A stretch of 63,466 nucleotides of DNA from Candidatus Terasakiella magnetica. Lineage in GTDB: Bacteria; Pseudomonadota; Alphaproteobacteria; Rhodospirillales; Terasakiellaceae. The stretch spans positions 1 to 63,466 of the forward strand of contig NZ_FLYE01000007.1 of assembly GCF_900093605.1 (NCBI RefSeq), read 5' to 3'. The notes under the pieces were generated by a model. It searched no databases and was not told where the DNA came from. It saw only the letters and a program-made list of their open reading frames with translations. Positions 1-63,466 of the stretch are shown here, piece after piece. Numbering within the stretch: the stretch's first letter is position 1; each line of letters begins with the position of its first letter. The translations under genes and the position numbers were made by a program.

Positions 1-117
1 CAAAAAATTATCAAAAAAGGTCACAAAAACTGACTTAATCATACTAAGTTATTGTTATTAAATAAGATATTATTTCTCTTATATATAAAAAACTGAGACT
101 CGAGCAAAAGGCCTTAC

Positions 118-444
118 ATGTCAAAAGCCAGCTATGTTAAAAGGGTAGTTATGACACATGATACAGAAGAGACGGAAGAACCCGTCATTGATCCCATCGC
201 CCAAAGTATTCTTGATACACTGGCTGACGGGTCTGCCCTCACCGTAGAGCAAATGGCGAAAGTCATTGGCGAACAACGCAAAAAGCCTAAAGATGGCCCC
301 CAGCTCTGGCGCAAATATATGCAAGCTGTCAAACAACAGGCCATGCATTTGGGCAAAACCGGCAAGATTGAGATTGTCCATAAAGGAGTCGTTGTTGACC
401 CGGATAACTTCAAAGGCCGTGTTCACTTACACCTGAAGAAATAA
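118..444 (+). CDS. DUF3253 family small protein
   Basis: A 108-residue soluble protein. The core from about residue 25 (IAQSILDTLADG) through a central helix with PQLWRKYMQAVKQQA to the end GKIEIVHKGVVVDP matches the general pattern of DUF3253 proteins, which look like a small winged-helix fold of unknown function. There is no signal peptide or membrane segment. Two starts are possible. The ATG at 118 follows AAAGG at a 6-base spacing, and the ATG at 151 follows AAGGG at 5 bases. The shorter form begins right before the acidic stretch DTEETEE and may be the real one. It stands alone and ends at a strong hairpin terminator. The family call is fairly sure; no function can be given. Confidence 0.7.
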   Translation: MSKASYVKRVVMTHDTEETEEPVIDPIAQSILDTLADGSALTVEQMAKVIGEQRKKPKDGPQLWRKYMQAVKQQAMHLGKTGKIEIVHKGVVVDPDNFKGRVHLHLKK

Positions 445-478
445 AAAAAGCCTCCCATGAAAATCTGGGAGGCTTTTT
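445..478. terminator. Bidirectional rho-independent terminator
   Basis: A perfect 13-bp stem (AAAAAGCCTCCCA / TGGGAGGCTTTTT) with an 8-base loop, A-rich on one side and T-rich on the other. It lies directly between the convergent DUF3253 gene and the CoA-transferase gene and can serve both. Confidence 0.9.
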
Positions 479-508
479 AGATTCTAGAGAATACTTAAAG
501 ACTGATTC

Positions 509-1831
509 TTACATCATACCCTTATCATGGGCGTCGCGTGAGAGTTCTTCACGGAAATCCGGATGGGCAATATTGATCAAAGCCTGGGCACGTTCTTGTA
601 AGGAGCGCCCTTTCATATCGGCCACACCATATTCTGTGACAACATATTGTACATCCATGCGAGGATCGGTAATCGCCCCACCAGTGATATCTGGGGTGAT
701 TCGCGATACGGTGCCTTTCTTGGCTGTGGAATGGAGCGCAATAAAGGATTTACCGCCCGGTGCGGCATAAGCACCACGTACAAAGTCCAGCTGACCGCCT
801 GTACCAGAGAATTGATGCCCGCCAATACTTTCAGAGTTCACCTGACCGGTGAAATCCACCTCAATCGCCGCATTGACCGAAATCATATTTTCATTTTTGC
901 GAATCACGGACGGATTATTCACCCAAGCCACCGGATAGCCCACAATAGAGGGGTTATCATCCATGAAATCAAACATATCACGGTCCCCAAGGGCCAATGT
1001 GTAGACATGTTTATAAGGCATCAACGTTTTGCGTCGCCCGTTAAGCACACCTTTTTTGATAAGCTCGACCATGGGCGGTGAAAAGAGCTCTGAATGAAGG
1101 CCTAAGTCTTTGTGGCTTTCCAACTGCCCCATCACAGAATTGGGGACCGCGCCGATTCCCATCTGCAAAGTCGCCCCATCGGGAATACGCTCTGCAATAA
1201 AGTGGGCGATCTTTTCATCTTCAACACCGCCGCCACCGATGATGGTTTCCATCAAAGGCGGGCTATTTTCAACGATCATGTCGATATCGGAGATATGCAG
1301 CAGGCTTTCCCCGAAGGTGCGCGGCATATTCTCGTTCACTTCAACGATGATACGCTTGGCTTTGCGCACAACGGTCGCACCATAATCAGGATTGGTCCCC
1401 AAAGAGAAGTAACCTGCCTTATCCATTGGTGAAACGGTGACCACAAAACAATCCGGTGAAATGGATTCTGTGAGCAAACGGCCCGCCTGATGGAAAAGAC
1501 AGGGCACGAAATGAACCCATTCTTCGCCTTTTGCATAGCCTTGCTTGGCCAATTGGCGGTCATGACCACTCATAAATAAAGGGTGAGGTTTAATCACATG
1601 CATGAGCTCAGGCACAAAAAGCGATTCTGTCGCTGCTTCGCTGGCATGCATATAATAGACATTAAGATTGGTAAACCAGCCCTGCTTGGCCCGGCTGGCA
1701 ACAGCCTCCATTAAAGCTGGCGGCATAGCCGCACTCATGCCTAAAATCAAGTTTGAACGATCCGCAATGCTTGCGACCGCATCATGGGCCGTTGTTTTCT
1801 TGGCCTCATAAAGATCAGCATAAAGTGACAC
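509..1831 (-). CDS. Acetyl-CoA hydrolase/CoA-transferase family protein
   Basis: A 440-residue cytosolic enzyme of the acetyl-CoA hydrolase/transferase family (4-hydroxybutyrate, succinate:acetate or propionate CoA-transferase type). Such enzymes move CoA between acyl groups through a glutamyl-CoA intermediate. The glycine-rich motif GIGAVPNSVM lies near residue 225, followed by GLHSELF, whose glutamate is the expected catalytic residue. The C-terminal part carries GGQLDFVRGA and the conserved VVTEYGVADMKGRS. The length is normal for the family. It is a single-gene unit that shares the terminator with its convergent neighbour. The acyl substrate cannot be told from sequence, so no symbol is given. 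Confidence 0.85.
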   Translation of the reverse strand: MSLYADLYEAKKTTAHDAVASIADRSNLILGMSAAMPPALMEAVASRAKQGWFTNLNVYYMHASEAATESLFVPELMHVIKPHPLFMSGHDRQLAKQGYAKGEEWVHFVPCLFHQAGRLLTESISPDCFVVTVSPMDKAGYFSLGTNPDYGATVVRKAKRIIVEVNENMPRTFGESLLHISDIDMIVENSPPLMETIIGGGGVEDEKIAHFIAERIPDGATLQMGIGAVPNSVMGQLESHKDLGLHSELFSPPMVELIKKGVLNGRRKTLMPYKHVYTLALGDRDMFDFMDDNPSIVGYPVAWVNNPSVIRKNENMISVNAAIEVDFTGQVNSESIGGHQFSGTGGQLDFVRGAYAAPGGKSFIALHSTAKKGTVSRITPDITGGAITDPRMDVQYVVTEYGVADMKGRSLQERAQALINIAHPDFREELSRDAHDKGMM

Positions 1832-2058
1832 GATCTTCCCCTTCTCTAAAGTCTATGTGGTTTGGCACTATATATAACGTGATCAACATACACGAGCTTT
1901 TCGCAAGTGCAAAAAGAAAGTCTTTTTACATTTAACAAAATTACTAGCTGATTGGATAGATAGATTCACGCCACTGAAAGTGGTATAGTTAAGCTATTGG
2001 GGAAAAGACGTTATTTAACAATAATGGCTTTTAACATAAGAAACAAAGAAGGCTGAAC

Positions 2059-5000
2059 GTGAAACCACACATGTCCACAGACAGCACAAGTCATGACCCG
2101 GAAGAAGGTGCAAATTTCAACGTTCTTCTCGGCGGGATATTTTTAGCCCTGATCCTGTGGATCATCGGCAGTGGTTTTGCATGGAAAAGTTACGAGGGTG
2201 AAGTCAGTCAAGCAGAAGACCATCTTGAAAATTTAGGCAACCGTCTTGCCTATCACACCTCTTCTTCTATTAAGACGGTTGATCTCGCCATGATGCGCAC
2301 GGTCACTCATTTTTCTAAAGAATGGCAGTCCTTAAAAGACAATCCAGTTATGGCCCATGACCAGCTGGCAACCGCCTTTGCGGGGCTGCAACAGCTTAAA
2401 GAAGTCCATATTCTTAAAGCTGGTGGTGAAAGCCTTTTTATCCATCGCTTTGATTATTCCCAATTTAAATCCATTACCGATGACAAGTTTATGGTCCGGC
2501 TTTTGCGCAACCCTAAACGCCAGTTGATGATCGGCCCGCTGCAAGGGGCACATTCAATTGGCTTAAGCCGCCCTATATATGATCCCCTTGGTAAACTTGT
2601 GGGCTATGTGGTTGCTAAAATTGATTCAAACTATCTCAAAAAAATCTACACCATTGGCTTAAAAGATCATTCCTATCGTTTTGCACTTTATAAGGCGGAG
2701 TCACGCCTTTTAAGTATCCCCAAACAACAATCTTTTGATCATGATATCTCTATGATCCTGTCTGGGGAAAAACGACAATTGAGCGTTAATCATGCTGATC
2801 GCCCCTATGACGAGGCAACGCTGACCACCCATACACAAGTCCCTAATTTTGGTCTTGTCATCAGTACAGAATTACCTTTTGAAAAAATCATCGCCCCTTG
2901 GCGCGAACAAACTGTTGCCAATGCCATTATCGGGCTTATTTTTTCGACCATCATTATCTTATCTGCCAATCAGGTTCAACGCACCTTTCATGCGGTTCAC
3001 AGCGAAAACCATATGCGCCGCCAAAGCGAAAGCAACTTAAGGAAACTGTCCCAAGCCGTTGAGCAAAGCCCTGTCAGTGTGATGATCACAAATGCTGAGG
3101 CCGCCATTGAATATGTAAACCCAAAATTCACGGAAATTTCCGGCTACAGCCTGGAGGAAATTATCGGACAGAACCCTAATGTTCTATCTGCCAATATCGA
3201 AACAAAAACAGATTATTCCCATATGTGGAAACAACTGCTTCAAGGTGAAGAATGGCATGGGGAGTTTTGCAACAAAAGAAAAGACGGCAGCATTTTTTGG
3301 GAAAGTGCCTCACTCAGCGCTATCAAGAATACCCACGGGCAAATCACCCATTTCATTGCTGTTAAAGAAGATATTACCCATCGCAAACAGGCTGAAGAAC
3401 AGCTTGAACTTGCCGCTGCCGTTTTTGAAGCAGCCTCTGAAGCCATTATGGTTTGTGATGAGAATAACAAAATTGAAACCGTCAATTCCTCCTTTAGCGA
3501 TATCACCGGCTATACCATTGATGAAGTCAGGGGCCAGCCGCCTTCCATGTTAAAATCGGGCCGCCACAAGGAACAATTTTTCGCGCAAATGATGGAGGCC
3601 TTGCTCAAAACCGGGCGATGGGAAGGCGAGATTTGGAACCGCCGCAAAAACGGTGAAGTCTACCCCCAGTGGCTCTCAATCAAAACCATTCAGGACGACC
3701 ATGGTAAAATTATCCGTTACATCAGCCTGTTTAGCGATATCACCAACCGCAAAAAAGATGAAGAACGCATCCTCTATCAGGCCAACTATGATGCCCTAAC
3801 GGGCCTGCCTAATCGCAGTCTGTTTCTTGATCGCTTGCAACGCGCCTTAATCAGTGCTGAGCGTAGCCACACGAAAATCGCCCTTCTCTTTATTGATCTG
3901 GATCGTTTTAAACATGTAAATGATACATTGGGGCATGCCTATGGTGACCTGCTTTTACAAGAAGCCGCCAATCGTTTGACTTCCTTGGTGCGCAAGTCAG
4001 ATACAGTCGCGCGCCTTGGCGGTGATGAATTTACCGTCATCATTGCTGATTTAACAGATTTCCGCCAAGTTGAACATCTTGCGGAAAACCTTCTGGCAAA
4101 ACTATCCGCACCTTATGATCTGGATAATAACATTGCCTTTGTTTCCGGCAGTATCGGAATTACCATTTTCCCCAATGATGCAACCAATGTGGAAGACCTG
4201 CTCAAAAATGCTGATACAGCCATGTATCAGGCCAAGGAAAATGGGCGTAATTTAAGCCAATTCTTCACCCGCGAGATGAACGATGAGGCAACAGAGCGCC
4301 GCGCCCTTGAAACTGCGCTTCACCAAGCCTTAGAGCGTGAAGAGTTCGTGCTTCATTACCAACCTATTGTAGACGTGCAAACCGGCAACCTTTCAAGCTG
4401 TGAAGTGTTGCTCAGATGGCACCAGCCTGAATATGGCAATGTTTATCCTGATAAGTTCATTCCGCTGGCTGAAGATACAGGCCTAATCATTCCCATCGGG
4501 GAATGGGTTTTGCAAAAAGCCTGTCGTGAAGCCATGATTTGGGCCAAGAAAACAGACACCCCACCGGGCGTTTCAGTCAATATGTCCTCGCGTCAGTTCC
4601 AGCGAATTAACGTGGTTGAACTGGTGCAAAACACACTGGAGATGACCGGGCTTCCGGCTGAACGCCTCACACTGGAAATCACAGAAAGCCTGTTGATCGT
4701 AGATGATGAGACCGTCATTGAGCAGCTCCATAAAGTGCGCGAACTTGGGGTCGGCCTGTCTATTGATGATTTTGGCACGGGCTATTCCTCTCTCAGCTAT
4801 CTGCGGCGTTTTCCCATCACAACGATCAAGATTGATCGCAGTTTCATTCTGGACCTCACAAGTGATAGCGAGGCCGCAGCCGTTGTTTCTGCCATCCTGT
4901 CCATGGCGCAAAGCCTTAATCTGAAAGTGGTTGCAGAAGGGGTCGAAAAAGAAACACAGATGGAACAGCTTCGCAAAGGAGGCTGTGAATATATCCAAGG

Positions 5001-5082
5001 CTATTATTTCAGCCCGCCCGTTCCCATTGAAGCCTTTAGGCTCATGGTACTAAAAGAAGGACCGATGCAACCGGATGAATAA
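2059..5082 (+). CDS. Membrane PAS-PAS-GGDEF-EAL c-di-GMP turnover protein
   Basis: A 1007-residue inner-membrane signalling protein. Membrane helices at about 15-45 and 285-310 flank a periplasmic Cache-like sensor. Two PAS domains follow (about 325-445 and 450-570), then a GGDEF domain with an intact GGDEF and an upstream RKSD that fits the inhibitory I-site. The C-terminal EAL domain has the variant EVL (CEVLLRW) but keeps NMSSRQF, LEITES, DDFGTGYSSL, IKIDRSF and AEGVE. Both cyclase and phosphodiesterase activity are therefore possible. The GTG start is chosen because AAGAAGG lies 6 bases before it, while the first ATG (2071) is 18 bases away. The stop overlaps the following methyltransferase by 8 bases, which implies coupled expression. 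Confidence 0.9.
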   Translation: MKPHMSTDSTSHDPEEGANFNVLLGGIFLALILWIIGSGFAWKSYEGEVSQAEDHLENLGNRLAYHTSSSIKTVDLAMMRTVTHFSKEWQSLKDNPVMAHDQLATAFAGLQQLKEVHILKAGGESLFIHRFDYSQFKSITDDKFMVRLLRNPKRQLMIGPLQGAHSIGLSRPIYDPLGKLVGYVVAKIDSNYLKKIYTIGLKDHSYRFALYKAESRLLSIPKQQSFDHDISMILSGEKRQLSVNHADRPYDEATLTTHTQVPNFGLVISTELPFEKIIAPWREQTVANAIIGLIFSTIIILSANQVQRTFHAVHSENHMRRQSESNLRKLSQAVEQSPVSVMITNAEAAIEYVNPKFTEISGYSLEEIIGQNPNVLSANIETKTDYSHMWKQLLQGEEWHGEFCNKRKDGSIFWESASLSAIKNTHGQITHFIAVKEDITHRKQAEEQLELAAAVFEAASEAIMVCDENNKIETVNSSFSDITGYTIDEVRGQPPSMLKSGRHKEQFFAQMMEALLKTGRWEGEIWNRRKNGEVYPQWLSIKTIQDDHGKIIRYISLFSDITNRKKDEERILYQANYDALTGLPNRSLFLDRLQRALISAERSHTKIALLFIDLDRFKHVNDTLGHAYGDLLLQEAANRLTSLVRKSDTVARLGGDEFTVIIADLTDFRQVEHLAENLLAKLSAPYDLDNNIAFVSGSIGITIFPNDATNVEDLLKNADTAMYQAKENGRNLSQFFTREMNDEATERRALETALHQALEREEFVLHYQPIVDVQTGNLSSCEVLLRWHQPEYGNVYPDKFIPLAEDTGLIIPIGEWVLQKACREAMIWAKKTDTPPGVSVNMSSRQFQRINVVELVQNTLEMTGLPAERLTLEITESLLIVDDETVIEQLHKVRELGVGLSIDDFGTGYSSLSYLRRFPITTIKIDRSFILDLTSDSEAAAVVSAILSMAQSLNLKVVAEGVEKETQMEQLRKGGCEYIQGYYFSPPVPIEAFRLMVLKEGPMQPDE

Positions 5083-5698
5083 AGTAATTGAAAAATGGGA
5101 TGAGAAATACGCCAGTGACGAGCTGGTTTTTGGCACAACACCCAATGGTTTTCTCACTCAAAAATCTCCTTTATATAAAGAAGGCGCAAAAATATTATGC
5201 GTTGGTGATGGCGAAGGGCGCAACGGGGTCTGGCTGGCTGAACAGGGCTTTCATGTCTTTTCCGTTGATGGCTCAAAAAATGGAGTGGATAAAGCCATAG
5301 CCCAAGCAGATACGCGCAAAGTCTCTAGCCATTTTGAAGGTTTATGCACAGACCTTTTAAAATGGAACTGGCCACTCAACAGCTATGACGGGGTTGCCTG
5401 CCTGCATCTTTATTTTATGCCTGATGAGCGCCCAGCCATGCATCAAGCCATGATGGACAGCTTAAAAGAAAACGGCATTTTCATTCTAGAATGTTTTCAC
5501 CCCGATAATCTCGGGCGCGGTTGTGGTGGGCCACAAGTTCGCGAGCTTTGTTACACAGCCCTTGATCTCGCCCATGACTTCAACGCCTATAAAGTCCTTC
5601 ATCTGGAAGAAACGGAAAGAGAGCTTGCACCTTCCAGCTTTCATGAAGGTGGCATGGGTATCGTTAGTCGCATTGTGGTTCAGAAATCAAAATCATAA
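5075..5698 (+). CDS. Class I SAM-dependent methyltransferase (TehB-like fold)
   Basis: A 207-residue soluble protein. The SAM-binding loop appears as ILCVGDGEGRNGVWLAEQG near residue 45, followed by VDGS (acidic residue binding the ribose) and a motif-IV-like region DGVACLHLYFM. It opens with KWDEKYASDELVFGTTPN, a signature of small TehB/UbiE-type methyltransferases that act on metalloids or thiols. The start overlaps the end of the c-di-GMP gene, so the two are translationally coupled. A clear paralogue lies at 26099. The methyl acceptor is unknown, and tellurite resistance should not be assumed. Confidence 0.8.
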   Translation: MNKVIEKWDEKYASDELVFGTTPNGFLTQKSPLYKEGAKILCVGDGEGRNGVWLAEQGFHVFSVDGSKNGVDKAIAQADTRKVSSHFEGLCTDLLKWNWPLNSYDGVACLHLYFMPDERPAMHQAMMDSLKENGIFILECFHPDNLGRGCGGPQVRELCYTALDLAHDFNAYKVLHLEETERELAPSSFHEGGMGIVSRIVVQKSKS

Positions 5699-5709
5699 TG
5701 ACCATATAA

Positions 5710-5743
5710 AAAAGCCCCGCACATTTATTTGTGCGGGGCTTTT
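5710..5743. terminator. Bidirectional rho-independent terminator
   Basis: Stem AAAAGCCCCGCAC / GTGCGGGGCTTTT (13 bp, perfect) with the 8-base loop ATTTATTT. It lies between the methyltransferase gene and the convergent chemoreceptor gene. Confidence 0.9.
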
Positions 5744-5762
5744 ACTTTGGATCAGTTTTCTT

Positions 5763-7910
5763 TTAAGCTGATTGAACGCCCTCAAGAAACTCTGTGACTT
5801 TATCTCTCAAGCTATCAGCCTGATCATTCACCTGTCTGGCTGCTTCCAGAACGTGATTTGCTGTTTCACCAGAATTTGTCGCAGCCTCATTCACACCAGA
5901 GATATTGGCAGAAACTTCCTGCGTACCTTTGGCGGCTTCTTGCACATTGCGTGCAATCTCACCCGTTGCTGCACTTTGTTCTTCAAGCGCAGTAACAATT
6001 GAGCCTGAGATCGAACTCACGCGATTTACAACTTCACCAATGGCCTGAATGGCACTGACCGCATCACTTGTGCGATGCTGTACCGCGCCAATTTGAGAAG
6101 AGATTTCTTCTGTTGCCTTACCTGTTTGGTTGGCAAGGTTTTTCACCTCACTTGCCACGACCGCAAAGCCTTTACCCGCCTCACCTGCACGCGCGGCCTC
6201 AATGGTGGCGTTTAGGGCCAAAAGGTTGGTTTGATCAGCAATATCATTAATCAAATTAACCACTTCACCAATGCGCGAAACGGCCTCATCCAGACTGTTG
6301 ACCAACTCATTGGCATCTTGTGCTTTACTGCGGGCTTCTTCGGTAATGCGCGAAGATTCATCAATCTGAACATTAATTTCATTCACCGATGCACTGAGCT
6401 CTTCAGCTGCACCTGCCACTGTTTGCACATTTGCTGCGGCTTGGTCTGAAGCAGCTGCAACGGCTGTTGCTTGCGTGGAAGTTTGCTCTGACATGGCTGA
6501 CATATTTTGTGAACTGCCTTCAAGGTCCGTTGCCTGCGCGCCCATTGCATCAAGGGACTGCGTTACCTCACCTCTGAAGTTATTGATGAGATTTTCAATT
6601 TTTTCAGCACGTTCAATACGCTCTCTTTGACGTTTTTCCTGAGCCAGTTGTAACTCATCAGCCTTGATCTTATTTTCTTTAAAGACCTGTAAGGCACGTG
6701 AAATATCACCGACCTCATCACCACGCCCTTTTCCAGAAATATGAATATCCGTATTACCTGTTGCCAGAATATTCATGGCATTCACATTGGTGGAAATCGG
6801 CCTCGTAATGCTGCGGGCAAACCAGATGGCGATCAAGGCACCGATGATGGAAATCACCACCATACCCATTAGGCTGATATTGCGCACACTTGCAGATGTC
6901 TCCATGGCTTCTGAGACATCAATTTCAGCCAAAATCGCCCAATTGGCACTTAAAAACGTCAAAGGGCTATAGGCTGAAACCACATCAATGCCGCGATAAT
7001 CCGCAACGATATCCGCACCTTCTTGGCCCTTAAGGGCTGCTTTCACAGTTGCGCCTTCAACCTTGCTTTTTAAAATCGTGCTTTCTTTGGAAAAACGCGA
7101 GTCACTGCGCATGAAGAAATCTTCACCTACAATGTACGTCTCACCACTTTCGCCCATACCGGCAGAAGCTTGCATAATGCGGTTAATTTCACCGATTGGC
7201 ATTTGATAAATCAACACACCCACAAAAACATCATTGGCATTATAAACAGCGCGGCCTAAGAAACTGGCAGGCGCATCATAGCTTGGGGCATAGGGACGGA
7301 AATCTTTGAAGATGGTTTTATCGGGGCTTGGCGCAGCTGCAACATCTTTATAGACATTTGCCAGATCAGACTCTGCCCACTTGCCTGTATTCAGGTTGGT
7401 TGCATAATCCAATTCCTTAAAGACACTATAAATCACATTGCCCTGAGGGTCGATAAGGAAGACATCATAATAAGCGCGCTGTTCAAGCAAATTACGGAAA
7501 AACGGGTGATATTGCCCATGAATTTCATCATAGTGCGAGCCCGTATTTGCAGCCTTGAGCTTATGCTTTTCACCAAGCGGATTTGGGTTATCCGTAATAT
7601 AGGCTTTTTGCAGCACATCAAGCTTATTGCCCCCCACATTCGCCCATGCTTTTGCAAAATCATCCATGGCATCCACGACAACGGGGCTATTTGATTGAAT
7701 ATTCAAATCACTAGCAATGATATTGAGATAGTTTGACAACTCGGACTTTCGCGCCGTTGCCAAGGCAACCAGCTTTTCTTTTGCCGCCTCTTCAAAACCA
7801 TCATTCACTTTCATTAAGATGGTGCTGCTCAACAAAATGCCTGTCAGCACGATCAACATCACCGTAAATACCGGAAGTTTTCGTGATATGTTTATGTCAT
7901 GAAGTTTCAT
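5763..7910 (-). CDS. Methyl-accepting chemotaxis protein with Cache sensor
   Basis: A 715-residue transmembrane chemoreceptor. The N-terminal helix ([15 protein letters not shown]) and a second near residue 350 ([21 protein letters not shown]) bracket a large periplasmic double-Cache-like domain. A HAMP segment (ARSITRPIS...) and the cytoplasmic signalling domain follow. The hairpin tip reads [35 protein letters not shown] in two conserved halves. An upstream ATG at 8003 is open, but I prefer 7910: AGAGGAC lies 4 bases before it and the protein then begins [11 protein letters not shown] just ahead of the membrane helix. It is a single gene. The ligand is unknown. Confidence 0.9.
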
Positions 7911-8224
7911 AATGTCCTCTAGCGCCCAATTTTGCATTATTTTTGTGTATTTGCCCCGCTGTATACCATTCACATAAAAATAATTAAGCCCTTTTATGTG
8001 CAAATGCTCACTTTTTAGCCACCCATACCTCGAAAGTATAATTGCCCTTACGTCAACCTCTAGCTTAAAGAGTAGGGTGTATGCACTGCTTCAGCCCTCA
8101 TTCAACTCATGCGTTGAATGACTTATATAGAGAATCGATAAGTCATTGATTATTTCACGATGATGACTTGCATCACCTCCACAGCTATGTGAAAAATCAT
8201 ATGTCTTATTAGGGAACTCAGACG
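7911..8224. other. Divergent intergenic region with inverted repeats
   Basis: This is the promoter region between the chemoreceptor and the MoeB-like gene. It has no convincing gene. It holds two abutting 8-bp inverted repeats: CATTCAAC / GTTGAATG (8099-8120) and TGACTTAT / ATAAGTCA (8119-8145). Confidence 0.6.
8099..8145. repeat. Two overlapping inverted repeats upstream of moeB-like gene
   Basis: Perfect 8-bp arms with loops of 6 and 11 bases, sharing two bases at their junction. They could be operators or mutually exclusive hairpins in the leader of the downstream gene about 80 bases later. No regulator is identified. Confidence 0.45.
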
Positions 8225-9022
8225 ATGGATTTCAACGAAGAACAATTAGAACGCTATGCCCGCCATATCCTCCTGCCTGAAGTGGGCGGTGTTGGTCAAA
8301 GTAAGCTGCTTAATGCCAAGGTTCTGGTTGTCGGGGCTGGTGGGCTTGGTGCGCCTGTTTTACTCTATCTCGCAGCCGCTGGCGTGGGCACAATCGGTAT
8401 TATTGATGATGATGTGGTGGACCTTTCCAACCTGCAGCGTCAAATTATCCACAGCACGCAAACAATTGATGTGGCTAAGGTAGAAAGTGCAAAAGAAAGC
8501 TTGCTGTCGATCAATCCTGCTCTCAACATCAACCTCTATCAAGAACGTTTAAATACGGGCAATATCAATTCAATCATTTCACAGTACGATATTGTGGCCG
8601 ATGGCACTGATAATTTCGCCACCCGCTTTTTAATCAATGATGCCTGTTACTTCGCCAAGAAAACCCTCGTTTCAGCCGCAATTTTGCGCTTTGATGGGCA
8701 ACTTTCCACCTATAAAGCCCACCTTGAGGGCGAAGATAAGCCGTGTTATCGCTGCATTTTTCGCGAACCACCACCGCCGGGACAAGTCCCGACCTGTTCA
8801 GAGGCGGGTGTGCTCGGGGCAATTTGCGGCACCATGGGTTCACTCCAAGCAACAGAAATCCTCAAAGAAATCATGGGCATTGGTCAGTCCATGTCTGGCA
8901 CTTTAATGATTTATGACGCCCTTCACAGTGAATTTAGAAATGTGAAAGTCAAACGCGATAAAGGTTGTCCTTTATGTGGGGAAAACCCAACTATTACGGA
9001 CCTGTCTGTTCATAACCAGTAG
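8225..9022 (+). CDS. moeB: HesA/MoeB/ThiF family adenylyltransferase
   Basis: A 265-residue E1-like enzyme that adenylates the C-terminal glycine of a ubiquitin-fold sulfur carrier (MoaD or ThiS). The nucleotide-binding stretch VVGAGGLGAPVLLYLAAAGVG is at about 34-54, followed by DDDVVDLSNLQRQ with the conserved Arg-Gln. The active-site cysteine is expected in VPTCSEAGVLG near residue 190. Zinc is bound by CYRC (about 176-179) and CPLC near the C-terminus. There is no rhodanese extension, so this is the short form. The next gene starts 9 bases after the stop, suggesting one transcript, although a secreted protease is an odd partner. MoeB is favoured over ThiF but not proven. Confidence 0.8.
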   Translation: MDFNEEQLERYARHILLPEVGGVGQSKLLNAKVLVVGAGGLGAPVLLYLAAAGVGTIGIIDDDVVDLSNLQRQIIHSTQTIDVAKVESAKESLLSINPALNINLYQERLNTGNINSIISQYDIVADGTDNFATRFLINDACYFAKKTLVSAAILRFDGQLSTYKAHLEGEDKPCYRCIFREPPPPGQVPTCSEAGVLGAICGTMGSLQATEILKEIMGIGQSMSGTLMIYDALHSEFRNVKVKRDKGCPLCGENPTITDLSVHNQ

Positions 9023-9031
9023 GAAAGCAAC

Positions 9032-9829
9032 ATGCGATTTATCCTCTGCCTGACCCTTCTTATGTTTTCAATGAGCCCCCTTTTTGCGGCTGAAAAAGCA
9101 CAATTGCGCGGCATTAAAGGCAAAGATGATCGCATCCTGATTGAAAAAAACAAATACCCGTGGACAGCCATTGGCCGGCTTAATAAAGAAATCGGCGGTT
9201 TTTGCACAGGCACACTTGTTGCCCCCAAACTGGTGCTGACTGCGGCGCATTGTTTGTGGAATAAAAAGCGCAAAGTCTGGCTCAAGCCCCATACCATCCA
9301 TTTCCTGGCAGGCTATCGTCGCGGCAGTTTTATTGAACATAGCATTGGCACAAAATTCCATATCCCATCCGGTTATGATCCGAAAAAAGGCCAACGCCTT
9401 TCTGTGGCCTCCAAAGACTGGGCCTTCATTGAGCTTAAAGCAGATATGAGCAAAAAGGTCGGCACCATTCCAATCTCAGCCGTTGATCAAGCCCTATTTC
9501 GCAGCCTCACACGCGGCAAAACCCGTTTCATTCAAGCAGGCTACAGCCAAGACAAAGCCCATATCCTCAGTGTGAATAACGACTGTAAAATGAAGGGCTA
9601 TAACAAACAATATAATGTCATCAAACATGGCTGTGATGCAGTACATGGGGATTCAGGCTCGCCCATTTTCTATAATGATAAGGGCACCTATAAAATCGCT
9701 TATACCCATGTGGCAACGACGAAAAAAGGCACCTCTGAAGGCATTGGCGTAAGCGGGATTTCTTTTTCCACACACCTTAAAAACATTGGTCTGTGGAAAC
9801 AGGTTGTAACAGCACGTCGCCCCAAATAA
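9032..9829 (+). CDS. Secreted trypsin-like (S1 family) serine protease
   Basis: A 265-residue precursor. The signal peptide MRFILCLTLLMFSMSPLFAA should be cleaved near residue 20. The catalytic histidine is in VLTAAHCLW (about 70), the aspartate probably in SKDWAFIEL (about 131), and the serine in VHGDSGSPIF (about 210). Cysteines near the histidine and before GDSG fit S1 disulfides. It has the size of a bare protease domain with no PDZ, so it is not a DegP type. The substrate is unknown. It probably acts in the periplasm or outside the cell. Confidence 0.85.
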   Translation: MRFILCLTLLMFSMSPLFAAEKAQLRGIKGKDDRILIEKNKYPWTAIGRLNKEIGGFCTGTLVAPKLVLTAAHCLWNKKRKVWLKPHTIHFLAGYRRGSFIEHSIGTKFHIPSGYDPKKGQRLSVASKDWAFIELKADMSKKVGTIPISAVDQALFRSLTRGKTRFIQAGYSQDKAHILSVNNDCKMKGYNKQYNVIKHGCDAVHGDSGSPIFYNDKGTYKIAYTHVATTKKGTSEGIGVSGISFSTHLKNIGLWKQVVTARRPK

Positions 9830-9830
9830 C

Positions 9831-11027
9831 TTAGGTTTTCTTTCTGATGAAAATCAGATAGGTCACAAAGGTCATCAAACCCATCAAGGCAATGGCACTG
9901 ACCATGGGCAGATGCGTGCCATTATGAAGCAGACCAACACTGCCCCCGACAAGAGCAGCACAACTCATTTGTAAAAAACCCATCAAGGCCGAAGCTGAGC
10001 CCGCCATTTTTGGAAAAGGTCCAATAGCGCCTGCCATAGAATTAGGCATCACAATCCCCACACTCATCATAAAGATGACCATGGGGGACACGACACTCAC
10101 AGCGCTATCACCCCCGCCATAAGCGACCCCCACCAGCAAAGCCCCGCCAAATAGAGAAAGTAAGCTACCATAGCGCAACATTTTCGGTCCGCCCAGTTTG
10201 CGCGACAGCTTGCCCGCAATCAATGTTCCAGTGATATAGCCACAAACAACCACACCAAAACAGATACCATAGATATTGGGTTCCAAACCAAACACATCGA
10301 TAAAGACAAAGGAAGAGCCTGAAATAAAGGCAAACAACCCTGAAAAGACAAAGCTGTTTAGTAACACATACCCCAGAAAGCCACGATGTTTAAGCAGCTC
10401 AAGATAATTACCAATTATGCGCGCAGGCTTTAGGGCTTCTGGGTTTTGATGCTCGTTAGTTTCGCGAATTAACAAGGCCACAAGCACAACAAGGATGGCG
10501 GCAAAAATACTAATCACCACGAAACTTGCTTGCCAACCAAACCAGATTTGTAAATACCCACCAAACATAGGCGCAACAGCTGGCGCCAAGGCCATGGCAG
10601 AGCCCATATAGGCCAGCACTTGGGCTGCACGTTCTTGCCCATAAACATCACGCACAATTGCACGCCCTAAAACAGGCCCACTACAAGCCCCAAAGGCTTG
10701 AAAAAATCGTGAAATTATCAGAGCTTCGATTGTAGTTGACATAAAACAGGCAACACTTGCCACCCCATAAACCACAATACCGAATAAAAGAATAGGTCTT
10801 CTGCCAAATCGATCAGAAAGCGGACCATAAAAAAGCTGTGAAACGGCAAATCCAGCTAAAAAGATGCTAAGCGTTAACTGAACTTGCGAAACAGTCGCCC
10901 CAAAATCCACTTTCATTGCAGGTAGTGACGGGAGGTACATGTCCGTCGAGATCGGACCAAAAGCGACCAGTGCCGTTAAAATCACTGCAAAAAGGAAGGA
11001 GTCAGGGCGTAACATATAAAAAGCCAT
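9831..11027 (-). CDS. Bcr/CflA family drug-resistance MFS transporter
   Basis: A 398-residue, 12-helix major facilitator. The first helix holds GPISTDMYLPSLPAM, the hallmark of the Bcr/CflA drug:H+ antiporters, and the loop after helix 2 reads LSDRFGRRPILL. It faces the protease gene with only one base between the two stops. The start at 11027 has no strong ribosome-binding site; MLRPDSF three codons further is an alternative. A 16-bp near-perfect palindrome sits right before the start codon and may be a repressor site. The exported compound is not predictable. Confidence 0.9.
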   Translation of the reverse strand: MAFYMLRPDSFLFAVILTALVAFGPISTDMYLPSLPAMKVDFGATVSQVQLTLSIFLAGFAVSQLFYGPLSDRFGRRPILLFGIVVYGVASVACFMSTTIEALIISRFFQAFGACSGPVLGRAIVRDVYGQERAAQVLAYMGSAMALAPAVAPMFGGYLQIWFGWQASFVVISIFAAILVVLVALLIRETNEHQNPEALKPARIIGNYLELLKHRGFLGYVLLNSFVFSGLFAFISGSSFVFIDVFGLEPNIYGICFGVVVCGYITGTLIAGKLSRKLGGPKMLRYGSLLSLFGGALLVGVAYGGGDSAVSVVSPMVIFMMSVGIVMPNSMAGAIGPFPKMAGSASALMGFLQMSCAALVGGSVGLLHNGTHLPMVSAIALMGLMTFVTYLIFIRKKT

Positions 11028-11029
11028 TT

Positions 11030-11045
11030 AGTTTCATTTGAAACT
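11030..11045. promoter_or_regulatory. Palindrome overlapping the leader of the MFS gene
   Basis: AGTTTCA-TT-TGAAACT has two perfect 7-bp arms around a 2-base centre. It ends three bases before the start codon of the exporter on the minus strand. Size and position fit a TetR- or MarR-type operator, though no such regulator is next to it. Confidence 0.45.
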
Positions 11046-11080
11046 TACATAGCCTGATTTAGCCGCCCTGTAAAGCAAGC

Positions 11081-11446
11081 TTATTGATCCAGAATATCGT
11101 CCTTAAAAGTGGCAATCTTTTCAATCGCTGCCGTAATATCACTTTCTTCTGTGTGCATTTCACGAAGAATATCGATCACATGTTCAGCGACTTTATTAAA
11201 ATGGCTTTCATTCATGCCACGTGCCACTAGTGGGCGATGCACGGCGCGCAGATCAAGCTCATGATCCAATTTTGGGCCGCCAAAAATATCAGATAGAAAA
11301 TCCACCTGCTTTTGCTGTTGAGCCGCAAAATCCATATTTTTAAAGAAACGATTGAGATCTTCATCTAGCGCAATACGCTCATAAAGAAATTCAGCCAATG
11401 CTTCCATGGCAGGTTCACCACCCAGACGTATGTAAAGGGAGGCCAT
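11081..11446 (-). CDS. Group 1-like truncated haemoglobin
   Basis: A 121-residue protein with the truncated-globin plan. It starts with SLYIRLGGEPAMEALAEFLYERI, has the FFKNMD helix turn and DFLSDIFGGP, and the likely proximal haem histidine lies in LRAVHRPL (about residue 71). HFNKVAEHVIDILRE follows in helix G. These proteins bind O2, NO or peroxide and often detoxify NO. The ATG overlaps the stop of the upstream small gene by one base (TAATG on the minus strand), so translation of the pair is coupled. Confidence 0.85.
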   Translation of the reverse strand: MASLYIRLGGEPAMEALAEFLYERIALDEDLNRFFKNMDFAAQQQKQVDFLSDIFGGPKLDHELDLRAVHRPLVARGMNESHFNKVAEHVIDILREMHTEESDITAAIEKIATFKDDILDQ

Positions 11447-11781
11447 TAAATCACCTTACCTCCACCAAACATTGCCAAGGCCTCTTCTAAAGAGTAGCGC
11501 AATTCCTGCCTTTGATTAAGTTTATCACGGGCTGCTGCGGGTAAATCATCAAGGTCAATCACCCCTTTAAGGGTTAGAATTTCAATTAAATCCTCAATAA
11601 CACGTGCCATGGCCATGTCACTTTCTGCCAAATCCAGCAAGGTTGCGGCAGCGCCATCTTGTGTATTCAAAAAGGCCAGAATATCAGGGTGATTTAGAGG
11701 AATTTCTTCATCAGCACCATCCTGAGACTGCTGAAAAATTCCTGTGATTTGACCCGATGTATCACGCTGCACAAACGGCAT
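11446..11781 (-). CDS. Small conserved protein coupled to the globin gene
   Basis: A 111-residue protein beginning MPFVQRDTSGQITGIFQQ, with HPDILAFLN and the helical core MARVIEDLIEILTLKGVIDLDDLPAAARDKLNQR. It resembles short proteobacterial proteins that databases call tryptophan-synthase-beta-like; that name is misleading, since no enzyme fold is visible. The ORF is open to 11859, but the ATG at 11781 has GGAGAA six bases before it and starts the conserved part. It is first in a two-gene unit with the truncated globin, sharing one base. Function unknown. Confidence 0.7.
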   Translation of the reverse strand: MPFVQRDTSGQITGIFQQSQDGADEEIPLNHPDILAFLNTQDGAAATLLDLAESDMAMARVIEDLIEILTLKGVIDLDDLPAAARDKLNQRQELRYSLEEALAMFGGGKVI

Positions 11782-11980
11782 GATCTTCTCCCCAACTTTT
11801 GAACTATTCCAAGTGTGACTGAGCCATAGAGAAAGATCAAGACGTTGATCAAAAAACAATAATAAATATGCAACGTACTCGACCTGACTTTACAGATAAG
11901 CTACTATCTTTGTGATCAGCTCATAATAATTCGCATTTGCAGTTGACGATGTTTTACACTAACGCAACCGGAGATATCCC

Positions 11981-14029
11981 ATGCTTACAAATATAACTAT
12001 CGGCAAAAGGCTTTTTCGCCTTTTTTCTGCAATGGCTATTGTTGTCGCGATCACGGGATATGCCGGATATCACTTTTCATCAAGCATCGGGAATGAGGGC
12101 TACGAAGTTAGCACAAACCTTGCCCCGCTTGGTGATGCCGCAATGGAGGTAAAACTTACAGCCACCCAAGCCCATTTAATTTTTGAAGAAATTATGTCTG
12201 GCGATGCGGGGGAAGATATTACTCAGGTATGGAAACTCCTTGATGAAACATTATGGTATACGGACGCCATTCTTAAAGGGGGCACAAATGATGAAGGCAC
12301 CTTTGTTGCAAGTCAGTCTGAGGCTGTTATTGCAAAAATGAATGCTGTGCGCACCTCTGTCCTTGAATTTATCACTTCTGCCAAAGAGCGTTATGGACAG
12401 CTTAATGCCCATGCAGGCACAGGCTCAAACGCAGACCAAGAATTTGATAAACTTTATGAAACCGTACAAGAACGTCTAAGCGCCCTTTCCCAAGGCGGCA
12501 AAACTCTTCCCGCAGAACAGGCCCTCACAATTGTTGATGCCGTAAGCACGGCAAAATACCGCCTTGCCAATGGTCACCTCTTCCTCGAAGAGTTTTTGGC
12601 AGGTGATGAGGAAGTGAAATTTAGTGATGTCGCAGCTGACTTCAAACTTGCCAGCGACGCCATAAAATCCATTAGTAATGTAAACTTTGCTACAGAAGCT
12701 GAAAAGCTGAGCTCTGATATCTTGCAAATTTCCCAAGTTGCTGAACATCGCAGTAAAAATAGCCAAACAAACTTAGCTGCGGGTAGTGAGTCTGATGAAA
12801 AATTTGATGGTGCCTTTGAACATTTCATCCAATTAGCAGACGATGCAGAAGAACTCATCCATGATGATATGGATGCCAGTGTTGCACGCATGCAAAGCCA
12901 CATGTCCAGCACAGCAACAATCATGATCCTCATCACCCTTGGCGGCTTTGCCTTAGCTCTTTTCTTCTCTAACAAAGCAAAAAAATCCATTGCCCAGCCC
13001 ATTGAAGAGCTTTCAAAAAACATGGGGTTCCTTGCCAATAACGACCTTAATACCGATATTCCAAACACAGAGAACCAAGATGAAATTGGCGATATGGCCC
13101 GCGCCGTTCAGGTCTTTAAAAATAACATGCAAAAAACCGCAGAGCTCACCCGTGAAAAAGAAGAAGAAGAACAAGCAGCCCATCAACGCAGCCAAAAACG
13201 CCAAGAAGCCATTCTTGGTTTTGACACGGTCATTGGCAGCGTGATTAGTGATGTCTCAACAGCCGCCAATCAAATTGACAGCACCGCTTCATCCATGAGC
13301 CAGACAGCTCAAAATAACGTTAGCCTTGCCAGTGATGTCTCTGAGGCTTCCAATAATGCCAGCCACAATGTGCAAACGGTTGCTTCAGCAGCAGAAGAAC
13401 TCACCAGCTCCATTAATGAGATCAACCAACAGGCCAGCAGGTCTTCTGAGATTGCACAAAATGCCGTTATCCAGGCCTCTCATACAAATGACCAGGTCGA
13501 AGGCTTAACACAAGCTGCTGATCGTATTGGTGAGGTCCTTGAATTAATCACAAACATTGCGGATCAAACAAACTTGCTCGCCCTAAATGCCACCATCGAA
13601 GCCGCACGTGCAGGTGAAGCGGGAAAAGGCTTTGCCGTTGTGGCCTCTGAAGTCAAAAACCTTGCCAACCAGACAGGGCGCGCTACAGAAGAGATCAGCC
13701 AGCAAATCAGTGCGATCCAAGATGCGACCAAAAACTCAGTAACCGCCATTCGCAACATCACAGATGTTATTTCCTCTATGGATGAAATTTCCGCTTCCAT
13801 TGCCACAGCCATGGAAGAACAAGGCGCGGCAACTTCTGAAATTGCCCGCTCTGTTCAACAGGCTTCAGAAGGAACAAACTTTGCTGCGGAAAAATCCGAC
13901 ATCATTAAAAATGCAGCAGAAAAGAACAGCTCAACAGCAGACCAGCTTACCCAAGCTTCAGGTCGCCTAGGTGATAGTGCAACCTCCCTGCATGAAGCCG
14001 TTAGCCGCTTTATGGAAGAGGTTAAATAA
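11981..14029 (+). CDS. Methyl-accepting chemotaxis protein with helical sensor
   Basis: A 682-residue chemoreceptor. Helix 1 (about 12-32) and helix 2 ([19 protein letters not shown], about 310-330) enclose a roughly 280-residue periplasmic domain. That domain is all-helical, with two similar blocks around [16 protein letters not shown] and [14 protein letters not shown]. The duplicated motif suggests a helical bimodular (HBM) sensor of the kind known for organic acid receptors. HAMP and the signalling domain follow, with the conserved tip [27 protein letters not shown] lies just before the ATG. The ligand is not predictable from sequence. Confidence 0.9.
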
Positions 14030-14032
14030 GGC

Positions 14033-14911
14033 TCACAAACGGCGCATAAAACGTGGGCGTATGGCATTTGACCCTGCCATCGCCCCTTGGACCTCTGCCA
14101 ACAGGCGGGCCTGATCTTTAGGCAGGTTACCCGCCAAGGCCAAGGCGTTCGAGGCGTGGTTTGAGCGAAAAATTACAGGTGCAGGCGGTTTCAAGTTTGC
14201 AAGCAGGCGTTCCAGCTCTGCCAGAACCGCCATATCACCTTGCGCCTCAAACGGCTCCCCAAACTTTTTCATGAATTCATCATAAGCGATCTCTTCAAGA
14301 TAAAGCTGCAAGGTTGAGAGATAGGTCACGGGTGCTTGGGAGAGTAAGTCCACCGTACCATCAATATGCTCTTCCCAATATTTCTGCCCACCCAAGCCTA
14401 AAATCACGGTTGCCGATATTTTAAGGCCAGCTTCGCGTGCTTTAATCAGGCTTTCTGCAATGCCTTTTTGTGAGGCCCCTTTGGTGATTTTTTTCAACAT
14501 CACAGGCGCACCGGATTCAATACCCACATAAAATAAGGGCATCTTGCGCTCACGCAGCTCGACCAACTCTTCAGATGTTTTCTTTAAGATATTGCCCGGT
14601 GTCGCATAGGCCGAGACCCGGTTTAAATTGGGAAATGTTGCATGGAGCTTATCCAAAATTGCACGCAGACTATCCATAGGCAGGGTCAATGCATCCCCAT
14701 CCGCCAGAAAGATCCGATGCGCCTCAGGCCAAACACGCGCTGCCTGATCAATATCAGCAAAAACATCTGCCAAATCACGTGGGCGATAGTCCTTCGTCTT
14801 ATACATGGAACAAAAAGAACACTGATTAAAACTACAGCCAAGCGTAGCCTGAATAATCAGATTATCCCCTTCAGAAGGCGGACGGTATAAGGGCATGTCG
14901 TAGTTAAGCAT
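14033..14911 (-). CDS. Radical SAM protein (CX4CX2C type)
   Basis: A 292-residue enzyme of the radical SAM superfamily. The cluster-binding cysteines lie in LGCSFNQCSFCSMYK (about residues 25-39). The spacing is CX4CX2C rather than the usual CX3CX2C. IFLADGDAL, LFYVGIESGAP and ATVILGLGG continue the TIM-barrel strands. The N-terminus LYRPPSEGDNLIIQATLG matches that of the paralogue at 22355. It converges with the chemoreceptor, three bases apart. The reaction is unknown; the closest general group is the Elp3/MiaB-fold radical SAM proteins. The gene start lies in a 13-bp repeat discussed separately. Confidence 0.85.
   Translation of the reverse strand: MLNYDMPLYRPPSEGDNLIIQATLGCSFNQCSFCSMYKTKDYRPRDLADVFADIDQAARVWPEAHRIFLADGDALTLPMDSLRAILDKLHATFPNLNRVSAYATPGNILKKTSEELVELRERKMPLFYVGIESGAPVMLKKITKGASQKGIAESLIKAREAGLKISATVILGLGGQKYWEEHIDGTVDLLSQAPVTYLSTLQLYLEEIAYDEFMKKFGEPFEAQGDMAVLAELERLLANLKPPAPVIFRSNHASNALALAGNLPKDQARLLAEVQGAMAGSNAIRPRFMRRL
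14898..14910. repeat. 13-bp direct repeat, left copy
   Basis: TCGTAGTTAAGCA, over the start codon region of the radical SAM gene. An identical copy lies 1032 bases to the right at 15930-15942. The AAA ATPase, the palindromic element and a 52-codon ORF lie between them. Confidence 0.6.
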
Positions 14912-14921
14912 AAGGTTCTTT

Positions 14922-14989
14922 CGTCATTCCCGGCCTGATCGGGAATCTTTGTTGAATTATGAGAGATCCCCGCATGCGCGAGGATGACA
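14922..14989. repeat. Palindromic intergenic repeat element (REP-like)
   Basis: A 68-bp element that begins CGTCATTCCCGGCCTGATCG and ends with CCCCGCATGCGCGAGGATGAC. The ends are inverted copies of a GTCATTCC-like sequence, and each half has an internal short hairpin. It has the look of the palindromic repeats scattered between genes in many alphaproteobacterial genomes. I see no second copy in this window. Confidence 0.6.
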
Positions 14990-15015
14990 GGTATTTGTTA
15001 GCTACCATAGAGACC

Positions 15016-15756
15016 CTACTCCATCAACTCTTTCAAGTATCTCTGTGGGTTATTCAAGAAGGTCTTGGTAAATTTATAATGTTCTGTTTCCTCATATTCT
15101 ACATCCCTCAAACCATCTGGTGTGAATTCGATAATTCGAGCATTGGGGTAAGCCAAAAGGATGGGAGAATGGGTTGCAATAACTAATTGGCAATTTCCTG
15201 ATTTTTCCCATTCACTGAGTAAAGATAGAAAGCTTAACTGACGTTGCGGAGATAAAGCCGTTTCAGGTTCATCCATTAAAAACATTTGCCTTTCATCTGT
15301 CACAAATGCATTCGAAAAAACAGCTAAAAATGATTCACCATGACTTTGAGAATGTAATGCCTTTCCTCCATAAAAGTTAAATGTTGGATAACCTTCCGTA
15401 TCCACATATCTGGCTACATTAAAAAAACTTTCTGACCGAAAAAAGAACCCCTGATTAACTTTTGGCAACCACGAAGCTGATAAGGCATCTGACAAAGTAG
15501 ATTCAACACCATCATCAGAATGATAATTCTGATGCATATGACTTCCGCCACTTTTATGAAAGCCACATACTTCAGCAATCGCTTCCAACACTGTTGATTT
15601 TCCAGAACCATTCTCTCCTACAAAAAAAGTAACTGGGTTTGAAAAATCCAGCGTGAACTTCTCATTTAGGAATGCTAGTTGGGAAAAAGGAAATGCCTCT
15701 TCATTTCTTTTATCATCCACAATTGCTATTCTTTTTAAAAATGGTGATTTCAACAT
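15016..15756 (-). CDS. AAA/ABC-type ATPase (COG3910-like)
   Basis: A 246-residue soluble ATPase. Walker A is GENGSGKST at about 47-55, Walker B is RQMFLMDEPETALSP at about 180, and the H-loop is VIATHSP near residue 212. The layout (short core, no transmembrane partner, no coiled-coil arm) fits the stand-alone predicted ATPases of COG3910, related to the SMC/RecF ABC group. Some relatives act in phage defence and others have unknown roles. It is monocistronic, lies between the two 13-bp repeats and next to a palindromic repeat, and looks AT-richer than its neighbours. This hints at acquisition. Confidence 0.8.
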   Translation of the reverse strand: MLKSPFLKRIAIVDDKRNEEAFPFSQLAFLNEKFTLDFSNPVTFFVGENGSGKSTVLEAIAEVCGFHKSGGSHMHQNYHSDDGVESTLSDALSASWLPKVNQGFFFRSESFFNVARYVDTEGYPTFNFYGGKALHSQSHGESFLAVFSNAFVTDERQMFLMDEPETALSPQRQLSFLSLLSEWEKSGNCQLVIATHSPILLAYPNARIIEFTPDGLRDVEYEETEHYKFTKTFLNNPQRYLKELME

Positions 15757-15780
15757 TTATGAACCTGTAAAGTTTGTTCC

Positions 15781-15939
15781 ATGACAATAGATAATAATCT
15801 CCCTGAAGGTGTGGGCCCTCATGAAGAAAAAGAACTTGATCTCATGTTAAGCGGAGATAAACCACTCGCCATGTTCTCAGATACTATCCCCTCTTCTATG
15901 GAATTACCTGAGGTAAAATTTCAGCCATATCGTAGTTAA
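15781..15939 (+). pseudogene. 52-codon ORF, possible 5' remnant of a larger gene
   Basis: An open frame encoding MTIDNNLPEGVGPHEEKELD then LMLSGDKPLAMFSDTIPSSM and ending at KFQPYRS. The composition is protein-like, and the abrupt end falls inside the right copy of the 13-bp repeat. I therefore suspect a longer gene was cut there. No clear ribosome-binding site is present. It could instead be an intact small protein. I cannot name its family with confidence. Confidence 0.4.
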
Positions 15940-15942
15940 GCA
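15930..15942. repeat. 13-bp direct repeat, right copy
   Basis: TCGTAGTTAAGCA, identical to 14898-14910. It contains the stop codon of the 52-codon ORF. Confidence 0.6.
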
Positions 15943-16043
15943 GTTTAAGAACGATCGCTTTGATACTCGCTGTACTAACAAACGCATTTCGATTATTATT
16001 TTTAAACCCTACCCTTCCAAGAACAAACTGCAATAGAGATACA

Positions 16044-16835
16044 ATGCTCTTCAGACTCATCACAATGTGCTTTTTTTGGACAGTTCTTACATTCTGTCAT
16101 AACGCCATTGCTGATGAGAAAACGGTTCAGGTGGGCGTGTTGCATTACCCACCTTATATCATTGTAAAAGATGATGGCATCATTACCGGTTTAAACCCTG
16201 AAATCATTCGAACGGTCTTCACTCACGCCGGTTTTAAGGTAAAATTTAAGGTCTTGCCTTTTGCACGTTCTATTAAGCTCACTGAAACGGGTAAGATTGA
16301 TGCTGTAGGAGCATTGGATGATCATTCACCCGTGGAAATCAGCCTTTCCCGCTTACCTATAGCCAATCAGATTGGTGGTTTTTTCGTTCGAAGTGATAAC
16401 AATTGGCAGTATTCAGGCATCCCCTCTCTAGACAAGCAAAAAGTGCTCTATGTCCGTGGATACGATTACACTGCACTTGACCCGGATTACCAAAACTATG
16501 TTGAGACTTCACCCAATGTCTCTCGTTGGAACCCAATCAACAATCACATAGAAACCGTTATTCGTTTATTAAAAAATGGTCGAGTTGATGTGACCTTAGA
16601 AGATGTAACTGTCATGAAATACATGTTATCTGAAACTAAACAAACGGATGTCCTAAAAGAAGCGGGGAGACTAAAAGGAACCATTGGTCTACACATTGGT
16701 TTTGCTAAAAATAAAAGAGGGAATAAACTTTTAGAAGCGTTCAACCAGTCTCACTCAGAGCTTATGGCCTCAGGCAAAATCAATCCTGTTTTTAAGAAGT
16801 TTAACATTCCTCAGATTGCCCCCGCCAAACAATAA
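16044..16835 (+). CDS. Periplasmic solute-binding protein, family 3 (orphan)
   Basis: A 263-residue precursor. From the ATG at 16044 it has a clear signal peptide (MLFRLITMCFFWTVLTF, cleavage near CHNAIA). The frame is open upstream to 15960, but that extension would bury the signal. The mature part starts VQVGVLHYPPYIIVKDDGII and continues with GLNPEIIRTVFTHAGF, the lobe-1 pattern of amino-acid-type binding proteins (SBP_bac_3). No permease or ATPase is adjacent. It could feed a receptor or a distant transporter. Two further relatives follow on the other strand. Confidence 0.8.
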   Translation: MLFRLITMCFFWTVLTFCHNAIADEKTVQVGVLHYPPYIIVKDDGIITGLNPEIIRTVFTHAGFKVKFKVLPFARSIKLTETGKIDAVGALDDHSPVEISLSRLPIANQIGGFFVRSDNNWQYSGIPSLDKQKVLYVRGYDYTALDPDYQNYVETSPNVSRWNPINNHIETVIRLLKNGRVDVTLEDVTVMKYMLSETKQTDVLKEAGRLKGTIGLHIGFAKNKRGNKLLEAFNQSHSELMASGKINPVFKKFNIPQIAPAKQ

Positions 16836-16911
16836 TCTTTCACTGCACTGTGACGCCTGTGCTCGGCAATGGCCTTGGGCCCAATAGAAAAGGCACCACC
16901 CTTTTTGCCCC

Positions 16912-17700
16912 TCATTCCCACCACGGGGTTAAATTATATGTCCCAAGGACTTTGGCGAACTCACCCGTTTTCATGGATGCCGTGATCCCATCATTAATGA
17001 TCTTTAAAAGCTTTTTATGCTCTGGATGACTTGGGGAGACCGCCACATAAAGAGGGGCCAAACCACTGACGGGGGGAGAGCTCTTTACCTCCAATGTTGA
17101 GCTTAACTTCTTTGCATTCCATAGCGTTACAAACTCATCACCAATGAAAGCTTCTATACGCTGGCGCATTAATTGGGTGAGATGCTGTTTAACAATTTCA
17201 TGACCTGAAAATACCGCAACATTTTCTGCCTTTTTCAAATAATCCATCAGCTCAGGATTATTATAATCAGCCCCTTCAATGGTCCCGATTTTTGAAATTT
17301 GACTTAAGGAGGAAACGCCCTTGAAGCTCCACGGATTACTTTTCAGGCTAAAAACCCGCTCAACCGCCATACCGCTGGGCATTTCAACAAACAGCATGGT
17401 GGGTAATTCTTGTTTATAAGCAGACCCGACGATATCGACTTTGCCATCACGTGCCATCTTTACAATCGTCGCCCAAGGGGCCTTCACATAATTTATTGAA
17501 TAGCCCGCATCAACCAAGGACTTCTCAATGATTTCAGTAGTATAGCCTAATCTGTTTGAATCTACTTGAGGCACACATACGTGGGGGCACCATGAGTTTA
17601 GGGCAATCGTTACATTTTGTGCTTTCACAGGTACCATCCCTGCAACAAGACAAAACATCACGAAAAACAAACCTATGGGCAAGGTCTTTCCAGCACGCAT
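16912..17700 (-). CDS. Periplasmic solute-binding protein, family 3 (orphan)
   Basis: A 262-residue precursor with signal peptide MRAGKTLPIGLFFVMFCLV, cleaved near VKAQ. An upstream ATG at 17724 exists, but the one at 17700 has AAGGGAG about seven bases before it and starts right at the signal. The mature protein shows LGYTTEIIEKSLVDAGYSINY and a second-lobe IGTIEGADYNN. A cysteine pair (WCPHVC) near the mature N-terminus may form a disulfide close to the ligand cleft. It lies tail to tail with the binding protein before it and has no transporter partner. Confidence 0.8.
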   Translation of the reverse strand: MRAGKTLPIGLFFVMFCLVAGMVPVKAQNVTIALNSWCPHVCVPQVDSNRLGYTTEIIEKSLVDAGYSINYVKAPWATIVKMARDGKVDIVGSAYKQELPTMLFVEMPSGMAVERVFSLKSNPWSFKGVSSLSQISKIGTIEGADYNNPELMDYLKKAENVAVFSGHEIVKQHLTQLMRQRIEAFIGDEFVTLWNAKKLSSTLEVKSSPPVSGLAPLYVAVSPSHPEHKKLLKIINDGITASMKTGEFAKVLGTYNLTPWWE

Positions 17701-17799
17701 TAAATGCTCCCTTATTATACTCATCTCATACTATAAGGGTTTTACAGCCAAGCTAAAATAAATCTTTGTTAAGTTATAAGGTCTGCAAAAAACAGCCCT

Positions 17800-18555
17800 T
17801 TAATTTGGAAGCTCTTGATATTTATCAGCGATACGTTGGATCGTACCATCTTCGCGCATTTTCTGAAGTTCTTTGCGCATTAGGTCAATCTTATCTGGCG
17901 TTAAGACGGCCGATTTAAAGGAGGTTTGTAGATAAGCTTCATTTTCGCATAAGATAAACAAATTACTGATCACTTGTTCATTCTCACCAAAATCACTCAA
18001 GTAAGCCTTTAGCCCTTTTGAAGGAATGGCGGCACCTTCAATTCGATCATGCTTTAATTGCTTTAAAAGATTACCATAATCATTTGCCGGAAACATTTTG
18101 GCTGTAGCGTTATATTTATCCGTGAAACATTTATGGGCGACATCTTCTTCGCCGCGGATATAGCCAACTCTTTTAACCCGCCGAGCTTTTTCTTCATCAA
18201 AGCGCACGCCACTTTTGCCCACAAGGTAATAATTATACGGCATGACCAAACCAACAAACTCGACAAAACGCGCCATTTCTGCCCGCTTAAAGATCACCGT
18301 CATATCAATTTCACCCGTCTTCAACCCCTGCTTAATCGTCGGGATTGATAAGATCTGATAATTGAATTTAAGACCTGTTCTTTGTGAGAGGGTATTAAAG
18401 AAATCTATATGCTGACCAACAAACTGGCGTTCTTTTGAAACACTGCCCCATGGCTTCAAATTAATCACCCCCACATTGAGAGGCTCTGCCATTGCAATAG
18501 CAGACCAAAAGAAACAACAGAGAAAGAAAATATAGCTATAAAATTTCATATTCAC
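17800..18555 (-). CDS. Periplasmic solute-binding protein, family 3 (orphan)
   Basis: A 251-residue precursor. The signal peptide MNMKFYSYIFFLCCFFWSA ends at AMAEP. The mature region includes GQHIDFFNTLSQRTGLKFNY and GEIDMTVIFKRAEMARFVEF, typical of SBP_bac_3. Translation could start at residue 3 (MKFYS). It runs in the same direction as the previous binding protein, 99 bases upstream of it, so the two may share a transcript. The three proteins in a row are too different from each other to be recent copies. Confidence 0.8.
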   Translation of the reverse strand: MNMKFYSYIFFLCCFFWSAIAMAEPLNVGVINLKPWGSVSKERQFVGQHIDFFNTLSQRTGLKFNYQILSIPTIKQGLKTGEIDMTVIFKRAEMARFVEFVGLVMPYNYYLVGKSGVRFDEEKARRVKRVGYIRGEEDVAHKCFTDKYNATAKMFPANDYGNLLKQLKHDRIEGAAIPSKGLKAYLSDFGENEQVISNLFILCENEAYLQTSFKSAVLTPDKIDLMRKELQKMREDGTIQRIADKYQELPN

Positions 18556-18631
18556 GAGCCATGTATCTTTAATTAAGAGAAAATAAGGATAGCATTTTCT
18601 GCCTGATTTTCAAAACCAAGAATGCCTACAT

Positions 18632-19831
18632 TCAGATAGTATTTTCACTAAAATATTTTTGCCAGACCTCTATGCGCTTTTGATCTCGCGCCTCATAATC
18701 CTGTATCACTTTTTCTAAGCTTCCCGTATCCGGCATTTCAATCTCATTACTGATATTCGTCATCCCCATGGTATACCATGCGGTAACCCCTCCCTCAGGG
18801 GCATTTTTAAATCGAGGAAAGTTTGGCTCAAGCCTCTCGTTTTTTTGCCAAAGGTTGGGCAAGGATGGTTCTAAAACAAGCGCACGGGCCAAACCGACCA
18901 TATCTACAACCCCACATGCAATTGCCTCTTCTGCCTGCGCCCGTGTTTTAAACCCACCCGTTAGCATTAAAGGCTTTGTCGTCAGCCCACGGGCACGTTT
19001 GGCAAACTCGATAAAATATGGCCCCTTGCCTGCCCCGTCTGAAGCCGCCTTTGCACCGGGAAAATATGTCCCGCCACTGATATCAATTAAATCAACGGAA
19101 GTCTCCTCCAGCGCACCAACCACGTCAAGGGCCTCTTCCTCGCTTAAGCCCCCCTCAAGCTGGTCAGAAGAATTAAGCTTTAGCGCAATGGGAAAAGTAT
19201 CCCCCACAGCAGTCCGTACAGCTTCAATCACCTCAAGCAACAAACGCATTCGATTTGAAATTTCACCACCATAGTCGTCCGTTCGCTTGTTAAACAGCGG
19301 CGATAAAAACTGGCTGAGCAAGAACCCATGGGCGCCATGGACCTGCACACCGCCAAAGCCCACCTGTTTGGCAAGCAAGGCCGTTTTTGCGAATTGGCTG
19401 GGCAACGATTTAATCTCATCTCTTGTCAGCTCTTCACAGCTCAAGCCCGGCAAATCCAATGCGCTTGGCCCTTTAGGTGAGCTTGTTGGTGCATAAGAAA
19501 GGGCACCTGCATGACCGAGTTGCAACCACAGTTTAGCGCCATTTTCACAACCATATTTTGCGAGTTTGCGAAAAAGCTCGAGCTCAGAATTTTCATTCAG
19601 CACCAAATTACCGGGCTTTTCTGCAAAACCTGAAAGGCACTGCACCTCACCAATAATTGAGACAGCCAGCCCACCCTGCGCCCAGCGTTGGTAAAGCCTA
19701 TTTTGCGGCGCTGTTGGATGGCCTGTACCGTCGCCTAAAGAATCGGACATGGCAGATTTGGCAATCCTGTTTTTAAGGACCTCTCCACAGGGCAATGTTA
19801 AAGGCTCAAAGAGAACATCAGATTTTGGCAT
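18632..19831 (-). CDS. Old yellow enzyme family NADH:flavin oxidoreductase
   Basis: A 399-residue FMN-dependent TIM-barrel reductase of the OYE/2,4-dienoyl-CoA reductase group, lacking the C-terminal FeS/FAD extension. The family motif HGAHGFLLSQFLSPLFNKR followed by TDDYGG is near residue 170. FMN-binding strands appear as LKNRIAKSAMSD (N-terminus) and LMLTGGFKTRAQAEEAI with MVGLARALVLEP (about 290-320). It reduces activated C=C bonds; the substrate is unknown. The downstream end of the Kef gene is 15 bases away on the same strand, so the two may be co-transcribed. Confidence 0.85.
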   Translation of the reverse strand: MPKSDVLFEPLTLPCGEVLKNRIAKSAMSDSLGDGTGHPTAPQNRLYQRWAQGGLAVSIIGEVQCLSGFAEKPGNLVLNENSELELFRKLAKYGCENGAKLWLQLGHAGALSYAPTSSPKGPSALDLPGLSCEELTRDEIKSLPSQFAKTALLAKQVGFGGVQVHGAHGFLLSQFLSPLFNKRTDDYGGEISNRMRLLLEVIEAVRTAVGDTFPIALKLNSSDQLEGGLSEEEALDVVGALEETSVDLIDISGGTYFPGAKAASDGAGKGPYFIEFAKRARGLTTKPLMLTGGFKTRAQAEEAIACGVVDMVGLARALVLEPSLPNLWQKNERLEPNFPRFKNAPEGGVTAWYTMGMTNISNEIEMPDTGSLEKVIQDYEARDQKRIEVWQKYFSENTI

Positions 19832-19846
19832 TTTTATTCCTGTTCA

Positions 19847-21451
19847 TTAATCAGGGCGAAAGAGGCTTTGCATTTTACTGGCTGCACCACTACCCGCTTC
19901 TGCATAGATGTTATAGGTCTCATTCACACCCGCGGCTTCAAGCTCGCTATATTCATCTTCATATTTTGTAATCGCCACAATGGGGCCTTGATAGTTTTTT
20001 GCCCGCAACTGTTTTGCCGCCATGATATTGGATGAACTGTTAGGCATGGCGAGCAAGATCAGCTCAACACACGGATGCCCATGATCAATGCGCGACCAAA
20101 ATTCGGGGTTGGTTGCATCGCCATAGATAATCGAGCGCCCTGTTTTTGTAAGACGTTCAACCTCTATAGGGTCCTGATCAATCCCTAAAATATTATCCGC
20201 GCTCGTTTCCTTCATTTCATCATAAGCGGCGCGGCCCACACGCCCCATGCCAAAAATCAAGATTGAGTTTTGCGCAATATTGATATTCTCATCCCCTTTA
20301 AGACGGGACTTTGTTTCAAAGCTCTTCAAGATATGGCGATAACGGGTATAGAACTTATCAGCAAGATAACTAAAGGGTGATGCAATCACGAAGGAGGCGG
20401 AAAGGGCAAGGGCGACCACGGTGAGCCATTGGCTTTCTAACATGCCCGAAGAAATGGCAATGGCGGTCACAATCAGGCCGAACTCGCTATAGTTTGCAAG
20501 CGACAATGTCGCAAGTGTGCTGCCACGTGCGCGCAGGCGAAACCGGGTAAAGAGAAGATAAAAAAGAAAAACCTTAAGCGGAATAAGCAGCAATAAAAGG
20601 GCAGCTGCGCCAAAGGTCTCAAATGTGGGGAGGCCTGTTAGGCCAATGGTTAAGAAGAAACAGACCAAAAACACATCTTTAAAGCCCAAAAGCGTATGGG
20701 CAAGCTCGTTACTTTTCTTACTTGTGCCAAGCAAAATACCGATGACCAAGGCCCCAAGGTCACCTTTCATCCCCACCAGTTCAAAAACAGCCGCCCCGCC
20801 CAAGGCCATAGAAAAGCCGAAAATCGTCAACAGCTCTTTATGCCCGCTGAGCTCCAATGCTTTTGCAAGAATATGACGCCCCGGTATGAGCAAAAACAGG
20901 CTCAACGCCCAAATGGAAGGCACTTTGCCCGTTGAAAGAGCCAAAAAAGTCACCGCAGCAATATCCTGCATAACCAACACGCCAATGGCGATTTGCCCAT
21001 AGCGTGAAGATAGCGCGCCGCGGTCTTCCAGTGTTTTTACCGCAAAAACGGTACTTGAAAAAGATAAGGCAAAGGCAAGGATCGCTGTGGTCGCCAGATC
21101 AATTCCGGAAAAGATTGAAATCCCGACCCCGCCCAAGCCTAAAATAAAGACAATCCCAACAAGGACTGAAATCCCCATATGGCTGAGCGTGGTGGCCCAA
21201 ATTTCTGGTTTGAGTAAGCTTTTTAAATCCAGTTTCAACCCGATTGTAAATAACAAGAGGGTCACACCCAGATCCGCAATTTCGGTTAGAAAGCTGTCTT
21301 GCTGCACCCCAAGCAAATGCAACATAAACCCCGCCAGCAAGAACCCCACCATAGGCGGGAGTTTAAATTGCTGGAACATCAGGCCAAAGATAAAGGCAAT
21401 GGCAATCCATGCCGGGTCTTGATAATCAATTGCACTAAGTAAGCTATCCAT
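19847..21451 (-). CDS. Kef/YbaL-type CPA2 cation:proton antiporter
   Basis: A 534-residue inner-membrane protein. About twelve hydrophobic helices occupy residues 15-380. They include GLMFQQFKLPPMVGFLLAGF and LGVTLLLFTIGLKLDL, characteristic of CPA2 exchangers. A cytosolic TrkA-N (RCK) domain follows from about 395, with the nucleotide loop ILIFGMGRVGRAAYDEM and IIYGDATNPEFW. Such proteins exchange K+ or Na+ for protons, gated by NAD(H) or glutathione adducts. No KefF/KefG ancillary subunit is next to it, though an OYE-type flavoprotein is. Confidence 0.85.
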   Translation of the reverse strand: MDSLLSAIDYQDPAWIAIAFIFGLMFQQFKLPPMVGFLLAGFMLHLLGVQQDSFLTEIADLGVTLLLFTIGLKLDLKSLLKPEIWATTLSHMGISVLVGIVFILGLGGVGISIFSGIDLATTAILAFALSFSSTVFAVKTLEDRGALSSRYGQIAIGVLVMQDIAAVTFLALSTGKVPSIWALSLFLLIPGRHILAKALELSGHKELLTIFGFSMALGGAAVFELVGMKGDLGALVIGILLGTSKKSNELAHTLLGFKDVFLVCFFLTIGLTGLPTFETFGAAALLLLLIPLKVFLFYLLFTRFRLRARGSTLATLSLANYSEFGLIVTAIAISSGMLESQWLTVVALALSASFVIASPFSYLADKFYTRYRHILKSFETKSRLKGDENINIAQNSILIFGMGRVGRAAYDEMKETSADNILGIDQDPIEVERLTKTGRSIIYGDATNPEFWSRIDHGHPCVELILLAMPNSSSNIMAAKQLRAKNYQGPIVAITKYEDEYSELEAAGVNETYNIYAEAGSGAASKMQSLFRPD

Positions 21452-21529
21452 ATGGCCTATTTGTCTTTCTTGGTTTTATATCTCTCCTAAAAACATAACA
21501 GATTTTTTTAAAATTCACCGCCTAATTTC

Positions 21530-22327
21530 TTAAGCGATAAGTTTCTCAATCAGTTCCACCACCTCATTGGTTTTTTGCACATTTAGTGCATCGGGGTGTG
21601 GGGGGCCAAAGCGTTTGGCGTCATTATCAAAATACTGACCTGAGGCGTTGATAAACTCATCACTTAAAGCTGCGCGCACAAGAATATCTGCCCCAATGGA
21701 CAAATCACTTCCGGCGACCCCAAAACCCTCTTTCACCATTTTACTGGCAAGCAAAGAGCCCGGATTTACCGCAACAATCATGGGGCCTGTTTCTTCATGT
21801 TCCAAGCCCAATTGGCGCGACCACATGGTAATAGCCAATTTACTTTGCGCATAAGCTGCCATGTCATCCAGAGATTTCTCAGCGCGAAACGCACTTAAGT
21901 CAACAGGAGCTTGAGCAGCAGAAGACAGGTTCACCACACGCGATGTCGCCCCCAAGGTCGCCATCAATTTTTGCATCAATAAATAAGGTGCCAGCGTATT
22001 GACCACAAAGCGCACATCGAGCCCGCTTTTTGTTTTCACATTACTGGTTTTTAAAATGCCTGCATTATTGATCAACACATCCAGATGGGAATGTTTATCC
22101 AGCACCTCTTTAGCAAAACGTCTCACCTCATCAAGCTCAGACAGGTCAGCCACATAACTTTCCAGCTCAGCCCCCTCAAAACTCTCTGTCAGCATCTTTT
22201 CTACATCTGCTAACTTGGCGGGGTTGCGCCCATGGAGCAAAACACGATGGCCTTGGCCCAGTAACATTTTTGCGGTTTCCAGACCAATACCGTCCGTTGC
22301 GCCGGTTAATAGAATTGTTTTTTGCAT
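21530..22327 (-). CDS. Short-chain dehydrogenase/reductase
   Basis: A 265-residue classical SDR. The cofactor loop is TGATDGIGLETAK at the N-terminus, HGRN follows strand 2 and favours NADP, NNAGIL is near 90, and the catalytic YAQSK is near 158 with a preceding serine in VNLSSAAQ. I take the ATG at 22327 (AGGAGA 6 bases before) over the open start at 22348. The gene follows the radical SAM gene after 27 bases on the same strand and may be co-transcribed with it. The substrate is unknown; the sequence resembles retinol-dehydrogenase-like SDRs. Confidence 0.85.
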   Translation of the reverse strand: MQKTILLTGATDGIGLETAKMLLGQGHRVLLHGRNPAKLADVEKMLTESFEGAELESYVADLSELDEVRRFAKEVLDKHSHLDVLINNAGILKTSNVKTKSGLDVRFVVNTLAPYLLMQKLMATLGATSRVVNLSSAAQAPVDLSAFRAEKSLDDMAAYAQSKLAITMWSRQLGLEHEETGPMIVAVNPGSLLASKMVKEGFGVAGSDLSIGADILVRAALSDEFINASGQYFDNDAKRFGPPHPDALNVQKTNEVVELIEKLIA

Positions 22328-22354
22328 TATTTTCTCCTGATCAGGCAAACCATG

Positions 22355-23230
22355 TTACCAAGCAAAGGTGCGATGTACATCTTCATGTACAATCGGGTTA
22401 GATACAATCTCATTATTAATATTTGTAAGGAACTCCTTGCGCAAAGGCTGAAACATCCCTTTTTGCGGCACAATATTATTGCCGTGATCGCCCCAATAAT
22501 AGGTTTCAAAATCACCAAGGTTTTCTAAAAGATATTTCTCTTCCTGCAAAATTTGCGCAGGGGTAGGCAAAATAAATTCACCGGAAAGCACCTCTTGTTC
22601 CAGCTCGCTTTCCGGCTGAACCGCCAGCGCCATCGGCGCAATTTGTTCAGGCTCTAATTCATTAAGCAAGCTCGTTGTTGCTTCAATATGTTCTTTAGAA
22701 CGCTCTCGCCCGCCTAGGCCAAAGATAAAGGACAAAAGCACATCAATGCCTGCAGCTTTTGCCTTTTTCATCCCTTCAAGGGCCTGCTTGGGGCTCATGC
22801 GTTTTTTGATATTTTCAAGCACAACCGGATCACCGGATTCAAGCCCCGCATAAAGCAGTGTCACACCGGCTTGTCGCAACTCAATCAAGTCTTCAACGGT
22901 TTTTCGGCGCAAATCATTGAGCTCACTATAAAGCGAGATATTTTGTACTTCGGGGAAAACCTCTTTGATTTTTCGCACCACTTTTAACAAGAACTCTGTC
23001 TTAAGCACCATGACATTACCATCAACCAAAAAGATGGAGTCCACATGGCGATAAAATTTGCGCGCCATTTCGATATCCTTATAGATCTCTTCGATTTTGC
23101 GCTTTTTAAATGTCTTATCCTTGAACATGGTGCAAAAGGTGCAATTGTTGTTTGAACAACCTAATGTCACCTGTATCAACAAACTCTCGGCTTCAGGCCA
23201 AGGGCGATATATCTTTCCTTCATATCTCAT
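22355..23230 (-). CDS. Radical SAM protein, paralogue of the 14 kb gene
   Basis: A 291-residue radical SAM enzyme. The cysteines are in LGCSNNNCTFCTMFK (about 25-38), again CX4CX2C. It shares layout and length with the protein at 14033: YRPWPEAESLLIQVTLG, SIFLVDGNVMVL, LLYAGLESGDPVVL and LSFIFGLGGRERSKEHI. The two are paralogues. It is divergent from the LysR gene with 107 bases between them, so that regulator may control it together with the SDR gene. Function unknown. Confidence 0.85.
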   Translation of the reverse strand: MRYEGKIYRPWPEAESLLIQVTLGCSNNNCTFCTMFKDKTFKKRKIEEIYKDIEMARKFYRHVDSIFLVDGNVMVLKTEFLLKVVRKIKEVFPEVQNISLYSELNDLRRKTVEDLIELRQAGVTLLYAGLESGDPVVLENIKKRMSPKQALEGMKKAKAAGIDVLLSFIFGLGGRERSKEHIEATTSLLNELEPEQIAPMALAVQPESELEQEVLSGEFILPTPAQILQEEKYLLENLGDFETYYWGDHGNNIVPQKGMFQPLRKEFLTNINNEIVSNPIVHEDVHRTFAW

Positions 23231-23337
23231 ACGCCAATCCTTAATGGGTTATTTCAATTGGCTTCACTATATTCTTCTCATTTACGATATAAATGCCGTA
23301 TAATTAAATTTATAATTCGCAAAATGGATATAATGTA

Positions 23338-24249
23338 ATGGATACAGCCAGCCTTCGCCTTTTTGTTCTTTGTGCTGAAAAACTCAATATCAGTGCGGCT
23401 GGTCGCTCACTTGGCATGGCGCCTGCGGTTGCCAGTGCGCGACTAAGCAAGCTTGAACATAGCCTCGGGGCAGACTTGCTTCACCGTTCCACCCGCAAAG
23501 TTTCCCTTTCCTTGGAAGGCGCTGATTTCCTGCCCTATGCCAAAGAAATGATCGCTCAAGAAGAAGCAGGACGTGCCGCGCTGGGCCAAGGTAATGCCAT
23601 GGTGAGCGGCACATTGCGCTTTACTGCGCCAAGTTCTTTTGCCCAGACCTATATCGCCCCGATCCTGCCTGAATTTCTCGAGCTCCATCCAGAAGTCAAT
23701 CTTGAGCTTCAGCTTTCAGATTCACAATTTGATTTAATCGAAGGCAGCTTTGATCTGGCTTTGCGCAATTCTGCTATTAAGGATTCAAGCTTAATTGGGC
23801 GCAAACTCAGTAATGATCGCCGTATACTTTGCGCCGCACCCAGCTATCTTGAAAAATACGGCATTCCCCAACATCCCGATGAGCTTGAAAACCATCAACT
23901 GATCGGGTTTAAAAACTTTGTCACCCGTCTCTTGATTGGTCCGGAAGAAACCAACGGGCAGTTCTCCCCACAAAAAGCCAAACGCCGTTTAATCATTGAT
24001 AATGGCATGTGCCAAAAGGCCGCCACCCTTGCTGGCGCAGGTATATCACTAAACTCCACATGGATTATTCATCAAGAAATCAAACAGGGCAAACTCATAC
24101 AGGTCTTACCCCACTATGAAGTTGATGACCAATCAGCCCTGTGGCTGCTTTATCCAAAATCTAATGTCTTAACGGCAAAGGTAAGGGTTTTCATTGATTT
24201 CCTTATTGAGAAAATCGCGAAAAACACCCCATGGGAGCAGGTCGATTAA
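23338..24249 (+). CDS. LysR family transcriptional regulator
   Basis: A 303-residue regulator. The N-terminal winged helix (LRLFVLCAEKLNISAAGRSL then ASARLSKLEHSLGADLLHRS) is followed by an LTTR effector domain starting at GTLRFTAPSSFAQTYIAPIL. It resembles the DsdA/YafC-type subgroup (DTASLRLFV). It is divergent from the radical SAM/SDR pair, its most likely target. The 3' end overlaps the convergent dehalogenase gene by 4 bases. No clear SD precedes the ATG. Confidence 0.9.
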   Translation: MDTASLRLFVLCAEKLNISAAGRSLGMAPAVASARLSKLEHSLGADLLHRSTRKVSLSLEGADFLPYAKEMIAQEEAGRAALGQGNAMVSGTLRFTAPSSFAQTYIAPILPEFLELHPEVNLELQLSDSQFDLIEGSFDLALRNSAIKDSSLIGRKLSNDRRILCAAPSYLEKYGIPQHPDELENHQLIGFKNFVTRLLIGPEETNGQFSPQKAKRRLIIDNGMCQKAATLAGAGISLNSTWIIHQEIKQGKLIQVLPHYEVDDQSALWLLYPKSNVLTAKVRVFIDFLIEKIAKNTPWEQVD

Positions 24250-24920
24250 GCATCATCAGTAATGATTTCATCAACCACGTCATTCATATTGCTTGCATAA
24301 ACATCAGGACGTTTAAATAACGGATGATAGGGCGCGCCTGAGCGATCAATATAAGCCGCTTTCATGCCAGCAACCATCGCCCCATGTGTATCCCAGTCAT
24401 GGGTAGCAACAAGGCGCAGATCAGCGATGTCGCGCTGCACCTTATCTGCTACAAACTGATAGACTTTGCCATCGGGCTTAAAGCTTCCGGTTTCCTCAAC
24501 AGAAATCACCTCATCAAAATGCGCACTTAGGCCCGCATTTTTGATCTGGTTACTCACCAGTTCCAAGGAAGAGTTAGAGAATGCCACCGTGCGATATCCT
24601 GCACTGCGCAATTTTTCAAGGGCGGGAATAATATCACCATGGGGCTTTAAGCTGGCAAAACCACTGAGCATTTTTGTGCGCTGCTCATCTGAAATCTCCA
24701 TTCCGCGACGCGCCGCAACCGCATCCAGCATAGCACCTGCTAAACTGGCAAATCCGGTTTTCACATCGGTTAAGGCACAGACGGTTGAATTATGCAGTAA
24801 CATGGCAAACCATGTGGAAATAACGCCAGGGTCTTTAAAGGTCTCTTCAAAAGCAGGTTTTAAACCCGAAAGGTCCAAAACAGTTTCATTGATATCAAAT
24901 AGGATTGTGTCGCGCGCCAT
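24246..24920 (-). CDS. HAD superfamily (S)-2-haloacid dehalogenase-like protein
   Basis: A 224-residue HAD hydrolase of the type II haloacid dehalogenase group. The nucleophile aspartate is in ILFDINETVLDLS (about residue 9). FSNSSLELV supplies the serine/asparagine motif, KPDGKVYQFV the lysine and THDWDTHGAMVAGM the acidic motif. The DINET form differs from the textbook DxYGT loop, so dehalogenase activity is uncertain; it may be a phosphatase. The quinone reductase gene ends 11 bases upstream on the same strand, so the two form a likely operon. Confidence 0.8.
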   Translation of the reverse strand: MARDTILFDINETVLDLSGLKPAFEETFKDPGVISTWFAMLLHNSTVCALTDVKTGFASLAGAMLDAVAARRGMEISDEQRTKMLSGFASLKPHGDIIPALEKLRSAGYRTVAFSNSSLELVSNQIKNAGLSAHFDEVISVEETGSFKPDGKVYQFVADKVQRDIADLRLVATHDWDTHGAMVAGMKAAYIDRSGAPYHPLFKRPDVYASNMNDVVDEIITDDA

Positions 24921-24931
24921 TTATTTTACCT

Positions 24932-25972
24932 TCACACTGTCAAAACGATCTTGCCGATATATTGTTTTTCCTGAAAAGCCACTTGGGCCTCATTGATCTC
25001 ATTTAAAGGATAGGTCTTGCCCACCAAAGGCTTGATCTTGCCCGCTTCAATTAAAGAACAGAGATTACCAAAGACTTCAGGCTCAATCACCGTACAGCCA
25101 AAAAAGCTTAAGTCCTTAAGATAAAGCGTGCGTACATCCAGCTCGACCATGGCCCCACCAATGGCACCGGAAACTGCATATCGCCCCTTTGGTCGCAAGA
25201 CTTCCAATAAATCTGGCCAGCTCGGCCCTGCCACCAGATCGATGACCACATCAATTGAATTGCGCTCAATCTGATCAAGCAGGCCAAGGCTGCGATCAAG
25301 AGTTTGGTCCGCCCCGATCTCAAGCAAGCCTTCTGCCTTTGATAGGCTGGTCAGCGCAATTACATGCGCCCCACGTGCCTTTGCCAACTGAATAGCGGCT
25401 GAGCCTACCCCGCCAGAGGCCCCGGTTACAAGTACGCGATCACCCGCGCCTACATTGCTGCGTGTCAGCATATTTTCAGCGGTAGAATATGAACAAGGAA
25501 AAGACGCCAGTTCTATACTGGTTAAATCCGTTTTTACGCCATAGGCATATTTTGATGACACAACACAATATTGCGCAAAACCGCCATCACATTCAGAACC
25601 GAAATACCACGGCTGGTCCAGCGGTTCACCCTTGGCTTCATGCAAGCACGGCTCAATCATCACACGCTGACCTAAGCGGTCTTGAGACACACCTTCACCT
25701 AGCCCCACGATCACCCCACAGACATCCGCACCTTGAATGCGCGGGAAAACGAATGGATTGCCCCCCCATGAGGCATCATCATCGCCGCCTTTGGAATACC
25801 AGCCCACACGTGTGTTGATATCGGTGTTATTGACCCCTGCGGCCTCCACCTTGATCAGCACTTCATTTTTACCCGGGGTGGGTACGGGAACATCCGTTTT
25901 ATATTCCAGTTTTTCAGGACCGCCATGTCCGGTTAAAACAACAGCTGACATGGTTGAAGGGAGGTGACTCAT
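24932..25972 (-). CDS. MDR family NADPH:quinone reductase-like protein
   Basis: A 346-residue medium-chain dehydrogenase/reductase. The N-terminal GroES-like part includes LIKVEAAGVNNTDINTRVG and QGADVCGVIVGLGEGV. The Rossmann domain has VLVTGASGGVGSAAIQLAKA near residue 180. There is no catalytic zinc cysteine set, so it falls with zeta-crystallin-like quinone or enoyl reductases. An ATG at 25972 follows GGAAAG by 8 bases; a GTG just before it is also open. It is the first gene of a pair with the HAD protein. Confidence 0.85.
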   Translation of the reverse strand: MSHLPSTMSAVVLTGHGGPEKLEYKTDVPVPTPGKNEVLIKVEAAGVNNTDINTRVGWYSKGGDDDASWGGNPFVFPRIQGADVCGVIVGLGEGVSQDRLGQRVMIEPCLHEAKGEPLDQPWYFGSECDGGFAQYCVVSSKYAYGVKTDLTSIELASFPCSYSTAENMLTRSNVGAGDRVLVTGASGGVGSAAIQLAKARGAHVIALTSLSKAEGLLEIGADQTLDRSLGLLDQIERNSIDVVIDLVAGPSWPDLLEVLRPKGRYAVSGAIGGAMVELDVRTLYLKDLSFFGCTVIEPEVFGNLCSLIEAGKIKPLVGKTYPLNEINEAQVAFQEKQYIGKIVLTV

Positions 25973-26098
25973 CACAGATACTTTCCTTTTGTTTCTTTAT
26001 GCTTATCAGAGTTAAGGCATAACTAAAAACAAAACAGCCCTTTCGCCCCTTAAAAAAACTTCTATATTTGCTTTAAATGATATGGAAAGGACATTGCC

Positions 26099-26686
26099 AT
26101 GTGGGATGAAAGATACAACAGCGACGACTATATGTATGGCACCCAGCCAAATGACTTTTTAGTACAAATGGCAGACCAGCTGCCCAAAGGAAAAGTCCTG
26201 TGCTTAGCCGATGGCGAGGGGCGCAACGGGGTTTGGTTGGCAAGCCAAGGCCATAGCGTCACCGCTGTGGATGCCTCCTCAGTTGGCTTGGAAAAAGCCC
26301 AAAAACTTGCAAAGCAACAAGGCGTTAGCCTCACCACCGAACATGCTGATCTTGCCCAATATGATATAAAAGAAGGTGAGTGGGACGCGATCATTTCCAT
26401 CTTTTGCCATCTGCCCAAACCATTGCAGGAAAAAACCCATAAAGCCTGCGTTAAGGGCTTAAAAAAAGGCGGCGTCTTTTTACTTGAAGGCTACACACCT
26501 GCCCAGCTCGCGTTTAAAACGGGTGGCCCGCCTGTGGTTGAGCTGATGATGGAGGCAACGTCCCTGAAAAAGCAGCTTGAAGGGCTCACCTTTAATCATA
26601 TAAAAGAATGCGAACGTGACATTATTGAAGGCGAGCTGCATCATGGTAAAGGTGCGGTTGTACAAGTTCTCGCAACCAAACCCTGA
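26099..26686 (+). CDS. Class I SAM-dependent methyltransferase (TehB-like fold)
   Basis: A 195-residue soluble methyltransferase. VLCLADGEGRNGVWLASQG is the SAM loop, VDASSVGLEKA follows, and FCHLPKPLQEKTH replaces motif IV. It shares MWDERYNSDDYMYGTQPNDF and the DGEGRNGVWLA core with the protein at 5075, so the two are paralogues. It has its own RBS (GGAAAGG). The DUF1007 gene starts 12 bases after its stop, so the methyltransferase may be the first gene of the metal-transport transcript. Confidence 0.85.
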   Translation: MWDERYNSDDYMYGTQPNDFLVQMADQLPKGKVLCLADGEGRNGVWLASQGHSVTAVDASSVGLEKAQKLAKQQGVSLTTEHADLAQYDIKEGEWDAIISIFCHLPKPLQEKTHKACVKGLKKGGVFLLEGYTPAQLAFKTGGPPVVELMMEATSLKKQLEGLTFNHIKECERDIIEGELHHGKGAVVQVLATKP

Positions 26687-26698
26687 TCACTGATATTT

Positions 26699-27358
26699 AT
26701 GAGGCCAGCGTTGAAATTCATCCTAACCAGCTTGTTGTTCTGCACCTTATTTTTAAGCAATGTGCAAAAGCTCCATGCCCATCCCCATACATGGATTGAT
26801 CTGGAAACAGCATTGATCTTTGACCCAGACGGTAAAGTCAGCGGGCTTTGGGTTGGCTGGTTATTTGATGATTTTTATTCTGCCTTCACATTGGAAGAAA
26901 TGACACCCGATGCCAAGGGAAACTATGATCAAAAAGCCCTGAACGATCTTGCTCAGCAGAATTTGAAAAACCTGTCGGAATATTCCTATTTCACTTTTAT
27001 CAATGTCGATGGCAAAAAAGCTGCCTCCCAGCCTGTTACTGACTATAAAACCCATGTTGAGAAAAACCGCCTATGGATGGAATTTACCGTCACTCTTGCC
27101 CAACCCATTGATCCTAAAACCCACAAGATTGATTATGCGGTTTATGACCCGACCTATTATGTGGAAATCCTCCATGCCGCAGAAGGGGATCCTATCCAGT
27201 TAATTGGGGAAAAATCCATGGGCTGTGGCTATGCCATGAAAAAACCCGAACCGCCCAAAGAATTAAGCCTGATGGCTGCTGACATGGATAAAGATGAAAC
27301 CGCAGGCGATGGCATTGGTGTGTATTTTTCTGAAACGGTTGAGCTTTCATGCCCATAA
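26699..27358 (+). CDS. DUF1007 family periplasmic protein
   Basis: A 219-residue precursor. A signal peptide ends at LHA, and the mature protein starts HPHTWIDLETALIFD, the histidine-rich opening typical of DUF1007 proteins. These are found next to NicO or zinc ABC transporters and are thought to handle periplasmic nickel, cobalt or zinc. LWVGWLFDDFYSAFTLEEM is the next conserved block. Its last 10 bases overlap the NicO gene, so the two are coupled. Confidence 0.85.
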   Translation: MRPALKFILTSLLFCTLFLSNVQKLHAHPHTWIDLETALIFDPDGKVSGLWVGWLFDDFYSAFTLEEMTPDAKGNYDQKALNDLAQQNLKNLSEYSYFTFINVDGKKAASQPVTDYKTHVEKNRLWMEFTVTLAQPIDPKTHKIDYAVYDPTYYVEILHAAEGDPIQLIGEKSMGCGYAMKKPEPPKELSLMAADMDKDETAGDGIGVYFSETVELSCP

Positions 27359-28296
27359 TTATCGCCCTGTTTGGTTTTTGCCTGCTTTTCCCCGTTGAAG
27401 CCCTTGCCAGTGAGGCCGGATATTGGTCAGAACTGGTATTTTATATCCGCACACAACAACAAGCCTTTCACCGTGAGTTGGCCTCAGCCATTCGCGCATT
27501 ACAAGACGGTGGCCTTCAGGCCATCTGGGCCATGGTGGGGGTAAGCTTCCTTTATGGGGTGTTTCATGCTGCAGGTCCCGGTCATGGCAAGGCCATCATC
27601 AGCACCTATCTTTTAAGCCATGAAAGCCTGCTTAAACGCGGCATCTTCCTCTCCTTTGCCTCAGCCTTTGTGCAAGGGTTAAGCGCCATTATCCTTGTTG
27701 AAGGCTTAGTTGGCATTATCGGGCTTTCGCGCAGCACAGCCAAAGACGCCGTCCCCATTTTAGAGATGGTCAGCTTTGGTCTGATCGGACTTATTGGGCT
27801 TATGCTCATGGTGCGTGCAGGGCGCGCCTTTTTAAAAAAATATAAAACAACAAGCCATCACGACCACCATCATGATCATGAGCACACACATGAGGATGGG
27901 CATTGCAACACCTGCGGACATGCCCATGCGCCAAGCGCTGAAATGCTCACCCAAAACACCCGCCTGCGCGATAGCATTGCGATTATTCTCTCCATTGGCA
28001 TTCGCCCATGCAGCGGCTCCGTGCTTGTCTTGATCTTTGCAGAAATCGTCGGGCTTCGTTGGGGCGGGATTGCCTCAATCTTTGCCATTTCCTTTGGCAC
28101 GGCCCTTACGGTCAGTGGCCTTGCGATCCTAGCGGTTTATTTTAGAAAAGGTGCCTTAATGCTGGCTGAAAAACAGTCCAGCGCCTTACTGGAACGGCTT
28201 TCTCTTGGCGCGGCCTTTGTGGGTGGTTTGTTCATTACCCTGCTTGGCACAAGTCTGTTAATTGAAGCCAGCAACACCAGCCATCCACTCTTTTAA
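27349..28296 (+). CDS. NicO/RcnA-type Ni2+/Co2+ (or Zn2+) transporter
   Basis: A 315-residue membrane protein with a signal-like N-terminus and about six helices. Helix regions include LYGVFHAAGPGHGKAIISTY (HAAGPGHGKA is the NicO hallmark) and SIGIRPCSGSVLVLIFAEIV. A cytoplasmic histidine-rich loop at about 168-195 (HHDHHHDHEHTHEDGHC) can buffer metal. RcnA-like members export Ni/Co; the setting beside zur and znu suggests zinc may be the substrate. It overlaps the DUF1007 gene and converges with zur, their stops overlapping by 4 bases. Confidence 0.85.
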   Translation: MPIIIALFGFCLLFPVEALASEAGYWSELVFYIRTQQQAFHRELASAIRALQDGGLQAIWAMVGVSFLYGVFHAAGPGHGKAIISTYLLSHESLLKRGIFLSFASAFVQGLSAIILVEGLVGIIGLSRSTAKDAVPILEMVSFGLIGLIGLMLMVRAGRAFLKKYKTTSHHDHHHDHEHTHEDGHCNTCGHAHAPSAEMLTQNTRLRDSIAIILSIGIRPCSGSVLVLIFAEIVGLRWGGIASIFAISFGTALTVSGLAILAVYFRKGALMLAEKQSSALLERLSLGAAFVGGLFITLLGTSLLIEASNTSHPLF

Positions 28297-28697
28297 TTAG
28301 GCTGACAGCCCTCACACAATCCACGTAGTTCCACCGTCGTGCTTTGGGTCTTAAAACCCTCATTGCCAGCCCAATTTTGCAGCTGGCCTGCAATGACAGG
28401 ATCGTTAAACTCATTTACTGATCCACAGTCATTACAAATGGCAAATGCGCAAAACCCACCATGATGATGGTGATGAGCTTCATCATGGTCATGGGCACAA
28501 GCCACAAAGGCATTCATGCTTTCAAGGCGATGTACAAGGTCAAACTCCACCAATTTATCAAGCGCGCGATAAACCTGAAGCGGGGCGCGCAAGCCTTCAG
28601 CACGCAAATCATCAAGGATATCATAAGCGCTTTGCGGGGTTTTGTTCTTCACCAGTTGATCAAAGACCAATTGCTGATTTTTTGTGAGCTTCTTCAT
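28293..28697 (-). CDS. zur: Fur family zinc uptake regulator Zur
   Basis: A 134-residue Fur-family repressor. A winged helix (about 1-80, with PQSAYDILDDLRAEGLRAPLQ) is followed by the metal domain: CAHDHDEAHHHHHGGFCAF, CNDCG and a C-terminal CEGC. The two CXXC pairs give the structural zinc site. The histidine run HHHHHG is longer than usual. With Zn bound it represses zinc uptake. The gene overlaps znuB by 4 bases, forming a znuC-znuB-zur order on the minus strand. Zur-like boxes lie before znuA and znuC. Confidence 0.9.
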   Translation of the reverse strand: MKKLTKNQQLVFDQLVKNKTPQSAYDILDDLRAEGLRAPLQVYRALDKLVEFDLVHRLESMNAFVACAHDHDEAHHHHHGGFCAFAICNDCGSVNEFNDPVIAGQLQNWAGNEGFKTQSTTVELRGLCEGCQPN

Positions 28698-29491
28698 GAG
28701 CTTCTTCCTTGTCGCGCAGGTAATAAACTAAGAATAAAGAGAACAACTGCCATCACCACAATTGATGGGCCTGAGGGCGTGTCATATTGCAATGAGGAAA
28801 ACAGCCCGCCAATAACAGACATCACCCCGAAAATTGACGCCAGCACAGCCATCACTTCAGGCGTTGTCGCAAAACGCCGCGCTGTGGCTGCGGGAATAAT
28901 CAACAGCGCTGTAATCAACAAGATACCCACGATTTTAATGGCAATGGCAACCACGCCAGCCATGAGTAACATAAAGATCAACTTGGTTCGCTCTGGCTTT
29001 AAGCCTTCAACCTCGGCTAATTCCTCACTGACACTTGCCGCCAACAACCCGCGCCAGATCAGGGCAAGAACGGCTAAAATCGCGATCCCGCCGCCATAGA
29101 TCATGGCGATATCACCAACACTGACCGATAAAATATCACCAAATAAATAGCCCATTAAGTCAATACGCAGCCAGGCCATAAAGGCAACCAGCACCAGACC
29201 GATGGCTAAGGCAGAATGTGACAAGATGCCCAAAAGCGCGTCTGTGGGCAGGCTTTTGCGTTTTTGCAAGGTGATGAGCAATAACGAGACCAATGCTGCA
29301 ACACCAAACACACCGATCATTAATGATATGTCGAATAGGAAGGAGAGTGCCACACCCAACAAGGCGGAATGGGCCATGGTATCGCCAAAATAGGCCATGC
29401 GCCGCCAGACAACAAAACAGCCAAGCGGGCCAACAACTATGGCTAAACCAACCCCGGCAATAAGGGCGCGCATAAAGAAATCATCCAGCAT
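28694..29491 (-). CDS. znuB: Zinc ABC transporter permease ZnuB
   Basis: A 265-residue inner-membrane permease of the ABC-3 family with about eight helices. PLGCFVVWRRMAYFGDTMAHSALLGVAL near the N-terminus is the family signature (read as two adjoining halves). The frame is open to 29584, but the ATG at 29491 gives the normal length, follows AGGCGG, and makes an 11-base overlap with the end of znuC. It forms the channel for Zn2+ delivered by ZnuA. Confidence 0.9.
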   Translation of the reverse strand: MLDDFFMRALIAGVGLAIVVGPLGCFVVWRRMAYFGDTMAHSALLGVALSFLFDISLMIGVFGVAALVSLLLITLQKRKSLPTDALLGILSHSALAIGLVLVAFMAWLRIDLMGYLFGDILSVSVGDIAMIYGGGIAILAVLALIWRGLLAASVSEELAEVEGLKPERTKLIFMLLMAGVVAIAIKIVGILLITALLIIPAATARRFATTPEVMAVLASIFGVMSVIGGLFSSLQYDTPSGPSIVVMAVVLFILSLLPARQGRSS

Positions 29492-30311
29492 GATCACCGC
29501 CTTTTTCAGCACTGTGATCATGGTGACCATCATGATTGTGACAATGATCGGTAATGCTGCCATCTTTATGCATAACGCGCCCATCTACCAGATGGGTATG
29601 GTCATGATCATGGCGGTATAGGGCAACCGACTCTGTTGCGCGCGCGCCAAACAGTTCTAGATATTGCGGGTCATTGACCACACGCTCGGGCGTGCCGGTA
29701 CAACAGACATGACCGTTTAAACAGAGCACGCGGTCTGTTTTTGCCATCACCACATGTAAGTCATGAGAGATGAGCAAAATACCGCATCCAGTTTCTGCAC
29801 GAAAGGCCTCGATCATATCATAAAGTGCGGCCTCACCTGCATAATCCACCCCTTGCACAGGCTCATCAAGCACAAGTAAATCCGGCTTGGCAATAAAGGC
29901 GCGTGCGATTAGGGCGCGCTGTAATTCCCCACCTGATAAAGTCTGCACAGAGGCATCTATATATTCCAGTACCCCGACACTTTTTAAAGTCTCTTCAATC
30001 AAATCGTTGGGATATGATTTTGTCAGGCTCATTAAACGGCGCACGGTGAGGGGCATGGTGCCATCTATATGAAATTTTTGCGGGACATAGCCGATGGTTA
30101 AATCTTTTTTACGTCTCGCTTGGCCTTCATCTGGCTTTTCCAAACCAATTGCGGTTTTTAAGGTCGTGCTTTTTCCAGACCCGTTTGGCCCGATCAAGGT
30201 CACAATCTCACCGGGATAGACTTCCAGATTAATATCACGGATCAACCAACGCTTGGCGCGATAGACACCTGCGCTCTTTAAAGAGATCAATGGTTCTATT
30301 TGCTGTGACAC
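29481..30311 (-). CDS. znuC: Zinc ABC transporter ATPase ZnuC
   Basis: A 276-residue ATPase. Walker A GPNGSGKSTTLK is near residue 40, the signature LSGGELQRALIARAF near 123, and Walker B LLVLDEPVQGVD near 145. A C-terminal tail rich in His and Asp (HDHDHTHLVDGR, then HCHNHDGHHDHS) extends past the usual domain and may bind zinc as a sensor or store. GTG start. It is the first gene of znuCB-zur and diverges from znuA; Zur-like boxes lie in the shared promoter region. Confidence 0.9.
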   Translation of the reverse strand: MSQQIEPLISLKSAGVYRAKRWLIRDINLEVYPGEIVTLIGPNGSGKSTTLKTAIGLEKPDEGQARRKKDLTIGYVPQKFHIDGTMPLTVRRLMSLTKSYPNDLIEETLKSVGVLEYIDASVQTLSGGELQRALIARAFIAKPDLLVLDEPVQGVDYAGEAALYDMIEAFRAETGCGILLISHDLHVVMAKTDRVLCLNGHVCCTGTPERVVNDPQYLELFGARATESVALYRHDHDHTHLVDGRVMHKDGSITDHCHNHDGHHDHSAEKGGDHAG

Positions 30312-30361
30312 GGGAGAGGCATCTCACTTTAAAAATTCAACTTGATAGGCTGTTTAGCATA

Positions 30362-30376
30362 CGTTATATCATAACG
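30362..30376. promoter_or_regulatory. Zur-box-like palindrome 1
   Basis: CGTTATATCATAACG is a perfect palindrome apart from its 3-base centre (arms CGTTAT / ATAACG). It fits the GTTATANNATAAC-type Zur operator of proteobacteria. It sits between divergent znuC and znuA. Confidence 0.75.
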
Positions 30377-30382
30377 CAAATA

Positions 30383-30399
30383 ATGTAATAATATAACAT
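30383..30399. promoter_or_regulatory. Zur-box-like palindrome 2
   Basis: ATGTAATAATATAACAT has 7-base arms with one mismatched pair around a 3-base centre. It lies 21 bases from box 1 (centre to centre) and 17 bases before the znuA start. The two boxes could each serve one of the divergent promoters. Confidence 0.65.
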
Positions 30400-30415
30400 A
30401 TCGAGACCTCAAGCG

Positions 30416-31294
30416 ATGAAAAAGACCGTGCTCCTTCTATCCAGTTTTGCTTTCTCCATCTCTTCCTTTAGCGCCCATGCGCTTGAGATTGTCACCTCGA
30501 TCGCGCCTGTGCATTCCTTGGTCTCAAATGTTATGCAAGGGGTGGGAAAGCCCGAGCTGATTATAAAAGGCGCACAATCGCCCCATAGCTATCAACTCAA
30601 ACCCTCAGATGCGCGCAAGCTGCAAAAAGCCGATGGTGTTTTTTGGGTGGGGCCAGACTTGGAAACTTTTCTGCAAGGCCCGATTAAATCCTTAAGCACA
30701 AAAGCGATGGTCGTTTCCCTAGGTGAAGATGACCCTGAAATGCATGAGCCTAATGAGCATCACGCTGATCACCATGGCGATCATGAAGATATGCATATCT
30801 GGCTTGACCCTATCCAAACTGTTGCGATGGTCCATGCGATTGAAGGCGCACTCATCAAACTTGATCCAGCCCATAAAAAAACCTATCAGGAAAATGCTGA
30901 AAAACTGGAAGAACGACTTGAAAAGCTTAACCACGAGATCAGCGAAAGCCTAAAACCCGTTCACGACAAACCGTTCATTGTCTTTCATGATGCCTATAGC
31001 GCTTTTGAAAAACGTTATGACCTTAATATTGCTGGCAGCATCAGCATCTCACCGCAAAGAATTCCCGGTGCCAAGCGCCTCAAAGACATTCGCAAAACCA
31101 TCACCTCTATTGGCGCAACCTGTGTTTTTGCCGAACCGCAATTTAAACCCAAATTGGTCCATAGCGTGGTTGAAGGCACACAGGCCAAAACAGGGATTTT
31201 AGACCCGCTTGGTACGTCTCATAAAAACGGGCCTGATCAATATTTCGACCTCATGCGCGATATGGCATCAGCCCTTACTAAGTGCTTAAAGTAA
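30416..31294 (+). CDS. znuA: Zinc ABC transporter substrate-binding protein ZnuA
   Basis: A 292-residue precursor. The signal peptide MKKTVLLLSSFAFSISSFS ends at AHA. Cluster A-1 fold: IVTSIAPVHSLVSNVM at the start, SPHSYQLKPSDARKL with the first zinc histidine (about 59), a histidine/acid loop (MHEPNEHHADHHGDHEDMHIW, in parts, about 104-124), IVFHDAYSAFEKRY (third ligand), and the C-terminal PLG. It captures Zn2+ in the periplasm for ZnuBC. It is divergent from znuC, behind two Zur-like boxes. Confidence 0.9.
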   Translation: MKKTVLLLSSFAFSISSFSAHALEIVTSIAPVHSLVSNVMQGVGKPELIIKGAQSPHSYQLKPSDARKLQKADGVFWVGPDLETFLQGPIKSLSTKAMVVSLGEDDPEMHEPNEHHADHHGDHEDMHIWLDPIQTVAMVHAIEGALIKLDPAHKKTYQENAEKLEERLEKLNHEISESLKPVHDKPFIVFHDAYSAFEKRYDLNIAGSISISPQRIPGAKRLKDIRKTITSIGATCVFAEPQFKPKLVHSVVEGTQAKTGILDPLGTSHKNGPDQYFDLMRDMASALTKCLK

Positions 31295-32116
31295 TCACTC
31301 ACGCCCACGCAAATAAACAAAATAATAACTCAGCGCGACAAACACCCCGCCACCCACAATATTACCGGCGGTGACAAAGAACAGATTGCGCAGCAAACCT
31401 GCCACATCAAGGTTACTAATCACCGTCTCACCTGCTTGCATCATAGCAAGGGGGATGAAATACATATTGGCAATGGAATGTTCAAACCCAAGGGCTACAA
31501 AAGCGGTGATGGGAAACAAGATTGCCAGTATTTTATCGGTAACGGAATGGGCGGCAAAACACAACCAGATGGCTAAACACACAAGTGCATTGCATAAAAT
31601 GCCGCGCACAAATAACTCATCTGCACCAAGGCTGACTTTTCCTGCCCCAATCTTAATAGCAGTTTGGGCAACCTCGCCGTCAGCGGCCAGTAAAATAGAT
31701 GATTGATAGACCAAAAAGGCCATCAAAACCGCCCCGATGAAATTCCCGATATAGACGATAATCCAGTTGCGCAGCAATTGCGCGCTGGTCACTTTTTTAT
31801 GAGCCCAGCCCATAACGATCAGCACATTACCTGTAAAAAGCTCCGCCCCGCCGACCACAACCAAGATCAGACCAAGGCAGAAAGACAGCCCGCCGATGAG
31901 TTTCGTTAGACCAAAACCTAAACTCGAACCCGTCACCACAACGGTGTAAAACATCGCCCCAAAAGAAATAAATGCGCCAGCCAAAATGCCCAACGTCAAT
32001 AAGGACAAGCCGTTCATCTGCGCTTTGACCAAGGCGACATTTTCAATACGCTGTGCAATATTGGCGGGCGTGTAGGCATCAAATAAAGATGGATGCATTT
32101 CTGGATCACGAGACAT
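31295..32116 (-). CDS. Formate/nitrite transporter (FNT) family channel
   Basis: A 273-residue membrane protein with six helices. Early GILAGAFISFGAMFYTVV and GGAELFTGNVLIVMGW (helix 2-3 region) are characteristic of FNT pentameric channels, which pass formate, nitrite or hydrosulfide. NALVCLAIWL supplies another conserved helix. The stop codon abuts the znuA stop. Nitrite is attractive because a nitrate ABC transporter lies in the same window, but 15 kb separates them and the substrate is not decided by sequence. Confidence 0.85.
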   Translation of the reverse strand: MSRDPEMHPSLFDAYTPANIAQRIENVALVKAQMNGLSLLTLGILAGAFISFGAMFYTVVVTGSSLGFGLTKLIGGLSFCLGLILVVVGGAELFTGNVLIVMGWAHKKVTSAQLLRNWIIVYIGNFIGAVLMAFLVYQSSILLAADGEVAQTAIKIGAGKVSLGADELFVRGILCNALVCLAIWLCFAAHSVTDKILAILFPITAFVALGFEHSIANMYFIPLAMMQAGETVISNLDVAGLLRNLFFVTAGNIVGGGVFVALSYYFVYLRGRE

Positions 32117-32189
32117 GACACACTCCCCTTTAAAGACCTATAGTTTCTAAAGTTTAATCCTTTTTTTCTACCCTGTCTTTGTTTAGGAT

Positions 32190-32203
32190 CAGATCAAAAT
32201 CAA
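32190..32203. promoter_or_regulatory. Weak FNR/CRP-type half-matched box
   Basis: CAGATCAAAATCAA matches TTGATNNNNATCAA in one full half and three of five bases in the other. It lies between the divergent FNT and TPR genes. Anaerobic control of FNT would make sense, but the match is weak. Confidence 0.25.
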
Positions 32204-32223
32204 TTTTGTGCGGACGTTAAGTG

Positions 32224-33621
32224 ATGAACACCCAAAATGACGAAAAAAGAAAAGAGTTCGACGCGCTCAGCCCGCTTGAGAAATCCCAAGTTCTTTTTCA
32301 ACAGGCTGTAAAACACCACCGCGAAGACAAGCTTGATGAGGCCCTGCCTTTTTATTCACAAGCCATTGCCTTTAATCCCGATTTTGCCGATGCCTATAAT
32401 AATATGGCTGTGGCCTTGCGCAAACAAAGCCGTTATGACGCAGCGCTTGCCTGTTATCAAAAATCGCTTTCCATTCGCGATGATCATGCCGGCACTTATT
32501 CAAATATGGGCAATGTCCTTAATGATATGGACCGCATTACAGAATCGGTTGCGGCCCATTATAAAGCCATTGAGCATGAGCCCGATAACCTGCTTTATAT
32601 TTACAACACCGCCCTTGTGTTGCGCGATGCGGGTAAATATGACGATGCCATCACCCTGTTTAACCAAGTGCTGGCAAAAGACCCCGCTTATAAAGATTGT
32701 CGATGGGATCGCTCTCTCACCTATCTTATGGCGGGGCGCCTAAAAGAAGGTTTTGCTGAATATGATGCGCGTTGGGAGCTGGAAAAAAGCCCACCGCGTA
32801 AATTCAACCAACCGCGTTGGCAAGCCGATCCCCTTGAGGGACGCACGCTTTACATCCACCGTGAACAGGGCTTTGGCGATGCCATCCAGTTTATCCGCTT
32901 AATCCCTGAGCTTAAAAAACGCTTTGGCGGCAGCATTATTTTAGAATGCCAACCCGAATTGATTAGATTGTTTGAAGGTTATGACGGGATTGATCAAATT
33001 GTGCCCTTTGGTCAAAAGCCACCTGCATTTGATGTCTGGATTCCTTTAATGAGTCTGGCCCATATTCTAGACGTTGATATTGATCATATCCCCGGTGAGG
33101 TTCCTCTTCTCAAACCCCCTGCTGATGGGCGTTTTCGGGTACGCCCGGCCCCACAAGGCGGGGCAAACATCGGTCTTGTCTGGGGTGGCAGCCCAACCCA
33201 TAAAAATGATCGACGACGCTCAGTTGAACTAAAGCACTTCCTCCCTTTAGCGGGTTATAAAGGTGTTACGGTCTTTAGTTTGCAAAAAGGTGAACGCGCA
33301 AAAGAGCTTGAAACAACAGGCGCGCATTGCCTGTTTGTGGATGCAGCCAAAGAACTTAAGGATTTTGCAGATACAGCCTCACTTATTCATTCCCTTGATC
33401 TCATCATCACCATTGATACATCCGTTGCCCATCTTGCTGGTGCTTTGGGTAAAGAATGCTGGCTGATGCTGCCTTTTACACCAGATTGGCGATGGATGAA
33501 TGAGCGTGAAGACAGCCCATGGTATCCCCACATGCGTATTTTCAGGCAGAAAAAACCGACCGATTGGGAAGGGACTTTTAAAAGACTTTACCACGCCTTG
33601 GATGAAAAACTGGCGCGCTAA
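32224..33621 (+). CDS. TPR protein with glycosyltransferase-like C-terminus
   Basis: A 465-residue soluble protein. The N-terminal third holds about four tetratricopeptide repeats (for example EALPFYSQAIAFNPDFADAY and SRYDAALACYQKSLSIRDDH). From about residue 215 the sequence changes to a GT-B-like domain: LYIHREQGFGDAIQFIRLIP, IGLVWGGSP near 320, SLDLIITIDTSVAHLAGALG near 395 and a tryptophan-rich WRWMNEREDSPWYP. This TPR plus GT9-like pattern is common in proteobacteria and may glycosylate proteins or flagellin. A GTG directly before the ATG is also possible. The 3' end overlaps the convergent DUF123 gene by 44 bases. Confidence 0.75.
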   Translation: MNTQNDEKRKEFDALSPLEKSQVLFQQAVKHHREDKLDEALPFYSQAIAFNPDFADAYNNMAVALRKQSRYDAALACYQKSLSIRDDHAGTYSNMGNVLNDMDRITESVAAHYKAIEHEPDNLLYIYNTALVLRDAGKYDDAITLFNQVLAKDPAYKDCRWDRSLTYLMAGRLKEGFAEYDARWELEKSPPRKFNQPRWQADPLEGRTLYIHREQGFGDAIQFIRLIPELKKRFGGSIILECQPELIRLFEGYDGIDQIVPFGQKPPAFDVWIPLMSLAHILDVDIDHIPGEVPLLKPPADGRFRVRPAPQGGANIGLVWGGSPTHKNDRRRSVELKHFLPLAGYKGVTVFSLQKGERAKELETTGAHCLFVDAAKELKDFADTASLIHSLDLIITIDTSVAHLAGALGKECWLMLPFTPDWRWMNEREDSPWYPHMRIFRQKKPTDWEGTFKRLYHALDEKLAR

Positions 33622-34039
33622 GCCCGCAATCTTCCATATTAAAACCTTCCTTTATACGCACAAGATGGGCTGTGCAAGTCTCACAATCTGAGCTGCCAAA
33701 TTTCACGTAAGGTTGATCACAAAAATCAAGCTTGCACAGATGCGCCACCAGATCACATTCTGATGCCCCTTCAAAAACACTTAACGCTTCCACCCCAAAA
33801 GGGATGGTCAAACGGTCCACATGCCAATGGGCTTTTTTATCGCGTTTGGCATGGCGTTTTACGCGTGCACCCATGCCGCCGGGACCATTGGCACTGCCGC
33901 AATAGAGGTAGCGCCCTTGTGCAATTTCAGGGTTTTTCAAGCTTTTGATATCCAGCACAATCCTGTCCATCACATGGATCTGTAGGATATAAGACCCTTT
34001 GGCAGATGAAATTTCATCCAAATTAAGGTTGCGAGACAT
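33578..34039 (-). CDS. DUF123 / Uri-superfamily GIY-YIG-like protein
   Basis: A 153-residue protein. GSYILQIHV and GRYLYCGSANGPGGMGARVKRH reproduce the DUF123 (COG1833) pattern, a divergent GIY-YIG nuclease fold. AHWHVDRL and a later SSDCETCTAHL follow, with cysteines that may bind metal. Whether it cleaves DNA is unknown. It converges on the TPR gene, overlapping its last 44 bases. Confidence 0.75.
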   Translation of the reverse strand: MSRNLNLDEISSAKGSYILQIHVMDRIVLDIKSLKNPEIAQGRYLYCGSANGPGGMGARVKRHAKRDKKAHWHVDRLTIPFGVEALSVFEGASECDLVAHLCKLDFCDQPYVKFGSSDCETCTAHLVRIKEGFNMEDCGLSAPVFHPRRGKVF

Positions 34040-34106
34040 GATAAGTATTCCTTAATGTAATTTATATATAGTATATAAGTCATAAGTACTTAGAGGAAGT
34101 TTGTTC

Positions 34107-35972
34107 ATGTCCGCCAGTGGCACAATCAAAAAGCTTAAGAACGGGGAGGTCATCTTTAATGAAGGTGACCCAAGCGGTTCTGCTTATGTGATTGTCAAAG
34201 GTGCTGTTGAGCTGACCAAAAAAAGCAAGCATGGGCCCGTGCGCCTTGCCAGCTTAAAAGCGGGTGAGCTTTTTGGTGAAATGGGCGTGATTGATGGCAG
34301 CCCGCGCAGTGCGACCTCACGCGCTGTGGGTACAACCACGGTCAAAGAAATCCCGCCTGAAGCCCTCATGAAAGGCATTCACAACGATCCCGAGCTTTCT
34401 TCCAAAGTCATGGGCAAGCTGGTTGAGCGTTTGCGCACAGCTGATGATATGTTGGCAAAAGCAGGCGTATCACCTGCGGATGGAGCCATGGCCCGCCCCC
34501 CGGCAAAGCCTGGGGCAACCGAACCTGCCCAGGCCAAAAAGAAAGGCTTTTTCTCCCGCCTGTTTAACAGCGATAAGGGCCGCGAAGCCACCTATGAAAT
34601 TCTTGTGGCAAATTTCTTTGATGATGAAGATGGCCGGATCACCACAACATTTTACAATGCGCTAAAAACAGCAGCAGAGAATTATGGCGGCAGCCTGATT
34701 AACGTGCGCCGGACCGATTCCGCTTTTGCAGTGGCTGATTTTAGCGATAGTCCCGTTATTTGGGGGCAGATTAAATCTAATGCCCAACGCTGGCTTAAAG
34801 AACAAGAAGGCGACCTTCTGGTTTGGGGCCAAGTGCGCGCCCGCGGGGAAACCGCCCATCTGCGCATGGCCCAACTCCACCCCTTTCGCCATGAACGCGC
34901 AGGTAACATCAAACCGTGTGATGGTATTGACCTGCCCACAGAGTTGGATGATGAGCTGCTTGGCTATCTTTATGGCGGGGTGATCAGTGGGCTTGTGCCA
35001 GCAAATAAAGAACAACATGATTCCTTTGAAGGCATCTTAAGCCCGGCCCTTGAAGCCATGCGCCCCGCCATGCAAAAACGCATGCGCGATCTTGATACGG
35101 ATGAGCAAGTGCGTTTTGAAATGGGATACGCCAACCTGCTGGCGACCACAGGCACCTATGAGAAAAACGCCACCCGTTTTAAAGAAGCTGAAGAATCCTA
35201 CCTGAAAGCCCTGCGCTCTATGCGGCGCAGCAAATCCCCCATGTTGGAAGGCATCATTAAGCGCCATCTTGGGTATGCGCAAAGTGCATGGTATGATTTA
35301 GGCGGAGAGAAAAACCTGCTCGAAGCAGCTATTGAGTCATTGCGTGAAGCCTGTGATTTTTTCACCCGCTCCAATTTTGCCAATGAATGGGCCGACCTGC
35401 AATCTTCCATCGGGCAGTTGCAATTCAAACAAGATTCCCTTGCCGATGACGACAGGCCATTGCGCGAATCTATTACAGCGTTTCAAAATGCGCTACAGGT
35501 CTTTAGTGCGTCTGCCACACCACAACGCTGGGGAGAAGCCAAGCATCATCTGGCGCGTGCTTTACAATTGCTGGGCAGCCAAAGTGGTGACCTTGATATG
35601 ATTGCACGATCCGCTGAGGCGTGCCGCGAAGCCTTGGCTGTGCGCAATAAAAGCCAAACCCCCATGTTATGGGCGGCAACACAAAATAATCTGGGCTCAG
35701 CCCTCTTTATGCTCTGTCAAAAAACCCGCAAACCTGAAACAGCCGAAGCCGCGGTTAAGGCCTTTCAAGCTGCGCTTGAAGTTTATGAAGCACGCAAGGC
35801 CGTAAAACTTGCCAAAGTCACACAGAAAAACCTGCTGCGCGCCCAAGAAGTCTCCCTTGATCTTGGCCCTGTTGAGCATGATCAAGAAGATGATAGTTTC
35901 TCTGATGATGCCTTTGATGACACCGATGAAACGATTGAGAACCCACCCCAAGGTGAAGACGACACGGCTTAG
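34107..35972 (+). CDS. Cyclic-nucleotide-binding domain protein with TPR-like C-terminus
   Basis: A 621-residue soluble protein. Residues 5-115 form a cNMP-binding beta-roll: FNEGDPSGSAYVIVKGAVEL, then LKAGELFGEMGVIDGSPRSA, which contains the phosphate-binding cassette. A proline/alanine linker (about 125-145) leads to a middle domain (EILVANFFDDEDGRITTTFY, later LLVWGQVRARGETAHLRM). The C-terminal half (about 330-585) is helical with TPR-like repeats such as EAIESLREACDFFTRSNFAN and SAEACREALAVRNKS. There is an acidic tail and no DNA-binding helix, so it is not a CRP regulator. ATG at 34107 is preceded by AGAGGAAG. Function unknown. Confidence 0.75.
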   Translation: MSASGTIKKLKNGEVIFNEGDPSGSAYVIVKGAVELTKKSKHGPVRLASLKAGELFGEMGVIDGSPRSATSRAVGTTTVKEIPPEALMKGIHNDPELSSKVMGKLVERLRTADDMLAKAGVSPADGAMARPPAKPGATEPAQAKKKGFFSRLFNSDKGREATYEILVANFFDDEDGRITTTFYNALKTAAENYGGSLINVRRTDSAFAVADFSDSPVIWGQIKSNAQRWLKEQEGDLLVWGQVRARGETAHLRMAQLHPFRHERAGNIKPCDGIDLPTELDDELLGYLYGGVISGLVPANKEQHDSFEGILSPALEAMRPAMQKRMRDLDTDEQVRFEMGYANLLATTGTYEKNATRFKEAEESYLKALRSMRRSKSPMLEGIIKRHLGYAQSAWYDLGGEKNLLEAAIESLREACDFFTRSNFANEWADLQSSIGQLQFKQDSLADDDRPLRESITAFQNALQVFSASATPQRWGEAKHHLARALQLLGSQSGDLDMIARSAEACREALAVRNKSQTPMLWAATQNNLGSALFMLCQKTRKPETAEAAVKAFQAALEVYEARKAVKLAKVTQKNLLRAQEVSLDLGPVEHDQEDDSFSDDAFDDTDETIENPPQGEDDTA

Positions 35973-36102
35973 GGCGTAATTTTTCACGTTAAATGCAATT
36001 TTCTGTTTCCTTTTGAAAGAAGAGGAATAAGCTCCAAGACATTCTTGGGATCATGCGCTCTGGCTACGCTCTGAATCTAAATGGCAAAAAAATACCAAAA
36101 GA

Positions 36103-39100
36103 TTAGTTTTCGTTTCTTTCAGAGATGACCATCATCACTTGTTCGTTGCCATAGTTAATCACGACCTCAAGGGGAAGGCCGCCATCGGGTACGGCTTTGG
36201 CTTCAAAGGATTTGGTTGCCGGGTTTACGCTGAGCCAGCTTGGTAAGCTTGCGCCATCAACAAGTGTCGCTCTCACTGATGTGGTTGTAATATTTTGACT
36301 AACCTGCTGGGGCAGCTCGAAACTGAAGCCCTGACCAGATGTTGTCATGTTTTTAGGTACAGAAACCAAAACAATATTACTATTGGATACGGCAAGGCTT
36401 TGACTCGTCTTAGCAGGCGCTGCCATGGAAACCTGAATGCCGCTCGTGCCCAACTGGCCTGTTCCAACAGAGCTGCTGCTTGTTGTATTTACCCCACCTA
36501 CCGGAAGACTATTAGATGTTGGTGCAGTTGTGCTCTGCTGTGCTGCTGTACTGCTTTGTCTTGGTGTTGTGGAGGCAGGTGTTGACGTATTGTTATTTGT
36601 TGTGGTCGTTGGTGGTGTGGGAGGCTCTGGTAGTTTTAGAACCAACTGACCATTAACATAAGTAAAACTATAGTTATCTGCGGTGAATCCACTTGGAATA
36701 ATCGTATAGGTTCCAGCTGCTGTGGCACCTTGACTTGTCCCACCATAGGCTAATGTGCCACCCAGAACCGAACTGGTTTCACTATTGACAAAACCTGCAT
36801 AGCTTACGCCATTACCGCCTAAATAAGCTGCCCCACCTGTTGTTTTTGACAGGTTGTTTGCTGTTACGCTCAGGCCAGCTTTATTTACCGTATAAGATGT
36901 TGCCGTACTATATGGGGCGAGATCAAAGTTTGAAGCAGACCCACCCGTAAAACTTAATCCTGAGAGATAAGAGACGTTATAGCTCCCAACAGAAGTTGTA
37001 TCTGAAATACTGTATTTGCCCGTCCCTGTTACCCCTGTTAGGCCAGTATAATCCCCTGCGCCCAAGGTAATGGCAGAACCAGCAGAATCAACAAGGTTGT
37101 AAGCAAAGCTCAAACCGCCATAGGTTCCTGCTGTGGTGGTTTCTTGAATGTAGACGCGTTTTCCCGGTGCCGGAAGTCCCTTAAGTGTCGGGCTTGATGA
37201 AATATCCCAAATCGTACCGCTAAACCCTGTGGGAAGTGCAGTGCCCCCTGAGGTGTTTAACGTGGCAGAGGTATAAACGTTCGTGCGCGTTGGGCTACCG
37301 TTACCTAGCCCTGACTGGGTGGTATAATAATTGGTAAAAGTCCCACCTGATGAAAAACCAGCGAGCCCGCCAAAGGAGGCAGAGGAAACCGCGTTCCCCC
37401 AAGAAAAGCTATCATCAATGGTGACGCCACTTGAATAAACCACACCGACCAAGCCGCCTGTACCATAATAGCCCGAACCTGTCGTATCATAGGTTCCAGA
37501 CAAGACAGAACCCGTTGCGTAACTTTCACTAATGGCTGTTTGAAGCGTTGCCCCGGTTGTTGCAGAATGTGCCGCACGTGTTGTGGTGCCGAGATCACCA
37601 ATTAAGCCCCCTAAAGCCAGCTTAAATGAGTCAGACTGCTGACTACTTACATTGGCTGTACTGTAGGTACGTTTGGCGACCAAGCGACCGCTATTTTGCT
37701 GACCGATCAGGCCACCTGCAAAAAATACGGCTTGGGAAGACCCCGGGTTTGCCGAGATTAAACCTTTGCTCCACACCCCATAAAGGTTGGTTTCCTCAGC
37801 AACAGACGAGCCCTGAACAAGGCCCGTAAGGCCACCAATGCGGAATTTGTCTGTCGTTTTGGCTGTATCACTGGCATTTGTCTGGATATCCATATTTGTA
37901 ATACCCAAGTTCTTAACCGTAGCGCCTTGCAAGCTTGCAAAGATACCGATATTGCCACCCGATGTCGCGCGCACCGTATAGCCATCCAGCGCATTGCCTA
38001 AGCCGTTAAAGCTGCCTTGAAAGTTCGAGTTGATTAAAGCTGTCGTGTAATTGGTACCAGAAAGGGATAAGTCCTGCCCCAAGGCCCCACGCACACTTGA
38101 GCCCGAGCCCATGGTCAAAAGATCACTGACAGAATTATAAACCGTATAGCTTTCATTACCGATTTTCAGGCTTGGGCTTGAACCCGATAACGTAACATTT
38201 GCCCCGTTGGCTAAATCCAAATAGAAGTCTTTTCCGGCTGTGGGGGCCGTTGTTCCATCAGTACCACCATAATACAGATTTAAGCCTGCATTATTGCCCG
38301 TTGCCGTTACATCTTGCGTAATGAAAATATCATTTACCGCCGATAGGGTCAGGCTTGTATCGGCTGACCATGACACCGCGTCATTGATATAGACATGCCC
38401 GCCTGTACCGCTGCCCCCTGTTGTACTGGAAATACTGACATTACCACCAGCAAGGTTGGTTTGCAGGGTTGCAGCCGTCATATCGCCCGAACTACTAACA
38501 ACAAAATCAACCGGATCAATCAACCATGTGCCATTTTCCCCGTTTGGGGCAAGTGTATTGACCTCAGTTGCGTTTTCAATATCCACATGACTTGCTGAGG
38601 TTTCAATAAAGCCACCATCACCACCTTGGTTTCCCGCAATTGCTTTTAGGCTTCCGCTTATGGTTGTTGTGCTGTCCAGATTGCTCAAGTCTGCAATAAT
38701 AAGCGCTTCACCAGCAGAGCCGCTGCTGTCAGCTTTGGCTGAAACATCAATGGAGCCTGAATGAGTGATTGTATCACTTGCTAACAGACGGATCACACCG
38801 CCATCATTATGAAGGCCCGTGGCTTCAATAGCCCCTTCGTTATTTACCACGCCACCGCGCAATGTATTGGCGGCTTGGGCTGATAAAATCACCAGACCAC
38901 CGGGGGCAAGAACGGCTTTTTTATTTTCCACCAACGCATCGACTTGTGACTTTGTGGCTGTCACATCTGCCAGCCCACCGCCATCAGAAAACTTAAGGGT
39001 GATGGCTTCTCCTGAGGTCAAAGCCACGGTGCCTGCCTTAGCCAGAATAATTCCTTCATTTCGCACTTCAGGGGCTAATAACGCTACATAACCGCCCAAG

Positions 39101-39609
39101 GATGTTTCGATCTGACCTTCATTAACAACACTGCCTGTTGAGCCGTTGCGCAAAAAGGTTGAGTTACCAGCCATAAAATCTTCAACGCTGATATTATGCG
39201 TTGTCGCACCCAAAGAGCCAACCTTTACACTGGCCCCGGGGGCGAAATAGACTCCTTTGGAGTTGGTGATAAAAACCTTACCGTTGGCATTGAGCTGTCC
39301 AAAAATTTTACTTGGGCTCGCCCCTGTGACACGGTTAAGGGCCACGCTGTTTGTACTTGGCTGATTAAAATCAACAGTGGCTTGAGAGCCAATATTAAAA
39401 CTCTGCCAGTCAATAACAGCGCGACTGCTTGACTGATTAATGGTCATTACATTGTTTGACTGTGAGATCGAGGCCTGACCGCCCACAACATTTCCCCCGG
39501 TGGGAAGCTCCGTTGGGGCCGGGTCTTGTGCAAATGAAAGTGAGGCACACAGTGTTGAGAGAACACTTGCTGTACTGCTCAAAAGTAATCGATTGAATTT
39601 ATTTAACAT
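36103..39609 (-). CDS. Two-partner secretion exoprotein (TpsA, haemagglutinin-like)
   Basis: A 1168-residue secreted protein. A signal peptide ends at SFAQ; the TPS secretion domain follows (about 30-300), with NQSSSRAVIDWQSFNIG, NRVTGASPSKIFGQLNANG and VFITNSKGVYFAPGA, the haemagglutination activity signature. The middle has beta-helical and GLUG-like segments (GGLTGLVQGSS, GGLVGVVYSSG). Two MBG/YDG-like repeats lie at about 830-985. A Thr/Ser/Asn-rich linker precedes a last domain with SLPSWLSVNPATKSFEAKAV, similar to Ig-like domains. It is exported by the adjacent TpsB and is probably an adhesin. No toxin domain is visible. Confidence 0.85.
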   Translation of the reverse strand: MLNKFNRLLLSSTASVLSTLCASLSFAQDPAPTELPTGGNVVGGQASISQSNNVMTINQSSSRAVIDWQSFNIGSQATVDFNQPSTNSVALNRVTGASPSKIFGQLNANGKVFITNSKGVYFAPGASVKVGSLGATTHNISVEDFMAGNSTFLRNGSTGSVVNEGQIETSLGGYVALLAPEVRNEGIILAKAGTVALTSGEAITLKFSDGGGLADVTATKSQVDALVENKKAVLAPGGLVILSAQAANTLRGGVVNNEGAIEATGLHNDGGVIRLLASDTITHSGSIDVSAKADSSGSAGEALIIADLSNLDSTTTISGSLKAIAGNQGGDGGFIETSASHVDIENATEVNTLAPNGENGTWLIDPVDFVVSSSGDMTAATLQTNLAGGNVSISSTTGGSGTGGHVYINDAVSWSADTSLTLSAVNDIFITQDVTATGNNAGLNLYYGGTDGTTAPTAGKDFYLDLANGANVTLSGSSPSLKIGNESYTVYNSVSDLLTMGSGSSVRGALGQDLSLSGTNYTTALINSNFQGSFNGLGNALDGYTVRATSGGNIGIFASLQGATVKNLGITNMDIQTNASDTAKTTDKFRIGGLTGLVQGSSVAEETNLYGVWSKGLISANPGSSQAVFFAGGLIGQQNSGRLVAKRTYSTANVSSQQSDSFKLALGGLIGDLGTTTRAAHSATTGATLQTAISESYATGSVLSGTYDTTGSGYYGTGGLVGVVYSSGVTIDDSFSWGNAVSSASFGGLAGFSSGGTFTNYYTTQSGLGNGSPTRTNVYTSATLNTSGGTALPTGFSGTIWDISSSPTLKGLPAPGKRVYIQETTTAGTYGGLSFAYNLVDSAGSAITLGAGDYTGLTGVTGTGKYSISDTTSVGSYNVSYLSGLSFTGGSASNFDLAPYSTATSYTVNKAGLSVTANNLSKTTGGAAYLGGNGVSYAGFVNSETSSVLGGTLAYGGTSQGATAAGTYTIIPSGFTADNYSFTYVNGQLVLKLPEPPTPPTTTTNNNTSTPASTTPRQSSTAAQQSTTAPTSNSLPVGGVNTTSSSSVGTGQLGTSGIQVSMAAPAKTSQSLAVSNSNIVLVSVPKNMTTSGQGFSFELPQQVSQNITTTSVRATLVDGASLPSWLSVNPATKSFEAKAVPDGGLPLEVVINYGNEQVMMVISERNEN

Positions 39610-39627
39610 CTTTGCATTTCCCCCTTT

Positions 39628-41352
39628 TTAAAACGACACATTTGCAACAAGCCAAAGGCGATGCTCTATGCGGGTGCCGTCTTGATCTTGGCCCCCTGTG
39701 GTGCGGTTTGGATTATTGCCCAAGCGGGTTGAATAAGTCGCATCCACCCCAAAGCCTTTGGGCCCATCCCAAGAAAGCGAAGAGCCAATGGCATGAAGGT
39801 CATACATATTGACGTCAGCAGGTGAGGCAATATCGTTATTCTTATTCACCCTAACGCGGCCCCAATCATAAAAGGCCGAGACAGAGACAGTTTCATGAAC
39901 ACGGTATCGAAGTTCAGCCGATAAAAGTAACGCATCACTGCCACCGCCTTCATCCCCGGGATAGGCGCGCACACCGTATAGGCCGCCCAAGTAAAACTCT
40001 TCTGAGGAATCAAGATTATCCTTGGCCCATTGGGCTGAGGCTTTTACATAGGCTGAAACATCTTCTGAAATAGCCTGTTGGCGCGATAGGTTTGCCGTAA
40101 TTTTACTGTAGCCCCCTTTGAGGTCGCTATCTTCACTTGTGTCAATGTCCCCCAAAGCGATGCGACCATATGTGATATCCGCACTGATTGCATTTGCGCC
40201 CCCACCGAAATGATCATCAAAGGAAGTCGCGTTTAGGCCCAGCACAAGTTTGGAGTTATTATATTTACTGCTGATTTCACCACTGCTTTTATTGAGGTAA
40301 TTATTATGTCTGACCTCACCCGTAATATTCAGGTTTTCTTGCTGTGATCGAATGAGCGGATAATTAAACCCAAGCCCAAAAGAGGTGGAATCACCTTTAG
40401 CACCAAGGTCTTCAAAATCAGGAGATGTCAATTTATAGGACATCACCGAGGCATCTGCCTTTAAAGCTAAACCGTCATATCCAACCGGCATATTTAAAGC
40501 CAAACGACCATATTTACTGCCTTTATTCGCGATGGCGGAAAGTGTGAATTTTTCCCCTCGTTTTAACAGGCTGTTCATATTTAAATTAGCGGTTAAACGC
40601 TCCCGTCCGGTTGAGCGCACCCCGGTATTATCAATGCCTGCATCCCCGCTCAATAAGGGTTCATCGGTAAATTTCAATAAAATATCGGTCTCGCCCGTGT
40701 TTTGACCTTGAACCATACGCCCAGAAACACTAACCCCTGCCAAGTCATCCAAAAGGAAAAGGCCGCGATCCACATGACTTGAGGAAAGTGGTGCCCCTTT
40801 CTTTTGGGCTTGCTCTATATATTTTTGACCTTTTTCACGGTTTAGACGTTGGGATTCATCACCTTCAAGCTTTACATCACCCAATATGGCTTCGACAATT
40901 TGCAAAACAACGCTGCCGTCTTGAATTTCCTGTTCAGGTAAATAGACACGAACCAACCAGCCTTTTTCGCGATAGAGCTTGCCAACTGCCGCCGCTGCTG
41001 CTTGCAAACCGTTAAAATCAATGGCACGGTTTTCATATTCTTTTACAGCGCTGGCGAGCAATTCATCTTTCAGCAGAGCATTGCCCTGAAACTTGAATTC
41101 ATCGATTTTAAAAACAACACCTTTTAGGGGCTTCATTTCCTCAGGCAGGCGCATTGGTGCGCGTGTTTTGGGTTTGGTCTTTTTCAGCTCGTTTTCAATC
41201 TTATTGCGCAATGTGCCTGCATCAGGGGGCGTTTGTGCAAAACCATCAGCGATTTTTGCACCGGAAAAATCTACAACAGTCAGCGCAAAGCCCAAAAACA
41301 CCAAATCCTGAATGGTCCAGTCTTTTAGTCTGAATAATCTTGTTTTTTTCAT
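39628..41352 (-). CDS. TpsB outer-membrane transporter (ShlB/FhaC/HecB family)
   Basis: A 574-residue precursor from the ATG at 41352 (AAGGG five bases before). The open frame to 41388 is less likely. An N-terminal hydrophobic segment is followed by POTRA domains (about 70-220), with FKFQGNALLKDELLASAV and LYREKGWLVRVYLPEQEIQD. The rest is a 16-strand beta-barrel with GLYGVRAYPGDEGGG as the L6 motif (usual VRGY/F) and a C-terminal aromatic (VSF). It secretes the exoprotein encoded 18 bases downstream. A clear two-gene operon. Confidence 0.9.
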   Translation of the reverse strand: MKKTRLFRLKDWTIQDLVFLGFALTVVDFSGAKIADGFAQTPPDAGTLRNKIENELKKTKPKTRAPMRLPEEMKPLKGVVFKIDEFKFQGNALLKDELLASAVKEYENRAIDFNGLQAAAAAVGKLYREKGWLVRVYLPEQEIQDGSVVLQIVEAILGDVKLEGDESQRLNREKGQKYIEQAQKKGAPLSSSHVDRGLFLLDDLAGVSVSGRMVQGQNTGETDILLKFTDEPLLSGDAGIDNTGVRSTGRERLTANLNMNSLLKRGEKFTLSAIANKGSKYGRLALNMPVGYDGLALKADASVMSYKLTSPDFEDLGAKGDSTSFGLGFNYPLIRSQQENLNITGEVRHNNYLNKSSGEISSKYNNSKLVLGLNATSFDDHFGGGANAISADITYGRIALGDIDTSEDSDLKGGYSKITANLSRQQAISEDVSAYVKASAQWAKDNLDSSEEFYLGGLYGVRAYPGDEGGGSDALLLSAELRYRVHETVSVSAFYDWGRVRVNKNNDIASPADVNMYDLHAIGSSLSWDGPKGFGVDATYSTRLGNNPNRTTGGQDQDGTRIEHRLWLVANVSF

Positions 41353-41559
41353 CTTAACCCTTGCAACCCCGCAATAAAATGAAGGCACAACTTTTGCGGC
41401 CTAAGCCCTAAGCCTTGAATGAGACATCATTAGCTTTTGTTTATACAGTTTGACCGGGTTGTTTTTGAGTCGAGTTTTGTACCATTTTGTATCGTTGATT
41501 AAGCGAACTAATCATGTAATTCTAGATACTTAGAAACAACATCTCTTGGTTAGTTTAGA

Positions 41560-42924
41560 ATGGATATGAAAACTCTGGCTGCCGTACTGGCTGCCGTCAC
41601 GCTTGTTGAAGCCGTGGTACTCTATTTATTGTACCGCCTTTTTCCGCAAATTCCTTCAACCAGAAACTGGGCGATTGGCGGTGCGTGCATGGCAGCAGGT
41701 AGCGTGCTTTTTGTTTTGCGTGGCATCGTCCCGCTTTTCATGTCTATTGTGATTGCAAACGGGCTCTATCTTCTTTGCTATATGTTTATGCTGCATGGCT
41801 GTCGCCAATGGTTGAAACGAGATATCCCATGGCGCATGAGCCTTTCCTTTCTTTTCATCATCTGGACACCGTTTTTCTTTCTGGCTTATTCACATGACTA
41901 TCTTGCAGAACGTATCTTTTTAGCCTCCTTAGGGATGGCGGTCTTTTCCTATTGGGCAGGCCATGAATTATGGATCAGGAACAAAAATAGTAATTATTCT
42001 GAAAAGCTGGCGGGCTTTTTCTTTTTGTTCTTCGGCGTTATCTTCTTCCTCAGAACGATCCATGTCGTGTTTGTAGAGGCTGAAGTCCCTGAATTTATGC
42101 AATCCACAAACATTCGTGACACATTGGCCTATTTAACCGGGATTGTCGGTCATGTGGGCTATACGGCTGGCTTTGTCCTGATGATCTCAACACGTCTTCA
42201 AAATGAAGTGAAAGCACAATTAGTTACCTTATTTGAAGCCAATTCAAAAACAGACAAGGCCATTCAGGAACAACGAAACCTCTTAACCATGATTTCCCAT
42301 GAATTTTCCAACCCTCTTGCGACCATCAAAAGCACGGGAGATTTAATCATGCTCCAAGCCCAAGATGCACCAGAGCTTAAAGACCAAGTGGGGCGTGTTT
42401 TACGCTCAACAAACAGGTTGGTGCGCCTTGTTGATAACGTGTTGAAAAAAGATTGGATGAACAAAGAGCTGGAAAACCCTGCAGAACAAGAAATTGATGC
42501 GACTAAACTATTGACCCAAACCTGTCAGGAATTTGAAGTTACTCTCGTCAATGATCATTATGATTCTATTTTTGTCCTTGCAAATAAAGAGATGCTCTCA
42601 CTTGTTTTTTCAAACCTGATCTCCAACGCCAAAAAATATGCAAAAGACCCGCAAACTGTGACGGTAGAATGCTCAGTAGCCCCAACAGGTCAGCTGATCG
42701 TTTGTGTTGAAGATGATGGCCCGGGTGTGGCAAGGGAGGAGGAAGAGCGTATTTTTGAGAAATACTATCGCGGTTCAACAGTCAGTGAGAAAAATGGCGA
42801 AGGCGTAGGTCTGTTTTTTGTAAAAGAAATTGTTGAGCGCTACCATGGTAAGACCGAGCTCATCCAAGAAGGGATGACAACCTTTAAAGTCACTCTACCT
42901 TGCATTCCAGAAGGTGCCCCATGA
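41560..42924 (+). CDS. Membrane sensor histidine kinase
   Basis: A 454-residue kinase. About seven hydrophobic helices occupy residues 1-220 with almost no periplasmic domain, so the stimulus is probably sensed in the membrane. A short linker leads to the HisKA domain with His247 in ISHEFSNPLATIKS. The ATPase has NLISNAKKYAKDP (N box), VEDDGPGV (G1) and GEGVGLFFVKEIVERYHG (G2). The stop overlaps the ATG of the response regulator by 4 bases (ATGA). The stimulus and targets are unknown. Confidence 0.9.
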   Translation: MDMKTLAAVLAAVTLVEAVVLYLLYRLFPQIPSTRNWAIGGACMAAGSVLFVLRGIVPLFMSIVIANGLYLLCYMFMLHGCRQWLKRDIPWRMSLSFLFIIWTPFFFLAYSHDYLAERIFLASLGMAVFSYWAGHELWIRNKNSNYSEKLAGFFFLFFGVIFFLRTIHVVFVEAEVPEFMQSTNIRDTLAYLTGIVGHVGYTAGFVLMISTRLQNEVKAQLVTLFEANSKTDKAIQEQRNLLTMISHEFSNPLATIKSTGDLIMLQAQDAPELKDQVGRVLRSTNRLVRLVDNVLKKDWMNKELENPAEQEIDATKLLTQTCQEFEVTLVNDHYDSIFVLANKEMLSLVFSNLISNAKKYAKDPQTVTVECSVAPTGQLIVCVEDDGPGVAREEEERIFEKYYRGSTVSEKNGEGVGLFFVKEIVERYHGKTELIQEGMTTFKVTLPCIPEGAP

Positions 42925-43616
42925 AGAAAATAGATCTCATACTGGTTGATGATGACGATGATTTTCGTTCTTCCATTTCAGACTTGCTGGAACTGGATAA
43001 TTTCAACGTCAGACGATGTGCTTCTCTTGCCCAAATGTGGAATGAGCTGGAAACAAAGCAGCCCGACTTGCTTGTACTTGATGTTTTACTGCCTGATGGT
43101 AATGGGTTTGAGGCCCTTGCAAAAATTAAAAAATCTTACCCCTTTCCCGTGGTGATGTTGACCATATTGGGAGAAACACAAGAACGTATTGAAGGACTAT
43201 CTGAGGGGGCTGATTATTATTTATCCAAGCCAGTAGATTATCGCGAGCTTTCCCTCGTTCTTAAAAACCTACTTCGCCGTTATGAAGACCTACCACAAGA
43301 TAAAGAGCCGCAATGGCAATATAATCCAGCACAATGGCATTTATTTACCCCAAAGGGAGATGTCATTGAGCTTACAGCGGCTGAAAACAAAGTGATTAAC
43401 CATTTGGTCCGCAATAAAGAGCAAACGGTTAGTCGCGATGACCTTTACCTTGAATTAGGTAGAACCAATACAGAAACCCATTTGCGCAGTCTAGACCTTC
43501 TTATTTCACGCATCAGAAAGAAAATACTTGTCTCAAGCAAAGACATTCCCTTTAAAGCGGTCCGCGGTGTTGGCTATATGTTTACAGCTCAAGTCACAGT
43601 TCATGAAGAGAGCTAA
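42921..43616 (+). CDS. OmpR/PhoB-type response regulator
   Basis: A 231-residue regulator. The receiver domain has the acidic pair in LVDDDDDF, the phosphoacceptor aspartate in LLVLDVLLPDGNGF (about 53), VMLTIL and LSKPVDY. The C-terminal winged helix (about 135-230) includes LTAAENKVINHLVRNKEQTV and SLDLLISRIRKKI. The frame is open from 42900, but the ATG at 42921 overlaps the kinase stop and starts the receiver fold exactly. It is the partner of the upstream kinase. Confidence 0.9.
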   Translation: MKKIDLILVDDDDDFRSSISDLLELDNFNVRRCASLAQMWNELETKQPDLLVLDVLLPDGNGFEALAKIKKSYPFPVVMLTILGETQERIEGLSEGADYYLSKPVDYRELSLVLKNLLRRYEDLPQDKEPQWQYNPAQWHLFTPKGDVIELTAAENKVINHLVRNKEQTVSRDDLYLELGRTNTETHLRSLDLLISRIRKKILVSSKDIPFKAVRGVGYMFTAQVTVHEES

Positions 43617-43684
43617 CGCCATATAATTATCTCATTACCATACCCGTAAGGTAGCTGTTTCAAAAAACTCCTGTTAAATGCAAA

Positions 43685-44920
43685 CTAAGCTGTTCGTTTT
43701 TTAGGCTTGCCGCGATAACCTTTTGACTTTGTTCGACGGTTTGGGGATTGCCGAGAGCCTCGTTTGGTTGGTTTGGGCTCATGCTGTGCGGGTTGACCAC
43801 CTAAAACGTCAAGCTGATGCTGCATTAATTTTTCAATATCGCGCAGGTAAGCTTGCTCACTGGGCTCACACAAAGAGATTGCAACACCCGATGCCCCAGC
43901 GCGTGCGGTGCGCCCGATGCGATGGACATAATCTTCAGCAATATTTGGAAGCTCGAAGTTAATGACATGGCTGACACTATCGATATCAATGCCTCGTGCT
44001 GCAATGTCAGTGGCAACCAAAACACGCACTTCACCGCTACTGAAGTTTTTAAGTGCTTTTTGTCGCGCACCTTGCGATTTGTTACCATGAATAGCTGCTG
44101 CGCTAATGCCAACCTTATCAAGTTGTTGCGCCACCCGGTTGGCGCGATGTTTGGTCCGTGTAAAGACGATCGCTTTATTGATGGCCTTGTCGCCTAATAT
44201 ATTGGTGAGCAGGTCTTTTTTCTCAGAAGAGGGCGCATAATAAACGCTTTGGGCAATGCGATCCACCGGTGTTGATTGTGGTGTCACCTCAATGCGTACA
44301 GGGTCACGCAATATAGTGCTGGCAAGTCCAGAAACCGTTTTTGGCATGGTTGCAGAAAAGAATAGGGTCTGGCGTTCCTTGGGAAGTGTCGCAATGATTT
44401 TTTTGACATCATGGATGAAGCCCATATCCAACATACGGTCTGCTTCATCCAATACAAAATGCCAAATGTGCTTAAGTGAAATATGGCCTTGCTTCATCAG
44501 GTCTAAAAGACGCCCAGGTGTTGCAACGACGATATCAACACCACGCTGGAGTGCTTTAACCTGATTTTTTTGGCTGACACCACCAAAAATAACGGTATGT
44601 CGCACAGGGAGATGTCGCCCAAGACTTTCGATAGATTCACCGATCTGAATAGCCAGCTCACGGGTGGGGGCAAGGATGATGCTTAAAGGGTACTTAGGTG
44701 CTGGGGGCTCCCAATCATCAGCAAGCTCATGCAAGATGGGAAGGCTGAATGCAGCCGTCTTTCCTGTGCCAGTTTGGGCAATACCCAGCAAATCACGTTT
44801 TTCAATAAGAGCCGGAATTGATTTTTCTTGAATGGGCGTTGGCGTTTCATAATGTTGGTCTTGCAGGGCACGCAACAATGGCTCAGACAGGCCGAGCGCC
44901 TCAAAATTATTCGATTTCAT
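43685..44920 (-). CDS. rhlE: DEAD-box RNA helicase (RhlE-like)
   Basis: A 411-residue ATP-dependent RNA helicase. The Q motif is PTPIQEKSIP, motif I AQTGTGKTAAF, Ia PTRELAIQI, II DEAD (about 155), III SAT, V ATDIAARGIDID and VI HRIGRTARAG. A short basic tail (KRGSRQSPNRRTKSKGYRGK) follows and probably binds RNA. The RhlE subgroup is favoured by length and tail. The leader upstream is long and has two inverted repeats, which could allow cold or auto-regulation. Confidence 0.85.
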   Translation of the reverse strand: MKSNNFEALGLSEPLLRALQDQHYETPTPIQEKSIPALIEKRDLLGIAQTGTGKTAAFSLPILHELADDWEPPAPKYPLSIILAPTRELAIQIGESIESLGRHLPVRHTVIFGGVSQKNQVKALQRGVDIVVATPGRLLDLMKQGHISLKHIWHFVLDEADRMLDMGFIHDVKKIIATLPKERQTLFFSATMPKTVSGLASTILRDPVRIEVTPQSTPVDRIAQSVYYAPSSEKKDLLTNILGDKAINKAIVFTRTKHRANRVAQQLDKVGISAAAIHGNKSQGARQKALKNFSSGEVRVLVATDIAARGIDIDSVSHVINFELPNIAEDYVHRIGRTARAGASGVAISLCEPSEQAYLRDIEKLMQHQLDVLGGQPAQHEPKPTKRGSRQSPNRRTKSKGYRGKPKKRTA

Positions 44921-44969
44921 AAATTTTCTTTCAGCCGAGCAGTATCTCCCTCTTTAGTACAGGGGATGA

Positions 44970-44997
44970 GCTCCGGTATTTTGTAACATCCCGGAGC
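44970..44997. repeat. Inverted repeat in the helicase leader region
   Basis: GCTCCGG / CCGGAGC, 7-bp arms with a 14-base loop, about 50 bases upstream of the helicase start codon on the minus strand. It may be a leader hairpin or an operator. Confidence 0.4.
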
Positions 44998-45087
44998 GCT
45001 GACGGGGCATCAATGACTTATTTTCAATTTCGAGATATTGTCACACTGAACTTTCAGTGGAATTGCGCGATCACGAATGAATAATGA

Positions 45088-45126
45088 AAGGTTGACTTGC
45101 ACCTAAATCTTTAACTTGTCAACCTT
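45088..45126. repeat. 9-bp inverted repeat between MCP and helicase genes
   Basis: AAGGTTGAC / GTCAACCTT, perfect arms around a 21-base spacer. There is no T-tract at a useful distance, so an operator is as likely as a terminator. Confidence 0.4.
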
Positions 45127-45199
45127 CCTGTTTGTTTTTGTCTTGTTTTCCAAGCTAAACCAACGATGAATTCCTCTTTCCCTTTTATGTACTCGGTCT

Positions 45200-46624
45200 C
45201 TATTTTTGCATAATATCCAGAAACTCCGTGCTTGAACCAGCTACATTTTTCGCTGTGCCCTCCAATCCTGAAGAAAGGGTTCTTAGGTTATTTGATAAGT
45301 AGGAGAGTTCGTCCATTGCTGTATTCATAGCTTTTACATCTTTTGAGATATTATCTGCTGTGACAGTGGAATGTTCAACATGGCTGGCAATGGATTGGGT
45401 TGCCTCATGTTGGTTTTTAAGAACATGCGTCATATCTTGTGACGTTGTTTCAAGTTGATTCATTTGACTATCAACGGTCATCATAAGGCTCGTGCTGTCC
45501 TTTAAGGTATTTTGAATATTGTTAATTTGCTCTGAAATATGGTGAGACGCATCTTCAGACTGAGATGCGAGGGATTTGATCTCTCCGGCAACAATGGCAA
45601 AGCCTTTGCCAGCAACCCCTGCACGTGCTGCTTCAATGGAAGCATTTAGCCCTAACATACGCACTTGGCCCGCAATCTCATTAACGTCACGAATGATACT
45701 GCCAATATTTTCAGCTGTTTTATTAAGTGTTGTCAGTTGAGACATTGCACTGCGGATATCATTTGCAAGGTCACTCACCGTCTGAATGACATGGGTGTTT
45801 TTGCGCTCACTTTCATTTTCTGCATGTACAAGTGTATTGATCGCCGTTTCCAAAGCCAGATTACTCTCGCTTATCTCGTTTGAGCCCCCCACAACCCGTT
45901 GGCAATTTTCCAAGGACGAGTTGCATTGCCGATTAAGGCTTGTTGCGGCTTCACTTAATTCAACAGACGTGCTGCTGAGGTCTTCAACAGAACCTTGAAC
46001 GCTGCTTTTAAACTTTTCCATCAGCTGTGTTTTGTATGTTTCACTGATCATACGTTCGAAAATCCGTGCAAGCTGTGAACTCACATAGGTCATGATTTCC
46101 AATGAAGTTTCATCCAGAAGGCCGACTTCGCGTCCATAAAACTCCGCAACCGCAACACATTTATTGTCTAAAATGATAGGAAAGCCGAAAAAGCCACGGA
46201 CATTATTTTTCTTGGCAATTTCACTTCTTAAAAAAGCCTTCAAAACAGTGACATCTTCAACCGCTTGCGCCTGAAGGGACTGAGCAATTTGGCCTATTAA
46301 GCCTTTACCTACTTTAAAAACAGTTTCTTCACTTAAGTGCTGAAACTCTTTGATGGAGTTTTGATTAAGGCTCTTATCTAAATGCCAAATCTTATGGGAG
46401 ATATATTCAGGCCCATCATCAGGGTTTTGAATGTAAAGGTGGGCAATGGGCCAGCCGCTATAATCACAGACTTCTCTAAATATGCGTTCAATAGCAATGG
46501 AGGCATCTGTTTTTTCATCAGCAATATTAGAAACCCGGTTAAGCAGTCTCAAAATGGCAGAAAGAGTGTCGTTTGACTGTGACGAGGCGGCGGGATTTGG
46601 AAAATCTATTAACTTGGCTAACAT
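45200..46624 (-). CDS. Soluble GAF-domain chemoreceptor
   Basis: A 474-residue protein with no membrane helix. Residues about 30-195 look like a GAF domain (IFREVCDYSGWPIAHLYIQN, VGKGLIGQIAQS, GFFGFPIILDNKCVAVAEFY). The signalling domain follows without HAMP; its tip reads MLGLNASIEAARAGVAGKGF then AIVAGEIKSLASQSEDAS. Cytosolic receptors of this kind report internal states such as redox or a small ligand. It is divergent from the nitrate transporter with 511 bases between, so a link to nitrogen sensing is possible but unproven. Confidence 0.85.
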   Translation of the reverse strand: MLAKLIDFPNPAASSQSNDTLSAILRLLNRVSNIADEKTDASIAIERIFREVCDYSGWPIAHLYIQNPDDGPEYISHKIWHLDKSLNQNSIKEFQHLSEETVFKVGKGLIGQIAQSLQAQAVEDVTVLKAFLRSEIAKKNNVRGFFGFPIILDNKCVAVAEFYGREVGLLDETSLEIMTYVSSQLARIFERMISETYKTQLMEKFKSSVQGSVEDLSSTSVELSEAATSLNRQCNSSLENCQRVVGGSNEISESNLALETAINTLVHAENESERKNTHVIQTVSDLANDIRSAMSQLTTLNKTAENIGSIIRDVNEIAGQVRMLGLNASIEAARAGVAGKGFAIVAGEIKSLASQSEDASHHISEQINNIQNTLKDSTSLMMTVDSQMNQLETTSQDMTHVLKNQHEATQSIASHVEHSTVTADNISKDVKAMNTAMDELSYLSNNLRTLSSGLEGTAKNVAGSSTEFLDIMQK

Positions 46625-46828
46625 GAGGGAGGACCTTTATAATTGTTTTTATAAGGACCCACTCCTGAAGACAGGCTGGCGATAGGGGCTTTAACTTGTT
46701 TTTATCAAAGCATTTTATGTGCCAAGGCAGCCCTCTTTTACATGTGCAATTGAGAAAAATCATTTAGTCCTTTGATTTCTTAGGAACTTTATCGTTTTAG
46801 AGCCTATAGGCCACCAGCCCAATAGAAG

Positions 46829-46873
46829 TGCATAATTTTTAATCGATAAATTATAATGATTAAAAATTATGCA
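46829..46873. promoter_or_regulatory. Perfect 16-bp inverted repeat (candidate operator)
   Basis: Arms TGCATAATTTTTAATC and GATTAAAAATTATGCA are exact complements around a 13-base spacer. It lies about 180 bases upstream of the sigma-54-like promoter, the typical place for an enhancer-binding-protein site. It does not look like the usual NtrC site TGCACC-N-GGTGCA, though the outer TGCA is shared. Confidence 0.6.
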
Positions 46874-46920
46874 TCTTTAGTCGGTTGTGATTAATTATGC
46901 TGCACCGCAATATGATTCCA

Positions 46921-46954
46921 AAGTATGACTTTATAGGTCCGATATTTCATACTT
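46921..46954. promoter_or_regulatory. 8-bp inverted repeat upstream of nrtA
   Basis: AAGTATGA / TCATACTT around 18 bases. It sits between the large palindrome and the sigma-54-like promoter and is a second possible activator site. Confidence 0.4.
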
Positions 46955-47027
46955 AGGAAGGTTCTAAATTTTAGGAAGCCATTGTTATAATTAGACTAAA
47001 TTAATTTTGAGAAAAACTGGCACGGTC

Positions 47028-47043
47028 TTTGAAGAGTAGGAAG
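47028..47043 (+). promoter_or_regulatory. Sigma-54 (-24/-12) promoter of the nitrate operon
   Basis: TGGCACGGTCTTTGAA matches TGGCACGNNNNTTGCA in all but one fixed position (A for C after TTG). The GG and the -12 G have the required 10-base spacing. The site lies about 90 bases before the nrtA start and implies nitrogen control through RpoN and an NtrC-like activator. Confidence 0.8.
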
Positions 47044-47135
47044 CAAGTTTATATTTTTCTTTCCGCCTAGATTTCTGGCGATATCTAAAGCGAGAGGAAA
47101 ATAAATATTAAGGCTCAAATCAAAGGAGATAAGCC

Positions 47136-48527
47136 GTGCTTAAGAAATCCCGTTCTCTCAAAGCTGCATTTATTGGTGCAGTGTCTGCCCTGGCTCTTTC
47201 AGCTTCTGTTGCAAATGCAGAAATGCTTGAACTTGAAAAAGAAGAACTCAAATTTGGCTTTATTAAGCTGACTGATATGGCCCCACTTGCTGTAGCCTAT
47301 GAAAAAGGCTTTTTCGAAGATGAAGGTCTCTTTGTAACAGTTGAGCCACAGGCCAACTGGAAAGTTTTACTTGATCGCGTCATCGATGGTGAGCTTGATG
47401 GCGCCCATATGCTCGCAGGTCAGCCGCTTGGTGCCACAATCGGTTTTGGTACCCAATCACACATCATTACAGCTTTCTCTATGGATTTGAATGGTAATGC
47501 TATTACCGTTTCAAATGACATTTGGGATAAGATGAAACCCCATATCCCTAAGCAAGCCGATGGCAAGCCTGTTCACCCTATTAAGGCCGATGCCCTAAAG
47601 CCGGTCATTGAAGAGTTTAAAGACGAAGGTAAACCCTTCAACATGGGGATGGTTTTCCCTGTTTCCACCCATAACTATGAGCTACGTTACTGGCTTGCAG
47701 CCGGTGGCATTCACCCGGGCTTTTATTCAGAAACAGACATTTCCGGTCAAATTCAAGCCGACGCTCTTCTCTCTGTAACGCCTCCACCTCAAATGCCTGC
47801 AACAATGGAAGCTGGTACAATTTACGGCTATTGCGTAGGTGAGCCTTGGAACCAACAGGCCGTCTTTAAAGGCATTGGCGTTCCCGTTGTGACAGATTAT
47901 GAAATCTGGAAAGACAACCCTGAAAAAGTATTTGGTGTTTCAAATAAATGGGCTGAAGAAAACCCAAACACTCACTTGGCTGTTGTAAAAGCCATGATCC
48001 GTGCAGCCATGTGGTTGGATGAAAACAACAACGCCAACCGTAAAGAAGCGGTGGAAATTCTTTCTCGTTCTGAATATGTCGGTGCGGATGCTGAAGTTAT
48101 TGCCAACTCTATGACTGGTACGTTTGAATATGAAAAAGGTGACAAACGTGATGTGCCTGATTTCAACGTATTCTTCCGTTATAACGCAACATACCCATAT
48201 TACTCAGATGCAACATGGTATCTGACACAAATGCGCCGTTGGGGTCAAATCACAGAGGCCAAGCCTGATAGCTGGTACCACGACATTGCGAAAAAAGTAT
48301 ATCGCCCAGACATCTATCTGAAAGCTGCGAAAATGCTTGTTGATGAAGGTAAAGCCAAAGCTAAAGACTTCCCATTTGATAACGATGGTTTCCGTGAGCC
48401 ACAAACTCACTTTATCGACAATATCGTTTACAACGGTCGCACACCTAATGCGTACCTTGAAAAATTCTCAATCGGTCTTAAAGGTAAGCAGCAGGTTAAA
48501 GGTACTGAAGTTGCTGATGCTAAGTAA
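47136..48527 (+). CDS. nrtA: Nitrate-type ABC transporter substrate-binding protein
   Basis: A 463-residue precursor of the NrtA/CmpA family. It has an ordinary signal peptide (about 1-28, ending VANAE) rather than the lipoprotein signal of cyanobacterial NrtA. The mature part starts [20 protein letters not shown] and includes [20 protein letters not shown] and [18 protein letters not shown], family hallmarks. It binds nitrate, nitrite or a related anion in the periplasm. GTG start, with AAAGGAG seven bases before it. It is the first gene of the transporter operon behind a sigma-54-like promoter. Confidence 0.85.
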
Positions 48528-48544
48528 GTCGCATTGAGGATATA

Positions 48545-48578
48545 GGGAGGTCTGATTGGCAGACCGGGCCTCCCTTTT
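48545..48578 (+). terminator. Hairpin with T-run between nrtA and nrtB
   Basis: GGGAGGTCTG pairs with CAGACC and CCTCCC, with a three-base bulge, and is followed by TTTT. It looks like a weak intrinsic terminator or RNA-stabilising hairpin. Such an element lets the binding protein be made in excess over the membrane parts. Confidence 0.65.
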
Positions 48579-48639
48579 CCTTCTTATATTCTACATTGTC
48601 TGCCCTCTATGTAATACCTTCCACTGAAAGGAAGCTCCC

Positions 48640-49653
48640 ATGTCTGCTACAGCTTCAAGCGCAGCACAAGCTGCCCCTTTGCTTAAATTCTTGTCTTTTA
48701 TTGGCGGAAAAAACGTAACTTCGGTTGCTGATTTCACCAAACATATTTGGAAAATAGCTGGTATTCCGCTTATCGCCTTCGCCATTTTCCTCGGCCTTTG
48801 GCAACAAAGCTCGCAAAATATTGTTACAAGTCTTGGCTCTATCCCCGGTCCCGTTCAAGTTCTTGAAGAGGCCTCTCTCTTGTGGGATGACCACCAGCGC
48901 ACCCGGGCCAAAGAAGTGGCCTTTTATGAGCGCCAGGAAAAACGCAACGCTGCCAAGCTTGCAAAAGACCCCAATGCAAAGGTTAAGGTGCGTCAATATA
49001 CGGGTAAACCAACCTATCTTGACCAAATCGTCACCAGCTTGAAAACCGTCTTCATGGGATTCATTATTGCTTCTGCCATTGCCATTCCCCTTGGTATTGC
49101 TTGTGGGTTAAGTGAATCGGTCAATGCCGCTTTCAACCCGATTATTCAAATCTTTAAACCCGTCTCCCCTCTGGCTTGGTTGCCAATTGTCACCATGGTT
49201 GTCAGTGCGCTTTATGTCACAAAAGACCCAATGTTTGATAAATCGTTCTTAACATCTGCTATTACCGTTACGCTTTGTTCACTTTGGCCAACACTGATCA
49301 ACACCTCACTGGGTGTCGCCTCTATTGATAAAGACTTGATGAACGTCTCGAAGGTCTTGCAACTGAAATGGCAGACTAAAATCTTCAAAATGATTTTGCC
49401 GTCTTCTCTTCCTCTTATCTTTACTGGTCTTCGTCTGTCATTGGGTGTGGGCTGGATGGTTCTGATTGCCGCTGAAATGCTGGCACAAAACCCAGGTCTT
49501 GGTAAGTTCGTCTGGGACGAATTCCAAAACGGTAGCTCTCACTCTCTTGGTCGCATCATGGTTGCGGTCTTCACCATCGGTATCATCGGTTTTGCTTTGG
49601 ACCGCATTATGAAGACGTTCCAAAACCTGCTGACTTTTGATGAACAACGTTAA
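48640..49653 (+). CDS. nrtB: Nitrate-type ABC transporter permease
   Basis: A 337-residue inner-membrane permease. One helix near residue 40 (IAGIPLIAFAIFLGLWQ) precedes a long cytosolic or periplasmic insert of charged residues (about 90-125: KEVAFYERQEKRNAAKLAKD). The BPD transport domain follows with helices from about 135. SVNAAFNPIIQIFKPVSPLA and WLPIVTMVVS mark the NrtB/SsuC/TauC family, and ILPSSLPLIFTGLRLSLGVG is the EAA-like coupling loop. RBS AAAGGAAG. It works with the NrtA and fused ATPase products. Confidence 0.85.
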   Translation: MSATASSAAQAAPLLKFLSFIGGKNVTSVADFTKHIWKIAGIPLIAFAIFLGLWQQSSQNIVTSLGSIPGPVQVLEEASLLWDDHQRTRAKEVAFYERQEKRNAAKLAKDPNAKVKVRQYTGKPTYLDQIVTSLKTVFMGFIIASAIAIPLGIACGLSESVNAAFNPIIQIFKPVSPLAWLPIVTMVVSALYVTKDPMFDKSFLTSAITVTLCSLWPTLINTSLGVASIDKDLMNVSKVLQLKWQTKIFKMILPSSLPLIFTGLRLSLGVGWMVLIAAEMLAQNPGLGKFVWDEFQNGSSHSLGRIMVAVFTIGIIGFALDRIMKTFQNLLTFDEQR

Positions 49654-49668
49654 GATTAGGAGGCAATT

Positions 49669-51396
49669 ATGTCATTTCTTGAATTGAAAAATGTCTCTAA
49701 GTCCTACGGTAAGGGCGTTGAGAAAACAGAAGTTCTAAGTAATATCAACCTATCCATTGAAGAAGGTGAATTTGTTGCCATCGTTGGCTTTTCAGGTTCA
49801 GGTAAAACAACCTTGATCTCTGCCATTGCTGGCTTAATTGAACCTGATGAAGGCGAGATTACCCTAAAAGGTAAAAAAATTGACGGGGCAGGGCCGGAAC
49901 GCGGCCTTGTTTTCCAAAGCTATTCACTTTTCCCATGGATGACTGTGCATGGAAATGTGGCCTTGGCTGTTGATCAGGTTTTCGGTAAGAAATCTGCAAG
50001 TGAGCGCAAAGCCCATACCGATAAATATATCGCGATGGTCGGGCTGGACCACGCCGCATCACGCTACCCATCTGAGCTTTCAGGGGGGATGCGCCAACGT
50101 GTTGCGGTGGCGCGCGCTCTTGCCATGCGCCCTGAAATCATCTTGTTAGATGAGCCGCTCAGTGCCTTGGATGCTTTGACACGTGCTAACCTGCAAGATG
50201 AGATCGCCCATATCTCTCAAGAAGAGAAGAAGACCATCATCTTAATCACCAATGATGTGGATGAAGCCATCTTGCTTGCTGATCGCATCATTCCATTAAC
50301 ACCGGGACCAAATGCTGAATTAGGCCCTGACTTTATCGTTGATATCGAACGCCCCCGTGATCGCACAGCGATGAACCATAATGAAGCCTTTAAAGTGCTT
50401 CGCCGTGATGTCACAAAATATCTTATGGATGTGGGTATCAAGGCGGGTGTGGAAGATGAAAGCTTCCAACTACCCAATGTGCAGCCTATTTCTGTGGGGC
50501 AAAAAAACAAGCTTCCTAAAGCTGCCCTTGAAGTGGCCAAAGCCAAAAGCCTTGAAACAGATCGCTATGTTGAGTTTTCAAAAGTCTTTAAGGTTTATCC
50601 AACCCCAGAAGGCCCGCTCACCGTTGTGGATGATTTCAATTTGAAACTTCGCCAAGGTGAGTTCATTTCTGTGATTGGTCACTCCGGTTGTGGTAAATCA
50701 ACCGTCCTCACCATGGCAGCAGGCTTAAATGATGTGACAAAAGGGGCTGTCATTCTGGATGGTCGTGAAGTTGCTTCAGCAGGGCCGGACCGCGGTGTGG
50801 TTTTCCAAGCCCCAAGCTTATTCCCATGGCTGAGTGCACGCGAAAATGTTGCCTTAGGGGTTGAACGCGTTTATCCCCATGCCAGCGCTGCTGAGCGCAA
50901 AGACATCATTGAATATTACCTTTCCCGTGTGGGCTTAGGGGATTCAATGGATAAAAAAGCCGCGGGCCTTTCAAACGGGATGAAGCAACGTGTGGGTATT
51001 GCACGTGCCTTTGCCCTTTCTCCTAAATTGCTCTTGCTAGATGAGCCTTTTGGTATGCTTGACTCCTTAACCCGTTGGGAGCTGCAAGAAGTTCTCATGG
51101 ATGTATGGAAGAAAACACAAGTAACCGCCATTTGTGTCACCCATGATGTGGATGAGGCCATCTTACTTGCAGACCGTGTGATCATGATGTCAAACGGTCC
51201 CCACGCAACTGTTGGGAAAATTTTGGAAGTTGATCTTCCACGCCCACGTACCCGCAAGGCACTTCTTGAACATCCACGATATTATGAGCTGCGCGAACAG
51301 CTTCTAACGTTCTTGGAAGAATATGAAGGTGGTGACCCGGTTGAGGAGGAAACCAGCAAAGAGGAAGAAGAGCTGAAACAAGTTGTGAACGGTTAA
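49669..51396 (+). CDS. Fused tandem ABC ATPase (NrtC-NrtD type)
   Basis: A 575-residue protein carrying two complete ATPase domains. The first has Walker [10 protein letters not shown] (about 43), signature [16 protein letters not shown] and Walker [13 protein letters not shown]. The second has GHSGCGKST (about 341), the variant signature [16 protein letters not shown] and [13 protein letters not shown] linker of about 60 residues joins them. In cyanobacteria NrtC and NrtD are separate and NrtC carries a binding-protein-like domain; that domain is absent here. The perfect SD TTAGGAGG precedes the ATG. An acidic tail ([12 protein letters not shown]) follows. It should power nitrate import as an intramolecular pair. 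Confidence 0.85.
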
Positions 51397-51402
51397 TTGA
51401 AA

Positions 51403-51429
51403 AAGGGTGCCCTGCATAAGGTCACCCTT
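51403..51429 (+). promoter_or_regulatory. Stem-loop between nrtCD and the c-di-GMP gene
   Basis: AAGGGTG and CACCCTT pair, with CCT/AGG extending the stem beyond one mismatch and the loop GCATA. No T-run follows, so it is a poor terminator. It could be a processing or attenuation hairpin that sets the downstream gene's level. It ends 20 bases before that gene's start. Confidence 0.5.
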
Positions 51430-51448
51430 ATCAAATGAAGGTGATGTG

Positions 51449-53590
51449 ATGAGCCCCCACTCGACTGTTTTTATTCAAGATGAGATACATACTCAGAATA
51501 TTTATTCATTTTCAAAGTTTAAGAAACTGCGCTTGGCTTTTTTCTTACGCCCTGATTTGAAAAAGCATTTACTGCCTTCACTTTCTTTAGAAAAAAAATG
51601 CGAAATTACCTTTGTTAAAACAACAAGTGATCTTCAAACATTATTAGAAACAAACAAGGTTGATGCTGTTGTCATTGATATGTCAGGCTGCATTTCTTGT
51701 GGGTTTGAATGTATAGAACATATCTGTAAAAAAGCAGGTGACAGCCCCGTTATTAGTATCGCAGACATTGATGACCCTGATTATGTAAATAAAGCCTTTA
51801 ATCGTGGCATTGAAGACCTTATCCCCAAAGAGGAAGTCACAAGCAAGCACTTGTTGCGTGTGATCAGTTATGCTGTTGTGCGCAGCCAAAACCTGGCAAA
51901 GGTAAAAGCCTTTGAAGCACGTCATAGCGGCATTGTTGAAAATGCGACGGAAGGCATTTTCCAGACCACACCGGATGGGCGCTATATTCTCGCCAATCCC
52001 GCACTGGCCAGATTATATGGCTATGAGACTGCAGATGAGCTTATTTCTGATCTCACCAATATTGAAACACAGCTTTATATTGATCCCAAACAGCGCGAAC
52101 GTTTTGCAAAAACAATGCGCGAAAAGGATGAAGTCCTCAATTTTGAAAGTCAGATCAGGCGTAAAAATGGTGAGGTCATCTGGATATCTGAAAATGCCCG
52201 TGCCGTGCGTAATGAAGACGGCAAAATCATCTATTTTGAAGGGTTTGTGCGCAATATCACCGCGCGGAAAGAAAATGAAAACCAGCTGACCTATCTTGCC
52301 CAACGCGACCCCTTAACAGGTTTACCCAACAGGGCACTTTATCAAGAGCGTTTAACCAAAAGTATCGAGCTTGCAAAGACGGACCAAAGCAAAGTCGGTG
52401 TCTTATTTATTGATCTGGATAACTTTAAAAAGATTAATGATACCATGGGCCATCCTGTGGGGGATTTGGTTTTGCAAAAAGTTGCAAGCCGCCTCATGTC
52501 ATGTACAAATACTCAAGATACGGTCGCGCGTCTCAGTGGGGATGAATTTACGGTTATTTTAAATGATGTGCGTAGCCCGCAAATTGCAGCCAAGGTCGCC
52601 TCGCGCATCCTTGATGCTTTATCAGAACCCATTACCATTGAAAATAAACAGGTTTACGCATCGGGCAGTATTGGCGTGTCCATTTACCCTGATCATGGCG
52701 ATACCATATCTGAATTGATGCAAAATGTAGATGCCGCTGCCTATCATGCCAAAAAGATGGGGCGCAATTCATATCAATTTTATACGGAAAACCTAAACGC
52801 CCAAGAAATTCGCCGCCTTGAAATAGAAAATGGATTAAGAAAAGCGGTTCATAAAAATGAACTGTCTTTGCATTACCAAGCCAAGGTGGACCTGCAAAGC
52901 GGCCAGATCATTGGTTCAGAAGCCTTATTGCGCTGGGAAAATGATATTTTAGGCAATGTCTCGCCTGATGAGTTCATCCCCATTGCTGAGGAAACAGGCT
53001 TGATCATTCCTATTGGAGAATGGGTCTTACAACAGGCCTGCCAACAATGTCGCAACTGGCTCGATGAAGGCCTAGATCCGGGCACAATTGCGGTTAACCT
53101 GTCAGCCCGCCAGTTTCACAAAAAAGGCCTGTTTGATGTTATAAAAAACATTCTTCAAACTACAGGCCTTCCCCCTGAGAGGTTAGAGTTAGAACTCACA
53201 GAAAGTGCCTTGGTGGAACATGTCAATGAAGCCATCAACTTCTTAAAAGAAGCTGAAACCATTGGCATCAAAACCAGTATTGATGATTTCGGAACGGGCT
53301 ATAGCTCCTTAAGCTATCTCAAAAAATTCCCCATCTCGACCTTAAAAATCGATAGGTCCTTCATTATGGATATTCCTGATGATACAGAAGATATGGCCAT
53401 CACACGCGCCATCATCAGCTTAGGCAAAAGCCTTGATTTAAAAATAGTCGCAGAAGGCATCGAAGATGAAGCCCAAATAAGCTTCTTAAAGAAACTGGGC
53501 TGTAACTTTGGCCAAGGCTATAAATTTAGCAAACCAATTGATGAAGATAGATTTGTCCAACTGCTAAAGGCAAAAGAAATATATTCATAG
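51449..53590 (+). CDS. Cytosolic receiver-like/PAS/GGDEF/EAL c-di-GMP protein
   Basis: A 713-residue soluble protein. The N-terminal ~130 residues look like a receiver domain (VDAVVIDMSGCISCGFECIE carries the likely acceptor Asp) but lack the usual acidic pair. PAS lies at about 150-280. In the GGDEF domain the motif is SGDEF and the I-site arginine is missing (NTQD). The EAL domain is intact: SEALLRW, NLSARQF, LELTES, DDFGTGYSSL, LKIDRSF, AEGIE. It is probably mainly a phosphodiesterase. ATG at 51449 is preceded by GAAGG; the ORF is open to 51407. It starts only 52 bases after nrtCD. Confidence 0.88.
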   Translation: MSPHSTVFIQDEIHTQNIYSFSKFKKLRLAFFLRPDLKKHLLPSLSLEKKCEITFVKTTSDLQTLLETNKVDAVVIDMSGCISCGFECIEHICKKAGDSPVISIADIDDPDYVNKAFNRGIEDLIPKEEVTSKHLLRVISYAVVRSQNLAKVKAFEARHSGIVENATEGIFQTTPDGRYILANPALARLYGYETADELISDLTNIETQLYIDPKQRERFAKTMREKDEVLNFESQIRRKNGEVIWISENARAVRNEDGKIIYFEGFVRNITARKENENQLTYLAQRDPLTGLPNRALYQERLTKSIELAKTDQSKVGVLFIDLDNFKKINDTMGHPVGDLVLQKVASRLMSCTNTQDTVARLSGDEFTVILNDVRSPQIAAKVASRILDALSEPITIENKQVYASGSIGVSIYPDHGDTISELMQNVDAAAYHAKKMGRNSYQFYTENLNAQEIRRLEIENGLRKAVHKNELSLHYQAKVDLQSGQIIGSEALLRWENDILGNVSPDEFIPIAEETGLIIPIGEWVLQQACQQCRNWLDEGLDPGTIAVNLSARQFHKKGLFDVIKNILQTTGLPPERLELELTESALVEHVNEAINFLKEAETIGIKTSIDDFGTGYSSLSYLKKFPISTLKIDRSFIMDIPDDTEDMAITRAIISLGKSLDLKIVAEGIEDEAQISFLKKLGCNFGQGYKFSKPIDEDRFVQLLKAKEIYS

Positions 53591-53743
53591 CCATAAGATT
53601 GCCTTTCAAATTTTTTAATCAGATCAGAGTTGGATATTCTGATTAATCTAAACGCAGAAGAAGGTTCAAAACTCAAAATAACTTTGATCAAGATAGTTTT
53701 TTAAAAAGTCGTTATACTGTAAAAAATTAAAGGGGCAGTTGCG

Positions 53744-56700
53744 ATGAAGTTAACCACTAAGACTATTTATCTTCTGATTAATATAATGGTTTTGGTTGTC
53801 CTCTTCTCGGTCGGTTTAGTTTTTTTACTTTGGTATGATAAAGAATTCGAGCATGAACGAGCTCGTTTGATAGAGATTGTTCAGTCACGCTCTGAAATGA
53901 TTGGAGCTGTTGCAAAGTATGATCAAATTGAAGGGAAGAAGCTTGGCAAATCCAATGCACAATCCCAACAAGACACCTTAAAACAAATTCGAGAAGCCCA
54001 TTCACGCTTTAAAGGCTTTGGTCAAACGGGTGAATTCACATTAGGCAAAATTGTGAATGGGCAAATTGTCTTTTTACTTCGCCACCGTCATCAAGAAAAA
54101 GATCATAAACATCAAATGGTGTTTTCTACTTCTGAGGCACAGCCGATGCGCGCTGCCTTAAAGAAACAAAGCGGTATCATGGAAGGCTATGATTATCGGG
54201 GGCAAAAAGTCTTAGCGGCCTATGAATATATCGATGCTATGGACATGGGGATTGTTGCCAAGGTTGACTTGGAAGAATTGCATGAACCATTTAAAAAAGC
54301 CGCAATCCAAATCTCGCTTATGTCTTTTCTGACAATCCTTGCCGGTGCATTTTTCTTTCAAAAAACCAGCGCGCCCTTAATTCGTGTAATTGAGCGAAAT
54401 GAAGAACTTCTCACCAGAGTACTAGAAGCCAGTGACGATATCGTCCTTTCAACAGGGCTAAATAATTCCATCACCTACATTAACAATGCAGGGGCTCGTA
54501 TATTTAAGGAAAGCAAAGACAACATCATTGGTAAGCCTCTTGATGATTTTTTAAGTAAAAAGGCATTAATTCAATTTAATACGTCCCAAAGGATCTTGGA
54601 TGAAACAGGTAAGGGACATTCCTTTGTTTGTGCATTAGACCCCAATCTATCCACACGTCTCTTTCATACTCACCAGACAACAATTAAGGCTGAAAAAGGT
54701 TTTCTAACCGGGACTGTTTGTATAGCCCGAGATGTTACTGAGACATTGGAAACACAACGGCTCTTTACGGAGAACAAAGCCTTAACTGATACGATCGTAA
54801 ATAATGCAGCAGACGGCATCATTCTGTTAAATAACCAAGGCCACATTTGTATTTGGAACAAGGCCGCACAAAGAATATTTGGGTATGAGGAAAATGAAGT
54901 TTTAGGGAAAAACCCCCATTCCTTTCTGGCTTTCCCAGAAGATCAAATTGCAGGGAGCAACGCACTTGCCAATTTCCTTAAAACAGGCCAGTTAAATACT
55001 TTGCATGATGTTGTTGAATTAAAAGCACGATGCAAAAACGAAAACGTTATCGATATAGAACTCTCATTAGCCGGATTATCTCAAGATAATGGGTGGCATG
55101 CCTTGGGTATTTTTCGTGATGTGACACACAAAAAGCAACAGGAGCAGGCCTTACAGAGAGTCTATAACCAGCTCGCTGAGAGTGCTTCGAATTACAAGTA
55201 TCTTTTCGATAATGCTAAAATCTCAATTTGGGATGAAGATTTCACAGATGTATATGACGCGCTAGAAGCTTTAAAAGAGCAAGGTATCAGAGATATAAAA
55301 GTCTATCTCAATGCCAACCCAGAGGTCGCTCTTAACTTGGCGCAAAAGATCAAAATCAATGATATTAATGAAGAAACGCTCAGATTATATCGCGCACAAT
55401 CAAAAGAACATTTTTTCAATTCAATAACTGAAACATTCTCTGGTGATGCCCTTGATATCTTCATTGATGAAATTGATGCCATTTGGCACAAAAAATCTGG
55501 TTTTGTGACCAGTACGACCCAACGCACGCTCGATGGGAAAAGCATTTATGTAATGATCTATGTACCGATCCCTACCGAGCGCGAAGAATATAAAAACATA
55601 CCTGTATCAATTCTGGATATTACCGAAACAGTCCTCACCAAAGAACGCCTAAACGAACAGAATGAGGCCTTACAAGAGCTTCAAAACATCATAGACAGAA
55701 GTCCCGCGGTCGCTTTCCTATGGAGAAATGAAGAAAAATGGCCTGTGGAATATGTATCTCATAACATTTCAGAATGGGGCTACACCAAAGAACAATTTGA
55801 AAGTGGTCAATTACACTTCGTAGATATCGTAAACCCAGATGACCTTGAACGCGTTGGTAATGAAGTCAGCCAATATATTGAAAATGATTATTCTTCTTTC
55901 GTACAGGAATATCGAATTATAGCGGCAGATGGCAGTATTCATTGGATTGATGACCGGACATGGGTCAGAAAAGACCATGAAGGCAATATCACGCATTTTG
56001 AAGGTATCTGCCTTGAAATTACGGAAAGAAAAGAAGTCGAGCGTTTACTTTGGCAATCACAAAAATCTGAAGCATTGGGGAATATGGCTGCGGGTATCGC
56101 ACATGATTTTAATAATATGCTTCTGCCTGTTATTGCCCTAACAGACCTAACCGCAAACCAATGTAAAGATGATGATCCCATTAAGAGACGGATGTTAAAA
56201 ATCAAAGATGCAGGTGAAAAAGCCCAAGAACTTGTGAAAAGCCTGATGATCTTCGCACGTGAAGAAGAAGTCGAGTTTAATCCAATCCATGTCTGTGATT
56301 TTCTAAGCACCACAATAGAGCTTTTAGAACAAACAATGCCGTCTTCGATGCAAATTATACAAAAAGGCGGTTGCCCTAAAGAGTATCAAGATTGTTCTAT
56401 CTTAGGCAGTTTTGGTCAATTACAGTCCGTTTTAATTAATATTGCTAAAAATGCTGCTGATGCTCTTAACGGACGCACTGGCACATTTAATATTGAATGC
56501 AGTCAGTTGCTTAATGATAACAGTCATACTGATGTCGAGTTACCAGAACAAGGGGCTGTTTATTTCCATATTCGATTAAAAGACAATGGACCGGGCATGA
56601 CTGATGAAGTTTTGATGCGAATCTTTGACCCATTCTATACAACAAAAGCTGTTGGCGAAGGAACGGGAATGGGCCTTGCCATGGCCAGAAGTATTATAGA

Positions 56701-56785
56701 TAAGCATAAAGGATTAATACGAGCGCATAGTCGTAAAGGATATGGCACTACTTTTGATATATATATACCTTTAATCGTTTCATAA
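53744..56785 (+). CDS. Multi-PAS membrane sensor histidine kinase
   Basis: A 1013-residue kinase. Membrane helices at about 8-30 and 190-208 flank a periplasmic sensor (GQTGEFTLGKIVNGQIVFLL, later MDMGIVAKVDLEELHEPFKK) like single-Cache sensors. Four PAS domains follow (about 225-345, 350-470, 490-630, 650-770). The HisKA domain has His787 in GIAHDFNNMLLP, and the ATPase carries NIAKNAADAL, LKDNGPGM and GTGMGLAMA. There is no receiver domain; the stand-alone receiver 89 bases downstream is the likely partner. The promoter may use TATACT about 30 bases upstream. Confidence 0.9.
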   Translation: MKLTTKTIYLLINIMVLVVLFSVGLVFLLWYDKEFEHERARLIEIVQSRSEMIGAVAKYDQIEGKKLGKSNAQSQQDTLKQIREAHSRFKGFGQTGEFTLGKIVNGQIVFLLRHRHQEKDHKHQMVFSTSEAQPMRAALKKQSGIMEGYDYRGQKVLAAYEYIDAMDMGIVAKVDLEELHEPFKKAAIQISLMSFLTILAGAFFFQKTSAPLIRVIERNEELLTRVLEASDDIVLSTGLNNSITYINNAGARIFKESKDNIIGKPLDDFLSKKALIQFNTSQRILDETGKGHSFVCALDPNLSTRLFHTHQTTIKAEKGFLTGTVCIARDVTETLETQRLFTENKALTDTIVNNAADGIILLNNQGHICIWNKAAQRIFGYEENEVLGKNPHSFLAFPEDQIAGSNALANFLKTGQLNTLHDVVELKARCKNENVIDIELSLAGLSQDNGWHALGIFRDVTHKKQQEQALQRVYNQLAESASNYKYLFDNAKISIWDEDFTDVYDALEALKEQGIRDIKVYLNANPEVALNLAQKIKINDINEETLRLYRAQSKEHFFNSITETFSGDALDIFIDEIDAIWHKKSGFVTSTTQRTLDGKSIYVMIYVPIPTEREEYKNIPVSILDITETVLTKERLNEQNEALQELQNIIDRSPAVAFLWRNEEKWPVEYVSHNISEWGYTKEQFESGQLHFVDIVNPDDLERVGNEVSQYIENDYSSFVQEYRIIAADGSIHWIDDRTWVRKDHEGNITHFEGICLEITERKEVERLLWQSQKSEALGNMAAGIAHDFNNMLLPVIALTDLTANQCKDDDPIKRRMLKIKDAGEKAQELVKSLMIFAREEEVEFNPIHVCDFLSTTIELLEQTMPSSMQIIQKGGCPKEYQDCSILGSFGQLQSVLINIAKNAADALNGRTGTFNIECSQLLNDNSHTDVELPEQGAVYFHIRLKDNGPGMTDEVLMRIFDPFYTTKAVGEGTGMGLAMARSIIDKHKGLIRAHSRKGYGTTFDIYIPLIVS

Positions 56786-56874
56786 AATAAAAAAAGTATT
56801 TATTTTCACTTGGTTAAAGACTACTTTATACATATGTATAAGATGGTCATGCGTGTATAGATTAAGAGGTTTTT

Positions 56875-57240
56875 GTGGCTCATATTCTGGTTATTGATGA
56901 TGAAGAATTAGCACGTTTCACCATTCGTGAAATTGTTGAAGGCTATGGCCATACAATTATTGAAGCGGTAAACGGTAACCAAGGGCTTGAAAAATTTCGC
57001 CAAAATGATGTCGACTTGATTATTACTGATATAATTATGCCTGAAAAAGAAGGCATTGAGACCATTATCGAGCTTAAGCGCGAACAACCCGATTTGAAAG
57101 TCATCGCTATATCCGGTGGTGGTCGTACAAGGAATTTGGATTTTCTCAAACTCGCAGGGGAAATGGGGGCCGATACAATTCTGGCTAAACCATTTTCTTC
57201 TGATGAACTTATGAGTGCTGTAAACAAGTGCCTCAACTAA
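56875..57240 (+). CDS. Stand-alone receiver domain protein (CheY-like)
   Basis: A 121-residue single-domain response regulator with GTG start (AGAGG before it). The acidic pair lies in VIDDEELARF, the phosphoacceptor aspartate in LIITDIIMPEKEGI (about 52), the serine in IAISGGG and the lysine in LAKPFSSDEL. It has no output domain, so it must act by protein contact, perhaps on the GGDEF-EAL-like proteins encoded directly downstream (16 bases after its stop). Confidence 0.9.
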   Translation: MAHILVIDDEELARFTIREIVEGYGHTIIEAVNGNQGLEKFRQNDVDLIITDIIMPEKEGIETIIELKREQPDLKVIAISGGGRTRNLDFLKLAGEMGADTILAKPFSSDELMSAVNKCLN

Positions 57241-57256
57241 CATAAGAGGTGGCCTT

Positions 57257-58486
57257 ATGGAAAACGAGAGTAACGATAAAAATAGTTTTACAGACTTTTT
57301 TTCCGATCGGGCTGCAGCCAGCAAAGGTCGTGTTTTTATTCTGGATTTATCCCCTGTTCAGGACCAGCTCAAAGAAAGATGGGAGCGCCTGAAAGGACAA
57401 GTCTATGCCACGGCCAAAGATGTCATCGATCACAGGATACGGCCTGATGATGTTTACTGTCAGTGGGATGAAAAAAACTACCTCATTGCTTTTGGCGCTC
57501 TAGATGAAGCCCGTGCACGAATTAAAATAAACCTGATTGCTCAGGAAATTACCCAACGTCTGCTGGGCTCACCTGACCCTCAAAATGCCATTACTGTGAC
57601 AATGGCGACCGCTGATGAAAATGGGCATTTCTTCTGGCAAAAAGATACCGACCCTTCAAAGCTTGTTGAAGAAGAAGAAAACCCTCTTGCGCCCATAAAA
57701 CAGGAAGATACAAGAAACACGCAAGCCCTTGTTCATCAAGATGTGGAGTTTATTTTCCGCCCGCTTTGGTTTGTTAAAAACAAAATCATCTCTTCATATT
57801 TTTGTATCCCGGTAAGACCGCAAGGCTCGGGACGTTTTTTATCAAGCTATAATGTCTTAAGTGACCACTTAAACCCGGTCGCAGTTGAAGCCCTTGATCT
57901 GTTAACCATGAAGCGGATATTTGTTGAGGCTTCAAAATTAGATGAAATAAAAAACCCGGCCCTTTTAACCGTACCGATACATTTTGAATCTATTGCTTCA
58001 ACTGGGCGACGCTCCATTTTGTTAAAACAATGTCAGAAGAACCTGGCGCCACACCGCGGGCGGATTGTTGTTGAACTCACCCATTTACCAGACGGGATCC
58101 CCCAGTCGCGCTTACAGGACCTTATTCAAGCGCTTAAGCCATTTTCACGCGCTGTCATGGCACGGTTTGATTCGATGCATCGCGATTTCGCAGGCTATAA
58201 GCATGTGGGATTACATGCTGTTGGCGTTGACCTTTATGATGATCGGCGTTCTGAAGTTAAAATTATGAATGATATGGAACTATTTGCTGCATCAGCAGCC
58301 AAGCATGGGCTTCACACCTATGTGCATGGCGTGCGTTCTATCAGCCTGACAACAGCTGCGATCTGTTCTGGTATTGATTATGTGGATGGTTATGCCATCA
58401 CTGATGTGCAAGAAGGGGCAAGAGACGTTAAATATTATTCTATTCGGATGCCATATGCTGCCAAATATTCTGAGGCAAAGGAATAG
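57257..58486 (+). CDS. Putative degenerate GGDEF-EAL tandem protein A
   Basis: A 409-residue soluble protein that I do not recognise as a named family. The N-terminal part has RPDDVYCQWDEKNYLIAFGA (about 68-87), which sits like a GGDEF strand-loop-strand without the active motif. The C-terminal part (about 235-395) follows the strand order of an EAL domain: LLTVPIHFESI, GRIVVELTHLPDG for LELTE, HAVGVDLYDD, and LHTYVHGVRSISL with GIDYVDGYAI for the AEGVE and QGY region. The catalytic residues are absent. Only three bases separate it from its paralogue. I infer a binding or scaffold role under the upstream kinase/receiver. Confidence 0.6.
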   Translation: MENESNDKNSFTDFFSDRAAASKGRVFILDLSPVQDQLKERWERLKGQVYATAKDVIDHRIRPDDVYCQWDEKNYLIAFGALDEARARIKINLIAQEITQRLLGSPDPQNAITVTMATADENGHFFWQKDTDPSKLVEEEENPLAPIKQEDTRNTQALVHQDVEFIFRPLWFVKNKIISSYFCIPVRPQGSGRFLSSYNVLSDHLNPVAVEALDLLTMKRIFVEASKLDEIKNPALLTVPIHFESIASTGRRSILLKQCQKNLAPHRGRIVVELTHLPDGIPQSRLQDLIQALKPFSRAVMARFDSMHRDFAGYKHVGLHAVGVDLYDDRRSEVKIMNDMELFAASAAKHGLHTYVHGVRSISLTTAAICSGIDYVDGYAITDVQEGARDVKYYSIRMPYAAKYSEAKE

Positions 58487-58489
58487 CCC

Positions 58490-59737
58490 ATGAATGAGAA
58501 ACGAACCTATGGCAGTGCTGAAAACTCGGCGTTACAAAAAGATTATTGGAAATTACTACGTCTGATGATCTTGGATGCCATTGAAAAAAATCCCAATGGT
58601 GTAGCTCTTTTAAAATTTGATAAAATTCATCATTTCACAGAACATGTATGGAAAGAAGCTGCAAAAACACTGGCGTCTATCGTTACTGGTGAGGCCAAAA
58701 ACGTCATTCAGGGCGATGACCTTTTTGTCTCCTTTGATGAAACGTCCTATTTACTCATCGCAGAGGCTTCACAAGGCAGTACATCCTATGAACTTGCACA
58801 GAAGATTTCAAAAACCATTGGATTACACTTAAACGGAATTGGCTTGGGGAAAACATCCCTTTCGGTTCTGCGCGTTGTTGCTGTTGAAGATAACCAGATC
58901 GTTGTTGAAGACAGTTTGGAAGTAAGTCCCGCTAAAGAGCGCGTGATAGCACAGGCTACATCTTCAAATGAAGTGACTGAGCTGCTCAAGTCTGCTTCGT
59001 TCGATTTCCTTCCGCTTTGGCATGTGCGCAAGAGTTTCGTCATGTGCTTTGAATGTATCCCCAGATGGCATCAAAAAGACGGCTCAGTCCTAGATGAACA
59101 TTATTTATCGGCTCATTTCCAGAAACACGATATGGAATATGCCCTTGATGCCGAGACAGTTCATCATGCGGTGGATCAAGTCGTAAATATTATTGAGAAT
59201 GACCGCGTTGCCTCCATTTTAGTCCCTGTGCATTATGACACCGTGATGGAAGATGAAGGCTTTGAGAAATTTTTAAAGTCCTATGGTGAACTCATGCCCG
59301 CGTGGCGCGAACGTGTTTCCATGGAAATTAAAAACCTGCCTGATGATGTAACTTTTGAACAGGTGAAACGCGCCCTTCACAGGTTGCGGCCCTATTGTTA
59401 TGGCCTATATGTGCAAGTTCCGTTTGGGTTTGACCAAATAGGAGATTTTGAAATTGATGGGCTTGTCTCTCTTGGTGTCGATCTCACACATGACACCCGT
59501 GATGAGGACGTAATTTTGGCCGATATGGAAAATTTTGTCGCTTCTGTAAATCTGAACGACAGCCTTCACACGCATGCATTAGGTTTACAAACCGTGAGCT
59601 TAAGCGTTGGGGCAATCTGTACCGGTTTTGATTTCATAGGCTGCAAGCCAATCGATAAAGAACTCGACGGTTGGGGGCTGGATGATTTTCTCGTGCGCCC
59701 AATCGATTTATATAAACAACTCTTGAAGAATAAGTAA
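58490..59737 (+). CDS. Putative degenerate GGDEF-EAL tandem protein B
   Basis: A 415-residue soluble paralogue of the preceding protein. Matching blocks in order are GDDLFVSFDETSYLLIAEAS, FDFLPLWHVRKSFVMCFECI, ILVPVHYDTVM, RERVSMEIKNLPDDV, LRPYCYGLYVQVPF, GLVSLGVDLTHDTRDED and LHTHALGLQTVSLS with GFDFIGCKPI. As in protein A, the positions of GGDEF and of the EAL metal ligands are not conserved. The RBS AAAGGAA lies inside the end of gene A, so the two are coupled and may form a heterodimer. The family is not named from sequence alone. Confidence 0.6.
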   Translation: MNEKRTYGSAENSALQKDYWKLLRLMILDAIEKNPNGVALLKFDKIHHFTEHVWKEAAKTLASIVTGEAKNVIQGDDLFVSFDETSYLLIAEASQGSTSYELAQKISKTIGLHLNGIGLGKTSLSVLRVVAVEDNQIVVEDSLEVSPAKERVIAQATSSNEVTELLKSASFDFLPLWHVRKSFVMCFECIPRWHQKDGSVLDEHYLSAHFQKHDMEYALDAETVHHAVDQVVNIIENDRVASILVPVHYDTVMEDEGFEKFLKSYGELMPAWRERVSMEIKNLPDDVTFEQVKRALHRLRPYCYGLYVQVPFGFDQIGDFEIDGLVSLGVDLTHDTRDEDVILADMENFVASVNLNDSLHTHALGLQTVSLSVGAICTGFDFIGCKPIDKELDGWGLDDFLVRPIDLYKQLLKNK

Positions 59738-59768
59738 AAGACGACTGCATTTAGGGGGAAGATTCAAA

Positions 59769-60167
59769 ATGTCCATTTTTACATGGCAGGATGCCTATAG
59801 TGTCGATGAAGGCATGATCGATACACAACATAAGAAACTGCTCAAGATCGCAGAGACTTTATTCAATGCTGTGCTTGCCCAAAAAGAAGAAAAATATATT
59901 GAGAGCTGTTTTGATGATTTACTCAGCTACACCCAAAAACATTTTAATGATGAAGAAACATATTTTAAGAAAATCGGTTCAGAAAAATTGAGCCCACATG
60001 CTGAAGAACATAAGGTACTTGCCACAGAACTCCAGAACGTATGGCAAATGGAATTGCTTGGCTTTAATGATGAAAAGGGCCGCGAATTATTGACATGGGT
60101 GGAAGATCGTTTAATCCCACATATGATGATTGATGACTCAGAAGCCTTTCATTCAGCTAAAGACTAA
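59769..60167 (+). CDS. Bacteriohemerythrin
   Basis: A 132-residue di-iron O2-binding protein. The iron ligands fall in order: His in DTQHKKLL (about 22), His and Glu in HFNDEETYF (about 57-61), HAEEH (about 76-80), and HMMIDD (about 117-121). It is a single domain of normal size, with RBS GGGGGAAG. It lies 31 bases after protein B, in the same direction, so O2 or NO binding may feed into or be controlled by the upstream signalling genes. Confidence 0.9.
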   Translation: MSIFTWQDAYSVDEGMIDTQHKKLLKIAETLFNAVLAQKEEKYIESCFDDLLSYTQKHFNDEETYFKKIGSEKLSPHAEEHKVLATELQNVWQMELLGFNDEKGRELLTWVEDRLIPHMMIDDSEAFHSAKD

Positions 60168-60206
60168 ATTGAGATAGATTGAACGTTCGCGTGAGAGTTA
60201 ATCATC

Positions 60207-60821
60207 TTAAGAAATAATTTCAGTTATTGTCTCTAGACCACCACGATAATCTTTGTAGTCAAGAGGTATCATATGTATTCCTCCTTGATGTTCAAGAACC
60301 ATGGATGGGAAACCATGTATAGGTAAGCTATGTGCAAACTGTAGTTCCTTAGCAAAGGTTTGCTCTAGTTGGTCTGAATTGATATCCACTTTAAATATCT
60401 CTGTATCAAGCCCTAATTCCTCTGCCAATTGAAGATGTACTTCTTGATCTGACGGGTTCATCGCCCTTAAATAATATCCCTTTTGTATGGCCAATATCAT
60501 TTTTTCTTCTGCCTCTTGCCACCGCGCGGCAATAACAGCTCTGCAAGCTGGGTAGGTTGATCTTCGCGGCGTATTTTGCGTCCAAAAGTCATAGTTAAAC
60601 TGAGTACCAAGTAATCCTTCAATCTTCTTCCAATAACCTGCGATCGCCTGTTGTTGCGCCAATGGCATGGGGTTATTACTGTCTGGTGCCAAACCACCAA
60701 CAATATATTTTACCTGAACGCTATCTGTTATGGCTTCTTTTAAAAGCTCCCATTGAGGACGGTGTCCCCAACACCAACTGCACATTGGGTCATGCACATA
60801 ATACAAAGTAGATGTTGTCAT
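60207..60821 (-). CDS. DsbA-family oxidoreductase (COG3531-like)
   Basis: A 204-residue protein starting MTTSTLYYVHDPMCSWCWGH. CSWC is the redox motif within a DSBA-like thioredoxin fold; SLPIHGFPSMVLE holds the cis-proline. No signal peptide is present, so it works in the cytosol, as do COG3531/FrnE-type proteins. I choose the ATG at 60821 (GGGAGA seven bases before) over the open start at 60842. It follows the SelO gene on the same strand after 53 bases; a thiol link between the two is attractive because SelO uses a redox-active C-terminal cysteine. Confidence 0.85.
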   Translation of the reverse strand: MTTSTLYYVHDPMCSWCWGHRPQWELLKEAITDSVQVKYIVGGLAPDSNNPMPLAQQQAIAGYWKKIEGLLGTQFNYDFWTQNTPRRSTYPACRAVIAARWQEAEEKMILAIQKGYYLRAMNPSDQEVHLQLAEELGLDTEIFKVDINSDQLEQTFAKELQFAHSLPIHGFPSMVLEHQGGIHMIPLDYKDYRGGLETITEIIS

Positions 60822-60874
60822 TACTTTCTCCCAGTAAGGCAAGATAATCTCATCAAAAACTTTTAACCGTCAAA

Positions 60875-62317
60875 TTACGTTCCACAAAAAGTCCTATATC
60901 CCTCGTCTCTATTGGCAGGAGGCTGAAAAAAGCCTAAATATTCTTCGCGTTCTTCAAAAGGTTTCTCTAACACCGCATTTAAACTATCAAATGGTTCAAA
61001 ATCCCCCTCTAGAGCAGAAGAAATCATGTTTTCAATTTGATGGTTCCTTGGGATATAGGCCGGGTTTTTAGCTTTCATAGCCGTTTGGCGTGCTTTGCTA
61101 CTTCTCTGTTGCGTTTGTAATCTAAAACGCCATTTCATAAGCCAGTCATGAAGAATTGGATCATCTTGTGCAGAACGAAGAGAACTAAGCTTGCTTAATT
61201 TACGGAAAGTGTGCGTGAAATCGAGCTGATGATGGGCCATGATATCAAGCAAGTCTTGGCCCAATTGTTCATCCCCTAATCGTACCTCTGACAGGCCAAT
61301 TTTTTCATTGAGTTCTATAGACCATGCCTTCCTATATTGATCTTGATATGTATTTAACACTGCCGTTGCACATTCTTTTGCTTTCTCTTCATTCGTGCTA
61401 ATCAATGACAAGATGCTAGAGGCAAAATATGTACAGTTACATTGTCCAATATATGGTTGATTCTCATATCTGTATCTCCCTATAACATCAATGGAACTAA
61501 ATACTGTTGTCGGATCATAATGATCCATAAATGCACATGGTCCGAAATCAAGAGTTTGACCAGAAATTAAAACATTATCCGTGTTCATAACACCATGGAT
61601 AAACCCAAGCCCCATCCATTTTGAAATCAGCGAAGCTTGAGTGGATACCACTTTCTCTAACAAACCAAGATAAGGGTTCGTTGTTTCTTTTAAATCGGGG
61701 TAGTGCCTATTAATCACATAATCAGCCAGAGTTTTTAAGGATGAATAATCCCCCTGAGAGGCAAAATACTGAAACGTTCCAACCCGAATATGACTTTTTG
61801 AAACTCGAGTTAGAATAGCGCCAGGAAGAGGTGTTTTGCGATAGACTTCTTCACCTGTCAGCACTACAGCAAGTGCGCGCGTGGTTGGAATATTCATGGC
61901 TGCCATGGCTTCACTAATTACATATTCGCGCAAAACAGGGCCAAGGGCTGCCCTGCCATCGCCCGTTCTAGAAAAACGTGTCCGACCAGAGCCCTTTAAT
62001 TGAATATCTTGACGCTCACCAAAAACATCAATGACCTCACCTAATAAAATTGCACGACCATCCCCTAACTGGGGTCTCCAGCCTGCAAACTGATGCCCTG
62101 CATAAACCATTGCGAGGGGCTCTGATCCTTGCAATATTCCATTTCCAGAAAAAATTTCCCCGGCTTTATTATGAGATAAATCTTCATGATCAAGCCCTAA
62201 TTGTAGGCTCAGTTTTTTATTCAGTTTTATCAAGGTTGGAGTGCTTACGGGTGTTGGTTCCACCCTCTCGAAAAAGGAATCAGAGAGTTGGGCATAACTA
62301 TTATCAAAATCCAGCAT
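60875..62317 (-). CDS. selO: Protein adenylyltransferase SelO (YdiU/UPF0061)
   Basis: A 480-residue pseudokinase that transfers AMP from ATP to Ser, Thr or Tyr of proteins. Conserved stretches are VYAGHQFAGWRPQLGDGRAI near 90, QLKGSGRTRFSRTGDGRAAL near 120, and HGVMNTDNVLISGQTLDFGP near 245, including the Asn/Asp metal ligands. It ends TFCGT, with Cys at the antepenultimate position that is selenocysteine in animal SELENOO. The gene is read with a plain TGT. In E. coli SelO acts in oxidative stress. The neighbouring DsbA-like gene suits that role. Confidence 0.9.
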   Translation of the reverse strand: MLDFDNSYAQLSDSFFERVEPTPVSTPTLIKLNKKLSLQLGLDHEDLSHNKAGEIFSGNGILQGSEPLAMVYAGHQFAGWRPQLGDGRAILLGEVIDVFGERQDIQLKGSGRTRFSRTGDGRAALGPVLREYVISEAMAAMNIPTTRALAVVLTGEEVYRKTPLPGAILTRVSKSHIRVGTFQYFASQGDYSSLKTLADYVINRHYPDLKETTNPYLGLLEKVVSTQASLISKWMGLGFIHGVMNTDNVLISGQTLDFGPCAFMDHYDPTTVFSSIDVIGRYRYENQPYIGQCNCTYFASSILSLISTNEEKAKECATAVLNTYQDQYRKAWSIELNEKIGLSEVRLGDEQLGQDLLDIMAHHQLDFTHTFRKLSKLSSLRSAQDDPILHDWLMKWRFRLQTQQRSSKARQTAMKAKNPAYIPRNHQIENMISSALEGDFEPFDSLNAVLEKPFEEREEYLGFFQPPANRDEGYRTFCGT

Positions 62318-62560
62318 AACATAATCACCAGTAAGCAGTTTTTTCTGAATCTAGAGCAAAAAATGACTGATCATCAAACTAGATTATCGAGAAATATGAC
62401 TATAGATTTTTTTATAAGTTAGAGCCATTCTAATTTAATATTTCTTGGAGAGGCTAACTTCTACATTACTTTTTTGATAATTTCTACTATGGGTCAAATC
62501 CAGTCGAACTGTCGTAACTTTTTTGTAGGAGTAAATAGGTTTACCACCGAGTGATCTCAA

Positions 62561-62776
62561 TTACGCATGAGATGAATCGGTTTGTTGTCTGATTGAAGCT
62601 GCGGATTCTTTAACAGAATCAGTTGATCTAGACTTATTAAGTGGCTTTAAAAGTTTTACCGCAGGAATGTCGCCATTATCCCAGCGTAACTGGGACCAAT
62701 ATTCTTCAAGCTTCAATGCAATCTTGGGAATGCGGCTTAAATATTGATTTTTGAAACATATTGCACAAAAGAACAA
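62561..62776 (-). pseudogene. Small ORF or gene remnant
   Basis: A 71-codon frame starting TTG, with a Trp-containing segment EEYWSQLRWDNGDIPAVKLL and a Ser-rich end. There is no SD, and the start lies within the tRNA-type terminator, so this is more likely an old gene fragment than an active gene. I do not recognise its family. Confidence 0.25.
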
Positions 62777-62805
62777 AGCCCCAAGGCGTTAACCTTGCGG
62801 CTTTG
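62774..62805 (-). terminator. Terminator downstream of a tRNA 3' end
   Basis: Arms CAAAGCC and GGCTTTG pair, then AAGG/CCTT pairs across a two-base mismatch. On the minus strand it is followed by TTCTTTTG. It lies just past the tRNA-Arg-like 3' fragment, as expected for the native terminator of that tRNA gene. Confidence 0.65.
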
Positions 62806-62809
62806 AAAA

Positions 62810-62825
62810 TGGCGCGCCCAGAAGG
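62810..62825 (-). other. tRNA-Arg 3'-end fragment, candidate att site
   Basis: On the minus strand the 16 bases read CCTTCTGGGCGCGCCA, i.e. the T-arm 3' side, the acceptor strand TGGGCGC, discriminator G and CCA of an alphaproteobacterial tRNA-Arg. The rest of the tRNA is missing upstream (no TTCGAAT loop). This is what remains at the far end when an element integrates into a tRNA 3' end. Confidence 0.6.
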
Positions 62826-62966
62826 TTTTGTAGGTCATAGGTTCCTAATTATAAAAGGCATCACTTGCCCAGATCGTTTGTCTAAGCAAATGTCTGGTTG
62901 CCATTATGGTCTACCTCTGGCGCACAACAAAGACCAATAAAATGGATAAGCACTTTTTGGATGCTT

Positions 62967-63466
62967 TTACATTTTCAAAGCATTGTAATACGACGACTTA
63001 CTGATATTCAGATGTTTCAAGGTAGCCGCTACAGTAACCGTAGGGTCTTTGTGGGCGTGTTGGATGTGTTTGACCAAGTCAGGCGTTAGCTTCGCTGGGC
63101 GACCGAATATGGCCCCATTGTCACGGGCGACCTGCTGCCCATGACGTGTTCTGGAAATTAAGAGTTCCCTTTCCATACTGGCTATGGCTGACATGATAGT
63201 GAATATGCAGCGCCCACCAATTGACTTTGTATCAACATGGTCATGAATGGATATGAGGTTCGCACCCTTGGCATCAATTAGTTCGCTAATTTCCAACATG
63301 TGTCGTGTTGATCTTGCAAGGCGATCCAAGCGATATACACAAAGCGTGTCTCCCTCACGAAGCAGTTCAAGAACTTTGTTGAGTTCTGGGCGTTCACGCT
63401 TAACACCTGACTCTTTCTCTTTATAGATGTCGCGTTCATCAACACCATATTTCAATAAGGCATCAA
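62967..63466 (-). CDS. Serine recombinase (resolvase/invertase), 5' end cut by window
   Basis: A partial gene of about 166 codons; the frame runs off the window. DALLKYGVDERDIYKEKESG and GDTLCVYRLDRLARS match the middle of the resolvase/invertase catalytic domain. The arginines of LDRLARS and the helix E region SMERELLISRTRHG are intact. The nucleophile serine must lie beyond the edge. A helix-turn-helix ends the protein (TVTVAATLKHLNISKSSYYN). The Pin/Tn3-resolvase type is favoured. It is the first gene inside the supposed inserted element. Confidence 0.85.
   Translation of the reverse strand, partial: DALLKYGVDERDIYKEKESGVKRERPELNKVLELLREGDTLCVYRLDRLARSTRHMLEISELIDAKGANLISIHDHVDTKSIGGRCIFTIMSAIASMERELLISRTRHGQQVARDNGAIFGRPAKLTPDLVKHIQHAHKDPTVTVAATLKHLNISKSSYYNALKM

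Follow-up and report, generated by a model that had tools for sequence, protein, structure and literature searches.

A candidate signalling cassette joining a sensor kinase and lone receiver to two degenerate GGDEF-EAL proteins and a hemerythrin in Candidatus Terasakiella magnetica

Organisation of the locus

Five closely spaced genes are found within the window, the 63,466 nucleotide stretch of the Candidatus Terasakiella magnetica genome that was analysed (contig NZ_FLYE01000007.1). All lie on the + strand, separated by 89, 16, 3 and 31 bases, and their positions, shared direction and spacing agree with those given in an earlier note on this DNA.

53744-56785, + strand: sensor histidine kinase gene (open reading frame, 1013 aa)
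56875-57240, + strand: lone receiver gene (GTG start, 121 aa)
57257-58486, + strand: protein A gene (409 aa)
58490-59737, + strand: protein B gene (415 aa)
59769-60167, + strand: single-domain hemerythrin gene (132 aa)

When the window was compared with a congeneric genome (G005), all five genes were found to be under constraint, with pN far below pS (0.15 against 0.76 for protein A, and 0.26 against 0.79 for protein B). As the reading frames are also open, the possibility that A and B are decaying pseudogenes was rejected. An upstream PAS-GGDEF-EAL gene (51407-53590) is not supported as a sixth member, being absent from beside the cassette in G005 and in a second congener, G003. Sites detected in a promoter and terminator scan were no more frequent than in shuffled sequences, and a search of PHROGs gave no match. 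Plasmid relatives consisted of three weak matches (21-26%) to protein A, with none found for protein B. Among the papers listed by searches of an open-access library, none dealt with the cassette or with a receiver associated with a dead GGDEF-EAL pair.

The sensor kinase, lone receiver and hemerythrin

Four PAS domains had been claimed for the kinase; three are supported by Pfam, near residues 227-334, 349-461 and 670-755, but the possible fourth (about 470-630) matches only PAS_9, below the cut-off (E 0.056). These are followed by a phosphoacceptor region containing His787 and by HATPase_c, with no receiver domain detected by Pfam, as had been claimed. The kinase also has an N-terminal extracytoplasmic module that the earlier note overlooked: hydrophobic segments, read by eye, occupy about residues 7-29 and 185-206, and the approximately 155 residues between them have a sub-threshold match to Cache (E 0.025), a match found in neither of the two congener kinases (63% identical in G005 and 48% in G003). 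The sensor part varies among genomes, the copy in G029 being of the MASE1 type.

The receiver scores 85.6 bits against Pfam Response_reg (PF00072; cut-off 30.2) and, as previously described, has no output domain detected by Pfam. It possesses the phosphorylation residues expected of PF00072, with D8, D9, D52, S80 and K105, which we take to be the residues that matter, all present, and carries the string SGGGR immediately after the switch Ser position. Identity as a Cle-type c-di-GMP-binding receiver was rejected because the protein stops at residue 121, without the C-terminal arginine-rich extension ascribed to Cle proteins in the excerpted text of PMC5677366. In all seven core-bearing genomes searched, the best match to the cassette receiver was the copy beside A, and in the six besides the window's these copies are 58-75% identical to it; the cassette receiver is therefore of a lineage that tracks A. 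Identities among the receivers compared ranged from 41 to 75%, and a kinase was present at three of the nine receiver places fetched. SGGGR receivers also occur without A, at L183 and L190, and one in G163 (49% identical to that of the cassette) forms part of a fusion protein that also contains a nucleotide cyclase and a hemerythrin domain. Hence A is not the only partner of such receivers, and there is a further protein in which a receiver of this type and a hemerythrin share an output.

The hemerythrin exceeds the cut-offs of Pfam Hemerythrin (PF01814; 33.1 bits, cut-off 25.3) and TIGR02481 (85.5 bits, cut-off 51.75), and lies below that of Bacteriohemerythrin NF033749 (78.4 bits versus 84). 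Iron ligands of hemerythrins comprise five His, one Glu and one Asp, according to the abstract of PMC9388753, and all seven are present here (H21, H58, E62, H77, H81, H118 and D123). A comparison set eight hemerythrins from the cassette or linked to A against 14 sequences drawn from 17 regions of the source genome, one of the 14 being identical to one of the eight. In a search of the order's 259 genomes, which scored at most 16 of the first-look hemerythrin candidates per genome, the five best matches listed were copies near A; these five scored at least 114 bits and the next match listed 88, while the hemerythrin near A in G028 ranked only twelfth. Chance placement beside A was rejected on the grounds that the best-matching copies of the lineage lie near A: the cassette hemerythrin lineage tracks A, in parallel descent.

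Fold and active sites of proteins A and B

Proteins A and B are paralogues, as originally proposed, their alignment of 361 columns showing 26% identity (E 1e-31). B forms a clade of its own, apart from A. Neither reaches the gathering cut-off of the Pfam EAL family (PF00563), scoring 13.3 and 18.9 bits respectively against a threshold of 31.3; neither is among the genome's 40 Pfam matches to GGDEF (PF00990), and Pfam detected no further domain in either. Structure prediction agrees with the GGDEF-then-EAL relationship that had been suggested. The best Foldseek match to the AlphaFold models of both A (E 2.3e-13) and B (E 7.0e-13) is the tandem GGDEF-EAL protein LapD (3pjw), with FimX also among the best matches. 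An EAL barrel was recognised in A (FimX EAL domain 4ag0_A, TM 0.71 by target) and in B (4q6j_A, 0.68), and a GGDEF fold in both through whole-length matches to tandem GGDEF-EAL chains. The fold is also supported by a profile-profile match that spans 373 columns (E 1.7e-8, probability 95.4%) and by a profile search of the PDB, in which the N-terminal part matched GGDEF chains (3ezu, E 3e-4), with FimX at E 0.044. The Pfam and Foldseek matches shown are to GGDEF-EAL and not to HD-GYP.

The catalytic set of an EAL domain consists of Glu, Asn, Glu, Asp, Asp, Lys, Glu and Gln, and these positions were located on genuine EAL domains. Both active sites are lost in A. Only one of the eight EAL residues is kept, E273; the first Glu is replaced by F182, Asn by I241 or H242, the DD pair by a gap and R303, Lys by G323, Glu by H357 and Gln by D377, and the place of the GGDEF motif reads DEKNY. 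The earlier statement that neither active site is kept thus holds for A but needs qualifying for B, which is without most of the catalytic residues but in the window's genus has a Glu where EAL domains have their first catalytic glutamate, with an Arg four residues further on. That Glu is kept in three of ten B-clade rows, all of this genus; within the family as a whole, 106 of 114 rows no longer have the EAL glutamate. Other polar residues are well conserved: H242 and E273 in 26 of 26 A and B rows and D325 in 24. Among the family's remaining 88 rows, 63 have H242 and 58 have E273.

Distribution of the cassette and its core

The exact five-gene order was seen in one genus only, in three of its six genomes (the window's included), with differing flanks. 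The comparison with G005 and G003 used reading frames from a crude caller, which failed to detect the receiver of the window; on the flanks it gave a single match, to an ABC-transporter ATPase (40% identical) that lies on the opposite side in G003. The expectation that the gene order would be kept elsewhere is borne out by these two congeners for all five genes and by several other families for kinase, receiver and A, a core that is older than the five-gene cassette.

Relatives of A were found in 117 of the order's 259 genomes and 59 of the class's 289 (E 1e-15), at most seven and six first-look candidates per genome, respectively, being scored. From the best matches, and hence non-randomly, 100 loci were drawn. 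Loci L001-L038 and L059-L081 were left out as short or as repeats of the same places, L057 had no A match, and rows with E above 1e-20 or spanning < 230 residues were dropped. Domains at the loci were found with small home-made profiles, that for hemerythrin comprising eight sequences, such that misses are likely, most of all for hemerythrin. Clade counts rest on a quick tree with many weak forks, in which support was 95 for the A clade, 99 for the B clade and 87 for a 36-row node.

Of the 16 rows in the A clade, 15 have a kinase within 5 kb and 12 have a lone receiver within 250 bp. At their whole-genome density in five genomes, 0.02-0.05 receivers would be expected to fall within 250 bp of a gene, a calculation made for receivers only, and chance neighbourhood of receiver and A was rejected on this basis. 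Furthermore, in five proteins at four loci the A-type domains are preceded by a fused receiver, which is without the SGGGR string, and A-B tandems occur at seven loci in four bacterial families. Arrangements vary: G028 has an A locus with no lone receiver within 2.5 kb, and in G029 A and the other three genes are on opposite strands. Six of the wider clade's 36 rows have a hemerythrin nearby, and with the small profile none was found at most A loci. The receiver link is not general across the wider A family, as seven of the 68 rows outside the 36-row and B clades have a lone receiver within 2.5 kb, five have a fused one and 27 have a kinase within 5 kb.

Proposed mechanism and alternatives

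The interpretation favoured here, with moderate confidence, is of a two-component branch in which dead GGDEF-EAL proteins, acting by contact, serve as the output of the receiver and the hemerythrin is an O2 or redox accessory. Its computed support consists of the gene order, the fold, the loss of both active sites in A, the link between A, receiver and kinase, the receiver-A fusions and the co-descent of receiver and hemerythrin with A; the REC-EAL neighbours described below also count in its favour. The five genes would constitute one signalling unit, in which the membrane sensor kinase would phosphorylate a dedicated SGGGR-type lone receiver. Once phosphorylated, this would dock on A and probably on B, the two possibly acting as a pair, and thereby change which partner they bind. 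Output would then arise from pseudoenzyme protein contact, not from c-di-GMP synthesis or hydrolysis, the likeliest partners being genuine c-di-GMP enzymes or some other EAL-binding target. The hemerythrin may serve as an accessory O2 or redox element beside the pseudoenzymes, or as a local O2 buffer. The earlier suggestion that O2 or NO signals pass through kinase and receiver fares less well, given the differing sensor parts of the kinases and the many A loci without a detected hemerythrin.

Parallels exist among known systems. One is CsrD of E. coli, for which we know of no receiver partner. In the excerpted text of PMC5876332, CsrD, like A and B, has degenerate GGDEF and EAL domains, and acts via its partner EIIA-Glc with no c-di-GMP response seen; unlike them, it is membrane-bound. 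A known hemerythrin/c-di-GMP system also joins hemerythrin to c-di-GMP signalling, but there the hemerythrin domain is fused to an active enzyme, rather than encoded by a separate gene beside dead ones.

Another parallel is the HnoK/HnoB/HnoD system of Shewanella oneidensis, in which a kinase drives regulators that include a dead c-di-GMP-type protein acting by contact (excerpts of PMC6335343 and PMC8846402): HnoD carries a degenerate HD-GYP domain and inhibits HnoB, an EAL enzyme, through direct contact (PMC6335343). By analogy, A might allosterically inhibit a true EAL phosphodiesterase, with phosphorylation of the receiver releasing the enzyme, an alternative that survives best of those considered, while still being unlikely. 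In its favour, nine of the 100 A loci also hold a REC-EAL protein along with a kinase, all of these REC-EAL proteins having eight of eight catalytic residues, and at eight of the nine there is a lone receiver within 2.5 kb or a receiver fused to A. Against this, none of the 16 A-clade rows has a REC-EAL neighbour, and the window's nearest EAL gene is the upstream one that the two congeners lack beside the cassette. The cassette also differs from the Hno system in having a tandem GGDEF-EAL pair in the part played by HnoD, neither A nor B matching HD-GYP in Pfam or among the Foldseek matches shown, in the receiver mostly being a separate gene, and in being without an H-NOX gene.

It is rather improbable that the hemerythrin is a mere O2 store or scavenger whose position is meaningless for signalling, leaving kinase, receiver, A and B as the true unit. 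Hemerythrins are common, with 25 matches in the source genome and 9-30 across 13 genomes searched, and are undetected at most A loci, but the lineage found in the cassette tracks A.

FimX and LapD are degenerate tandem GGDEF-EAL proteins, and A and B could also be catalytically dead c-di-GMP receptors of this kind, their affinity set by the receiver. LapD being the closest solved fold, FimX being near, and the Glu and Arg of B in this genus are consistent with such a role, which is nevertheless improbable in view of the near-general loss of the EAL glutamate, the replacement in A of the DD pair and catalytic Lys, Glu and Gln, and the confinement of B's Glu to a single genus. Bound c-di-GMP structures are known for FimX and LapD, whereas A is without most residues of that site, and Pfam detects no further domain in A or B; as far as aligned residues can predict, their loss argues against c-di-GMP binding of the FimX or LapD type.

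It is similarly doubtful that the barrel pocket of A and B holds a new ligand or reaction, the proteins being changed and not dead. The polar H242, E273 and D325, kept across A and B, are unlike an EAL metal site, yet E273 is an inherited EAL residue, all three may be structural, and the pocket lining is read from an EAL alignment in which H242 falls one residue from the EAL Asn. More speculative still, and quite improbable, is that A and B form a separate two-component output class, with this pocket rebuilt around the same residues for another ligand, the receiver as gate and the co-travelling hemerythrin feeding in O2 or redox state.

Implications

Many lone receivers have, to our knowledge, no assigned target. 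Under the favoured reading of pseudoenzyme contact, one receiver lineage gains a likely target from gene order, supported by receiver fusions of the target family, although only part of the wider A family has the receiver link. As A and B fall below the Pfam EAL and GGDEF cut-offs, counts built on those families would miss them; one census drew its proteins from Pfam EAL and GGDEF lists (excerpt of PMC9756655). The cassette offers a clear test case for dead c-di-GMP enzymes as plain protein-contact outputs of two-component systems, and the recurrence of its core in related bacteria points to a little-known signalling branch with dead enzymes as its output.

The five-gene cassette

The cassette consists of five forward-strand genes spanning positions 53744-60167, with intervening gaps of 89, 16, 3 and 31 bases, so the earlier note's observation of these genes was sound in coordinates, spacing and strand.

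Genes of the cassette, with their Pfam matches
53744-56785, +, membrane histidine kinase, 1013 residues; HATPase_c 69.8 bits and several PAS models
56875-57240, +, lone receiver, 121 residues; 85.6 bits
57257-58486, +, protein A, 409 residues; EAL 13.3 bits, below the 31.3 cut-off
58490-59737, +, protein B, 415 residues; EAL 18.9 bits, below the 31.3 cut-off
59769-60167, +, hemerythrin, 132 residues; 33.1 bits, cut-off 25.3

Three of the four PAS domains previously counted in the kinase are clear stretches, while the fourth is weak; domain searches and reading by eye additionally identified an extracytoplasmic module at the N-terminus, overlooked in the earlier note. The sensor region of the kinase varies among genomes, with MASE1 present in the copy of one relative (G029), and the input of the cassette is therefore not fixed.

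The expectation that the gene order would be kept elsewhere was borne out by two congeners, G003 and G005, in which kinase, receiver, A, B and hemerythrin occur in exactly this order, encoding proteins 48-78% identical to those of the window. The flanks of these copies are unlike the window's, the sole match being an ABC-transporter ATPase (40%), found on the other side in G003. As the exact order persists between differing flanks, the block behaves as a single unit, with the kinase and hemerythrin as its boundaries. The congeners G001, G002 and G004 contain only weak matches to A (E values of 6e-4, 1.5e-8 and 2.2e-5, respectively); a receiver match at 41% was found in G002, and none in G001 or G004 at E 1e-22. 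More broadly, A matched 27 of the 60 relatives' genomes searched, and a family profile had matches at E 1e-15 in 117 of 259 genomes searched from the order and in 59 of 289 from the class, both counts including the window's own genome.

Beyond these boundaries, a protein with receiver-like, PAS, GGDEF and EAL regions (51407-53590, +), retaining all eight EAL catalytic residues, is encoded 153 bases upstream of the kinase gene and is not there in G003 or G005. On the other side, 60207-63455 (-) encodes a DsbA-like thioredoxin protein, SelO and a serine resolvase.

Fold and active sites of proteins A and B

A and B are paralogues, 26% identical across 361 aligned columns. Neither has a Pfam match to GGDEF; A has no NCBIfam match, and the one found for B, the biofilm regulator HmsP (17.6 bits), falls far under its cut-off. 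The earlier guess of a GGDEF-EAL fold was nevertheless right, since structural models, profile alignment and a PDB search all match such proteins. AlphaFold2 models built from 11-row alignments (mean pLDDT 79.3 for A and 75.2 for B; pTM 0.58 and 0.56) had the GGDEF-EAL protein LapD as their top Foldseek match in the PDB (E 2.3e-13 and 7.0e-13), followed by DosP, MorA, PA0575, PA0861, FimX and further tandem or EAL chains. TM-scores to tandem chains, by query length, are low (0.38-0.46), which in our view reflects a different placement of the two domains; the EAL part alone reaches about 0.6-0.7 by target length. A 20-member family profile aligned at near full length with five genuine GGDEF-EAL proteins encoded in the window's genome (probability 95.4%, 373 columns). 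When used to search PDB sequences, this profile retrieved GGDEF chains and FimX at E values of 3e-4 to 0.05.

In the profile alignment with the genuine proteins, A has DEKNY at the place of the GGDEF motif and keeps just one of eight EAL catalytic residues, E273. The EAL glutamate is replaced by F182, the Asn by I241 (adjoining H242), the DD pair by a gap and R303, the Lys by G323, the Glu of AEG by H357 and the Gln by D377. The claim that neither active site is kept thus stands for A, and requires qualification for B, which in the window's genus still has a Glu at the EAL glutamate place, as do eight of 114 A-family rows in all and three of ten in the B clade. H242 and E273 are invariant across the 26 rows of the A and B clades, and D325 is conserved in 24; outside these clades, H242 is found in 63 of 88 rows and E273 in 58. 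These three residues could be structural, or line a changed pocket.

Elsewhere in the window's genome (L057:8735-9988 and 9993-11291, contig C12), another tandem pair, of 417 and 432 residues, reaches 29.2 and 27.3 bits for EAL, below threshold, and was missed by the A profile.

Association with receivers and kinases

Neighbourhoods were surveyed for 114 A-family frames at 100 loci. All rows of the 16-row A clade (support 95) have a lone receiver or a kinase nearby: the receiver is no more than 250 bp away in 12, and the kinase no more than 5 kb away in 15. The chance expectation is 0.02-0.05 receivers per gene within 250 bp, calculated from whole-genome densities in five genomes (68-150 receivers each). 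At the same distances, the surrounding 36-row clade has a lone receiver in 20 rows and a kinase in 31, and every row of the B clade (support 99; 10/10) has a kinase within 5 kb. Of the remaining 68 rows, seven have a lone receiver up to 2.5 kb away, five a fused receiver and 27 a kinase. A-B tandems occur at seven loci, from four families of bacteria.

At A-family loci, 42 receivers are at least 40% identical to the window's, itself included, the other 41 being 41-75% identical; in 34 of the 42, the switch residue is directly followed by the string SGGGR. The loop and helix holding this string serve target binding. Of 62 receiver domains lying up to 1 kb from an A-family frame, 31 have a looser form of the string, versus nine of 60 farther off at the same loci. 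When ten genomes were searched with the receiver, the best match adjoined A in all seven with the core. Among nine places where a matching receiver lies away from A, three have SGGGR and three a kinase in the surrounding region; at one, L184, there is an A-family match 2.4 kb off (E 1.7e-22).

A receiver is fused in front, in the same frame, in five A-type proteins from four loci (L055, L099, L141 twice and L142). These receivers lack SGGGR, and hence support a role of the A-type module as an output of receivers, not of the cassette's receiver in particular. The cassette's receiver type also has other outputs, meeting a hemerythrin in at least one: at one of those nine places, a 556-residue protein of G163 (contig C61, L190:3546-5216, -) combines an SGGGR receiver, 49% identical to the cassette's, with an adenylate/guanylate cyclase (78 bits) and a C-terminal hemerythrin (45 bits). 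This hemerythrin and that of the cassette share only 30% identity over 76 columns.

A REC-EAL protein, a receiver fused to a genuine EAL domain, lies within 4 kb of an A-family gene at nine loci. All nine REC-EAL proteins keep the eight catalytic residues; a kinase is near at every locus, and a lone or fused receiver at eight. No row of the 16-row A clade is among these loci.

The hemerythrin

The cassette's hemerythrin has the expected iron ligands. Its type is found near A in the window's genus and in G029, G165 and G028, from three other families. In G165 the order on a single strand is kinase, receiver, A, hemerythrin, and B is missing; A is on the opposite strand in G029, and the G028 locus has no lone receiver up to 2.5 kb away. 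Set against 14 further hemerythrins of the window's genome, the six A-linked copies are mutual best matches. The five highest-scoring matches listed for 259 genomes of the order are the window's own (291 bits) and copies near A in G005 (187), G003 (171), G165 (116) and G029 (114); the sixth, in G084 (88 bits), is on a contig other than that genome's A matches, and the G028 copy near A is twelfth (75 bits). Across 192 genomes of the class, the window itself was the only match reaching 1e-18.

A second, distinct pair couples a hemerythrin gene with an A-like degenerate GGDEF-EAL gene, the frames abutting, at L056:8984-10714 (window's genome, contig C44) and L058:9014-10804 (G005). The L056 pair follows ketoacyl-synthase and YceG genes, and home-made profiles detected neither a kinase nor a receiver within 5 kb at either locus.

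Two other hemerythrins of the window's genome are associated with EAL domains. One is in a single-frame, 723-residue protein with PAS, EAL (186 bits) and C-terminal hemerythrin (44 bits) domains (contig C12, L191:765-2936, +); according to an excerpt of a 2022 review, no hemerythrin-EAL phosphodiesterase had been found (PMC9388753). The other, of 213 residues (contig C1, L192:323-964, -), is encoded 33 bases from a PAS-GGDEF-EAL gene (998-2716, -) with a weak GGDEF (28.5 bits) and a strong EAL.

Proposed working of the cassette

Phosphotransfer from the kinase to the lone receiver, which has the required residues, is the usual reading of such neighbours, and distance, co-descent and fusions suggest that the receiver may act on A and B. 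With both active sites lost, output would probably be by protein contact, for which CsrD (excerpt of PMC5876332) and HnoD (excerpt of PMC6335343) are precedents. Given the true REC-EAL enzymes nearby, control of a phosphodiesterase by A-type proteins is a fair guess for those nine loci, and less likely at the window's cassette. The hemerythrin most plausibly serves as an additional O2/redox component, and the flow of an O2 or NO signal through the cassette is a candidate reading. Dead GGDEF-EAL regulators as a concept, the fold itself and the kinase-receiver logic were known before; the combination of genes in the cassette looks new, as does the family of A and B, which scores under the cut-offs of the libraries searched.
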